DNA of 46,635 bases from Alphaproteobacteria bacterium. GTDB lineage: Bacteria > Pseudomonadota > Alphaproteobacteria > SMXQ01. A program made the translations under genes and the position numbers. The notes under the pieces were generated by a model. It was not told the DNA's origin. It was given only the letters and a program-made list of their open reading frames with translations, and did not search any database. The stretch spans positions 1-46,635 of the forward strand of contig JAURLI010000070.1 of assembly GCA_030831315.1 (NCBI GenBank), read 5' to 3'. Shown one piece after another: positions 1 to 46,635 of this stretch. The stretch's first letter is position 1, and every line of letters begins with the position of its first letter.

Positions 1-984
<984 letters not shown>

Positions 985-987
985 AGA

Positions 988-1659
988 TCAGCCCCGGATT
1001 TTCTTGAGCGTCTCGTAGGCCTTGGCCTTTTCGGCGGCCGTCATGTCCTTTTCAAGGACACCGATGGGTCCGGTGGCGGGCGCGTAGCCGCCGATCTCGG
1101 CCCGCTTGAGCCAGGCCCAGGCCAGCAGCTTGTCCTTCGGCAAGCCGAGGCCTTCCATGTAAATGAGGCCGAGGTTGAACTGCGATGCCGCAAGTCCGCG
1201 GGTCGCTGCCTCCGTGTAATAGCCGACGGCGCGCGCGGCATCTTTTTTGACGCCAAGCCCCGTTTCATATAGGCGCGCGAGGTTGTGGTAGGCCGCAAGA
1301 ACACCGCTCTTTGCCGCCACCTGATACCATTCCGCAGCTTTCGCCATGTCACGCTTGCGCCCACGCCCGGTTTCGAACGCGCTCGCCAGCGCGAAGGCGG
1401 CACGGGCATGGCCCTGCTTTGCCGCCTTCTCGAACCAGTCAGCGGCCAAATCGCGGTCGGTCTTGCCACGCAACCCGCGAGACAAAATTTCGCCCAGAAG
1501 ATACTGCGCCTCGGCATCGCCTGCATTGGCGGCACGGCTGTACCATTCGGTTGAATCGAGATACCCCTCCGGGCGCGACGGGGGTTCCGCCGCAAGGGTG
1601 GAAACGGACAACAGACAGGCAGCAAGGCCCGCCGCCACCTTCAATTTTGGAAAGTTCAC
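988..1659 (-). CDS. Exported SEL1-repeat (TPR-like) protein
   Basis: A 223-residue protein with an N-terminal signal peptide (basic start, hydrophobic stretch LAACLLSVSTLAA, then AEPP), so it is probably periplasmic. The rest is about four SEL1 repeats of roughly 36 residues, each with the A-A-WYxKAA, AxAxxxLAxxYExGxGVxKD pattern. SEL1 repeats form helical solenoids that bind other proteins; the partner is not known. I chose GTG at 1659 because a GGGAG ribosome site lies 8 bases upstream and the signal peptide begins there. A TTG one codon earlier is the alternative. The frame stays open far upstream, but that part has no family features and is antisense overlap with the next gene. Confidence 0.82.
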   Translation of the reverse strand: MNFPKLKVAAGLAACLLSVSTLAAEPPSRPEGYLDSTEWYSRAANAGDAEAQYLLGEILSRGLRGKTDRDLAADWFEKAAKQGHARAAFALASAFETGRGRKRDMAKAAEWYQVAAKSGVLAAYHNLARLYETGLGVKKDAARAVGYYTEAATRGLAASQFNLGLIYMEGLGLPKDKLLAWAWLKRAEIGGYAPATGPIGVLEKDMTAAEKAKAYETLKKIRG

Positions 1660-1757
1660 CAAACTATCTCCCGCCGCGCCGGAGTACCCGAACGCGGCGC
1701 AAAGGTTAGACCAAGAGCCATCGCGTTTCCACGGGCGCCTGCCGTAAAATCGAAAAT

Positions 1758-2768
1758 TTAGCCGTTGACGTCGATCACCGCGCGCCCGCGCTGGCGGCCC
1801 GCCAGCACCAACTCGGCCAGGCCCGGGATTTCGGAGATCACGTGGCGCGTCGTCATGGCGCGCAGGCGCTCGCGCCCGACCAGTTTCGGCAGGCGCGCCC
1901 AGACCTCGCGCCGCTCGGCGATGGGGCCATGGCCGCCCTCGACGCCGATCAGCCGTACGCCGCGCAGGAAAAACGGGATCAGCGAGGCGGTAAAGCTGTT
2001 GCCGCCCGCGAGCCCGCAGGAGGCGATGGTGCCGCGCTCGTCCATCGAGGAAATCACCGTCGACAGGGTTTTCCCGCCGACCGCATCGATGCAGCCCGCA
2101 AAACGCTTGGGCAGCATCGGCCGGTCGGGGCCGTTTTCGAACTCGGAACGCGGCAGGACTTCGGCAGCGCCGAGGGATTTCAGGTAGTCCGCCTCTTCCA
2201 TGCGGCCCGTCGAGGCCAGCACCTGATGGCCCATCGCCGCGAGGATGGCGATTGAAAACGATCCGACGCCGCCCGCGGCACCGGTCACCAGCACCGGCCC
2301 CTTGCCCGGCGCGACACCGTGCTTCTCCAGTTCCAGCGCGCCGATCATGGCACTGATCCCGGCGGTGCCGACCGCCATGCAGTCGGCCGCATCCCAACCC
2401 GCAGGTGCCGGCACCAGCCATTCGGCGCGCGCGCGCGCGTATTGCGCGAAGCCCCCGGCGAAATGCTCGCCCGCGCCATAGCCGTTCAGCACCACCGCGT
2501 CACCCGCCTTGAAGTCGGGGCTGCCCGAAGAAACAACGGTTCCGGCCAGATCGATCCCCGGCACGAAGGGGAAGTCCTTGATCCGGTAACCGATGCCCTT
2601 CACCATCATGGCATCCTTGTAGTTCATCGTGGTGTGGCTGACGCGGATCACCACATCGCCTTCGGGCAGCGCGGAGGGGCCGATCTCGCCCAGCTTGCCC
2701 ACGGGCTTGCCGCCCTCGGCCTCGGGCCAGTCGAGGAAAAAGGCACGGAACTTTTCGGGAATGCTCAC
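1758..2768 (-). CDS. MDR-family oxidoreductase, YhdH/AcuI-like (acrylyl-CoA reductase type)
   Basis: A 336-residue medium-chain dehydrogenase/reductase without catalytic zinc. It has an N-terminal GroES-like fold ([25 protein letters not shown]) and a Rossmann domain with [12 protein letters not shown] for NADPH. The whole length matches the YhdH/YhfP/AcuI group, whose AcuI members reduce acryloyl-CoA to propionyl-CoA with NADPH. The GTG start overlaps the pyrC stop as GTGA, so translation is probably coupled to pyrC. No other acrylate or DMSP genes are visible here, so the exact substrate is inference. Family call firm, reaction moderately sure. Confidence 0.86.
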
Positions 2769-3820
2769 AGCACAGGACCTTTCGTCGGCGACGCCAGACC
2801 AGCGACGCGCCAGTTGAGAGTTTCGCCGGCAAGGAACGGCACCATGTCGCCGATCCGTTCGGGCACGGTGAAGGGGGCGCGTTCCAGCATGAGGGAGTCT
2901 TCGTTGACCGGCATGCCGTAGAATTCCGCCCCGAAGTGCGAAGCGAAGTTTTCCAGCCGGTCGAGCGCGCCTTCTTCCTCGAACACCGTCGCATAGGCCG
3001 ACATGGCGACCGGCGCATTGTAGATACCCGCGCAGCCGCAGGCCGATTCCTTCGTCGCCACAGCATGGGGCGCCGAATCGGTGCCGAGAAAGAATTTCGG
3101 ATTGCCCGACACCGCCGCCTTTCGCAGCGCAAGGCGATGGACCTCGCGCTTGGCCACAGGCAGGCAATAGGCATGGGGACGGAAGCCGCCGCGGAACATG
3201 GCATTGCGGTTGATCATCAGGTGATGGGGCGTGATCGTCGCCGCAACCGTCTTGGCCTGTGCGGCGACGAAATCGACCGCGTCCTTCGTCGTGACATGCT
3301 CGAAGACGATACGCAGCGCCGGAAAGTCGCGAACCAGCGGCGCCAGGATGCGTTCGATGAACACCGCTTCGCGGTCGAAGACATCGACATCGGTATCGGT
3401 CACTTCGCCATGCACCAGAAGCGGCAGACCGACCTTTTCCATGCGCGCGAGCACCGGGCGGATACGCGCGACATCGGTGACGCCATGCTCGCTGTTGGTG
3501 GTGGCATGGGCGGGATAGAGCTTGCACGCGACGATGACGCCGCCGCGAAAGCCTTTTTCCACTTCGTCAGGATCGGTCGCGTCGGTCAGGTAAAGTGTCA
3601 TCAGCGGCACAAAGCGAGCGCCCTTGCCCGACTGGCGGATGCGGTTGCGATAGGCCGCCGCGTCCTTGACCGTGGTCACGGGCGGCGACAGGTTGGGCAT
3701 GACGATGGCGCGACCGAACACGCGGGCGGTTTCGCCCAGCACCATCGCCAGCCGGTCGCCGTCGCGCAGGTGCACGTGCCAGTCGTCAGGGCGGCGGATG
3801 GTCAGGCTGGTTTCGGTCAT
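2765..3820 (-). CDS. pyrC: Dihydroorotase (class II, E. coli PyrC type)
   Basis: A 351-residue amidohydrolase catalysing reversible cyclisation of N-carbamoyl-L-aspartate to dihydroorotate in pyrimidine synthesis. The binuclear zinc site is visible: His15 and His17 in DWHVHLRDG, the carboxylated Lys100 in ACKLYPAH, His137 in LVHGEV, His175 in FEHVTT, and Asp248 in GTDSAPH. Length fits the short E. coli-type class. ATG at 3820 is preferred because the family begins just before [13 protein letters not shown]. An upstream in-frame ATG adds a proline-rich stretch with no ribosome site. It is upstream of, and overlaps by 4 bp, the AcuI-like gene. Confidence 0.95.
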
Positions 3821-3890
3821 CGGCTTTGGCTCTCGGGGTGCCGGGGTCGCCATAGGGGTAGAACAGAAGCCGCCAAGTTGCAAACCCGGC

Positions 3891-4877
3891 CTATCGGCGC
3901 AGGCGGAGCGCGGCGCGAACCTCGGCGACGGGCAGCTCGGCAAGGTCGTCTCGGCGCAGCACGGTAACGGTGACGGGATCGACACCGGGCGGCGGGACGG
4001 CCGCACCGGGGCCCTCGAAGGGCCCGCGGGGGCGCGTATTGCGCGGGTTGGTATGCCCGGAAAACAGCACCACCGACGGGCAGCCCATGGTCGCAATCAG
4101 GTGCATGGGCCCGGTGTCGTTACCGACCGCCCCTGCCGCATCGCGGGCCAGCGCCATCACGGTCATGATGGGTGAACGGCCGCAGAGATCGAGCACCTGC
4201 GGCGACACGGCGGCGATTTCGGCGCAGGCCTCCTGCTCCGACCGCGTGCCAACGACGACCGGGCGGCAGCCCTCGGCCACCAGCCGGCGGGCAAGTTCCA
4301 CGTAATGGGCGGCGGGCCAGCGCTTGAAAGGATGGGCAGGCGCGCTGCCCGGCACCATCAGGACATAGGGCGTGCCCGCGAGGTCGAACTGCGAAATATC
4401 TTCCTGTACCCAGCTGGTATCGAGCGGCGGATACCACGACGCATCGATCCCCGCATAAAGGAGCTGGTCGGCCTGACGCTCCAGATTGTGCAAGGTCGTG
4501 CGTTCCGGGTTGGCATGGGGGTGCGAGCATCCCGGCGCGATGCCCGACCATTCGACCCCGCGGAAGGAGAACGGCGGGCGCGTCAGGCGGAAATAAAACC
4601 CGGTGCGGCTGTTGGCCTGCAGGTCGTAGATGCGCGAGAAGCGCGCGCCGTTGATGCGCCGGGCCAGTGCCAGCCAGCCCGGAACGTTCAGCAGTTTCGG
4701 GCGGGTATCGGTCCATATGTCATCGAACAGGCCGAAGGCTTCGGCCAGTTCGCGCTGCGACGGTATCGTCAGCAGCACGAGCTTTTCGTCCCGGTGATAG
4801 GCGCGGATCGCCGTCATGGCACGATAGGCCTGGATGAAATCGCCGAGCGCGCCGAGCTTGATCACCAGGATCGCCAT
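3891..4877 (-). CDS. Glycosyltransferase family 9 (ADP-heptose:LPS heptosyltransferase-like)
   Basis: A 328-residue GT-B fold enzyme. The N-terminal KLGALGDF loop and the C-terminal motif [16 protein letters not shown] are hallmarks of GT9, which transfers heptose from ADP-heptose to the lipid A-core in the inner leaflet. [15 protein letters not shown] is the usual nucleotide-side motif. The ATG at 4877 has a GGCGGGG ribosome site. It is the last of four minus-strand genes, 11 bp after the O-antigen ligase-like gene, so it belongs to the same surface polysaccharide operon. The exact sugar and acceptor cannot be told. Confidence 0.88.
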
Positions 4878-4888
4878 GACGGCCCCGC

Positions 4889-6154
4889 CTAGCCTTGCGC
4901 CCGGGTGCGCAGGTGCACCGCCACGGCGCAAGTGAGCGACAGAGACGACCACCACAGCATCGCGGGCCAATTGGAAAAGAAGCTCTGGCCCGGCACCAGC
5001 GGAAACAGCGTGAGTACCGGACAGGCAATGACCAGCGCCACCGCCAGCGGCTGCCGCTTTCGCAGACGCAGGCACGGCAATACGAGAGCGGCAACCATCG
5101 CCACGAAAGCAAGGAACCCGGCAAGGCCGATGGTGCCCGCCTCCGCCAACCATTCCAGGTAAATGTTATGCGGATGACGCAGGCAGCCCCAGATCAGGTC
5201 GTGCTGGATGGCCTCGCAGACGAGATCGAAATTGCCCAGCCCGACGCCCGTAATCGGCTGCTGTCGCCAGACGGATATGGCGATCAGGATCAGCTCGCCG
5301 TATTCCGACTTCCAGAAGTCCCGCGCAACACCCAGTGAGGGCGCTACGCGAATCTGCAAGCGCGCACTGTACCAGATGGTCGCGTAAGTAATGACGATGG
5401 ACAGCACGATCAGGATGATCCCGGGCCAGCGCATCTTCGGCATGTAGATCATCAGAAGAACGAGCGCGCCGAAGAAGGTCGCAAGTGCCAAAAGCGTCGT
5501 GCCACGTTCCGCCGTGAAGACGATGAAGAAGATCGCAAGCAACATCCCCGCAGCGAGAACCGCGATCCGTCGCCGGTCGAGGGTGGTTTCGCGGGCAAGC
5601 AAATATGCCGCCACCGCCGGATAGAACAGGAAGGCCGTAAAACGCCCGATATTGGGCCGGTCGAGGGGGCCGGTCAGGCGCTGGGCAGCAAACACGCTGC
5701 GGCCGCTGAGCGAGACGCCGAAGAAACCCTGCACCAGCCCGTCGATGATGCAGAACGCAAGTGTGGCACCCCAGACGATGGCCAGCCTTTCGAAATCCCG
5801 CGCGTCGCGGAACAGCCAGAACACCACCGCCGCGAAAAGGCACCAGAAGCGCAGCCAGAAAAAGCCACGCTGAAACACGCGCCAGGTATCGGGATAGGCG
5901 AGCGGCGCGTTGACCGCCATCAGGTAGAACCAGAGCACGATCAGCACGGCCACGACCGGCACGGCAAAAACGGCGAAGCGCCTGCGCGCGATGACCACCG
6001 CAAGGAAGGACAGGTCGATTGCCGCAATCATGATCTCGGCGCCGGTGCGCGAGAACAGCAGCACGGCCGGAACGAAGGCGAAAAGCCACAGGCAGCCGCG
6101 GCGCAGGCGATCAGGCCAGCCGTCCTCGGATGAAAGACCGGCGGCCAGCATCAT
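4889..6154 (-). CDS. O-antigen ligase / polymerase family membrane protein (WaaL/Wzy-like)
   Basis: A 421-residue integral membrane protein with about ten to twelve hydrophobic segments and a large periplasmic loop near residues 280-330. That loop contains GVGLGNF and RHPHNIYLEWLAEAG, the Wzy_C signature whose His and nearby Arg are needed by O-antigen ligases. WaaL joins undecaprenyl-linked O-antigen to lipid A-core at the periplasmic face; Wzy polymerases share the fold and cannot be separated by eye. The ATG overlaps the stop of the GT2 gene (ATGA), so the two are translationally coupled. Confidence 0.87.
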   Translation of the reverse strand: MMLAAGLSSEDGWPDRLRRGCLWLFAFVPAVLLFSRTGAEIMIAAIDLSFLAVVIARRRFAVFAVPVVAVLIVLWFYLMAVNAPLAYPDTWRVFQRGFFWLRFWCLFAAVVFWLFRDARDFERLAIVWGATLAFCIIDGLVQGFFGVSLSGRSVFAAQRLTGPLDRPNIGRFTAFLFYPAVAAYLLARETTLDRRRIAVLAAGMLLAIFFIVFTAERGTTLLALATFFGALVLLMIYMPKMRWPGIILIVLSIVITYATIWYSARLQIRVAPSLGVARDFWKSEYGELILIAISVWRQQPITGVGLGNFDLVCEAIQHDLIWGCLRHPHNIYLEWLAEAGTIGLAGFLAFVAMVAALVLPCLRLRKRQPLAVALVIACPVLTLFPLVPGQSFFSNWPAMLWWSSLSLTCAVAVHLRTRAQG

Positions 6155-7086
6155 GACGCGACGGTCCTGCGGATGGCGGGCATGGCTTCAAGCCAGCCCG
6201 CGATGCGCGCAAGCTCTTCCCGGCGGTCAAGGCCGGGCAGGATGCGCGAGATCATGTAGTCGAGGGAAAGCCGCACCTGGTGTCCTTCCAGCCCCGCCCC
6301 CGCCGCCCGGCGTGCCGCCGAAAAACACCTGCGCCGGAGCGCCCGGACGACGTCGTCGGGCAGGCCGTCACTATCGCACAGCAGGTTCCAGGCGGCAAAA
6401 AAGCGGTCATGGTGCTGCTGGGCACGGTTGGACGACAGGTGACCGCCGGTCGTCCCCGCGCTGGTCACCGCAGCGCGCAGATCGACAAAGCGCCGCGCCT
6501 TCGAGGCGAGGCGCAGCGGCAGGGATTCGTCCTGAATGAAGATGCGCGGATCGCAACCGCCCGCCGCGCGAAACAGATCCGCCGTCGCCATCCATGCCAT
6601 GCGCACAAAGCCGCGCCCGCAGGCGATGGTGGCAAGCGGCACATCGCTGACAGAATACGCGGGGTTCGCGCCGATGGCGGGTGTTTGCAGACCGGGAAGC
6701 GGCAGCCTGGTGCGGGCAACCTTGCCATGCACCATGTCGGCGCCGGTTTCCGCCATCAGCCGCGCCATCGTCACAATCGCATCGGGGGCGATGATTTCAT
6801 CCCCATCGAGCAGGCAGAGCAATCTGCCGCGCGCCAGCGCCGCGCCCTGGTTCAGGCGAACCGCCGGCCCGGCATTGGTATCGTTCTCGATCACGGAAAG
6901 TCCTGGCAGTTTCCCGGCAAGGCCTTTCAGCACCGCGACGGAGCCGTCGCGCGAAGCATCATCGACGAAAATGTATTCCGCATCGGGCATCGGGCTTTGG
7001 CGGGCGAAGGCGGCAACGACATGGGGCAGCGCCTCGGCCTTGTCGAAGACCGGGATGACGACGCTGATGTCGGGGCCTGCGCTCAT
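6151..7086 (-). CDS. Glycosyltransferase family 2
   Basis: A 311-residue GT-A transferase. The N-terminal half has SVVIPVFDKAEALPHVV, the nucleotide-binding FVDDASRDGS and the metal-binding LLDGDE, and a later IQDESLPLR near residue 200 resembles the ED catalytic-base region. It moves a nucleotide-activated sugar to a growing glycan on the cytoplasmic side. No membrane helix is seen. It overlaps both neighbours by 4 bp (ATGA at each end), placing it in the middle of the polysaccharide operon. The sugar is unknown. Confidence 0.88.
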   Translation of the reverse strand: MSAGPDISVVIPVFDKAEALPHVVAAFARQSPMPDAEYIFVDDASRDGSVAVLKGLAGKLPGLSVIENDTNAGPAVRLNQGAALARGRLLCLLDGDEIIAPDAIVTMARLMAETGADMVHGKVARTRLPLPGLQTPAIGANPAYSVSDVPLATIACGRGFVRMAWMATADLFRAAGGCDPRIFIQDESLPLRLASKARRFVDLRAAVTSAGTTGGHLSSNRAQQHHDRFFAAWNLLCDSDGLPDDVVRALRRRCFSAARRAAGAGLEGHQVRLSLDYMISRILPGLDRREELARIAGWLEAMPAIRRTVAS

Positions 7087-8036
7087 GGGCGCCCCGTAAG
7101 GGCAAGCAGCCTGCGCGCCGCATCCTCGACCGCATCGACGGAAAGGTTGCCCATCAACGTATAGGTGATGTTGACGTCGAAGCCGGGCGGCATCAGCTCA
7201 TCATAGCTTTCAGGCGCGCGCACATAGGCGCAATCGGACCCGAAGGGGGCGTAGTGAACCTCCGGGCTCGGCCCGAACAGGCCGAGCGTCGGCACGCCCG
7301 AAGCCGCCGCCATGTGCATCAGCCCCGAATCGTTGCCGATATAGAGCCTTGCGCGGGCGAAACAGGCGAAAGCGGTCATCAGATCCGACTTGCCCGCGAG
7401 ATCGATGAGGCCCGGCCCGGCGAAGGCATCGAGCAACGGCTGAGCGGCGGCGCGCTCGCTGGGCGCACCCGACACGGCGAGGCGCGCACCGGCAAGCGGC
7501 GCGCCCGGCGCGGTCAGTCGGCGGACGAGTTCGATGAAGCGCTCAATCGGCCATTCCTTGCCGCGCCAGTTGGCGGTGGGGCCGAGCGCCAGCACCGGCG
7601 CGCCCGCCGGGATCAGCCGCTCCGCCGCTTCCCTGTAGCGTGGAGGAACATAAAGGTAGGGCGCCGCCGGCTGGTCGAGGCCGATCAGGCGCGATACCTG
7701 CACCACCCGGTGTTCCGGCGTGCGCACCGAGCGCCATGCCCGCCGCCAGCCGTGGGGGATGAGTGCCGTCAACGGCGAGCCGCGCAGGTCGATGACCTTG
7801 TCCCAGTAGGTGGTGACCGTCTCCCCCCACAGGCGGAGCCAGTGGCCCGACCACGGCTGCTTGGCCATGACGATGATGCGCTCAAGCCCCGGCACCGCCT
7901 CGAACAGGGGTGCCGCGGGCGGCCCGCAGGCGACGGTGATCGCCGCACCCGGATGGCTGTCGACGAGGTGGCGCAGCAGGCCCGAGCTCAGGACTGCGTC
8001 GCCGATCCGGGTGGAGGTGACGAACAGGATGCGCAT
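7083..8036 (-). CDS. Glycosyltransferase family 9, second heptosyltransferase-like gene
   Basis: A 317-residue GT-B enzyme with MRILFVTSTRIGDAVLSSGLL at the N-terminus and IGNDSGLMHMAAASGVPTLGLFGPS at the C-terminus, the GT9 pattern. GPTANWRGKEWP marks the donor side. It is the first gene of the minus-strand operon and diverges from ygfZ across a gap of about 110 bp, where the operon promoter should lie. ATG at 8036 is chosen because the family begins at MRILFV; an in-frame extension upstream adds only an Ala/Pro tail. It is not a close copy of the other GT9 at 3.9 kb, so the two probably add different residues. Confidence 0.88.
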   Translation of the reverse strand: MRILFVTSTRIGDAVLSSGLLRHLVDSHPGAAITVACGPPAAPLFEAVPGLERIIVMAKQPWSGHWLRLWGETVTTYWDKVIDLRGSPLTALIPHGWRRAWRSVRTPEHRVVQVSRLIGLDQPAAPYLYVPPRYREAAERLIPAGAPVLALGPTANWRGKEWPIERFIELVRRLTAPGAPLAGARLAVSGAPSERAAAQPLLDAFAGPGLIDLAGKSDLMTAFACFARARLYIGNDSGLMHMAAASGVPTLGLFGPSPEVHYAPFGSDCAYVRAPESYDELMPPGFDVNITYTLMGNLSVDAVEDAARRLLALTGRP

Positions 8037-8146
8037 GGCCGGTTTATACGGCGCGGGCCCTGCCCTTGCCAAAGGCTTTCCGGCAAAGCCGCCCCCTGAC
8101 AGGCGGCCCCTTTGCAGGCATAATGCGCTCCCACCAAGGACCGGGC

Positions 8147-9079
8147 ATGATCAGCGACACGCAGAAATCCTTCGCCGTACTGGAAAGCCGGGGCATCGTC
8201 AGCCTGCGCGGCGCGGATGCCCGTGACTTCCTGCAGGGCCTCGTCACCAACGATATCGGCCGGGTTTCGCCCGAACAGGCGGTCTGGACCGCCATGCTCA
8301 CCCCCCAGGGCAAATACCTGTTCGATTTCTTCGTGATCGAGATGATGGGGGCGCTGGTGCTCGACTGCGAAGCCGCCCGCGCGGGCGATCTGGTCAAGCG
8401 CCTCACCATGTACAAGCTGCGCTCCAACGTCGATATCAGCGACGACAGCGAGGACTGGGCGGTAGTCGGGCTGGTCGGCACCGAGGCCGACGGCGACGCG
8501 CTTTGTGAGTTCGAAGGCCGCGCCGGAGCTTTTGCCGGCGGCGTGTGCTTCGTCGATCCGCGCTACGGCGGCGCGGGTGCGCGCGCCATCCTGCCGCGCG
8601 AGGCGATCGAGCAGCTGAAGGCGGCAGGCTTCGAGGAAGCCGAGGCCGAGGCCTACGACACCCACCGCCTGATCTGCGGCCTGCCCGACGCAAGCCGCGA
8701 TCTTGTACCGGAAAAATCCTTCCCGATGGAAAACGGCTTCGACGAACTGCACGCCATCGCCTGGGACAAGGGCTGCTACGTCGGCCAGGAACTGACCGCC
8801 CGCATGCGCTATCGCGCCACCGCGAAAAAGGTGCTGCTGCCCGTCGAGATCGAAGGTGACGCCCCCGCCCCCGGCACCCTCATCACCCAGGGCGGCAAGG
8901 ACGCGGGCGAGATGCGCTCGTCATGCGGAAAGATCGGCCTGGCACTCCTACGCATCGACGCGCTGGAAGCCATCCAGACCGGCGGCGACGGCCTCGTCGC
9001 CGGGACCGCCCAACTCACGGCGATGCGCCCGCCTTATATGAAGGCGGGCGGTGGCGAGGGCGAAAACCGCCCCAACTAG
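8147..9079 (+). CDS. ygfZ: Folate-binding Fe-S/tRNA-modification protein YgfZ
   Basis: A 310-residue protein of the GcvT-like YgfZ/IBA57 family, which binds tetrahydrofolate and helps build or repair certain [4Fe-4S] enzymes such as MiaB. The defining signature K208-G-C210-Y-V-G-Q-E215 is intact, with the conserved Cys. The N-terminus [18 protein letters not shown] and [10 protein letters not shown] are typical. ATG at 8147 follows AAGGA by 6 bases. Two in-frame ATGs upstream lack such a site. Its TAG stop shares the CTAG palindrome with the stop of the convergent glyS gene. Confidence 0.92.
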
Positions 9080-11121
9080 CCTTCGATCTTAGAGAAATCG
9101 GCAACGCGGTTGAGCGCCGCGCGGATGCGCGACAACAGGCGCAGGCGGTTGGCCCGAAGCGCCTTGTCATCGGCATTGACCGTGACATGGTCGAAGAAGG
9201 CATCGACCGGCGCGCGCATATTGGCGAGCGCCGCCATGGCATCGCCGTATTTTTCCTCACCCAGCGTCAGCGCCAGCGCCTGTTCCTCGAGCGCCAGAAC
9301 CTCGTTCAGGCGCTTTTCCTGCGCCTCGGCCAGAAGCTTTTCGTCCACCGCGCCATCGTAGGCGGTCTTGTCCTTCTTTTCCTCGATGGCGACGATGTTG
9401 GCCGCGCGCCGGTAGGCGGTCAGCAGGTTGGCGCCGTCGTCGGTGCCGAGGAAGGCGGTCAGCGCATCGACCCGGCGCAACAGGCGCACGAGGTCGTCCT
9501 CGCCACCCAGCGAAAAGACCGCCTCGATCAGGTCGTGGCGCACGCCCTTCTCGCGCATCTGCACCTTCAGGCGGTCCGCGAAGAAGGCGAGCATTTCGCC
9601 CACATCGAGCTTGCCCGCGGCATCGGCCAGCTTGAAGACCTTGGCCAAGGGCAGGCGCAGGCCGTTCTCGGTGACGATGCGGATGACGCCAAGCGCGGCA
9701 CGCCGCAGCGCATATGGATCGCGCGAGCCGGTCGGCTTCTCGCCAACGGCGAAGAAACCGGCAAGGCTGTCGATCTTGTCGGCGAGCGCCACGGCAATGG
9801 CGGTGGGCGACGTCGGGCAGCTGTCGTTCGGCCCCTTCGGCGAATAATGCTGGGCGATGGCTTCGGCGACGTCGGCGTCCTCGCCGTCATTCAGCGCGTA
9901 ATAGCGGCCCATGACGCCCTGAAGCTCGGGGAACTCGCCGACCATGTCGGACGTCAGATCGGCCTTGGCCAGGTGGGCCGCGCGGGTCGCCTTGTTGCGG
10001 TCCGCACCGGGAATGAAGTCGCACAACTCGGCGGCGAGGCTTTCGACGCGCTCGACCTTTTCCAGAACGGTCCCGAGCTTGGCGTGGAAGGTGATCTGGC
10101 CCAGCTTGGCGACGCGGGAATCGAGCCGCACCTTGCGGTCCTGGTCCCAGAAAAAACGGGCGTCCGACAGGCGGGCGCGAAGGACACGCTCGTTGCCGGC
10201 GATGACGGCGGCGCCGCCGTCGTCGGTCAGCATGTTGGCGACCGTGATGAAGCGCGGCGCGAGCTTGTGGTCCTTCGTTTCCAGCGCGAAGTATTTCTGG
10301 TGCGCGCGCATGGATTCGGTCAGCACCTCGGCGGGAACGTCCATGAAGGCATCGTCGATGCGCCCCATCAGCGCGACCGGCCATTCGATCAGGCCCGCCA
10401 CTTCGGCAAACAGGGCGTGGTCGTTGCGAACCTTGAGGCCTTCTTCCTCGGCCAGCCGGTCGGCGTCGGTCAGCAGCACCTCGCGCCGGTCCTCGGCATC
10501 GAGCATGACATAGGCCTCGCGCAGGCGCGCCTGATAATCGGCGAAGTCCTTCACCCGGAAGGGGACGGGCGCAAGGAAGCGATGGCCCTGGCTTACATCG
10601 CCCGCGCGCACGCCGGCGAATTCGAAATCGACGATCCGCCCGGCGAAAACCGCGAGGATAGACTGGATCGGGCGCACCCAGCGCGCATCGCCCGCACCCC
10701 AGCGCATGGACTTGGGCCACGGGAAGGCGGCCAGCACGCCCACGATGATCTCCGCCAGCACTTCGGCGGTGGCGCGGCCCTTATTTTCGATGACGGCGAA
10801 CAGGAACTGCTTGCCCTTGATGTCGCGCTTTTCGCAATGATCGAGGCTGAGGCCGACCGAGCCGAGGAAGCCCTGAATGGCCTTTTCCGGCGCGTCCACG
10901 GCGGGGCCCTTGCGTTCGTCCTTTACGTCGGGCTGGGCCTCGGGAATGCCGTCGATCACCAGCACGAGGCGACGCGGCGTGGCAAAACTGCGCGGCTTTT
11001 CGAAAGCAAGCCCGGCGGCCTTGAGGGCGTCGGTCACAAGGCGGGCGAGATCCTCGCCCGCGCGCGCCTGCATGCGGGCGGGGATTTCTTCGGACAGGAT
11101 TTCGAGAAGAAGCTCGGCCAT
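9076..11121 (-). CDS. glyS: Glycyl-tRNA synthetase, beta subunit
   Basis: A 681-residue subunit of the bacterial alpha2beta2 glycyl-tRNA synthetase, which charges tRNA-Gly in the cytoplasm. The beta chain binds tRNA. The N-terminus [14 protein letters not shown], then RTPKSM-like [10 protein letters not shown], and the C-terminal DALRP-like anticodon-binding region ending [23 protein letters not shown] are all characteristic, and the length is usual. It starts one base after the glyQ stop, so the two subunits are made from one message. It converges on ygfZ with a 4-bp overlap. Confidence 0.96.
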
Positions 11122-11122
11122 C

Positions 11123-12022
11123 TTACTTCACCCTCGAGGCGAGCCAGGCTTCGCAACAGGCCTTCGACAGGTCGCGCACGCGCTGGATATAGGCGGCGCG
11201 TTCGGTCACGGCGATGACGCCGCGCGCATCGAGCAGATTGAACATGTGGCTCGCCTTGATGCACTGGTCGTAAGCCGGCAGCGCCACGCCGGCCGCTAGC
11301 AGCTTCTTGCATTCGGCCTGGGCCTTCTCGAAGCCCTCGCCGAGCTGTTTGGTATCGGCGTGCTCGAAGTTGTAGGCGGAGAACTCGCGCTCGTTCTGCA
11401 GGAAGACGTCGCCGTAGGTGACGCCCTGGCCGTTGAAGTCGAGGTCGTAGACGTTTTCCACGCCCTGCACGTACATGGCGAGGCGTTCCAGCCCATAGGT
11501 CAGTTCGCAGGTCACCGGCGCGCATTCGATGCCGCCGACTTGCTGGAAGTAGGTGAACTGGGTCACTTCCATGCCGTCGCACCACACTTCCCAGCCGAGA
11601 CCCCAGGCACCCAGCGTCGGGCTTTCCCAGTCGTCCTCGACGAAGCGGATGTCGTGCAGCGCCGTGGTGATGCCGAGTGCCTTGAGGCTGTCGAGGTAAA
11701 GCTGCTGCGAATTGGCGGGGGACGGCTTGAGGACCACCTGGAACTGGTAGTAGTGCTGCAGGCGGTTCGGGTTTTCACCATAGCGCCCGTCGGTCGGCCG
11801 CCGGCAGGGCTGCACATAGGCCGCGCGCCACGGCGCGGGCCCGAGTGCGCGCAGCGTCGTCGCCGGATGAAAGGTACCCGCGCCCATTTCCATGTCGTAG
11901 GGCTGCAGGATCAGGCAGCCCTGGGCCGCCCAGTAGGTCTGCAGCCTGAGGATCAGGTCCTGGAAGGACGGCGCATCCTTGTTCTTGCGCACTGGGTTCT
12001 TGCGCTCTGGCGCGGTCGGCAT
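11123..12022 (-). CDS. glyQ: Glycyl-tRNA synthetase, alpha subunit
   Basis: A 299-residue class II synthetase chain that forms glycyl-adenylate and pairs with GlyS. Recognisable stretches are [37 protein letters not shown] and the strongly conserved [21 protein letters not shown]. Length is typical. ATG at 12022 gives MPTAPERK before the conserved part, with GGGAA upstream; the frame extends further but into the next gene's region without family similarity. A small zinc-ribbon gene ends 16 bp upstream, so these may be co-transcribed. Confidence 0.96.
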
Positions 12023-12038
12023 CGTTCTGGTTCCCGGT

Positions 12039-12275
12039 TCAGGCCGCCCGCATCGGGCAGTCGTCGCGATTCTCCGGACATTTCGCCACTCCCGCCGCGA
12101 CATAGGTGCCGCAGGCCGGACAGGCCGCAAGATCGGTGCCGCCGTCGGCGGCCCGATTCGCTTGCTTGCTTCCCTCGTCCTTCGCCTTCGACCGGTTCAG
12201 CCATTTGAAGCCGTACCAGACGGCGGCGATGATCAGTGCAAGAACGAGAAGCTTGGACAGGCTCAATCCGAACAT
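12039..12275 (-). CDS. Small membrane-anchored zinc-ribbon protein
   Basis: A 78-residue protein with one N-terminal transmembrane helix (residues 6-21, [17 protein letters not shown]) followed by a basic and polar linker and a C-terminal Cys cluster: Cys52-x2-Cys55, Cys66 and Cys73, a probable zinc ribbon facing the cytoplasm. Function unknown. It lies directly upstream of glyQ-glyS on the same strand. The composition and the clean helix-plus-ribbon design support a real gene. Confidence 0.75.
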
Positions 12276-12333
12276 GGCGCTGTTTTAGTGGGGGCGCGGG
12301 AAAAGGGCAAGAAAAGCCGGTGTTTGCCGCCGA

Positions 12334-13359
12334 TCAGCCACGGCGGCCCTGTAGCGGCAGGGGGGCGCCGTGGCGCAGCACGGCCTCGGCTTCCACTGTA
12401 TAGCGGCCATCATCCTCGTGCAGCACCAGACCTTGGGCGAGGCGCATCGGCGCCTTGGAGCCCTTCACCGCCTGCACCAGCACCCGCGAGGCGGGCTTGG
12501 AGGAGCGGTCGGGCCACAGCGGGAAAACCGTGATGCCCCCTGCCCGGCCGCGCAGGATAGCCAGAAGGTCGTCGAGGCGATCGGCCCGGTGGATCATGGT
12601 GATGGTGCCGCGATCGCGGACCATGACGCAGCCAAAGCGCACCCAGGCGTCGAGGCCGGCCCCGGACGCCCCCGCCCTGCCCTCGACCCGCGCCCCGGCG
12701 CGCGAGGCCTCCGACGACACCGTGGTGCGGTCGGACTCCAGATAGGGCGGATTGGCCAGCACGTGATCGAAGCTGCCCGGCGCCAGCCTTGCGGGCGGGC
12801 GCGACAGATCGCCGACCATGAATTCGACGCGGTCAGCGAGATTGTTGAGACGCGCATTTTCGGCAGCCAGCCGCAGCATCGCCCCATCGATTTCCATGCC
12901 GGTGACGCGCAGGCCCGCGACCCGCCATGCGAGCAGCAATCCCGCCGTGCCGACGCCGGCACCGATATCGAGGGCGCGCTGGCCGGGTTCCGCAGGCACC
13001 GCCGCGGCCAACAGCACCGGGTCGATGGCTGCACGGTAGCCCTTCTCGGGCTGGCGCAGGCGCACCTTGCCGCCAAGGAATCCATCCTCCGTCACCGACA
13101 TGTCTTCGGCGTCAGCGTCCCTGTCGGCACTGGCGGCGGGCCCGGCCGCCTCCAACGCCGGGTCGGCCCCGTCTATCAACGCGCGGGCATCGAGGTAATC
13201 GTCGTCGGCAACCATCAAGCGCCTAGGGATCGCCCCGGCGCTGCCTTCCAGCACCGACATATGGGTATCGAGAATATAAGTCTCGATGCCCTCGCCCCCG
13301 AGCAGGGCGCGCGCCCATGACAGACGCACGGGATCGGTGGTTTTCATGAGTTCTTTCAA
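12334..13359 (-). CDS. DUF2007 domain fused to a TrmN6-like methyltransferase
   Basis: A 341-residue protein made of two parts in one frame. Residues 1-66 are a DUF2007 domain (MKELMKTTDPVRLSWARALL, ILDTHMSVLEGS, IPRRLMVADDDY), which elsewhere is a free protein of about 75 residues. After an Ala/Asp-rich linker (67-87), residues 88-341 are a class I SAM-dependent methyltransferase with DIGAGVGTAG (131-140) and NPPY (203-206), the N6-adenine type catalytic motif, resembling tRNA1(Val) m6A37 methyltransferase. TTG at 13359 is chosen: GAGGA precedes it by 6 bases and the product starts MKELMKT as the family does. An ATG at residue 87 could give a free methyltransferase but has only a weak ribosome site. 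Confidence 0.85.
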   Translation of the reverse strand: MKELMKTTDPVRLSWARALLGGEGIETYILDTHMSVLEGSAGAIPRRLMVADDDYLDARALIDGADPALEAAGPAASADRDADAEDMSVTEDGFLGGKVRLRQPEKGYRAAIDPVLLAAAVPAEPGQRALDIGAGVGTAGLLLAWRVAGLRVTGMEIDGAMLRLAAENARLNNLADRVEFMVGDLSRPPARLAPGSFDHVLANPPYLESDRTTVSSEASRAGARVEGRAGASGAGLDAWVRFGCVMVRDRGTITMIHRADRLDDLLAILRGRAGGITVFPLWPDRSSKPASRVLVQAVKGSKAPMRLAQGLVLHEDDGRYTVEAEAVLRHGAPLPLQGRRG

Positions 13360-13489
13360 TACTTGTCCTCGCCTGGCGGCAGCGCCAGCAGCAGGGTTGC
13401 GGCGGCGGAGGCGCGCTCTTATGCTCCGCATCACTTCGCCCTGCGTCAAGGGCGGGCTTTGCCCCGCCACGCATTTCATGGAGAATTTC

Positions 13490-14512
13490 TTGGCCATCGT
13501 CGTTCCCTTCGATGACAAACGCGACCCCGGCGCCAAGCCGTCGATCGAGGCGCTGTACCAGCTCGTCACAGACGACCTCGCGCGCGTCAACGAAGCCATC
13601 CTGCGCCACATGGAAAGCCCGGTGAGGCTCATCCCCCAGCTTGCAGGCCATATCATCGCGGCGGGCGGCAAGCGCCTGCGTCCGATGCTACTGCTGGGCG
13701 CGGCGCGGCTGTGCGGCTATCGCGGCCAGCGCCATACGGGTCTCGCCGCCGCCGTCGAGTTCATTCACACGGCGACGCTGCTGCACGACGATGTGGTCGA
13801 TGATTCGGATCTGCGCCGGGGCATGGCCACCGCCAATAACGTGTGGGGAAACAAGCCGAGCGTTCTGGTCGGCGACTTCCTGTTTTCGCGCTCGTTCCAG
13901 CTGATGGTCTCCGACGGCTCTCTCGACGTTCTCGCCATCCTGTCCAATGCGTCGGCCGTCATCGCCGAGGGCGAGGTCTTGCAACTGACCACCGCCAACG
14001 ACACGGAAACCTCCGAAGCCGCTTACCTGGAGGTCATCACCTCGAAGACCGCGACCCTGTTTGCGGCCGCGACCCGGCTCGGCGCCGTCGTTGCCGGACG
14101 CCCCAAGGTCGAGGAAGAAGCCCTGCATGCCTTCGGCCTCAACCTCGGCATCGCCTTCCAGCTGACCGATGACGTCATGGATTACGCATCAGGCGCCGAA
14201 ACCATGGGCAAGGAAACCGGCGACGACTTCCGCGAGGGCAAGGTGACGCTGCCGGTCATTTTCGCCTTCCGGCGCGGTGACGACCAGGAGCGAGCGTTCT
14301 GGCAGCGCACCATTGAGAACCTAGCACAGGATGAAGGGGACCTGGAAAAGGCCATTGGACTGATGACCCGGCATAACGCGCTAGCCGATTCTCTTGAAAG
14401 GGCACGCCATTACACCCAGCTTGCCCACGACGCCCTCGACATCTTTCCAGACAGCGACATCAGGCGGGCCTTGCTGGACGTCGTCGCGTTCTGCGCGGCG
14501 CGAACCTATTAG
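13490..14512 (+). CDS. ispB: Polyprenyl diphosphate synthase (ubiquinone side chain)
   Basis: A 340-residue trans-prenyltransferase that elongates farnesyl diphosphate with isopentenyl diphosphate to the C40-C50 tail of ubiquinone. Both Asp-rich metal sites are present: DDVVD (100-104) and DDVMD (227-231), with GGKRLRP near residue 60. Chain length (octa- or decaprenyl) cannot be read by eye. I chose TTG at 13490 because GGAG lies 6 bases upstream; ATG at 13478 in the same frame has no ribosome site and adds four residues. It diverges from the DUF2007-methyltransferase gene. The AT-rich block begins right after its stop. Confidence 0.92.
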   Translation: MAIVVPFDDKRDPGAKPSIEALYQLVTDDLARVNEAILRHMESPVRLIPQLAGHIIAAGGKRLRPMLLLGAARLCGYRGQRHTGLAAAVEFIHTATLLHDDVVDDSDLRRGMATANNVWGNKPSVLVGDFLFSRSFQLMVSDGSLDVLAILSNASAVIAEGEVLQLTTANDTETSEAAYLEVITSKTATLFAAATRLGAVVAGRPKVEEEALHAFGLNLGIAFQLTDDVMDYASGAETMGKETGDDFREGKVTLPVIFAFRRGDDQERAFWQRTIENLAQDEGDLEKAIGLMTRHNALADSLERARHYTQLAHDALDIFPDSDIRRALLDVVAFCAARTY

Positions 14513-14579
14513 AAGTCTCTTAAAACCATGGAAGGGGAACTCCGAACATGCGCCCCATCTAAGAGAAGTAGATCGACTT

Positions 14580-14990
14580 TCAAACAGATGTTGCAGAGGA
14601 AACTAGGCGCAATTCGGTACGTTTTAGGACGGATTTTATGTAAGCAATCAAAACATTTGGATTTCCGGCATTGCTAAACAATACGTCGGCGCCGGATAAA
14701 ATAACTTTGTCCTCGTTCAATTTTATTTCTCGATCTTTTTTGCAAATTACAACAACTGCCCCATTATGTTTAGCCCTCATTTCTCGCAATAAATCTAAAA
14801 CTTCTGGATTGATGTTTTTCACAAATACTAAAATCGCAGAATATGAATTGTATTTTTCTGTTTTTTCTTTTTGTTTTGAAAGCGTTTTCTTTTGAACATT
14901 AAAATTATTAGCACTTAAAAAATCGAGGAGGTTTCGATTTTCATATTTTTGAATATTTAAAGATAGTACTGATCGTCCATCAAACATCAT
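14580..14990 (-). CDS. Degenerate response-regulator receiver-like protein
   Basis: A 136-residue protein I do not recognise by name, whose strand/helix order fits a CheY-like receiver: VLSLNIQKYENRNLLDFLSA at the start, ILVFV (53-57) as strand 3, NPEVLDLLREMRAKH as helix 3, AVVVICKKD as strand 4, and GADVLFSNAGNPNVLIAYIKSVLKR as the end. The phosphoacceptor Asp, the conserved Thr/Ser and the conserved Lys are all absent (strand 3 ends V-K-N, strand 4 has Cys, and the KP site reads SN). No output domain follows. It lies downstream of the VCBS gene on the same strand, beyond a large hairpin. No good ribosome site; Met2 is an equal start. Could be a pseudo-receiver regulator or a decayed gene. 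Confidence 0.6.
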   Translation of the reverse strand: MMFDGRSVLSLNIQKYENRNLLDFLSANNFNVQKKTLSKQKEKTEKYNSYSAILVFVKNINPEVLDLLREMRAKHNGAVVVICKKDREIKLNEDKVILSGADVLFSNAGNPNVLIAYIKSVLKRTELRLVSSATSV

Positions 14991-15027
14991 GACTTAGTAC
15001 CATGAGATTTTTAACTTTACACTTAGG

Positions 15028-15066
15028 ATCCCCTAGATGCGATGCCATGCATCACATCTAGGGGAT
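15028..15066. terminator. Long inverted repeat after the VCBS gene
   Basis: Twelve perfectly complementary bases (15028-15039 with 15055-15066) continue after one C/A mismatch into five more pairs (GATGC with GCATC) closing a 3-base loop. It lies in the gap between the VCBS stop and the start of the receiver-like gene. No run of T follows on either strand, so it may be a Rho-assisted terminator, an mRNA stabiliser or a protein site rather than a simple intrinsic terminator. Confidence 0.55.
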
Positions 15067-15108
15067 TGTCTAAAAACTCACGCAATACCTTACAAAACTG
15101 GCTATTTG

Positions 15109-16749
15109 CTACCCAAGTAAATACTGGGAATAGTCAACTAACTGTTCGGGATTTTCTATAGTCTCAACAACTTCAAAAGTGGTTTCTTTTGCTCCATCAC
15201 CGAAGGTTACGCCTGTCATCCAGACGTTATCCTCGGTCAACCCGGTGTAATCTTCGAGATAACCCCAATCTTCAGTGCGGGTGCTCTTTTGATTTCCATC
15301 AATTCCAATGACAAACAAAGTGTCATCGATTGTTGGATCGCCTAGACCGAAATCACCTTGGTAGATCGTGAGATCATCCGCATCGCCGTAGCCGGCAATT
15401 TTCAAAGTGTCGTTATCGTTGAAGCCTTCATAAACATTGGTTTTATCTTGACCCTCGCTCGCCTGCGGAAAGAAGCCATGACCTGTTTGCTGTGTTCCAT
15501 GATTGTAGAGAACAGTTACTCCTGGATCATCGACAGGCGGGGGAGACGGGGGAGTATCATCATCGGCTGAACCCGTGATTGTTACGGTCACTGTTTCGAT
15601 CGCAGCTCCACCCTCATCATCATCAATCGTGACGTCATAATACTGCGTTAGGGTTTCGCCTTCACCCAGGTGATCGATATCTGCGTCATTGACGTTGAAA
15701 GTCCACTGGACTTCACCATCGACGATTGATGAAGAGAAGTTCCCAAGGTAGTCGTCGCCCTTTGCTGACGAGGAGACCGTGTGGGTGTCAGAGCGATCTA
15801 CGTCAGTAAAAGCAATTGTACCAGTGTCACTCAGAACCGCAGTATTTTCGCCTTCATCTCCATCTTCGAGTTCAGTCACGGCACCACTAAGATCTGCTTC
15901 ACCAATAACAACGGCGTCGTTGGTGCCTGTTAAGGTGATTGTAAAAGTGGATGTGTCGTTAGACCATGACGTTTCTTCGGTTTGATTTGTGAGGTCCAAC
16001 GAGTAGGTGAAGGTAGCAGTTTCTCCCGCAGATAATTCATCGGCGCCGCTCGCATCCACACTGTAGGTACCATCAGCATTCAGCGTTAAGGAGCCCAGAT
16101 CATCGCCTTCATCAACCAGACGGACCGTGTTCCCAACGGTTCCTCCATCCCAACCACTAACGGTGTTAATCCCACCCTCTGAATTGTCGTTTTCAAAGAC
16201 GTCGCCGCTTACAATTTGACCTTCAACGACATTCTCACTGTCGCTCGAGGCTTCAATTGCCACAGAAGTCTGTTCGAGGATTTTAGAGGAGTCTTCGCGA
16301 CTACCGTCAACAGTTCCAACAGAAGTCAGTCGAACGCCAAAATCAACATTTGCAAAATCTTGAAGGGTTAGATCGCGCGAAGAGGAAGACAAAGTAAATT
16401 CGTAGCTTTGAATATCGTCTTTAGCGATACCGCTTGTTCCGACTTCGATGCCTACATCATATCCTCTGTCTGAGCCCGTAAGCCCATTCATGTTAGAACC
16501 ACCGCCAAGGTTGGTAATGCTATCATTGCCAATTCGAACGTCGTTCGAGTCGGCATTGACTACAAGGCTATTCAGGAGGCTTTCATCAGCAACGTCAAAA
16601 AATAGACCTCTCAGATCGCCGACCACCCCACCTTCCTGGGTAACGTTAAAGGCGAGCGTGCCATCGCCATTTTCTGAGATGGTGACCCATACGTTAGGGT
16701 AGCCGCTTGCCGTAGAACCATCGTTAACCTGGAACGTCATCGATGCCAT
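15109..16749 (-). CDS. VCBS/cadherin-like secreted acidic protein
   Basis: A 546-residue, very acidic protein without cysteine, built of beta-rich domains. Residues 1-165 form an N-terminal domain with SENGDGTLAFNVTQEG and VDFGVRLTSVG. Residues 170-275 are an Ig/cadherin-like unit (NADGTYSVDASG). Residues 280-395 are a clear VCBS repeat (TGTIAFTDVDRSDTHTVS, VTVTITGSADDD). A proline-rich hinge (400-410) leads to a unique C-terminus with Gly/Asp-rich loops. Such repeats bind calcium and occur in adhesins and matrix proteins exported by type I systems. No N-terminal signal peptide is present, which fits that route, but no type I exporter is nearby. The ATG has GGAG 8 bases upstream. It diverges from the response regulator gene. 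Confidence 0.82.
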   Translation of the reverse strand: MASMTFQVNDGSTASGYPNVWVTISENGDGTLAFNVTQEGGVVGDLRGLFFDVADESLLNSLVVNADSNDVRIGNDSITNLGGGSNMNGLTGSDRGYDVGIEVGTSGIAKDDIQSYEFTLSSSSRDLTLQDFANVDFGVRLTSVGTVDGSREDSSKILEQTSVAIEASSDSENVVEGQIVSGDVFENDNSEGGINTVSGWDGGTVGNTVRLVDEGDDLGSLTLNADGTYSVDASGADELSAGETATFTYSLDLTNQTEETSWSNDTSTFTITLTGTNDAVVIGEADLSGAVTELEDGDEGENTAVLSDTGTIAFTDVDRSDTHTVSSSAKGDDYLGNFSSSIVDGEVQWTFNVNDADIDHLGEGETLTQYYDVTIDDDEGGAAIETVTVTITGSADDDTPPSPPPVDDPGVTVLYNHGTQQTGHGFFPQASEGQDKTNVYEGFNDNDTLKIAGYGDADDLTIYQGDFGLGDPTIDDTLFVIGIDGNQKSTRTEDWGYLEDYTGLTEDNVWMTGVTFGDGAKETTFEVVETIENPEQLVDYSQYLLG

Positions 16750-17062
16750 TGGTCTGTCTCCAGAAATTTCATGAAAATAGGGCTTTCAATTGACTGGCAG
16801 AATAACGACGGCACATCTGGAATATATGTAAATTTTGTATAAATTTTGTAACAGTATATATATCATATTTTGCAATGAGTTAGGGGGTTTTTTCTTATTT
16901 GCAGAGACATTCGGCCGTCGGTCTCAGCCAATACGGCCTTAAAAAGGCTTAGAAAAGAATGAAAATGCTGCCGTCAAGCTTTGCAGAAAAAGACCTGGAT
17001 GCTATGATCTCGGACCAGCCAATTAATAGTAAATAAAAAAAGAAACTCTCAGCATTAATTCT
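16750..17062. other. AT-rich divergent promoter region
   Basis: A 313-bp gap between the divergent VCBS and response regulator genes. It holds the 11-bp tandem repeat at 16829-16850, several TATATA stretches just to its right, and a small hairpin at 16936-16948. No open frame of coding character is seen. Both genes must be transcribed from here. Confidence 0.6.
16829..16850. promoter_or_regulatory. Perfect 11-bp tandem repeat, candidate OmpR-type operator
   Basis: The unit TAAATTTTGTA occurs twice head to tail with no spacer. OmpR/PhoB-type winged-helix regulators bind as head-to-tail dimers to direct repeats with an 11-bp period, and the only such regulator in the window is encoded 210 bp away. 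The position, 80 bp upstream of the VCBS start, suits activation of that gene and autoregulation. The site is seen; the binding is inference. Confidence 0.5.
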
Positions 17063-17752
17063 ATGACAAAAACAATACTTCTTGTCGAAGACGATGAAGT
17101 TTTAGCTAAAGTATTATTGAAATACTTTGGGGATAATGATTATTCAATAATTCATGCTTCTTCTTTATCGGCAGGGCAATTGATCCTTCAAGACCAAGTG
17201 CCGGATGCAATAATTTTGGACGCAAACCTGCCAGATGGCAGCGGTTTTGAGATGTGCCGGCAACTCCGCAAAGTTTTTTCAGGAGTTGTGGTTATGTTAA
17301 CTGGCAGGGATAGTGATAATGATAAAATTGTGGGCCTTGAACTTGGCGCAGATGATTACTTAGTAAAACCCTCAGATCCACGCGTTATTGAGGCTCACCT
17401 ATTGGCTTGCCTTAGACGCGCTAAATCAGAGCAACAGGTCCCCGTTATTAAAAATGACCTAAGATTTGGTGACCTAATTATTAATAAAGATGCGTTCGGC
17501 GTGCAATTTAAAGGCCTAAGCATCAGACTAACTACAGCAGAATTTAAACTACTTTTATTTTTTGCGGACCATCCCGGTGAAGTGCTGTCTCGTTCAGATT
17601 TATCAAATGCCCTTGGATCAGGCTCCGGTGACGATCAAGACCGATCGATTGACATGCGCGTGAGCCGCCTGCGGCGAAAACTGATTTCTGAAGAAGGAAT
17701 TAGGACTATTAGAAATAGTGGTTACTTATTTAATCCCAGCGGATGGGAGTAA
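17063..17752 (+). CDS. OmpR/PhoB-family response regulator (orphan)
   Basis: A 229-residue two-domain regulator. The receiver (1-118) has the acidic pair Glu9-Asp10, phosphoacceptor Asp53 in IILDANLPDGSG, Thr80 in MLTGRD and Lys102 in VKPSD, so it should be phosphorylatable. The C-terminal winged-helix DNA-binding domain (about 130-227) includes LTTAEFKLLLFFADHPGEVLSR and the recognition helix SIDMRVSRLRRKL. No histidine kinase lies in the window, so the partner is elsewhere. It diverges from the VCBS gene, its most likely target. AT-rich codon use like the rest of the insert. Only a weak ribosome site is seen. Confidence 0.92.
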   Translation: MTKTILLVEDDEVLAKVLLKYFGDNDYSIIHASSLSAGQLILQDQVPDAIILDANLPDGSGFEMCRQLRKVFSGVVVMLTGRDSDNDKIVGLELGADDYLVKPSDPRVIEAHLLACLRRAKSEQQVPVIKNDLRFGDLIINKDAFGVQFKGLSIRLTTAEFKLLLFFADHPGEVLSRSDLSNALGSGSGDDQDRSIDMRVSRLRRKLISEEGIRTIRNSGYLFNPSGWE

Positions 17753-17880
17753 ATTTCAGTCAATTTTTTTGAGAGCCAATATTAGTTTTGAAGGCAAACT
17801 CAGTATAATCAAGATCAATACTTGAGAAAGAACACGGATGCTTCGTCAGACTTTGTAAGACTAAATTGCAAGTTTGATCG

Positions 17881-17937
17881 ACTAGCGGCGAAAATTCGAG
17901 GGGGTCCAGCATCAAAATGCCAGACCCCCGAGCTAGT
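17881..17937 (-). terminator. Hairpin downstream of tRNA-Pro
   Basis: GGGGGTC (17900-17906) pairs with GACCCCC (17923-17929), and inside it GCAT pairs with ATGC around a CAAA loop, separated by a CA/CA internal loop. An outer ACTAGC/GCTAGT pair (17881-17886 with 17932-17937) extends it with an unequal internal loop. It begins about 16 bases after the tRNA 3' end on the minus strand and is followed by TCGAATTTTCG, so it probably ends the tRNA transcript. An attachment-site role next to the insert is an alternative. Confidence 0.5.
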
Positions 17938-17952
17938 AATCTATATCCGGAT

Positions 17953-18029
17953 TGGTCGGGGAGAGAGGATTCGAACCTCCGGCCCCTACGTCCCGAACGT
18001 AGTGCTCTACCAGGCTGAGCTACTCCCCG
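17953..18029 (-). tRNA. tRNA-Pro, anticodon CGG
   Basis: A complete 77-base cloverleaf including an encoded CCA. The acceptor stem is CGGGGAG with CTCCCCG and discriminator A. The D arm carries GCTC...GAGC with AGCCTGGTA. The anticodon stem CTACG/CGTAG encloses TTCGGGA, giving anticodon CGG, which reads the proline codon CCG. The T arm has GGAGG-TTCGAAT-CCTCT with one G-T pair. Every stem pairs. Confidence 0.96.
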
Positions 18030-18526
18030 GATAAGGTCCGCCCTTATATACCGTGATCCTTGGCTACGCAACGACTTGAAAAGGCATTAAATGCCTCATT
18101 CACCGGGTGAGCGGCGGCTCTGACACACAACAGCCATATCAACTGGTCAACTGGGGGATCTTCTCGAGAAAACATGCAAAGTCGGTTTGAGGATCGCCCC
18201 GCGACTTGCCATCAGTATCTCCTGTGGGCTCGCCCTGACCAACGATCCTAAAGACCCACGCAATGAGCGACTGTCTGACCTTCCACTAGACGTTAGGGCT
18301 CTGACCCACGCTGGATATTTCCGAAATCTTCACCTAAATTTGTAACAATCTTGATTGCAGATTTTCGCTATTTTCGTTTGGGCTGCGCCCCTAGATCTAT
18401 CGGCCAAAATCAACCACTAAAGCAGCATTAATGGCGAATTTCGCCCTCCTCCAGTTGCCATTCCCCTTTCCCGATGCTACTTGAATCGAAGGTTAAAGGA
18501 CTGCCATTAGGCGTGAGGAGTCGAGT
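18030..18526. other. Gap with no gene recognised
   Basis: About 500 bp between tRNA-Pro and the cytochrome c gene. Base composition is intermediate. Upstream tRNA promoter elements should lie at its left end. I find no convincing open frame and no RNA family. TAAATTTGTAACA at 18335-18347 is close to the tandem repeat near 16840 but occurs once only. A GAGGAGTCGAGT ribosome site closes the gap. Confidence 0.6.
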
Positions 18527-18904
18527 ATGGTTAAAATGTTCTTTTTTACTGCCGCTGTCGCGGCCATGGCACTAGGTACTGGCAATTCCGCTCTTGCCGC
18601 GGGCGACGCGAAAGCAGGCGAAACGGTGTTCAAGAAGTGTGCCGTTTGCCACGACACCAAGGCCGGAAAGCACAAGATCGGCCCCAGCCTCGCAGGCGTG
18701 ACGGGCACCAAGGCCGGCTCCGCAAAGGGCTACCGCTTCTCCCCGGCGACGATGAAGTCGGGCATCACCTGGACCGACGAAAACCTCGACAAATACCTCG
18801 AGAACCCGCGCAAGCTGATCAGCGGCAACCGCATGGCCTTTGCCGGACTGCGCTCGAAGAAGGAACGCGACGACGTAATCGCCTTCCTCAAGACGCTGAA
18901 GTAG
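18527..18904 (+). CDS. Periplasmic class I cytochrome c (c2/c550 type)
   Basis: A 125-residue monohaem cytochrome. An N-terminal signal peptide (residues 1-25, ending SALAA) is followed by the haem site Cys38-A-V-Cys41-His42 and the axial Met103 in GNRMAFAGL. The Pro/Gly-rich IGPSLAGV and final DVIAFLKTLK are typical of soluble electron carriers between the bc1 complex and oxidases or reaction centres. The ATG follows AGGAG by 6 bases. An intrinsic terminator comes 23 bases after the stop. Physiological partner unknown. Confidence 0.93.
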   Translation: MVKMFFFTAAVAAMALGTGNSALAAGDAKAGETVFKKCAVCHDTKAGKHKIGPSLAGVTGTKAGSAKGYRFSPATMKSGITWTDENLDKYLENPRKLISGNRMAFAGLRSKKERDDVIAFLKTLK

Positions 18905-18927
18905 CCGGACCCCACGTTCGCAAATAA

Positions 18928-18955
18928 AGGGCCGGCCCGCAGCCGGCCCTTTTTT
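18928..18955. terminator. Intrinsic terminator, probably bidirectional
   Basis: A 9-bp GC-rich stem (18928-18936 with 18942-18950) closes a CCGCA loop and is followed by a run of T to 18955 on the plus strand, ending the cytochrome c transcript. On the minus strand the same stem is followed by TTTATTT and sits directly after the stop of the convergent gene, so it likely serves both. Confidence 0.88.
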
Positions 18956-19698
18956 CATGCCTGCGCAGCATCGAGCGCCGTCGCTTGTTCGACCAGCGAT
19001 ATGCGGCACCAGGATGTGACTTCGAGGCCGCGATCGTCGAACACGTTTTCCTCGCCCTGCCAGGCCGCAACGGTGCCGTCGCGGGCACGGATGAGCGCCT
19101 CTATCTGCGGCCGGAACATGCGCAACACAGCCACGAGCCAGCGGTTGACCGGCCAGGACGGCTGAGTATGCGAGATTTCGAAACGATCCAGCATGGGCAG
19201 GATGTCGGCACCGTCGTACCAGTATTCGCCGGTCACCCAGCGGTTGACCGTGAACAGGCAGATCGGTGCGCCTAAATCATCCATCGAAATACCGATGAGA
19301 TGGCAAAGCGCGTCGTTAGGCTCCTTGGGTGGCACAAAGTCGGGCACCCGCGCCGGCGCAATGCCCGCGGGCATCCCCGCGGGGCGCAGGAACGTGTGAA
19401 AATGCCCATGCTCGCCCGTACGCAGGTTCGCGGGATGGGCGTGATAGTAGAACTGGCTGCCGGTTTCGGCGTCATAAACGTCGCCGTCGGGATAATGGTT
19501 CCACTCGTAGAAGGTGCCAGCGTTCTTGATCAGCTCGCCCACGACGTTGTCGCCGGTCTTAGCAAGGAGCCGGGCGATCTCGAGGGCTTCTTCCGCCGCG
19601 CCCACCATGCGCGAGAGCCGTGCGGCCGGCAGCCGGGCAAAATCAAGGGGGATTGTGGTTTCCGCGACGACGTCAGATGGCTGCGGATCTGCTGGCAT
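18955..19698 (-). CDS. Conserved-looking protein of unknown function, His-rich centre
   Basis: A 247-residue soluble protein that I cannot assign with confidence. No signal peptide or membrane helix. A helical N-terminal part (LARLPAARLSRMVGAAEEALEIARLL) is followed by a region dense in aromatic and His residues (FYEWNHYPDGDVYD, FYYHAHPANLRTGEHGHFHTFLRP), then FTVNRWVTGEYWYDGADILPML and a C-terminal helix pair. The HAH and HGHFH groups could bind metal, but no known metalloenzyme motif is complete. Monocistronic, convergent with cytochrome c through the shared terminator. The ribosome site is weak. Confidence 0.75.
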   Translation of the reverse strand: MPADPQPSDVVAETTIPLDFARLPAARLSRMVGAAEEALEIARLLAKTGDNVVGELIKNAGTFYEWNHYPDGDVYDAETGSQFYYHAHPANLRTGEHGHFHTFLRPAGMPAGIAPARVPDFVPPKEPNDALCHLIGISMDDLGAPICLFTVNRWVTGEYWYDGADILPMLDRFEISHTQPSWPVNRWLVAVLRMFRPQIEALIRARDGTVAAWQGEENVFDDRGLEVTSWCRISLVEQATALDAAQA

Positions 19699-19793
19699 GA
19701 ACCGGATGCTCCGTGATCGGGACGCAGGTCCAGCTTAGTGCCCCGCTCGCGAGCGTGCCAGCGCCCCGCCCTTTCCTCACGAAGTTTTGAGCG

Positions 19794-20222
19794 CTAGTTG
19801 CGCACCACCAGCACCGAGATCGGAGCGTGACGCACGACCCGCGCTGCATTGGGGCCCAGCAGGTAGTCCTTCAGTTCCGGCCGGTGCGACGCCATGACGA
19901 TCAAGTCGGCCTTGAGTTCCCGGGCGGACGAAAGAATTTCCTCGTACGCCGGCCCCTGGGCAACATGGCAGGAGACCTTGATGTTGGACGAAATCTTCTC
20001 TCGCGCCAGCGCTTCGATGCGGTCACGCGCTTCCGAGATCGCCTTTTCCTCGAAATCAGGGGGAAAGAAACTGCCGATCAAGCCGCTGCCGAATTCGGGA
20101 ACCACGGTCAGCAGGAACAGTCGGGCGCCGAAGATCTGGCAGTATTCCATCGCTACCGGCAGCGCTTTCTCCCGCGAGCTCTCCTGGTCGAGATCGATAG
20201 GCAGCAGGATCCGCTTGTACAT
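19794..20222 (-). CDS. Universal stress protein (UspA family), TRAP-linked
   Basis: A 142-residue single-domain UspA protein. It starts MYKRILLPIDLDQES and ends ASHRPELKDYLLGPNAARVVRHAPISVLVVRN. The usual ATP-binding Gly-x2-Gly-x9-Gly-Ser/Thr motif reads H-R-P-E-L...G-P-N-A, so nucleotide binding may be changed. It lies 13 bp after the TRAP permease gene with a strong GGGGGAG ribosome site. The arrangement is like TeaD of Halomonas, an ATP-binding UspA protein that dampens its TRAP transporter (known for that system, inferred here). Confidence 0.9.
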   Translation of the reverse strand: MYKRILLPIDLDQESSREKALPVAMEYCQIFGARLFLLTVVPEFGSGLIGSFFPPDFEEKAISEARDRIEALAREKISSNIKVSCHVAQGPAYEEILSSARELKADLIVMASHRPELKDYLLGPNAARVVRHAPISVLVVRN

Positions 20223-20235
20223 GTCTTTCTCCCCC

Positions 20236-22836
20236 TCAACCTTTGCGGCGGCGCTGCAAAACCATGACTATGCCGATAATCAGGATGGCCGGAATGAACA
20301 TCCATTCCTTCGCCGGACGATCGGATGGCACGAGGACGCTCCGGACGATCCAGCCTGTACGAATGCCCGCCTTGTCGGCGGCGCTGCCGAAGGATACCGA
20401 CAGCACGCAGACCTCGTCACCGCGGCGGGCAAGCTGAAGCCCCGCGCCGGCAAGCCGTGCCTCCACCGGGCGGTTGGCCGCGCCCATGCGCAGGGCGAGA
20501 TGGCGGCTGACTTTTTCGCCATAAAAGTCTTCGCCCATCACCTCGAGCCGCAGGAAGCCACCGTCGGGCACAGCGGCGGCAACCGCCGGCACCTCGCGTC
20601 CGGGCCGATCGTCGTAAGGCGGAAACGCGATGTCCCAGAAAAAGCCCGGCCGAAACAGGATGAAGGCCGCGATCAGTAGCAACAGGCTTTCGTACCAGCG
20701 GCTGCGCACGACAAACCAGTTCATCGTCCCCGCGGCGAACACCAGCATGGCAAGAAGCGCGCTGGCGATGGTCAGCACCAGGTGTCCGGCACTGGTGATG
20801 CCGATCAGCAGCAGCTGCGAATTGAAGATGAAGATGAACGGCAGGGCGATGGTACGCGCACTGTAAAGAAAAGCCTGAACCCCGGTTCGGATCGGATCGG
20901 CACGCGAGATCGCGGCTGCCGCGAAAGTGGCAAGACCGACGGGCGGCGTCACGTCCGCCATCAGGCCGAAATAGAAGACGAACAGGTGCACGGCGATCAG
21001 CGGCACGATCAGCCCGCCCTCGCCCGCCAGCGCGACGACGACCGGTGCCATCAGGGTGGCGACGACGATGTAGTTGGCCGTGGTCGGCAATCCCATGCCG
21101 AGAATCAGGCTGATGATGGCGGTGAACACCAGCATCAGCATCAGGTTGCCGCCCGAGATCAGTTCGATCAGGTCCGTCATCACGAGGCCGAGCCCGGTCA
21201 GGGTCACGGTGCCGACGACGATGCCCGCCGTCGCCGTAGCGATGGCGATGCCCACCATATTGCGCGCGCCGGACACGAGGCCGGAGATCAAGGCGCGCAA
21301 CCCATCCACGGTCGCGGCGCCGATGCCGTCGGTCGCCGTGGCGATGGCCGCGCCGCAGGGCTCCGTCCGGCCGCGCCGCAGACAGGCGACGATCGGACCC
21401 TGGGTCACGATGATCAGGATCATCGTGACCGTTGCCCAGAAGGCCGACAGGGTCGGCGACAGGCGCTCGATCATCAGGCACCAGACCAGCACGACCACCG
21501 GCAGAAGATGATGCAGGCCCGACTTCACCGTGGCGCCGAGCGGCGGCAGGCGGTCCGCAGACAGGATCGCAACCTCAGCCGGGGCGCGGGAAGCAAGTGC
21601 CAGAAGCGCCACATAGATCGCAACGAGCGCCGCCAGTATCACCCAGAAGGCCAACCCGCCCAGCGTCTCCTTGAACGCATCGAGGCCGAAATGCACGGCG
21701 CCGGCAAAGGCCAGCAGTCCCGAAACCGTCAGCCCGTAGCCGATGAGGCGCGCGCGCCGGTCCATTCCCGCCGGGCGCGGCAGGCCGCGCAGGCCCATCT
21801 TCATCGCCTCCAGATGCACGATATAGAGGAGCGCTGCGTAGGAAATCACCGCCGGCAGGAACGCATGCTTGATGACGTCGATATAGGGAATGCCGACGTA
21901 TTCCACCATCAGGAAGGCGGCGGCGCCCATCACAGGCGGCATGATCTGGCCGTTGACCGACGACGCCACCTCTACCGCGCCCGCCTTGTCGCCCGGGAAA
22001 CCGACACGCTTCATCAGCGGTATCGTGAAGGTGCCAGTGGTGACCACATTGGCGATGGAAGAACCGGAAATCAGGCCGGTCAGGGCAGAAGACACGACCG
22101 CGGCCTTGGCCGGGCCGCCGTGCAGGTGGCCAAGTGCCGCATAGGACACGCGGATGAACCATCCACCCGCACCTGCGCGATCAAGAAGCGTGCCGAACAT
22201 GACGAACAGGAACACGAAGCTCGCCGAAACGCCGAGCGCTACGCCGAATACGCCTTCGCTGGTCAGCCACTGGTGCGTGATCAGCTTGGAGAGCGTCGCG
22301 CCCTTGTGGGAGACGACGCCGGGCAGCCACGGGCCCAGAAAACTGTAGGCGATGAAAATGACCGCGATGATGACCAGCGGCAGGCCCAGCGTGCGGCGTG
22401 TTGCTTCCAGCAGCAGCACGATCCCAACGACCCCGGCAACGATATCGGCGGCAATGGGCGCGCCGGGCCGGGTTTCGAGCGCGGATTGAAAAAGGCAGAT
22501 ATATGCCGCCGCGAAAGTTGCCAGCGACGCCAGCGCCCAGTCGTAAAGCGGGATGCGCTGGCGCGGTCCCCGGGCCGTCGCGGGAAAGGCCAGGAACGCG
22601 AGACCGACCGCGAACGCCAAGTGGAGCGAGCGGCTCTCGCCGAAGTTCAGGTTGAAGACATTGAAGGCAAACGGCAGTGGCGACGCGTACCAGAGCTGAA
22701 ACAACGCCCACAGCAGCGCCGCCGCGAACATGACGCGCGCGGCCCAGCCATGGGGGGCACGCGCGCCACTGTCGGCGCTCTCGGCGAGATCTTCGACCGA
22801 GCGCGGAGCATTTCCGGCACCGCCGGAAGCGCTCAT
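20236..22836 (-). CDS. TRAP transporter fused permease (DctQM type, TAXI partner)
   Basis: An 866-residue integral membrane protein combining the small (4-TM) and large (12-TM) TRAP permease subunits in one chain, as is usual for TAXI systems. It drives secondary, probably ion-coupled uptake with a periplasmic binding protein. The core has the large-subunit stretches SSVNGQIMPPVMGAAAFLM and ISLILGMGLPTTANYIVVATLMAP. After the last core helix (about residue 745) comes an extra domain with PDZ-like residues (VSFGSAADKAGIRTGWIVRSV) and a final helix with a basic end, resembling the DUF3394-type tail. GGGGAGAG precedes the ATG. It lies 24 bp after the binding-protein gene. Confidence 0.92.
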   Translation of the reverse strand: MSASGGAGNAPRSVEDLAESADSGARAPHGWAARVMFAAALLWALFQLWYASPLPFAFNVFNLNFGESRSLHLAFAVGLAFLAFPATARGPRQRIPLYDWALASLATFAAAYICLFQSALETRPGAPIAADIVAGVVGIVLLLEATRRTLGLPLVIIAVIFIAYSFLGPWLPGVVSHKGATLSKLITHQWLTSEGVFGVALGVSASFVFLFVMFGTLLDRAGAGGWFIRVSYAALGHLHGGPAKAAVVSSALTGLISGSSIANVVTTGTFTIPLMKRVGFPGDKAGAVEVASSVNGQIMPPVMGAAAFLMVEYVGIPYIDVIKHAFLPAVISYAALLYIVHLEAMKMGLRGLPRPAGMDRRARLIGYGLTVSGLLAFAGAVHFGLDAFKETLGGLAFWVILAALVAIYVALLALASRAPAEVAILSADRLPPLGATVKSGLHHLLPVVVLVWCLMIERLSPTLSAFWATVTMILIIVTQGPIVACLRRGRTEPCGAAIATATDGIGAATVDGLRALISGLVSGARNMVGIAIATATAGIVVGTVTLTGLGLVMTDLIELISGGNLMLMLVFTAIISLILGMGLPTTANYIVVATLMAPVVVALAGEGGLIVPLIAVHLFVFYFGLMADVTPPVGLATFAAAAISRADPIRTGVQAFLYSARTIALPFIFIFNSQLLLIGITSAGHLVLTIASALLAMLVFAAGTMNWFVVRSRWYESLLLLIAAFILFRPGFFWDIAFPPYDDRPGREVPAVAAAVPDGGFLRLEVMGEDFYGEKVSRHLALRMGAANRPVEARLAGAGLQLARRGDEVCVLSVSFGSAADKAGIRTGWIVRSVLVPSDRPAKEWMFIPAILIIGIVMVLQRRRKG

Positions 22837-22860
22837 CGCCGCTCTCCCCGCTGCGCCCTG

Positions 22861-23847
22861 CTACATCAGGCCCTTTTCCTTGAAGTAGCGGGCAGCGCCG
22901 TCATGAAGCGGCGCCGAGTTGCCGTCGCGCACAAGATCCTTCGGCGACAGGTGCGAAAACGCCGGATGCAGGGCCTTGAAGTCCTTGAAATTGTCGAACA
23001 CCGCCTTGACCACTTCATAAATGGTATTGGCGTCGGTTCGCGTCGAGGCGACGAAGGTCGCCTTCACGCCGAAAGTGTCGATGTCCTTCGGATTCCCCTT
23101 GTACATGCCGCCGGGGATGGTCGTCTTGGCGTAATAGGGATTGGCCTTGATCAGTTTGTCGACGGCTTCGCCCGCGACCGAAACGACGACCGTATCGCAG
23201 GCCGTCGTCGCTTCCTGGATCGAACCGTTGGGATGGCCGACGACATAAACGATGGCATCGACCTTGTTGTCGCAGAGCGCCTGGGCCTGCTCGGCCGGTT
23301 TCAGTTCCGACGCAAGCGAGAAATCCTTCGTCGTCCAGCCCATCAGCTTGAGCAGCTCCGCCATCGTCGCGCGCTGGCCCGAACCGGGGTCGCCGACATT
23401 GACGCGCTTGCCCTTGAGGTCGGTGAAGGTCGTCACCTTGGCATCACGGCGGGCGACGACAGTGAAAGCCTCCGGATGGACCGAAAACACGGCCCGCAAT
23501 TCCTTGAAGGCGCCGCCGTCGGCAAAACGGGATGTTCCGTTATAGGCGTGGTACTGCCAGTCCGACTGGACGATGCCCATGTCGAGCTCGCCCGAACGGA
23601 TGGCGTTGATGTTGTAGACGGAGCCGCCGGTGCTTTCGACCGTGCAGCGCACGCCATGCTTGGCGCGATCCTTGTTGACCAGCCGGCAGATGGCGCCGCC
23701 CGTCGGATAATAGACCCCCGTGACCCCGCCGGTGCCGATGGTCACGAATTTCTGTCCGCCGCTCGACGGCCCCCCGTCGCAGGCAGTCAGGGCAAGCGAT
23801 ACGATGGCCATGCCGCCAAGCGCTGCAATCATCAATTTTCTGGTCAT
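22861..23847 (-). CDS. TAXI-family TRAP solute-binding lipoprotein
   Basis: A 328-residue substrate-binding protein with a lipoprotein signal: hydrophobic stretch then LTAC with Cys23 as the lipid-modified residue. The mature protein shows TAXI hallmarks: [60 protein letters not shown] and [22 protein letters not shown]. Most TAXI proteins are thought to bind organic acids such as glutamate or 2-oxoglutarate, but the ligand here is not predictable. ATG at 23847 has a perfect AAGGAGG site 7 bases away. First gene of the binding protein-permease-UspA operon; divergent from apt. Confidence 0.93.
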
Positions 23848-23997
23848 AGGGTGGCCTCCTTCGCTGTTTCGGGCGTCCGCGATTATCGGGCGGCAGTCTA
23901 ACAGGAAACCCGCCGGGGAATAAACCTTAGCGCTGCCGGGGCATTTGCCTCTATTGGTGGGCGCGGCTAGAGTTCGGAACGCCATTACGAGGAGCAT

Positions 23998-24513
23998 ATG
24001 AATCTCAAGGATCACATCCGTCAGATACCGGACTTTCCGAACCCCGGAATCCTCTTTTATGACATTTCCACCCTGCTGGCTCATCCGGGGGCATGGGCCG
24101 AGACGATCTCGCGCATGGCCAAGGCGATCGCACTCCACAGGCCCAGCAAACTGGTGGGCATCGAATCGCGCGGGTTCCTGGTTGCGGCGCCGCTTGCCCT
24201 GCAACTTGGCATCGGCTTCGTCATGGCGCGCAAACGCGGCAAGCTGCCCGGCGCCACGGTGTCCCATGAATACGCGCTGGAATACGGCAGCGACGTGATC
24301 GAAATGCAGTCCGATGCGGTTAGGTCGGGCGACCGCGTCGTCGTGCTCGACGATCTGCTGGCGACAGGGGGAACCCTTGCCGCCTCGATCGCACTGCTGC
24401 GTGGCCAGGGGGCAGATGTTGCAGCGGCCGGGTGCGTGATCGAACTCGCCTTCCTCAACGGACGCGCCCGCCTCGACGTGCCCGTCGAAACGTTGATCAG
24501 CTACGGGTCCTGA
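23998..24513 (+). CDS. apt: Adenine phosphoribosyltransferase
   Basis: A 171-residue cytoplasmic purine salvage enzyme converting adenine and PRPP to AMP. The PRPP-binding motif [13 protein letters not shown] spans residues 114-126. The N-terminal [15 protein letters not shown] (usually GILFRDIT) and the ESRGF hood region at 56-60 are standard. Length matches the family. GAGG lies 5 bases before the ATG. It stands alone, divergent from the TAXI operon and upstream of the ECF sigma unit. Confidence 0.95.
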
Positions 24514-24822
24514 AAACTCCGTCGCCCAGGCAACCGGGGCATGCAGGACATCGGCGATGAAACGTCTTAGCGACTTCAACGGTGTCATTCACGTCATCGT
24601 TACGGTGATCCTGCCTAAGCAGTAACTTCAGGGGCAGGTTGCGGGCCGGGCAGCGTTTCCGTCACGCTCCCAAGCTTTTTTTATTCACAGCTTTCCAGTG
24701 ATCCACCGCGATCGGAAGGGCGTAAAAGGTCCAAACCCCACTTGAGGGCCTCAGTAATGTCCCTTATCCTAGCCTCCCGTCATATGCTGGATTTCGTGCT
24801 TGTCCGGCCCCCGAGGAGCAAA
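24514..24822. other. Gap upstream of the ECF sigma gene
   Basis: A 309-bp gap after apt. It contains the ECF-type promoter at 24699-24728 and a second TGATCC at 24606 without a matching -10. The rest shows no clear terminator for apt and no gene. Confidence 0.6.
24699..24728 (+). promoter_or_regulatory. ECF11-type promoter of the sigma-chrR operon
   Basis: TGATCC (24699-24704), an 18-bp spacer ending GCG, then TAAAAG (24723-24728), about 95 bp before the sigma start. It matches the RpoE/ChrR-type pattern (TGATCC plus TA-rich -10 at 18 bp) known in Rhodobacter, and matches the promoter of the minus-strand lipid operon at 30765-30794. Autoregulation is therefore expected. Confidence 0.78.
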
Positions 24823-25395
24823 ATGGCCGAAGAGTTTGTCGACCGCAATGGCAGGGGCGACCCTGCTAGTTTGCTCCATTCAGTCGGCGCGCATGGCGAC
24901 CGCAGCGCGTTCTCAGACCTGTTCGAGCACTTTGCGCCCCGCATCAAGGCCTACTGCCTGAAGCGGGGCTCGTCTCTGAGCGCGGCAGAGGAAATCGCGC
25001 AGGAAGCGATGATCAAGGTGTGGCGGCGCGCGGCACAGTTCGATCCCGCGCGGGCCTCTGCCTCGACGTGGATCTTCGCCATCGCCCGCAACGCCCGCAT
25101 CGACGCCTTTCGCCGGGAAAAGCGGCCCGAGGTCCTGCCCGAGGATTTCGACGCGGAAGATCCGTCTTCCGACACTTTCGGTCATTTGGCCGATGCCGAG
25201 GCCGGCGGCAAACTCGTCGCCGAGATATCCACGCTTCCTCCGGATCAGGCCGAAGTCGTGCGCAAGGCATTTTTCGAAGATAAGACCCATCAGGAAATCG
25301 CCCAGGAGCTGAAGCTCCCGCTGGGCACAGTCAAATCCCGAATCCGTCTGGCGCTCGGCCGCCTGCGAAAATCTATGTCGGAGTTCCAGCCATGA
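24823..25395 (+). CDS. rpoE: ECF sigma factor of the RpoE/ChrR (ECF11) type
   Basis: A 190-residue extracytoplasmic-function sigma factor. Region 2 spans about residues 30-95 (FSDLFEHFAPRIKAYCL, AAEEIAQEAMIKVWRRAAQFD, STWIFAIARNARIDAFRR) and region 4 about 135-187 (LPPDQAEVVRKAFFEDKTHQEIAQELKLPLGTVKSRIRLALGRLR). Its partner ChrR overlaps it by 4 bp (ATGA), the arrangement of the Rhodobacter sphaeroides singlet-oxygen response. It should recognise TGATCC-N18-TA promoters. ATG at 24823 is chosen for its GAGGAG ribosome site; an open frame upstream has none and crosses the promoter region. Confidence 0.93.
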   Translation: MAEEFVDRNGRGDPASLLHSVGAHGDRSAFSDLFEHFAPRIKAYCLKRGSSLSAAEEIAQEAMIKVWRRAAQFDPARASASTWIFAIARNARIDAFRREKRPEVLPEDFDAEDPSSDTFGHLADAEAGGKLVAEISTLPPDQAEVVRKAFFEDKTHQEIAQELKLPLGTVKSRIRLALGRLRKSMSEFQP

Positions 25396-26042
25396 TCAGG
25401 CATCACATCGCCCACGATCTCCTTGTCGATTATGCATCTGGCAGCCTGCCCGAGGCTCCCTCTCTCGTCGTTGCGACGCATCTTGCCTGCTGCGCATCGT
25501 GCCGCGAGGACGTTCGCCGTATCGAAGACATCGGCGGAGCGCTGTTGGAAAGCGTCGGCACCGCATCACTTGGGCCCGATGCGCTGGCCGCCGCTCTCGA
25601 CCGGCTCGACAAGCATGAACCCGAAACGACGGAGCTTCGGTTGGACGAAGAGAGCCGCAAGGTTCTGCCCGGCCCGCTGGCACGCCACGTTCATCGCAAT
25701 CTGGGCGACCTTCGCTGGCGCCGCCTTGGCCCGTGCATCGAAGAAGCGGTGCTGGCATCCGCCTCTCCCATTTTCAAAACGGCGCTCCTGCGCGTCGCTG
25801 CCGGTGCCGCGATGCCTGCCCATACCCATGGCGGGCATGAATACACGCTGGTGCTCAAGGGCGGTATCCGGGACGGCGGCGCCGAATATCGACACGGCGA
25901 TGTCATGTCCCTCGACGATACGCACGAGCACAAACCAGTGGCCACCGAAGACGAGGAATGCATCTGTCTCGTCGTGCTCGATGCGCCCGTGCGCCTGACC
26001 GGCAGGTTTGCCCGCCTGCTCAATCCTTTCATCAAGCACTGA
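25392..26042 (+). CDS. chrR: ChrR-type zinc anti-sigma factor with cupin domain
   Basis: A 216-residue cytoplasmic protein that should hold the sigma factor inactive until stress such as singlet oxygen. The N-terminal anti-sigma domain has the zinc ligands His5, His30, Cys34 and Cys37 (HLACCASC). The C-terminal cupin has His144, His146, Glu150 and His180. These eight align by spacing with the two zinc sites described for Rhodobacter ChrR, so both sensing modules look intact. Translationally coupled to the sigma gene by an ATGA overlap; the SDR gene follows 10 bp later. Confidence 0.93.
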   Translation: MIRHHIAHDLLVDYASGSLPEAPSLVVATHLACCASCREDVRRIEDIGGALLESVGTASLGPDALAAALDRLDKHEPETTELRLDEESRKVLPGPLARHVHRNLGDLRWRRLGPCIEEAVLASASPIFKTALLRVAAGAAMPAHTHGGHEYTLVLKGGIRDGGAEYRHGDVMSLDDTHEHKPVATEDEECICLVVLDAPVRLTGRFARLLNPFIKH

Positions 26043-26052
26043 CTCGATCGCG

Positions 26053-26826
26053 ATGACGCCCGTTCCGGAGTCGGCCTGGCTGATCGGCGCCTCATCCGGG
26101 ATTGGCGCGGCGCTCGCTCGCGTACTCGCGGCGAGGGGATGGCGCGTAGTCATCAGTGCTCGCGGAACGGAAACGGCGGCGTCCGTGGCCGCCGAATTTG
26201 CGGAACTGATTTCTATACTGCCCCTGGATGTGACTGATACCCCGGCCTGCGAAGCGGCGGTTGCGGAAGCGGAAACAATCCTGGGCGGTCCACCCGATCT
26301 CGTCGTCTTCGCCGCCGGAGCGTGGCAGCCGATGGGGGTGTCGGATCTCGACCCCGCGGTCGCACGGAGCCTGATGAACGTCAATTACCTAGGTGCTGTG
26401 AACGTCCTGGCCGCCCTGCTTCCCGGATGCCGGGAGCGCCGGCGAGGCCACATTGCGGTAATTGCATCCGTCGCAGGCTATCGCGGCATTCCTCGCGCTG
26501 CGGGCTATGGACCAACAAAGGCGGCGCTGATCAATCTATGCGAATCCCTGAAGCCGGAACTCGATGCGGCCGGCGTACGACTGCGGCTGGTCGATCCAGG
26601 CTTCGTCGCCACGCCCATGACGGCGGTCAATGATTTCCCGATGCCGTTTCTGCTCGCGGCCGAAGATGCCGCCGAGCGGTTGTTCACAGCGCTGACCAGA
26701 TCGTCGCGCTTCGAAATAACGTTTCCCAAGCGCTTCACCTGGGGCCTGAAGTTCTTGCGGCTTCTCCCCTACGGTGCGTATTTCGCACTCATGCGGCGGC
26801 TCGATCGGGGCCGGAAGCGCGGCTGA
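26053..26826 (+). CDS. Short-chain dehydrogenase/reductase of the ECF cluster
   Basis: A 257-residue classical SDR: GASSGIG (12-18) binds the dinucleotide, Asn111, Ser139, Tyr152 and Lys156 form the catalytic tetrad. The C-terminus has a hydrophobic and basic tail (LKFLRLLPYGAYFALMRRLDRGRKRG) that could touch the membrane, suiting a lipid substrate. It follows chrR closely and is probably co-transcribed from the ECF promoter. The start ATG at 26053 has no clear ribosome site, suggesting coupling to chrR. It overlaps the convergent DUF3833 gene by 38 bp. Similar SDR genes accompany CFA/DUF1365/DUF3833 clusters in other Proteobacteria. Confidence 0.9.
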   Translation: MTPVPESAWLIGASSGIGAALARVLAARGWRVVISARGTETAASVAAEFAELISILPLDVTDTPACEAAVAEAETILGGPPDLVVFAAGAWQPMGVSDLDPAVARSLMNVNYLGAVNVLAALLPGCRERRRGHIAVIASVAGYRGIPRAAGYGPTKAALINLCESLKPELDAAGVRLRLVDPGFVATPMTAVNDFPMPFLLAAEDAAERLFTALTRSSRFEITFPKRFTWGLKFLRLLPYGAYFALMRRLDRGRKRG

Positions 26827-27262
26827 ACGCAATTGTGACGCGGCCGAGCGTCACGCCCCACTTGTGCATGCGCGCAATGTTCAGCATCGTGCCGTCCGCG
26901 CCAAGATACATACGATCATCGAATCCGACGACGACCTCGCGCCCACCAATTGGCAGACGCAGCCGGTAGGCCCAGCGCAGGGTATTGCCCGACGCATCGC
27001 CCCTGGCTACACCGACCACGTCCGCAGCGGTGCCCTCATAGGCATGCGGGCCGGTGCGGCGAACGCGCCAGGTGCGCGAGGACACCTCCCCGTCATTGAA
27101 GCGGAACGATTCCTCGAGAACGAAAACATCGCCATCATCGCGCCCTTCGATTTCCACGACGAACGTGCGGCGAACACGGCTAAAGCGGTCCTCGACAAGC
27201 CCGTGGGCACGCGTCCGGCCTGCAAAAAATTCTTCGATCCGAAGTTCGTTCTGATCGCTCAT
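26789..27262 (-). CDS. DUF3833 family protein
   Basis: A 157-residue protein matching DUF3833 from IEEFFAGRTRAHGLVEDRFSRVRRTF through RTWRVRRTGPHAYEGTAADVVGVARG to MHKWGVTLGRVTIAF. A beta-rich, lipocalin-like fold is likely (inference). As I remember the family, many members are lipoproteins, but here no signal peptide precedes the domain and the ATG overlaps the stop of the CFA gene (ATGA). Last gene of the minus-strand ECF operon; role unknown, presumably handling a modified lipid. Confidence 0.88.
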   Translation of the reverse strand: MSDQNELRIEEFFAGRTRAHGLVEDRFSRVRRTFVVEIEGRDDGDVFVLEESFRFNDGEVSSRTWRVRRTGPHAYEGTAADVVGVARGDASGNTLRWAYRLRLPIGGREVVVGFDDRMYLGADGTMLNIARMHKWGVTLGRVTIAFSRASGPDRAAA

Positions 27263-28494
27263 TTAGAATTCTCCGGTTTCTGGAAACTGAATTGACGCAC
27301 GTCAATGCGCCCCGAACGGAAGCCCCCTTCGCAATAAGCGAGATAAAAAGCCCACAGGCGGGAAAATTTGCGATCACGCCCCAGAGAAGCGAGAGAATCC
27401 CTAGCTGCTAAGAAGCGACCACGCCATTCCGCGAGGGTACGGCCATAATCGACACCGAAGCCGAAATCCCTGCGGTGCGACAGGCCAACCCTATCCGCCA
27501 GTTCCCTGACGATTGTCGGGGTCGGCAGCATCCCGCCAGGAAAAACCTGCATCTGGATGAAATCCGGACGGCGCCTGTATCGGTCGAAGAGTTCGTCGGC
27601 AATGGTGATGACTTGGATTCCCACGCGCCCGCCCGGCGCAACGCGTTCGGCGATACGGCCGAAATAAACCGGCCAGTAGGCCTCGCCGACCGCTTCCATC
27701 ATCTCGATCGACACGACATGGTCGAAACGGCCCTCAACGTCCCGGTAATCGCAAAGGCGCACATCCACGAGATCGGCAAGACCTGCCCGCGCGATCCTGT
27801 CGCGGGCATAAGCAAGCTGCTCACTCGAAAGGGTGAGTGCTGTCACCCGCAGGCCGTAATCGCGCGCTGCAATCTCGGCAAGGCCACCCCAGCCGCAGCC
27901 GATCTCGAGGATATGCTGTCCGGGCTTCGAACGGAGGGAGTCGAGAAGACGGCGGTATTTAGCTTCCTGCGCCTGCTCAAGGGTAAGGCCGGGGCGAACG
28001 AACAATGCCGAGGAATAGGTCATGCTCTCGTCGAGCCACAGCGCATAGAAGTCGTTGCCAAGATCATAATGGAAGGAGATGTTGCGCCTCGATCCGCGCC
28101 GGGTATTGGTGCGCAGCCAGTGGCGGAAACGGCGCCACGGCCGGACGGCCCAGGCGAAGTTTGGCGCCGGGCCGCCAAGATCGAGGTTACGCGCCGCCAA
28201 TTCGACCACGGCAGACGGATCCGGGCTGTCCCATTCGCCCTGCGCGTAACTATTGGCGAGCCCCACAGCCTGGCCGGCGAATATCCGCCAGAGCGCCCGC
28301 CAGCTGTGAATTTCCGCCCGCGCCAAAGGGCCGGGCTGTTCGCCGCGCAAAGTCACCGCACTACCGTCGGGCAGCACAAGGGAGAGACTGCCCAGACGAA
28401 TCCAGCGCCCGAAGCAGGCAATCAGGCGCGCCGCCGCTCCACCGCGAACGGCCCCGTATCGAAGCTGGGGGGCGTCGTCAGCACTCATTTGCAT
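27259..28494 (-). CDS. CFA-synthase-like fatty acid methyltransferase (UfaM-like candidate)
   Basis: A 411-residue SAM-dependent enzyme that methylates unsaturated acyl chains in phospholipids. It has HYDLGNDFY (142-150), DESMTYSSALF, the SAM motif ILEIGCGWGG (195-204) and FGVDYGRTL. Against E. coli Cfa, Glu239 and Tyr317 are kept (Glu267, Tyr350), but the bicarbonate-site Cys139 is Ser162 and His266 is Gln294. This suggests a different end product, for example a methylated trans-unsaturated chain as made by UfaM in the furan fatty acid route of Rhodobacter (inference). Start at 28494 (Met1) or 28488 (Met3); ribosome site weak. Second-to-last gene of the operon. Confidence 0.92.
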   Translation of the reverse strand: MQMSADDAPQLRYGAVRGGAAARLIACFGRWIRLGSLSLVLPDGSAVTLRGEQPGPLARAEIHSWRALWRIFAGQAVGLANSYAQGEWDSPDPSAVVELAARNLDLGGPAPNFAWAVRPWRRFRHWLRTNTRRGSRRNISFHYDLGNDFYALWLDESMTYSSALFVRPGLTLEQAQEAKYRRLLDSLRSKPGQHILEIGCGWGGLAEIAARDYGLRVTALTLSSEQLAYARDRIARAGLADLVDVRLCDYRDVEGRFDHVVSIEMMEAVGEAYWPVYFGRIAERVAPGGRVGIQVITIADELFDRYRRRPDFIQMQVFPGGMLPTPTIVRELADRVGLSHRRDFGFGVDYGRTLAEWRGRFLAARDSLASLGRDRKFSRLWAFYLAYCEGGFRSGRIDVRQFSFQKPENSK

Positions 28495-28546
28495 GATCCC
28501 GGAGCCGATGTTGATAGTCGTTTTACGCTCGAACCAGGGTGCCGGA

Positions 28547-29347
28547 TCATCGCCGCGCCTCCAGCTCTCCGACGGTCACGGCGACGGCCGGCTTCTTCGG
28601 CTTCCTGAACACGGGCACGCCTTTTAGCCAAAGTCGAAGCGCGTGCCAGTGAATGGCGGCAATGACTTTGAGGGTCATCAGCGGATGTGCCGCGACGGCA
28701 AGGGCCAGCGCGCCGTCGGTCAATTGCCGCCGCCGCCCCGCCAGCATGGCGGACAGGCCAAGACCGCCCTCGAAGTGGTCCTCGATCCCGACGACGATGC
28801 GTTCGCCAGGGTGGCTGAGGCGGAACTCGTAACGCGCCTCCATCGGGATGAAGGGCGAGACGTGAAAATCCTTGGTCACGGTCTGCCGGATGGTGCCGCT
28901 GCGCGCCACCGACCCGTCAACCGGGAGGAGGTAGCCATGCATTTCCCCGAAGGTATTGCGCACCTCGTGCAACACAGCGATCAGACGGGCCTCGCGGTCG
29001 TAGCAGTAGTAGATGCTGAGAGGATTGAATACGTATCCCCACATGCGCGGGAAACAGGCGATATAGGTGCGCCCCTCGGGATCAAACAACCCTGCGGCCC
29101 GAAGCTGGGCCTCGACCCATTCACGGGTGGTGCTGCCGTCCATCGCACCGTGATCGGCGTCATGGAAACCAAGAACGCCGAACCGGTTATAGGCGAGAAG
29201 CCTCAGCCCGCGCGCGAGACTGTCGATGCCGCCAAGATCAAGGAGCAGGAAAAAAACCCGGTAATCGAGACGATGACGCACCGGCCGGTGCCGCAGGTGA
29301 AGTACCCGGCCGAGATAGAGCGCACTTTCCGGAAACCTGTCCTTCAT
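28547..29347 (-). CDS. DUF1365 family protein
   Basis: A 266-residue protein with the DUF1365 core: ESALYLGRVLHLRHRPVRHRLDYRVF, YIACFPRMWGYVFNPLSIYYCYD, VRNTFGEMHGYLLP and KDFHVSPFIPMEARYEFR. It probably associates with membranes or lipids; no reaction is established to my knowledge, though it nearly always lies beside CFA-like methyltransferases and FAD oxidoreductases. ATG at 29347 is favoured, 14 bp after the previous stop; an upstream ATG at 29401 would overlap that gene by 40 bp and lengthen the protein with a Gly/Ala stretch. Second gene of the minus-strand ECF operon. Confidence 0.9.
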   Translation of the reverse strand: MKDRFPESALYLGRVLHLRHRPVRHRLDYRVFFLLLDLGGIDSLARGLRLLAYNRFGVLGFHDADHGAMDGSTTREWVEAQLRAAGLFDPEGRTYIACFPRMWGYVFNPLSIYYCYDREARLIAVLHEVRNTFGEMHGYLLPVDGSVARSGTIRQTVTKDFHVSPFIPMEARYEFRLSHPGERIVVGIEDHFEGGLGLSAMLAGRRRQLTDGALALAVAAHPLMTLKVIAAIHWHALRLWLKGVPVFRKPKKPAVAVTVGELEARR

Positions 29348-29361
29348 GCTTTCGGCCCGAC

Positions 29362-30705
29362 CTATTGCGCCGCCCGTGCGACCCGAGGCGTAACTTCCCA
29401 AGGAGGCGAAACGCCCATGGCACTTGCCGCCGCGATTCCCGACGCAAAGGCATCCTCATGGAAACCATAGCCGAAATAACTGCCGCAGAACCATGTTTTG
29501 CGCCGCCCCTGGATTTCGCGAAGGCGGGCCTGTGCGGAAATCCCCGCAACATCGAAAACCGGATGGCTGTAATCGAAACTCGCGAGAACGCTCTCGGGAG
29601 CCGGTTCGAAGGGCGGGTTTAGGGTTACAAAGACAGGCCCGGCATCGCCAAAGTTCTGCAACCGGTTCATCCAGTAGGTCACTCCCTGGGCCCCATCGGG
29701 ACCTTGGGGCGCAATGTAATTCCACGCCGCCCAAGCGGTGCGGCGGCGCGGCATGAGAGCGCGGTCGCGGTGCAGCACCACGCGGTTGGGCTTGTAGGTA
29801 AAGGCCCCGAGGACATTGCTCTCGGCAGCATCAGGATCGCCGAGCATCCGCAAAGCCTGATCCGCATGGGCGGCGATCACGACACCGTCGAACCGCTCGG
29901 TGACATCGCCCGTCAGTGTCACGGAGACATTCATGCCGGAGCGCGTCACCGTGCTGACCGGGCTGCCCAAGCGGACCACAGCACCATTGTCGGTGACATA
30001 TTGGAGGATGCGGCGCACATACTCGCGACTGCCGCCCGTGACCGTTCTCCAGCGCGGCCGGTTCGCCAGTCGCAACAATCCGTGAACCTCAAAAAACCGC
30101 ACCAGCGTCGCCGCGGGCATATCCTCCACTGTGCCCTGCGGCTGCGACCAGATCGCTGCTGCCATCGGAGCCAGGTGATCGTCGCGGAAACTTGCGGGAT
30201 AGCCCCTGCGCGTGAAGTACTTTCCCAAGGTCTCGCCGGTGACCTCAAGCGCCGGGAGGTCCTCGAGCGCCTCGTTATAAAACCGACGCAGGCCGTAAAG
30301 CATGGCCCAGAAACGCGGTCGCAGAAGATTACTCGCCTGCGCCAAAAGCCCGCCCGGAAACCGCCCGGAATACTCGAAGTCTCCATCCCCGCAGGAAACG
30401 GAGAAAGACATTTCGCTCTTCTGGCTTTCAACACCGAGAAAGTCGAAGGCAGCACAAAGTGTCGGGTAGTTGACCGGGTTGAAGACGATAAACCCCGTAT
30501 CGACGGCCAAAGAGCCCGCAGGGTCATCCACGACCACCGTGTTGCAATGCCCGCCCGGCCTAGTGTCTGCCTCGAACAGATGAACGTCATATTCGCGGCA
30601 AAGCGTTAGCGCCGCCCCGAGGCCGGCCGCGCCGGTGCCGATGACGGCTATGCGTCCACGGCGCAACGCTGCCGGATTGATTGCAAAATGGGCGTTTTCG
30701 GTCAT
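29362..30705 (-). CDS. FAD-dependent oxidoreductase (amine-oxidase fold), lipid cluster
   Basis: A 447-residue flavoprotein. The dinucleotide-binding VIGTGAAGLGAALTL starts near residue 21, with FEADTRPGGHCNT after it, and the C-terminal FCGSYFGYGFHEDAFASG closes the FAD site. This COG2907-like group is related to phytoene/fatty acid desaturases, so acting on acyl chains is plausible; a counterpart of UfaD or UfaO is possible but I cannot say which. First gene of the operon, 60 bp downstream of an ECF11-type promoter. Oxygen-dependent flavin chemistry would fit a stress-induced fatty acid oxidation. Confidence 0.9.
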   Translation of the reverse strand: MTENAHFAINPAALRRGRIAVIGTGAAGLGAALTLCREYDVHLFEADTRPGGHCNTVVVDDPAGSLAVDTGFIVFNPVNYPTLCAAFDFLGVESQKSEMSFSVSCGDGDFEYSGRFPGGLLAQASNLLRPRFWAMLYGLRRFYNEALEDLPALEVTGETLGKYFTRRGYPASFRDDHLAPMAAAIWSQPQGTVEDMPAATLVRFFEVHGLLRLANRPRWRTVTGGSREYVRRILQYVTDNGAVVRLGSPVSTVTRSGMNVSVTLTGDVTERFDGVVIAAHADQALRMLGDPDAAESNVLGAFTYKPNRVVLHRDRALMPRRRTAWAAWNYIAPQGPDGAQGVTYWMNRLQNFGDAGPVFVTLNPPFEPAPESVLASFDYSHPVFDVAGISAQARLREIQGRRKTWFCGSYFGYGFHEDAFASGIAAASAMGVSPPWEVTPRVARAAQ

Positions 30706-30764
30706 CGGACGATTAGGACAATAATCTGTTTATTAAATTTAGGTTTTAGGCGTGTAGCGCGCCT

Positions 30765-30794
30765 CCTTTACGCGGTACGTCAACAGACGGATCA
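30765..30794 (-). promoter_or_regulatory. ECF11-type promoter of the FAD-DUF1365-CFA-DUF3833 operon
   Basis: On the minus strand TGATCC (30794-30789), an 18-bp spacer ending GCG, then TAAAGG (30770-30765), about 60 bp before the FAD oxidoreductase ATG. Same hexamer, same spacing, same GCG-TAAA junction as the sigma-chrR promoter, and the base run before TGATCC is CCGG here and CCAG there. This is strong internal evidence for one regulon. Confidence 0.8.
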
Positions 30795-30894
30795 CCGGTC
30801 CACCTGCGTCAACTTGCCCACCGAACCACCAGGGGCTAGGTTCATGAAGAAGCTTAGGGGGCTCACGATAGGCACCCTACCAAGGAGGACCCTC

Positions 30895-31656
30895 ATGAAA
30901 AAATTCATTCTGATCGCCGTAGCGGCCATCGTCGCCGTTGTTATCGGCGCGATTGTATTCGTCGGTTCGAACATCGATGGCATCGTCAAGAACGGCGTCG
31001 AAACATACGGCCCGCGCTTCACCGGCACGCAGGTCCGCCTCGGCGGGGTTTCTTCTTCGATCATGGGCGGCGAAGTCACGGTGAAGGAATTCTTCCTCGG
31101 CAACCCGCAGGGCTTCAAGACCGCACATGCCTTTAAGGTCAGCCGCATCAAGGTCGTCGTGGATGCCGCCTCGCTCACTTCCGACACGGTGCGCATCAAG
31201 GAAATCGTCATCGACGCACCCGATATCATCTATGAAATGGGCGGCGGCAGTTCCAACCTTCAGGCGATCCAGAACAACGTCAACAAGGCCGCCGGCGGTG
31301 GCAAATCGTCTTCGAAGTCGGACGGTCCGTCGAAGAAAGTCGTGATCGACAATCTTTACGTCCGCAATGCCAAGGCTGCCCTGTCGGCGGGCATGCTGGG
31401 CGGCAAGGTCATCCCGCTTCCGGTACCCGACATCCATCTAAAGGATATCGGCAAGAAGGAAAACGGCACCTCCATGGGCGAAGCGACCAAGCAGCTGCTC
31501 GATGAGATCACCAAGTCCGCGACCTCGGCCGCGGGCAAGATCGACATCAAGGGCATGACCGAAGGGGCGAGCAAGGCCGTCGGCGATGCCGCCAAAGGCG
31601 CCGGCGATGCCATGAAGGGTGTCGGCGATCAACTCAAGGGCATCTTCGGGAAATAG
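30895..31656 (+). CDS. AsmA-like membrane-anchored protein
   Basis: A 253-residue protein with a single N-terminal transmembrane helix (residues 4-24, ILIAVAAIVAVVIGAIVFVG) and a periplasmic part. Residues 35-130 (GPRFTGTQVRLGGVSSSIMGGEVTVKEF, DTVRIKEIVIDAPDIIYE) match the beta-groove start of AsmA/DUF748 proteins, thought to help lipid transport or envelope assembly. A Gly/Ser/Lys linker precedes a second short repeat, and the C-terminus is an amphipathic Ala/Gly/Lys helix (SKAVGDAAKGAGDAMKGVGD). Much shorter than full AsmA. ATG at 30895 has AAGGAGG 6 bases upstream. Ten bp before the next gene. Confidence 0.82.
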   Translation: MKKFILIAVAAIVAVVIGAIVFVGSNIDGIVKNGVETYGPRFTGTQVRLGGVSSSIMGGEVTVKEFFLGNPQGFKTAHAFKVSRIKVVVDAASLTSDTVRIKEIVIDAPDIIYEMGGGSSNLQAIQNNVNKAAGGGKSSSKSDGPSKKVVIDNLYVRNAKAALSAGMLGGKVIPLPVPDIHLKDIGKKENGTSMGEATKQLLDEITKSATSAAGKIDIKGMTEGASKAVGDAAKGAGDAMKGVGDQLKGIFGK

Positions 31657-31666
31657 GCACCGCGTA

Positions 31667-32641
31667 ATGTCATCGTCATCGGGACCCGCACCGTACATCG
31701 CGGTCGCGGGTTGCGGCGCCTGGGGCCGCAATCACGTTCGTACCCTGGGCACGCTCGGCGCGCTCGCCGCCGTATCGGATGCCTCGGCCGCAGCCGCCAA
31801 GGCCGCAGCCGAGGCATCGGGCGCCCCGGCGCGCGCCTGGACCGAAATCCTCGCAGACCCGGCAATCAGCGGCGTGGTCATTGCCGCGCCCGACGCCCTG
31901 CACGCCGCGATGGCGGGGGAAGCGCTGGCCGCAAGCAAGCATGTCCTTGCCGAAAAACCGATGACGATGGGAGTCGCCGATGCCGAAAATCTGGCGACTG
32001 AAGCCGAGCGCAAAGGCCTCGTGCTAATGACGGGACATATCCTGCGCTACCACTCAGCCTTCCGCAGGATGCAGGAATTGATCGCCGACGGCGCCGTCGG
32101 CCGCATACGCCACATCGCCGCCCGGCGCATGCATTACGCGCCGGGTGCGCCGCGCCAGGCGCTCTGGGATCTGGGGCCGCATGATCTTTCCATGATCCTG
32201 GCGCTTGCCGGCCGCAAGCCGCTATCCGTGCGCGCCGCCTACAGCGCATACGAAGGCGACATCCCGCAAGCCGGCAGCATGGCGCTCGATTTCGGCGACG
32301 GACTGACCGCCGAGATCGCGTTTTCAGCCATCACCCCGGTCAAGCTGCACCAGATCAGCGTCGCCGGGAACGAGGCCCAGGCGGTCTTCGAAGACTCGAA
32401 GCCATGGCCGGAAAAGCTCGCCCTGTTCCGCCCAGGCCTCGAACGGGTGCGCAAACCGCTCGCCCGCGAAGGGATAGACGTCGTGCCTGGCGAACCGCTG
32501 GCCGAGGAATTGCGCGCCTTCATCACGGCGATCAAAGGCGGCCCCACGCCCCCCAGCGGCGCGCGCGAGGCCATCGGCGTCATCGCAGTGCTGGAGGCGG
32601 CAGCGCGGGCGGCCGAAAGCGGCAAGGCGGAAACGCCCTGA
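31667..32641 (+). CDS. Gfo/Idh/MocA-family oxidoreductase (nucleotide-sugar type)
   Basis: A 324-residue NAD(P)-dependent enzyme. Rossmann motif VAGCGAWGRNHVRTL (13-27), then the catalytic LAEKPMT with Glu96-Lys97-Pro98, and WDLGPHDLSMI in the C-terminal beta-sheet domain. Followed by a DegT aminotransferase, it resembles WbpB/WlbA, which oxidise the 3-position of UDP-GlcNAcA so that the partner can aminate it. No acetyltransferase of that route lies nearby. ATG at 31667 is preferred as it sits just before the Rossmann fold. Substrate inferred from context only. Confidence 0.87.
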   Translation: MSSSSGPAPYIAVAGCGAWGRNHVRTLGTLGALAAVSDASAAAAKAAAEASGAPARAWTEILADPAISGVVIAAPDALHAAMAGEALAASKHVLAEKPMTMGVADAENLATEAERKGLVLMTGHILRYHSAFRRMQELIADGAVGRIRHIAARRMHYAPGAPRQALWDLGPHDLSMILALAGRKPLSVRAAYSAYEGDIPQAGSMALDFGDGLTAEIAFSAITPVKLHQISVAGNEAQAVFEDSKPWPEKLALFRPGLERVRKPLAREGIDVVPGEPLAEELRAFITAIKGGPTPPSGAREAIGVIAVLEAAARAAESGKAETP

Positions 32642-32687
32642 AGGCCGGAAATCCGGGGATTTTCGCGGTATTTTTTCCGACCCGTCC

Positions 32688-32716
32688 TTGACAGCGGATT
32701 CACTTAGCCCTAGGTG
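32688..32716 (+). promoter_or_regulatory. Candidate sigma-70 promoter for the aminotransferase gene
   Basis: A perfect -35 TTGACA at 32688-32693 is followed after 17 bp by TAGGTG, a weak -10. It lies 79-107 bp upstream of the DegT-family start in the 153-bp gap after the oxidoreductase. Only the -35 is convincing. Confidence 0.35.
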
Positions 32717-32794
32717 TTGCGCTGCGAAACGCCTTGGGAATCAGGAGAATTTTCAAGCTTTCGCCCCTCTTCCCAGCGCAAGGCCTCATTCCTC

Positions 32795-33994
32795 ATGGCG
32801 TCCAATTCCCCCCGTCAGCACCCGGTTACATCGTCTTCGGCAGCAGCTGATTCCCAGTACATCCCCTTTATCGACCTGCAGGCCCAGCGTGCGCGCCTCG
32901 GCAACCGCATTGAGGAAGCCATGGAACGCGTGCTGCAGCACGGTCGCTTCATCAACGGGCCCGAAATCGACGAACTTGAACGCCAACTCTCGGCCTTCTG
33001 CGGTGCGCGCCACGTCATCGCCTGCGCATCGGGTACCACGGCGCTGTCGCTCGGCCTGACGGCGCTCGGCGCGAAATACCGCGACGCCATCTTCGTGCCG
33101 GCCTTCACCTTCGTGTCGCCTGGCGAGGTTGCCGCGCGGCTCGGCTGCATTCCCGTTTTTCTGGATGTCGAACCCGATACGTGCAACATATCGCCCGACA
33201 GCCTCGTGCGTGGCATCGAGATGGCGAAGGAACACGGGCTTACCCCGCGCGGTGTCATCGTCATCGACCTCTTCGGCCAGCCCGCCGACTACGATAAGCT
33301 GACCCAGATCGCGACCGGTCATGATCTCTGGATGATGGCCGATGCGGCCCAGAGCTTCGGTGCCGTCTACAAGGGCACCCATGTGGGCAAGCTGGCGCGC
33401 GTCACGGCAACCAGTTTCTTCCCGTCGAAGCCGCTCGGCTGTTACGGCGATGGTGGCGCAATCTTCACCGATTCCGATGTTCTTGCAGCTGAAATGCGCT
33501 CGCGCCGCCAGCATGGCCAGGGCGAAGACCGCATGACCCATGTGCGCATCGGCATGAACGGCCGCCTCGACAGCCTGCAGGCGGCGATCCTGATCGAAAA
33601 GCTGTCGATCCTCGGCGATGAACTCAAGGCCCGCGACCGCATCGCGCGCCGCTACAACGAGGCACTGAAGGATCTGGTTATCGTTCCGACCGTGCGCCCC
33701 GACCGCTTCTCCGCCTGGGCGCAGTACACCGTGCGCCTGCGGCCGGGCGAGCGCGACGCGGTGCGCGCGAGCCTCGATGCCGACAAGATCCCGACGGCAA
33801 TCTACTACCACACGGCGCTGCACCAGCATGCGCCCTACGTTGGTTATCCGCGCGCGGGCGGCAAGCTGCCGGTCGCCGAGGAACTGGCCGAAACGGTTCT
33901 CAGCCTACCCTTCCATCCCTATCTGGAAGAGCCGCTTCAGGACCGCATCGTCGACAGCTTCCGCAAGGCCATCAAGGCTGCGCGAAACGGCTGA
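32795..33994 (+). CDS. DegT/DnrJ/EryC1/StrS aminotransferase
   Basis: A 399-residue PLP enzyme of the sugar aminotransferase fold. The lysine that forms the internal aldimine is Lys212 in TSFFPSKPLGCYGDGGA, and MADAAQSFGA supplies the Asp and Gln for PLP. IPFIDLQAQ, GRFINGPEIDELE and GTTALSLGL are classic. It adds an amino group to a keto-sugar nucleotide with glutamate as donor; with the oxidoreductase before it, a WbpE-like step is likely. The first 20 residues are Ser/Pro-rich and may be overextended, since the fold starts at IPFIDL; a start at 32795 lacks a strong ribosome site. Confidence 0.92.
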   Translation: MASNSPRQHPVTSSSAAADSQYIPFIDLQAQRARLGNRIEEAMERVLQHGRFINGPEIDELERQLSAFCGARHVIACASGTTALSLGLTALGAKYRDAIFVPAFTFVSPGEVAARLGCIPVFLDVEPDTCNISPDSLVRGIEMAKEHGLTPRGVIVIDLFGQPADYDKLTQIATGHDLWMMADAAQSFGAVYKGTHVGKLARVTATSFFPSKPLGCYGDGGAIFTDSDVLAAEMRSRRQHGQGEDRMTHVRIGMNGRLDSLQAAILIEKLSILGDELKARDRIARRYNEALKDLVIVPTVRPDRFSAWAQYTVRLRPGERDAVRASLDADKIPTAIYYHTALHQHAPYVGYPRAGGKLPVAEELAETVLSLPFHPYLEEPLQDRIVDSFRKAIKAARNG

Positions 33995-34004
33995 CCACCG
34001 GCGA

Positions 34005-34547
34005 TCAGCCGTTCATCAGCGAATCGATTTCTGCCTGATGCAGGGTGTTCTCGCCACCCGCGGCGGTCTCGGCGTCGCCGCCAGAATTCTCGAGCACGAT
34101 GGCACCGTTGATGATCGCGCCGGCCGTTTCCTGCAGCTGGCGGATCGAGGGCATCGCGTAATTCACGATCTGGGCGACGGCGCGGCTATCGCCGCGCGCC
34201 GCCATGGTCCGGGCACCGGAAATCGTCGCCATGATCAGCGCGCCAAGCTTGGCAATGGTAGCGTCGAAGGGCTTTCGATACTCCGGCGGCGACTGGTCAT
34301 AGGCATGGATCGCCAGTTCGCGGGCGGAAAACCGGGACCGGCGGAAATGTTCGGCGTAGGAAACCGGCTGCCATTCGGCGAGATCCTCGATGCAGTCGGG
34401 CATATCGGGGACCAGCTCGAGCAGCATCATCGCTTCATTGAAATGTTTGAGGTAATCCGTCGCCAGAAGGCTGCGCTCGTTGATGTTCGCAGCGCTGGCC
34501 CTGGCGCGCAGGTCCTCAATATCCACAGTGTTGTCGACGGCGCTCAC
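34005..34547 (-). CDS. Helical protein of unknown function with FliM-like C-terminal peptide
   Basis: A 180-residue, mostly helical, soluble protein I cannot place in a named family. Recognisable runs are LLATDYLKHFNEAMMLLELVP, YAEHFRRSRFSARELAIHAY and PSIRQLQETAGAIINGAIV. After a Gly/Ala linker (155-165) it ends TLHQAEIDSLMNG (168-180), nearly the same as the N-terminal CheY-binding peptide of FliM (ILSQAEIDALLNG in E. coli). It may therefore bind a CheY-like regulator. The start is unsure: GTG at 34547 or TTG at 34580, neither with a good ribosome site. Convergent with the aminotransferase gene. Confidence 0.72.
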   Translation of the reverse strand: MSAVDNTVDIEDLRARASAANINERSLLATDYLKHFNEAMMLLELVPDMPDCIEDLAEWQPVSYAEHFRRSRFSARELAIHAYDQSPPEYRKPFDATIAKLGALIMATISGARTMAARGDSRAVAQIVNYAMPSIRQLQETAGAIINGAIVLENSGGDAETAAGGENTLHQAEIDSLMNG

Positions 34548-34642
34548 GTGTAAGCCAAATCTTCTAGCCTCTAAGTGCAAGAAGTATTGCAGCCCGGGGT
34601 TATCCGAAAGTTAATAAACCGTTCGCGCGGAACCCCGCCGCC

Positions 34643-35395
34643 TCAGCGGCCCCGGCGGGCGCGCTCGACGACCGCGCGGAGGTTGGCGGCGCTGGTGTAG
34701 CCGGGCACGACCTCGCGGCCGATGACGAAAGCCGGGGTGCCGTCGACACCGACCCGGCGCCCGAGCGCGATGGTGTCCTGAAGAAGCCTCGTGGTTTCCG
34801 CCGCCGCCATGTCGGCCCTGAGCCGCGCAAGATCAAGGCCGAGGCTGCGGGCGATATCCATCACCGCGGCCTCGTCCAGTCCCCCCTCACGCGTCATCAT
34901 CGCGTCGTGCATTTGCAGGTACTTTCCCTGGCGCGCCGAAGCCACGGCGGCACGCGCGGCCACGACAGAATCGGGGCCCAATACCGGATATTCCTTGAAG
35001 ACGAAACGGACCTTCGCATCGGCGGCAAGCAGCGCCTTCACCTCCGGCACCACGCGGCGGCAATAGGGACAGCGATAGTCGAAGAACTCGACCACGGTGA
35101 CGTCACCAGAGGGATTTCCCGCCACGGGCAACGGACCCGGATCAACCAGACTGCCCTGCAAGGCGGCAACCGCTTCGCGCTGCCTGATCGCCTTCGATGC
35201 CTCGTCACGCCGACGGAGGGCTTCGACCGAATCGAGGATGACCTCCGGATGGCTCATCAGATAGGCATGAACCCGCCGCTCGAAATCGGAGAGATCGTTG
35301 CGCGCCGATTGCGGCAGGCTCACCGGAACAAGCAACGCCGCCACGGCGATAACCACCGCAAGCAGGGCAAAAAGGGTCGGCGGGCGTAACGGCAT
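34643..35395 (-). CDS. DsbA-family thiol:disulfide protein (Com1/BdbD-like)
   Basis: A 250-residue envelope protein. Residues 8-25 form a signal anchor or signal peptide. A helical stretch (35-80) precedes the thioredoxin domain with the active site Cys109-Pro-Tyr-Cys112 in FFDYRCPYCRR and the cis-Pro loop GTPAFVIG. The insertion of helices and the FKEYPVLGPDS motif are as in periplasmic DsbA/DsbG-like oxidoreductases that form or repair disulfides. ATG at 35395 is preferred; an earlier ATG would put a basic segment before the hydrophobic core. Stands alone. Confidence 0.9.
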   Translation of the reverse strand: MPLRPPTLFALLAVVIAVAALLVPVSLPQSARNDLSDFERRVHAYLMSHPEVILDSVEALRRRDEASKAIRQREAVAALQGSLVDPGPLPVAGNPSGDVTVVEFFDYRCPYCRRVVPEVKALLAADAKVRFVFKEYPVLGPDSVVAARAAVASARQGKYLQMHDAMMTREGGLDEAAVMDIARSLGLDLARLRADMAAAETTRLLQDTIALGRRVGVDGTPAFVIGREVVPGYTSAANLRAVVERARRGR

Positions 35396-35541
35396 GGAAA
35401 GGTACTTTCGGCAGCGGAAACGATGCCCGCCACGGCGGGCCAGGATGAGGCGACGATAATACCCCACCGCGCCGGGGGACAGGCTAATATGCGGCAGGCA
35501 ACAAATACGAATGTACGGGCAGCGGGGGGCTGGCTTAGGAC

Positions 35542-36408
35542 ATGAAGCGTGCGATTTCGGCCATGCTGTGGCCGGGGCTGATGGCCCTCTGCGTGGCCCT
35601 CAACAGCCTCGCCATCGAGAGCGCCCGGCCGATGCTGTACTTCAACATGATCTATCTGGGCCTTGCCGCGACGCTTTTCGGCCTCGAACGGCTGATGCCC
35701 TTCGAACGGACATGGCTTGCCGATGACGGACAGATCGCCCCCGACCTGCTGCACACGCTCCTCAACAAGGGGGTGATTCAGGCTTTCGCCGCAGCAATCA
35801 CGGTGATGGGGATTGCACAGGCCGTCGATGCCGAACCCGGTTCGTTGTGGCCGTCGCGCTGGCCAATGGCAGCGCAGGTGGTGCTCGCCCTGTTGATCGC
35901 GGAGATCGGGCTTTATGCCGCACATCGGCTGGCGCACGAATGGCGGCGCCTGTGGAGGTTTCATGCCGTGCACCACAGCGTCACGCGGCTGTGGATCGTC
36001 AATACCGGACGGTTTCACTTCGTCGATACCATCGCGTCGGTAGCACTGAGCCAGCCGCTTCTCTATTTCGCGGGCGCACCGAAGATCGTGTTCCTGTGGG
36101 TCGCGGCCATCACCGCCTTCATCGGCATCCTGACCCATTGCAACGTCGACATGCGGGCGCGGCCGCTCGCCTACATCTTCAACACACCCGAGTTGCACCG
36201 CTGGCACCATTCGCGCCTGCCCGCCGAAGGCAATACGAACTACGGCGAGAACCTGATGGTCTTCGACCTGCTGCTGCGCACCTTCTATTTCCCGGAACGC
36301 CGCCCGCCCGCCGATATCGGCATCAACGAACCGATGGCCGCAAGTTTCGTCGGCCAGTTGCGCCAGCCCTTTACCGCCGACCGCGCCTTGCCGGCTGCGA
36401 ACGGCTGA
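35542..36408 (+). CDS. Sterol desaturase / fatty acid hydroxylase family membrane protein
   Basis: A 288-residue integral membrane di-iron enzyme. The histidine boxes are present: His128-x3-His132, His141-x2-His144-His145, and His219-x2-His222-His223, with His199 as a further candidate ligand. Four to five hydrophobic segments surround them. Members hydroxylate or desaturate sterols, carotenoids or fatty acids using O2; the substrate here is unknown. It lies 30 bp before the MR/MLE gene on the same strand but a strong ribosome site there and the subject change leave co-transcription uncertain. Confidence 0.9.
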   Translation: MKRAISAMLWPGLMALCVALNSLAIESARPMLYFNMIYLGLAATLFGLERLMPFERTWLADDGQIAPDLLHTLLNKGVIQAFAAAITVMGIAQAVDAEPGSLWPSRWPMAAQVVLALLIAEIGLYAAHRLAHEWRRLWRFHAVHHSVTRLWIVNTGRFHFVDTIASVALSQPLLYFAGAPKIVFLWVAAITAFIGILTHCNVDMRARPLAYIFNTPELHRWHHSRLPAEGNTNYGENLMVFDLLLRTFYFPERRPPADIGINEPMAASFVGQLRQPFTADRALPAANG

Positions 36409-36438
36409 TTACAATCAAAAGAAAACGAGGAGAGCCCG

Positions 36439-37539
36439 ATGTCCCAGAACGCCCACGCCATCGCCGAGGTCCGCGTCGATCCTTGCATCATGCCCAAGGA
36501 CGACCCCGAGTGGAAATTCGCACTGGCCGCCAACCCCAACTCCGAAGGCTGGATCGTGACCATCGCCACGGAAGCGGGTGACTGCGGCTACGGCTATGCC
36601 TCCTCCATGCCCCATTACGGGGCGCCGCTCGATGCGGTGCGCGCCAACGTCGAAGACTTCGGCAAGACCATGCAGGGCACCGACAGCCGCGCCATCGCCG
36701 CCATCCTGCACAAGCTCGACCGCCAGGTGGTCGGCAACAACCAGCCGAAATCGGCCATCGACTGCGCCCTGCACGACCTGCAGGCGCGCAAGCTGGGCGT
36801 GCCGCTGTGCGAGCTGTTCGGCGGCGCCATGCGCACCGAATTCGAGAGCTTGCGCATTCTGCCCATCAAGAAGCCCGCCGACATGGCCGCCAACGCGCGC
36901 AAGCTGATGAACAAGGGCGTGCGGCATTTCAAGATCAAGGTGCACGGAGAGGTCGATCTCGACATCGCCCGCGTCGCCGCCATCCGCGAGGAATGCGGCC
37001 CCGATGTCGGCCTGACCATCGACGCCAACCAGTCCTACACGCCGAAGGATGCGATCCGCGCCATCACCGGCATGGTTCCCTTCAACATCGCGCTGGCCGA
37101 ACAGCCGGTGGCGGCAGGCGACCTGCGGGGCCTCAAGCTCGTGACCGATTCGGTTCCCGTGGTGGTGGAAGCCGACGAGGCAGCCGATTCCCTGGACCAG
37201 GTTTTCGCCCTCGTCCAGGGGCGCGTCGTCGATGCGGTCAGCCTCAAGATCACCAAGCTCGGCGGCCTGCGCAACACGGTCGCGGCGGCGCGGATCTGCG
37301 AAGCGGGCGGCATACGCTACCGCATCGGCGCGCACGTGGGGTCGCGCCTGCTGGCAGCCAATGCGGTGCACATGGCGGCGACTCTGCCGGGCATCTGGTA
37401 CACCTGCGAATTGACCGAGTTCGACCGGCTGCTCGACGATCCGTTCGAGGGTCTCGAGGTCGAAAACGGCAAGGTCCGCCTGCCCACAGCGCCTGGCGCC
37501 GGGGTGACCCCGCGGGCCGGCAAGCTCGCCGGGCGCTAA
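36439..37539 (+). CDS. Mandelate racemase / muconate lactonizing enzyme family protein
   Basis: A 366-residue enolase-superfamily enzyme. The barrel shows the KxK pair Lys165 and Lys167, metal ligands Asp195 (DANQ), Glu221 (AEQPV) and Asp246 (VEADE), and Lys270 (SLKITKLGG), the two-lysine pattern of the MLE subgroup. It should abstract the proton next to a carboxylate, so cycloisomerase, racemase/epimerase or o-succinylbenzoate-synthase-like reactions are possible. A GAGGAGAG ribosome site precedes the ATG. It heads the putative uptake/catabolic cluster with an ABC importer. Confidence 0.9.
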   Translation: MSQNAHAIAEVRVDPCIMPKDDPEWKFALAANPNSEGWIVTIATEAGDCGYGYASSMPHYGAPLDAVRANVEDFGKTMQGTDSRAIAAILHKLDRQVVGNNQPKSAIDCALHDLQARKLGVPLCELFGGAMRTEFESLRILPIKKPADMAANARKLMNKGVRHFKIKVHGEVDLDIARVAAIREECGPDVGLTIDANQSYTPKDAIRAITGMVPFNIALAEQPVAAGDLRGLKLVTDSVPVVVEADEAADSLDQVFALVQGRVVDAVSLKITKLGGLRNTVAAARICEAGGIRYRIGAHVGSRLLAANAVHMAATLPGIWYTCELTEFDRLLDDPFEGLEVENGKVRLPTAPGAGVTPRAGKLAGR

Positions 37540-37578
37540 GCGGCAATTTTCCTGAATTTGCGGGCTGTTCCGAAGGCT

Positions 37579-37606
37579 TTGGCCCCGGGGCCGCTTCCGC
37601 TATACT
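37579..37606 (+). promoter_or_regulatory. Candidate promoter of the ABC importer genes
   Basis: TATACT at 37601-37606 is a near-consensus -10, with TTGGCC 16 bp upstream (37579-37584) as a poor -35. It lies 41 bp before the binding-protein ATG, in the 107-bp gap after the MR/MLE gene. A GGCCCCGGGGCC palindrome overlaps the spacer and could be an operator or part of a weak terminator. Confidence 0.4.
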
Positions 37607-37646
37607 GCCGCCAATCAAAAATTTCATGACAGCGGAGGACAAAACA

Positions 37647-38747
37647 ATGAAATCCCTACCCGAAATCCGTTCCCTCGCCCGCCTCGTTGCGGGCGCCATG
37701 TTTGCTGCGGGGCTTTTCGCGGCACCGCTGCCCGCCGGCGCCATGACTGCGCAGGAAGTGCTTCTCTACAAGGGTGCCGACCGCCAGAAAGTGCTGGAAG
37801 AGGGCGCCAAGAAGGAAGGCAAGCTGACGATCTATTCGTCGCTGACGGTCAATCAGGCGCTCCGCCCGATGGTCGCCGCCTTCAACAAGAAATACCCCTT
37901 CGTGAAGGCCGAGTTCTGGCGCGGCGATACCCGCAAGATTTCCCAGAAGGTGCTGGCCGAAATGCGCGCCAACGCGCTGCAGGCCGACCTGCTGGAAAGC
38001 AGCGGCCTGGGCCAGATCATGGTGCAGGCGAAGGCGCTCGAGAAATTCACCTCGCCGATGTTCGCCAAAATCCCGGCGCAGTTCGTCGACAAGAAGCAAC
38101 TGCTGGCGCCGAGCCGGTTCAGCTACATGGGCACCGCCTACAACACCAAGCTGGTGCCCGCCGGCACCCAGCCCAAGACCTTCGAGGACCTGCTCGATCC
38201 CAAGTGGAAGGGCAAGCTCGCCTGGCGCGCGCATTCGGAAAGCGGCGACCTGCTGTTCGTCGCCAACATCCTGCAGACCATGGGCGACAAGAAGGGCGAG
38301 GACTTCCTCAAGAAGCTCTCGGGCCAGAAGATCATCAATTTCGACGGCTCCGCCCGCACGCTCGTCAACCGCGTGATCGAGGGCGAATATCCCGTAGCAC
38401 TCAACATCTTCCTGCACCACCCGATCATCAGCGCCAAGAAGGGCGCGCCGGTCGCGGCCTTCCCGATGGAGCCGGTTCCCTCCATCGCCGGCCACCTGAT
38501 GGTGCCCAAGGGCGTCAACCGTCCGCATGCCGCCATGCTGTTCATCGATTTTTACCTGTCCGATGAAGGCCAGAACGTGCTGCGCAAGGCCAAGTACTTC
38601 CCCGTCGTGGCCCATGTCCGGCCCGACGACAGCATCGCCGAAGTTTCCCCGCGGGTGTCGAACATCAAGGAGAACTACCTCGATGTCGAGGAACTGTTCG
38701 ACTACCACAAGAAGGGTGCGGCCATCCTGAACAAGCACTTCCGCTGA
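37647..38747 (+). CDS. ABC importer substrate-binding protein (family 1, FbpA/PotD-like)
   Basis: A 366-residue periplasmic binding protein. The signal peptide spans residues 1-32, ending PAGA. The mature part has GKLTIYSSLTVNQALRPMVAAFNKKYPFVKAEFWRG, YMGTAYNTKLV, FEDLLDPKWKGKLAW and FPMEPVPSIAGHLMVPKGVNRP, the type II fold of the iron(III)/thiamine/spermidine group. The conserved iron-binding tyrosine pair of FbpA is not evident, so an organic ligand is likely. Strong GGAGG ribosome site. Followed by a GC hairpin, then the permease and ATPase genes. Confidence 0.92.
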   Translation: MKSLPEIRSLARLVAGAMFAAGLFAAPLPAGAMTAQEVLLYKGADRQKVLEEGAKKEGKLTIYSSLTVNQALRPMVAAFNKKYPFVKAEFWRGDTRKISQKVLAEMRANALQADLLESSGLGQIMVQAKALEKFTSPMFAKIPAQFVDKKQLLAPSRFSYMGTAYNTKLVPAGTQPKTFEDLLDPKWKGKLAWRAHSESGDLLFVANILQTMGDKKGEDFLKKLSGQKIINFDGSARTLVNRVIEGEYPVALNIFLHHPIISAKKGAPVAAFPMEPVPSIAGHLMVPKGVNRPHAAMLFIDFYLSDEGQNVLRKAKYFPVVAHVRPDDSIAEVSPRVSNIKENYLDVEELFDYHKKGAAILNKHFR

Positions 38748-38753
38748 CCGGCC

Positions 38754-38781
38754 GGCCGCCCGCGCCTGCGCGCGGGCGGCC
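38754..38781. repeat. Perfect 12-bp hairpin between binding protein and permease
   Basis: Positions 38754-38765 and 38770-38781 are perfectly complementary and G/C-only, closing a CTGC loop. No T-run follows. It begins 7 bases after the binding-protein stop. Such structures commonly protect the upstream message end and lower downstream expression, giving more binding protein than permease (known for other ABC operons, inferred here). Confidence 0.7.
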
Positions 38782-38806
38782 ATCCACCCTTCCGAAAGCA
38801 GCCAAC

Positions 38807-40558
38807 TTGTCCGCCCCAGACAGCACCATTCCGTCCCCCGCTGCGAGCCCGCAGAGCCTGACGCGCCGCCTGATGGCGGCCGCCAGCATGTCGCCGCTGG
38901 CCTTCGGCATGATCTCGCTCCTCCTGCTGCTGATGGTTCCGGCCGTCATCTACCTGGCGCAGTCGAGCCTGTATGAGACGAATTTCGACGGCTCCTTCGG
39001 GGCCTTCACGCTGCGCCATTACCTCGATCTTTTTTCCAACGACCGATTCCTGCGCAATTTCGTCAACGCGAGCCTTTATGCGAGCGGTTCTGCAGCCGTC
39101 GCCATCTGTCTCGGCGTCGTACAGGCGTGGATCGTCGAGCGCACCAACACGCCGGGGCGCTCCTTCGTCCTGATCATCTCGATCATATCGCTCGGCGTGC
39201 CCAGCGTTCTCTACACGATCTCGTTCCTGTTCCTGCTTGGCAAGGCCGGGCCTCTCAACCAGTTGCTGATGTGGCTGACCGGATCGGCGACCCCGATCAT
39301 CAACATCTATTCCCTGTGGGGCATGATCGTCATCGAGGGGATCGAATTCTCGCCGCTCGCCTTCCTGCTGCTGTCGTCGGTTTTCAAGTCCAACGACGCC
39401 GCCTTCGAGGAAGCCTCCATGATGTCGGGGGCGGGCATCATCACCACCTTCCGGCGCATCACCCTGAAACTGGCCATGCCCGGCATCCTTGCGCTTTTGA
39501 TTCTGATCTTCATCCGCGCCTTCGAATCTTTCGAAACACCCGCACTGGTCGGCAGGCCCGGCGGCGTCAGCGTCCTGACCACCGACATCTACGCCGCCAT
39601 CCAGGTGCAGGTGCCCGCCAATTACGGCCAGGCGGGCGCGTTCTCGATCATGCTGCTGCTGATCGTCGTGGTGCTCCTCTACTGGTACGGGCGGCTGTCG
39701 CGCCATGCGGAACGCTTCCAGACCATCACCGGCAAGGGCTTCCGTCCGCGGGTCGTCGATATCGGACGCTGGCGCTGGCTGACGTCGGGGATCCTCGTGC
39801 TGATGTTCTTCGTCATCATCGGTTTCCCCATCGGTATCGTTACCTGGGTGTCTCTGGTGCCTTATTACGATGGGGTTCACGCATCGGCGTTGAAGCTGAT
39901 GTCTTTCGCCCATTACTGGACCGTGTGGGAAGGCGACATGTTCCATGACTCGCTCGCCAACACGCTGATCATGGGCGCCGCCTGCGCCAGCGTGGTGGCG
40001 CCCTTCACCGCGCTCTGCGCCTGGTTCGCCGTGCGCCGCCAGAGGGGCGGGCAGATCCTCGACCAGCTCGCCTCGCTACCGCTGATCTTCCCGGCGATCG
40101 TCATGGGCGTCGCTTATCTCCAGCTGTTCCTGCATGTGCCGTTGCTCTACGGCACGCTGCTCGCCATCATCATCGCCTCCAGCGTGCGTTTCCTGCCCTA
40201 TGGCATGCGCTATTCCTACGCGGGCATCCTGCAAATCCACAAGGAACTGGAGGAAGCCTCGGCGCTCTCGGGCGCCCGCCAGGCAACGACCTTCCTGCGC
40301 ATCGTAATGCCGCTGGTCGCACCGGCGATGGTCACCTGCTGGCTGTTCGTGTTCCTGGTCGCCGTCAAGGCGGTGTCCATCCCGATACTGCTCGCCGGCC
40401 CCAATTCCCGCGTCGTTGCCACGACCATCTTCGATCTTTGGGAAAACGGCGTCATCGGTGAACTGTCCGCCATGGGCATGGTCTGGACGCTGATGATGAC
40501 GGTCGTTTCGGTCACTTTTTCGATTCTCGCCCGGCGCTACGGGCTCAACGTCAGATAG
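38807..40558 (+). CDS. ABC importer fused permease (FbpB-like)
   Basis: A 583-residue inner-membrane protein with two permease domains of about six helices each, as in the iron(III)-type importers. Each half has an EAA loop that contacts the ATPase: EEASMMSGAG near residue 204 and EEASALSGAR near 483. It forms the channel for the upstream binding protein. The TTG at 38807 gives a short Ser/Pro-rich cytoplasmic leader; ATG codons a little downstream are alternatives and the ribosome site is poor. The ATPase gene starts 8 bp after its stop. Confidence 0.92.
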   Translation: MSAPDSTIPSPAASPQSLTRRLMAAASMSPLAFGMISLLLLLMVPAVIYLAQSSLYETNFDGSFGAFTLRHYLDLFSNDRFLRNFVNASLYASGSAAVAICLGVVQAWIVERTNTPGRSFVLIISIISLGVPSVLYTISFLFLLGKAGPLNQLLMWLTGSATPIINIYSLWGMIVIEGIEFSPLAFLLLSSVFKSNDAAFEEASMMSGAGIITTFRRITLKLAMPGILALLILIFIRAFESFETPALVGRPGGVSVLTTDIYAAIQVQVPANYGQAGAFSIMLLLIVVVLLYWYGRLSRHAERFQTITGKGFRPRVVDIGRWRWLTSGILVLMFFVIIGFPIGIVTWVSLVPYYDGVHASALKLMSFAHYWTVWEGDMFHDSLANTLIMGAACASVVAPFTALCAWFAVRRQRGGQILDQLASLPLIFPAIVMGVAYLQLFLHVPLLYGTLLAIIIASSVRFLPYGMRYSYAGILQIHKELEEASALSGARQATTFLRIVMPLVAPAMVTCWLFVFLVAVKAVSIPILLAGPNSRVVATTIFDLWENGVIGELSAMGMVWTLMMTVVSVTFSILARRYGLNVR

Positions 40559-40566
40559 GAAGTCAC

Positions 40567-41685
40567 GTGCTCGAGGTTCGCGATCTCTTCAAGCAATACA
40601 AGACCGCCGACGGCACGCCGGGCGGCGGCGTCTTCGGCGCCACCTTCTCCATCCGCGAGGGTGAGCTGTTCACCCTTCTGGGCCCGTCGGGCTGCGGCAA
40701 GACGACGACGCTGCGGTCCATCGCCGGGCTGGAAAAGCCCGAAGGCGGGCGCATCGAGCTGGCCGGGACCGCCATCTACGACGCCGGGGCGCGCATCAAC
40801 ATACCCATGTACGACCGCGACATCGGCATGGTGTTCCAGTCCTACGCCATCTGGCCGCACATGACGGTCTTCGACAATGCCGCATATCCGCTGACGGTCG
40901 GCAAGAAGCGCCTGAGCGGCAGCAGACTGCGCGACAAGGTGATGAGGGTTCTCGATCTCGTCGGCCTCAAGGCCTTCGCCGAACGTCCTGCCCCGCAACT
41001 GTCGGGCGGCCAGCAGCAGCGCTTGGCCCTTGCCCGCGCCCTGTGCCGGGAACCGGCACTCCTATTGCTCGATGAGCCGCTGTCGAACCTCGACGCCCAG
41101 CTGCGCGAACAGATGCGCGCCGAATTGAAACGCCTGCAGAAGGAAACCGGCGTCACCGCCATCTACGTCACCCACGACCAGGGCGAAGCGCTGGCGATTT
41201 CCGACCGCGTCGCGGTGATGAAGGACGGGCTGATCATGCAGCTCGGCGCACCACGCGAGATCTACAACCGCCCGACGTCGGAATTCGTCGCCCAGTTCAT
41301 CGGCCGCACCAACCTGCTGCACGGGCACCTCGGGGCCGACATCGCCGAGGGCGCGACCGCGCCCGTCGAAACGACGCTGGGTCGGCTGCTCTGTACCTTT
41401 ACCGCCGCCGTCAAGGCCTGCCCCCAGCTGGGCGTCGTCATTCGCCCGGAAAACATCCTGATCGCACCGGTGGGCAGCGCGGAAGCAGCCGGGCTGCCGT
41501 CAGACAACCGTTTCGAGGGCCGCGTCATCAGCGAGACCTATCTGGGCGAAATCGCCGAATACGAGGTGGAGGTCGCCGGCCATACCATCCTCGTTCGCGC
41601 CCGGCCCGATACCGAGGTGCGCCCGGGCGACCAGGCGGCCCTCGCCTTTCCGGTTGCCCATACCCTCGCCCTGATCGAAGATTAA
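40567..41685 (+). CDS. ABC importer ATPase (PotA/FbpC-like)
   Basis: A 372-residue ATPase of the CUT1/MOI type. Walker A GPSGCGKT (39-46), Q-loop MVFQSYAIWPHMTVFDN, signature LSGGQQQRLALARAL, Walker B LLLLDEPLSNLD and the switch His in YVTHDQGEA are complete. After about residue 245 a TOBE-type regulatory domain follows (VVIRPENILIAP). It powers the fused permease 8 bp upstream. GTG at 40567 is the first codon of the fold. All three importer parts are therefore present and intact. Confidence 0.94.
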   Translation: MLEVRDLFKQYKTADGTPGGGVFGATFSIREGELFTLLGPSGCGKTTTLRSIAGLEKPEGGRIELAGTAIYDAGARINIPMYDRDIGMVFQSYAIWPHMTVFDNAAYPLTVGKKRLSGSRLRDKVMRVLDLVGLKAFAERPAPQLSGGQQQRLALARALCREPALLLLDEPLSNLDAQLREQMRAELKRLQKETGVTAIYVTHDQGEALAISDRVAVMKDGLIMQLGAPREIYNRPTSEFVAQFIGRTNLLHGHLGADIAEGATAPVETTLGRLLCTFTAAVKACPQLGVVIRPENILIAPVGSAEAAGLPSDNRFEGRVISETYLGEIAEYEVEVAGHTILVRARPDTEVRPGDQAALAFPVAHTLALIED

Positions 41686-41723
41686 AGGAAAATCCGGTCC
41701 AGCCCCTGCGAGAGGAGGCCCCC

Positions 41724-42218
41724 ATGTCGAGCCAGATCGAAGCTGCCACCAACCCGGCCCCCTGGGACGGCGGCGATGCCGTCAAACCGGAATTCTTCCG
41801 CATGCGCGCCCAGTTGCTCGATCAGGGCAACACGGAGACCCCGCTCGCGGTCGGCGATCACCTGTGGCTGAAAATCAAGGTCTACGCCAAAGGCGGCGAG
41901 AACAAGCTGCATGCCCACCCCTACCAGGACCATAGCTTCATCGTGCTTTCGGGACGCGCCCGCTTTCACGGGCCGCGCGGGGAAACGAAGGAGCTTGCCA
42001 CCAACGACGGCATCTTCCTGCCGAAGGGCTGCTTCTACTGGTTTGAAACGATCAGCGAGGAGCCGTTGGTGCTGCTGCGCGCAGGCGCCACGGTGGCCGA
42101 AGACAAGCATCCCGACATGCGCATCATGGACGGCGACCAATGGAAGGTACGCCGCGGGCGCGGCGAAACCTATATCTCGAGCGACGTGAAATACCGCGAC
42201 GGCGCTTTCTACGGTTAG
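41724..42218 (+). CDS. Single-domain cupin protein
   Basis: A 164-residue cupin. Motif 1 holds KLHAHPYQDHSFIVLSGRARF with likely metal ligands His-x-His and a further His, and motif 2 is around NDGIFLPKGCFYWFE. The usual Glu of motif 1 is replaced by Asp-His (QDH), so metal binding may differ. The small size suits a dioxygenase, isomerase or ligand sensor. It lies 38 bp after the ATPase gene with a GAGGAGG ribosome site, so it is probably part of the importer operon and concerned with the same compound. Function not assigned. Confidence 0.85.
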   Translation: MSSQIEAATNPAPWDGGDAVKPEFFRMRAQLLDQGNTETPLAVGDHLWLKIKVYAKGGENKLHAHPYQDHSFIVLSGRARFHGPRGETKELATNDGIFLPKGCFYWFETISEEPLVLLRAGATVAEDKHPDMRIMDGDQWKVRRGRGETYISSDVKYRDGAFYG

Positions 42219-42237
42219 TCACCCGGGTATCCCATGC

Positions 42238-42268
42238 AAAAAGGGCGCGGGGTGATCCCGCGCCCTTT
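42238..42268 (-). terminator. Intrinsic terminator of the amidohydrolase operon
   Basis: A perfect 12-bp stem (42240-42251 with 42257-42268) closes a five-base loop. Read on the minus strand it ends in TTTTT (42242-42238), directly downstream of the first amidohydrolase stop at 42288. On the plus strand the same stem lies 21 bp after the cupin stop with only three T in the stem, so it may also slow transcription from that side. Confidence 0.87.
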
Positions 42269-42287
42269 GGCATTTCAACTGTCCAGA

Positions 42288-43340
42288 TCAGATGCCGTAG
42301 AGCGCGCGGGCGTTGGCATCCAGAATCTTGTCGGCGACGGCTGCGGAAATCTTGCCATCGTCCTTGATCTTGCGCAGCGCCTCGATCTCGGTCGAGGTAT
42401 CGGCATGGCCGTAGTCGGTGCCGACCACCAGCTGGCCGTCGCCTGCGTGTTCCAGCACGTAAGCCAGATCGTCGGTAACCTGGCAGGCAACAAAGAAGTT
42501 GTTGTCGGCCATGATCGTCTTCGACATGCGCTTGCCCTTGCGGCGGAAGCGGATTTCGAGATCGTTGAGCGCGTAGGGAATCCACTGGGCGCTCACCTCT
42601 ACGAAGCCCCAGCGCAGCTTCGGGAACTTGGCCGGGACGTTGTTCATCAGCAGCGAATGGAAGGCCGAGACGACCGGCAGCTTGGACCGGCCGAAGCCGC
42701 CCTCGGTCGCATAGATGTCGCGTACCTGGAAGCTGTTGTTGCCCGAGTGGAAGCACATCGGCAGGTCCAGCTCTTCCGCCTTCTTGTAGACGGGGAAGAA
42801 ATAGGGATTATCGAGCCGGCGTTCGCATTCAAGCCCGCGCAGGAACACACCGCAGGCGCCGTTCGCCTTGGCAAACTCCAGTTCCTCCATGGTCTTTTCC
42901 AGCGACAGGAGCGGCGGCATCACCACCCACTTGAGCCGGTCGGGCGCCATCTTCCAGATATCTGCCATCCAGCGGTTGTAGGACTTGCAGATGGCGTATT
43001 CCGCGGTCGGGTCCTGGGTCCAGGCGCGCAGGAACACGGTCGGATAGAGCACCTGGACGTCGATCTTGAGTTCGTCCATGTGGTCGAGGCGGACCTTGGC
43101 ATTGGCCATCTCGCGCGATTCCTGCGTGGTGTTGTGGCCGATGTTGCCTTCCTTGGGCTGCAGGAGACCGTCGATCACCCAGAATTCTTTCTGGGCGCGC
43201 GTGCCTTCATTGTCCAGCACCACCACGTCGGAGGTCTTCTGGACCATGACCCGCGGCTTGTAATCGATGTATTCGGGATCGATGTATTCGAACGTCTTTT
43301 CGCATTCGACCACGTGGGCGTCGGAGTCGATGGCTCCCAT
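42288..43340 (-). CDS. Amidohydrolase family 2 (ACMSD-like), copy 1
   Basis: A 350-residue TIM-barrel metal enzyme. Candidate ligands are Asp7 and His9 (DSDAHV), His198 (CFHSGNN), His228 (AFHSLL) and Asp309 (GTDYGH), the arrangement of amidohydrolase_2 enzymes, which include decarboxylases and hydrolases of aromatic or unsaturated acids. It is the downstream copy of a tandem pair, about three-quarters identical by eye to the next gene. Ribosome site AAGGAAG precedes the ATG, 24 bp after the other copy's stop, and a strong terminator follows. Substrate unknown. Confidence 0.9.
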   Translation of the reverse strand: MGAIDSDAHVVECEKTFEYIDPEYIDYKPRVMVQKTSDVVVLDNEGTRAQKEFWVIDGLLQPKEGNIGHNTTQESREMANAKVRLDHMDELKIDVQVLYPTVFLRAWTQDPTAEYAICKSYNRWMADIWKMAPDRLKWVVMPPLLSLEKTMEELEFAKANGACGVFLRGLECERRLDNPYFFPVYKKAEELDLPMCFHSGNNSFQVRDIYATEGGFGRSKLPVVSAFHSLLMNNVPAKFPKLRWGFVEVSAQWIPYALNDLEIRFRRKGKRMSKTIMADNNFFVACQVTDDLAYVLEHAGDGQLVVGTDYGHADTSTEIEALRKIKDDGKISAAVADKILDANARALYGI

Positions 43341-43364
43341 GATTTTCTTCCTTTTCGTTAGTGC

Positions 43365-44414
43365 TTACAGCCCGTAAAGCGTACGGGCGTTGCTGTCGAG
43401 AATCTTGTCGGCAATGGCCGGCGCGACCTTGCCGTCGGCCTTGAGCTTGCGAATGGCTTCGATCTCGGTCGAGGTGTCGGAATGGCCGTAGTCGGTGCCG
43501 ACCACCAGCTGGCTTTCGCCCGAGTGTTCCAGAACATAGGGCAGGTCGTCGGTGACCTGGCAGGCAACGAAGAAGTTATTCTCTTTCATGATCGACTTCG
43601 ACATGCGCTTGCCGCGCCGCCGCATGCGGATTTCCAGGTCGTTCAACGCATAGGGAACCCATTCGGCGCTGACCTCGACGAAGCCCCAGCGCAGCTTCGG
43701 GAACATCGCAGGCACGCCCTTCGACAGCAGCGAATGGAAGGAGGCCACCACTGGCAGCTTGGCTTTGCCGAAGCCGCTTTCGGTGTTGTAGACGCCGTGG
43801 TGCGAGAAACTGTTGTTGCCCGAATGGAAGCCGATGGCGAGGTCGAGATCCTCGGCCAGCTTGTACATCGGATAGAAATAGGGATTGTCGAGGCGGCGTT
43901 CGCATTCAAGCCCGCGCAGGAACACGGCGCAGGCACCGTGGTCCTTGGCGAAACGCAGCTCTTCCTCGACCTTATCCATGCTGAGGAGCGGCGGCATTAC
44001 CACCCAGCGCAGCTGGTCCGGCGCGTTCTTCCAGATATCGGCCATCCAGCGGTTGTAGGAATAGCAGAGCGCGTATTCCGCCGTCGGATCCTGGGTGATC
44101 GGGCGCAGGAACACGGTCGGATAGAGCACCTGCACGTCGATGCCCAGTTCCTTCATGTGCGAAAGGCGCGAGGAGATATTCGCCATCTCGCGCGATTCCT
44201 TGGTCGTGTTGTGGCCGATGTTGCCTTCCTTCGGCTGCAGGCGGCCGTCGATCACCCAGAATTCCTTCTGGGCGAAACCTTCGTTGTCGAGCAACTGCAC
44301 ATCGCTGGTCTTCTGGACCATGACGCGGGGCTTGTAGTCCTTGTACTCGTTGGGAAGGTACTCGAAGGTCTGTTCGCACTCGACCACGTGGGCGTCGGCG
44401 TCTATGGCTCCCAT
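43365..44414 (-). CDS. Amidohydrolase family 2 (ACMSD-like), copy 2
   Basis: A 349-residue paralogue and upstream partner of the preceding gene, with the same metal ligands in DADAHV, GFHSGNN, SFHSLL and GTDYGH. One residue is missing after LDNEG. Differences cluster in residues 80-110 (SRLSHMKELG) and 195-225 (SHHGVYNTESGFGKAK), near the barrel mouth, which suggests changed substrate preference rather than redundancy. AGGAGAGAG ribosome site. Divergent from the CoA-transferase gene across about 205 bp that should hold both promoters. Confidence 0.9.
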   Translation of the reverse strand: MGAIDADAHVVECEQTFEYLPNEYKDYKPRVMVQKTSDVQLLDNEGFAQKEFWVIDGRLQPKEGNIGHNTTKESREMANISSRLSHMKELGIDVQVLYPTVFLRPITQDPTAEYALCYSYNRWMADIWKNAPDQLRWVVMPPLLSMDKVEEELRFAKDHGACAVFLRGLECERRLDNPYFYPMYKLAEDLDLAIGFHSGNNSFSHHGVYNTESGFGKAKLPVVASFHSLLSKGVPAMFPKLRWGFVEVSAEWVPYALNDLEIRMRRRGKRMSKSIMKENNFFVACQVTDDLPYVLEHSGESQLVVGTDYGHSDTSTEIEAIRKLKADGKVAPAIADKILDSNARTLYGL

Positions 44415-44620
44415 GATGCGCTCTCTCCTGATGATCTCGCTTGAAACGGCATTTTTGTTGAATTGATAAGCTTTCGAATGATAGACCCGCCGCCCCGCGC
44501 CAACAAGCGGGGAAGGCCAAAAAAATCGCCGCTTTCCGGTCCTCCCGCGTATTGTTCCGGACCCCTTCAGGGGATAACCTGTCGGCCGCTCATAAAAACA
44601 AAATCCGGAGGAGGCGTCCC

Positions 44621-45775
44621 GTGACCCACGCCCTTGAAGGCGTCACCGTTCTCGAATTCGCGAGCTACGTTTCAGGCCCCTATGCGGGCATGCTGCTTGG
44701 CGATCTCGGGGCGGACATCATCAAGATCGAAGACCCCAAGTCCGGCGACCCGTTCCGCGGCTGGGGCGCGGCCGATTACTCGGCGACCTTCGGTTCGGTC
44801 AACCGCAACAAGAAAAGCGTCATTCTGGACCTGAAATCGCCGGAAGGGGTCGCCACCGCCCGGGCGCTCGCGGAAAAAGCCGACGTCATCATCGAAAACT
44901 ACCGTACCGGGACAATGGACCGGCTGGGTCTAGGCTGGGATGAACTGTCGAAAAAGAACCCGCGGCTGATCTATTGCTCGATCACCGGCTTCGGCACTAC
45001 CGGCCCCTATGCCCAGCGGCCGGGCTACGACACGGTGGGCCAGGCGATGGGCGCCCTGCTTTCGGTCCTCACCGACCTCGACGACCCGAAACCGATGGGC
45101 GTGTCGCTGTCGGACCACCTGACCGGCATCATGGCGGCCTACGGCGTGCTCGGCGCCCTGATGGCGCGCGAGCGCACCGGGCGCGGCCAGCGCATCGAAA
45201 CGTCGCTGCTGGCGGCCACCCTCGCCTTTCTCGGCGAAAACGCCGCACGCTATTTCGAGGAAGGCAATATCCCGCGCCGCAAGACCCGCACCCAGACGGC
45301 GCAGGTCTACGCCTTTGTCGGCGCCGACAAGAAGGCCTTCGTCGTGCACCTGTCCTCGCCGCCCAAGTTCTGGGAAGGACTGTGCCGCGTCGCGGGACAT
45401 CCCGAATGGATCGAGGATGCGCGCTTCAAGACCAAGGCCGACCGGCGCAAGGCCTATGACACGCTCCACGCGGGGTTCCAGTCTGTGTTTTCCACCAAGC
45501 CGCGCGATCACTGGCTCGATGCGCTGCTTGCCGCCGACGTACCGTCCGCGCCGATCTATACGCTGGACGAGGCGCTCAACGATCCGCAGGTCCGGCATCT
45601 CGGCATGGTCAAGGAACTCGACCACCCCAAGGTCGGCAAGATCAAGCTGCTGGGCGGCGCCGTGAGCTTCTCAGATACGCCGTCGGAAATCACCTCCCCC
45701 GCCCCCACCCACGGCCAGCACACGGAAGAAGTGCTCGCCTCCCTCGGCCTCAAGGGCGGAAAAGCCGCAGAATGA
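44621..45775 (+). CDS. Class III CoA-transferase (CaiB/BaiF family)
   Basis: A 384-residue enzyme that moves CoA between carboxylic acids through an aspartyl-CoA anhydride. The start LEGVTVLEFASYVSGPYAGMLLGDLGADIIKIE, the NRNKKSVILDLK and ITGFGTTGPYAQRPGYD stretches, and the catalytic Asp165 in VSLSDHLTG are all in place. GTG at 44621 is chosen: GGAGGAGG lies about 8 bases upstream and the fold starts at once. It overlaps the following thiolase-like gene (ATGA). The acid is unknown; the cluster suggests it is the compound taken up by the ABC importer. Confidence 0.93.
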   Translation: MTHALEGVTVLEFASYVSGPYAGMLLGDLGADIIKIEDPKSGDPFRGWGAADYSATFGSVNRNKKSVILDLKSPEGVATARALAEKADVIIENYRTGTMDRLGLGWDELSKKNPRLIYCSITGFGTTGPYAQRPGYDTVGQAMGALLSVLTDLDDPKPMGVSLSDHLTGIMAAYGVLGALMARERTGRGQRIETSLLAATLAFLGENAARYFEEGNIPRRKTRTQTAQVYAFVGADKKAFVVHLSSPPKFWEGLCRVAGHPEWIEDARFKTKADRRKAYDTLHAGFQSVFSTKPRDHWLDALLAADVPSAPIYTLDEALNDPQVRHLGMVKELDHPKVGKIKLLGGAVSFSDTPSEITSPAPTHGQHTEEVLASLGLKGGKAAE

Positions 45776-46635
45776 ACATCCAGCCCAATACCGCCTACCG
45801 CGACAAATACGCCATCGTCGGCGTCGGCAATTCGCCGCTCGGCAAGGTGCCGAACATGAGCGCCCTTGGCCTCGTCGAACAGGCCTGCGTCAATGCGCTG
45901 GACGATGCCGGCCTGAAAGCGAAGGACATCGACGGTCTGCTCGTGCGCGGGCCTGACGACATCTACACCTTCCACCAGGTGATCGGCGAAAGGCTCGGCA
46001 TCAACGCCAATTTCTCGACCACCACGACCAACGGCGGCGCCAGCCAGATCCTTTCGGTCATCATGGCGGTGATGGCGATCGAAGCCGGGCTCTGCACCAC
46101 GGTTCTTTGCGGCTACGGGCGCGATTCGTGGTCGCGTACCCACCGCACGGAAGAAGCGCGCATGCGCTCGGCCACCCGGTCGGAGGAAATGGATTCTTCC
46201 GAATTCGGCCCCGAATACGGCCTGTTCGGCGCGCCCGCCATGCACGGTTTTGGCGCACGCCGTCACATGCATCTCTATGGCACGACGCGCGACCAGTTCG
46301 GCGCCATCGCGGTTGCCTTCCGCGAACATGCGCTGCGCAACCCCGAAGCGATGATGAAAAAGCCGCTGACGCTGGACGACTACCGCGCCGCGCGCATGAT
46401 CGTCGAACCCTTCGGCCTGCTCGATTGTTCGCTGCGCTCCGACGGCGCCGGCGCCATGATCGTGACGACGCGCGAAAGGGCCAAGGACCTGCGCCGCAAG
46501 CCTGTGCTGGTGAAGGGTTTCGGCACCCACAACAACCTCAAGGGCTGGTTCGCCGACGACAACATGGTGAACACCGCCGCCGGACCGTCCTCGGCCCGCG
46601 CCTATGCGATGGCCGGCATCGGGCCGGGCGACATC
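45772..46635 (+). CDS. Thiolase-like protein (SCP2/acetyl-CoA acetyltransferase group), cut by the window end
   Basis: The first 288 codons of an open gene running off the right edge. The N-terminal domain starts KYAIVGVGNSPLG, with LGLVEQACVNALDDAGLKAKDIDGLLV and TTVLCGYGRDS as in lipid-transfer/SCP2-type thiolases. Where true thiolases have the nucleophilic Cys the sequence reads TTNGGASQ (Gly88-Gly89), so it should not form an acyl-enzyme. Such Cys-less forms are often encoded with a DUF35/OB-fold partner, which may lie beyond the edge. Its ATG overlaps the CoA-transferase stop (ATGA). Confidence 0.88.
   Translation, partial: MNIQPNTAYRDKYAIVGVGNSPLGKVPNMSALGLVEQACVNALDDAGLKAKDIDGLLVRGPDDIYTFHQVIGERLGINANFSTTTTNGGASQILSVIMAVMAIEAGLCTTVLCGYGRDSWSRTHRTEEARMRSATRSEEMDSSEFGPEYGLFGAPAMHGFGARRHMHLYGTTRDQFGAIAVAFREHALRNPEAMMKKPLTLDDYRAARMIVEPFGLLDCSLRSDGAGAMIVTTRERAKDLRRKPVLVKGFGTHNNLKGWFADDNMVNTAAGPSSARAYAMAGIGPGDI

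Follow-up and report, generated by a model that had tools for sequence, protein, structure and literature searches.

An RpoE-ChrR (ECF11) unit predicted to drive furan fatty acid synthesis under photo-oxidative stress in an uncultured alphaproteobacterial family

The closest known system to the locus described here is the RpoE-ChrR regulon of Rhodobacter sphaeroides, which includes rpoE-chrR, RSP_1087-1091, cfaS/ufaM, phrA, folE2 and RSP_1409; photolyase, folE2, the fasciclin gene RSP_1409, cfaS and RSP_1087-1091 are all listed as members (PMC7074977). The perfect RpoE promoter of this species has been described for Pos19 as TGATCC-N15-GCGTA (PMC5036791), a ChIP-based consensus of TGATCC-N16-CGTA has been obtained for the P. 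syringae homologue (PMC5507510), and the same promoter elements, with a mapped start, are known for Shewanella RpoE2 (PMC4336711). According to Dufour et al. 2008, as cited in PMC6852236, a core regulon extends across proteobacteria, non-phototrophs included. The ChrR zinc ligands of R. sphaeroides are His6, His31, Cys35, Cys38, His141, His143, Glu147 and His177, of which E147 and H177 are required for the response to singlet oxygen and organic hydroperoxides, and furan lipids are also needed for ChrR turnover, which constitutes a positive feedback (PMC6852236). These lipids are made in R. sphaeroides and Rhodopseudomonas palustris by UfaM, which methylates cis-vaccenoyl chains, by UfaD, which then desaturates the product, and by UfaO, a DUF1365 protein with which O2-derived oxygen is added to give the furan fatty acid; in R. 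palustris, RPA2571-2570-2569 correspond to ufaD-ufaO-ufaM and these genes suffice for furan fatty acids (PMC7380195).

The window, i.e. the whole 46.6-kb stretch of DNA that was analysed, carries a 6-kb cluster that very probably represents an RpoE-ChrR (ECF11) unit by which furan fatty acid synthesis is switched on under photo-oxidative stress. It shares with R. sphaeroides the sigma factor, a ChrR with all zinc ligands, the TGATCC-N15-GCGTA promoter, the UfaD, UfaO, UfaM and SDR gene set and, in other parts of the genome, the sites at photolyase and folE. It differs in that its operons are convergent, ufaM, which is remote in R. sphaeroides, is part of the ufaD operon and has a promoter of its own, an RSP_1089-type symporter gene is absent from the cluster and no convincing rpoH site occurs in the genome. 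The same three gene families occur in the same order in R. palustris, but in the window they are followed by a DUF3833 gene, face the sigma-chrR-SDR operon and include the extra ufaM promoter. Finally, the promoter consensus and the photolyase and cfa-type targets are shared with the ECF11 regulons of P. syringae (PSPTO_1043) and Shewanella (RpoE2), and FAD/DUF1365-type targets with that of P. syringae, although gene order and additional targets differ from both. The unit is mostly known, and what it adds is small: a promoter specific to ufaM and the signature in the active site of the ufaM product.

The sigma factor gene (24823..25395, + strand) encodes an RpoE homologue with Pfam Sigma70 r2 and r4 domains, whose best match among solved structures is R. 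sphaeroides RpoE (2q1z, E 1.5e-47), the next one being 28 orders weaker (1.8e-19). Its ORF overlaps at positions 25392-25395 with that of chrR (25392..26042, +), as expected for an ECF11 pair in which an RpoE-like sigma factor and ChrR are co-transcribed. The ChrR product scores 198 bits against TIGR02451 (cut-off 124.5) and aligns over nearly its whole length with R. sphaeroides ChrR (2z2s, E 8e-40). In the alignment to 2Z2S, the eight zinc ligands have their counterparts in H5, H30, C34 and C37 of an HHCC zinc anti-sigma domain (ASD) and in H144, H146, E150 and H180 of the H-H-E-H set of the cupin domain, in agreement with what had been read from the sequence alone. The operon ends with a short-chain dehydrogenase gene (SDR; 26053..26826, +; PF00106 E 7.5e-38; cf. 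RSP_1087).

Two promoter-like sites had been reported in the sequence-only reading, one per operon, each with TGATCC, 18 bp ending in GCG and TAAA(A/G)G, correctly oriented and 60-95 bp from the first gene, and re-reading of the letters found them as described. The first (24699..24725, +) has TGATCC at 24699-24704 and TAAAAG at 24723-24728, 94 bp before the ATG of the sigma gene at 24823; the second (30768..30794, -) has TGATCC at 30794-30789 and TAAAGG, about 60 bp from the ATG of ufaD at 30705. In published notation both read TGATCC-N15-GCGTA, identical to the ECF11 consensus, and both are exact matches to TGATCC-N16-CGTAA. A genome scan for TGATCC-N17/18-TAAA had been proposed as a check, and searching the 2.7-Mb draft genome by pattern for TGATCC-N16-CGTAA yielded seven exact occurrences, site 1 among them, when 0.69 would be expected under a first-order Markov model. 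Three of these occur in the window (0.012 expected), all of them inside the cluster, so that the claim of two matching promoters holds for both sites but the count rises to three, a site at 28549-28523 having been overlooked (see below). The TGATCC-N16-CGTA element that precedes the sigma operon predicts autoregulation.

Conservation of these sites was assessed within 200 bp of each gene in a broad set of 80 loci, mostly from alpha- and gammaproteobacteria, which were picked by UfaD protein search and are consequently biased toward ufaD-bearing loci. Exact TGATCC-N16-CGTA was found before 47 of 61 sigma genes and before 29 of 76 ufaD genes (49 of 76 when up to one mismatch was allowed), but before none of the 79 ufaO or 59 chrR genes, and it occurred in 1.1% of random segments of the same loci. 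Homology, the published consensus and conservation across loci all support the proposal that both operons carry the motif of their own ECF11/ChrR pair.

By analogy with the homologues named above, the sigma factor would be held by ChrR, through its zinc anti-sigma domain, in the unstressed cell. Singlet oxygen or organic hydroperoxides would lead to ChrR breakdown, and the freed sigma factor would bind and transcribe its own sigma-chrR-SDR operon and the facing ufaD-ufaO-ufaM-DUF3833 operon, with a second transcription of ufaM from the promoter within that operon; photolyase and folE genes outside the window would probably be transcribed as well. UfaM would then methylate cis-vaccenoyl chains on phospholipids, UfaD would desaturate the product, and UfaO would close the furan ring with O2-derived oxygen to give 9M5-FuFA, the product expected of this pathway from cis-vaccenate, the furan being expected to scavenge oxidants. 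For singlet oxygen as the inducer, for the breakdown of ChrR and for the feedback by lipids, R. sphaeroides serves as the model (PMC6852236), and for the stress signal more generally Rhodobacter and Caulobacter. There is some chance, although a minority one, that the pair answers mainly to organic hydroperoxide, cadmium, UV-A or blue light, with singlet oxygen playing a minor part: in Caulobacter, the SigE-ChrR response extends beyond singlet oxygen to cadmium, organic hydroperoxide and UV-A, as cited in PMC6852236, but the counterparts of R. sphaeroides E147 and H177 are both conserved in the window ChrR and photolyase co-occurs with ChrR.

The facing operon converges on the first, as had been noted; with the SDR gene ending at 26826 and the DUF3833 gene at 26789, the two share 38 bp at their 3' ends. 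It starts with ufaD (29362..30705, -), which encodes an FAD amine-oxidase-like protein by Pfam (PF01593/PF13450), predicted to be an acyl desaturase and placed as in RPA2571-2570-2569, followed by ufaO (28547..29347, -), a DUF1365 gene (PF07103 E 2.1e-79) whose product is the predicted furan-forming oxygenase. Next come a gene for a UfaM-type SAM-dependent acyl methyltransferase of the CFA family (27259..28494, -; PF02353) and a DUF3833 gene (26789..27262, -; PF12915 E 1.5e-51). The DUF1365 gene thus lies beside an FAD desaturase and a CFA-type methyltransferase gene in the R. palustris order. These identities are assigned from protein families and gene order. What had been read as a lipid-modification cluster is upheld as such and can be sharpened: since furan fatty acids are the products of ufaD-ufaO-ufaM homologues in Rhodobacter and Rhodopseudomonas, the facing operon is predicted to make furan rather than cyclopropane fatty acids.

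The window UfaM has S-E-Q-I-Y where true CFAs have C-E-H-I-Y, i.e. Ser and Gln at the positions of E. coli Cfa Cys139 and His266, with E239, I268 and Y317 retained. Its bicarbonate site is therefore unlike that of classical CFA, although this is not an established defining feature of the furan pathway. The Gln for His266 is present in all 72 complete cluster-associated CFA homologues (loci L022-L101), and Cys139 is replaced by Ser or Ala in all but one of them, whereas Cys and His are kept in the second CFA of the window genome (L134), in three extra CFA copies in the loci and in the Lactobacillus enzyme. Plant cyclopropane synthases share the Gln and, partly, the Ser (PMC3132707), so that the signature is a clade marker and no proof of product; in an E. 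coli strain with Halomonas UfaM, cyclic fatty acids were also present. It is nevertheless improbable that the sigma factor controls the synthesis of cyclopropane or cyclopropene acyl chains by this cluster instead. UfaM indeed has a CFA-family fold, its NCBIfam and PDB matches are cyclopropane synthases, and the cotton CPS enzymes that bear this name have Ser and Gln at the same positions (PMC3132707), but a DUF1365 gene adjoins the CFA-like gene, the gene order is that which suffices for furan fatty acids in R. palustris, and a classical CFA with Cys and His is encoded separately in the genome.

The third ECF11 site (28523..28549, -) is an exact match located in the 52-bp gap between ufaO and ufaM, its TGA being the ufaO stop codon. 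In two other genomes of the family, G008 and G010 (contig C246, apparently JAOTVC010000124), a site is found at the identical place, starting on the ufaO stop codon within the same gene order, and the spacers of the window, G008 and G010 sites differ (GGCACCCTGGTTCGAG, GATACGGTGTTTCGGC and AAGCCGGCCTTGCGTC), with CGTAG replacing CGTAA in G010. The TGATCC and CGTA boxes are kept while the spacer is free to vary, which points to a functional site. A chance match is very unlikely, for although the TGA comes free with the stop codon and an exact counterpart is lacking in 72 of the 73 broad-set relatives, the other eight bases match in the window and in G008, and seven of eight in G010 with the CGTA core intact, around unrelated spacers. 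Among the 73 CFA genes of the broad set, an exact site within 200 bp upstream was found once, on the same G010 contig, so the ufaM promoter looks family-specific. This separate promoter, conserved in three clusters and in this family only, is a modest new point.

Outside the window, an ECF11-like site (exact or with one mismatch) was found 25 bp before folE and another just upstream of the sole photolyase gene of the same genome. In G010 the photolyase site occupies almost the same position, with one mismatch, and it is weaker in G008 (two mismatches); each of these genomes also carries a second folE, which has an ECF11-like site, unlike their other folE. Photolyase, folE2 and a fasciclin gene occur with ECF11-like sites on one contig in G008, while in G010 folE2 and the fasciclin gene adjoin the sigma gene; a one-mismatch site is found near the fasciclin gene, which lies beside folE2 in the former and beside the sigma gene in the latter. 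A further exact site (contig C23 of the window genome, 37062-37088; locus L103) lies 65 bp upstream of a DUF1150 gene that adjoins an hsp20-type gene, making the DUF1150 gene a possible additional regulon member. Downstream of the G010 photolyase gene, a TspO/MBR gene (L198, 3422-4261) was observed with exact TGATCC-N16-CGTAA upstream.

Other candidates were set aside. An exact site precedes the sole rpoH gene and falls in the 3'-end codons of rluD (D-P-L-Y-G-G-R-R-K); these codons are kept (CGATCC...CGCAAG) in the same-genus genome devoid of ECF11, and no such site is present in the other ECF11 genomes, which probably makes it a coincidence. Another exact site (C13:11556) lies inside the coding region of a tricarboxylate-transporter-type protein and is attributed to chance, single-mismatch sites on C48, C71, C30 and C38, at C23:40165 and at position 1955 of the window are in coding sequence or have no sensible downstream gene, and the site upstream of hemE (AGTAA) is weak.

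Full-length ChrR, DUF1365 (ufaO) and photolyase are found in the same five of 11 family genomes, and none of the three in the other six, the same-genus genome included. If these occurrences were independent, the probability of one such match would be 1/462, a figure weakened by the relatedness of the genomes and by the 8% contamination of G010. Two ECF11-ufa clusters were observed in G010 (L189 on C246 and L190 on C353), one convergent like that of the window and the other divergent, and may correspond either to a true duplication or to the contamination. In G008 (L188, 972-1330) and G010 (L189, 3794-4150), two conserved small ORFs, one of which encodes a short, helix-rich, probably membrane protein, were seen between the ECF11-like site and ufaD; they are absent from the window ufaD operon.

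Elsewhere in the window, a stretch of low GC content (14500-17800; 45% versus about 63% around) adjoins a tRNA gene (17956-18029, -) and looks like a genomic island. It encodes a 546-aa repeat-rich protein (15109-16749) and a 136-aa protein, both without Pfam match, as well as an OmpR-type response regulator (17063-17752).

One speculative reading, which we consider possible but doubtful, is that in this uncultured family an ECF11 promoter was acquired within the ufa operon for UfaM alone, the enzyme that opens the pathway. Under stress, the rise of methylated intermediates (11Me-12t-18:1) would then be uncoupled from furan formation, and the feedback of the lipids on ChrR would be adjusted in a manner specific to this lineage. 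In the same reading, Gln in place of His in the active site would mark the methyl-transfer branch of the CFA family. As a simple marker, Gln at the bicarbonate site, usually with Ser or Ala, may help to separate UfaM from cyclopropane synthases that are annotated alike. Overall, these data assign a predicted furan fatty acid response to a family of uncultured alphaproteobacteria represented by draft genomes. In this family the ECF11 unit, ufaO and photolyase are either all found or all missing, as would fit a module linked to light exposure.
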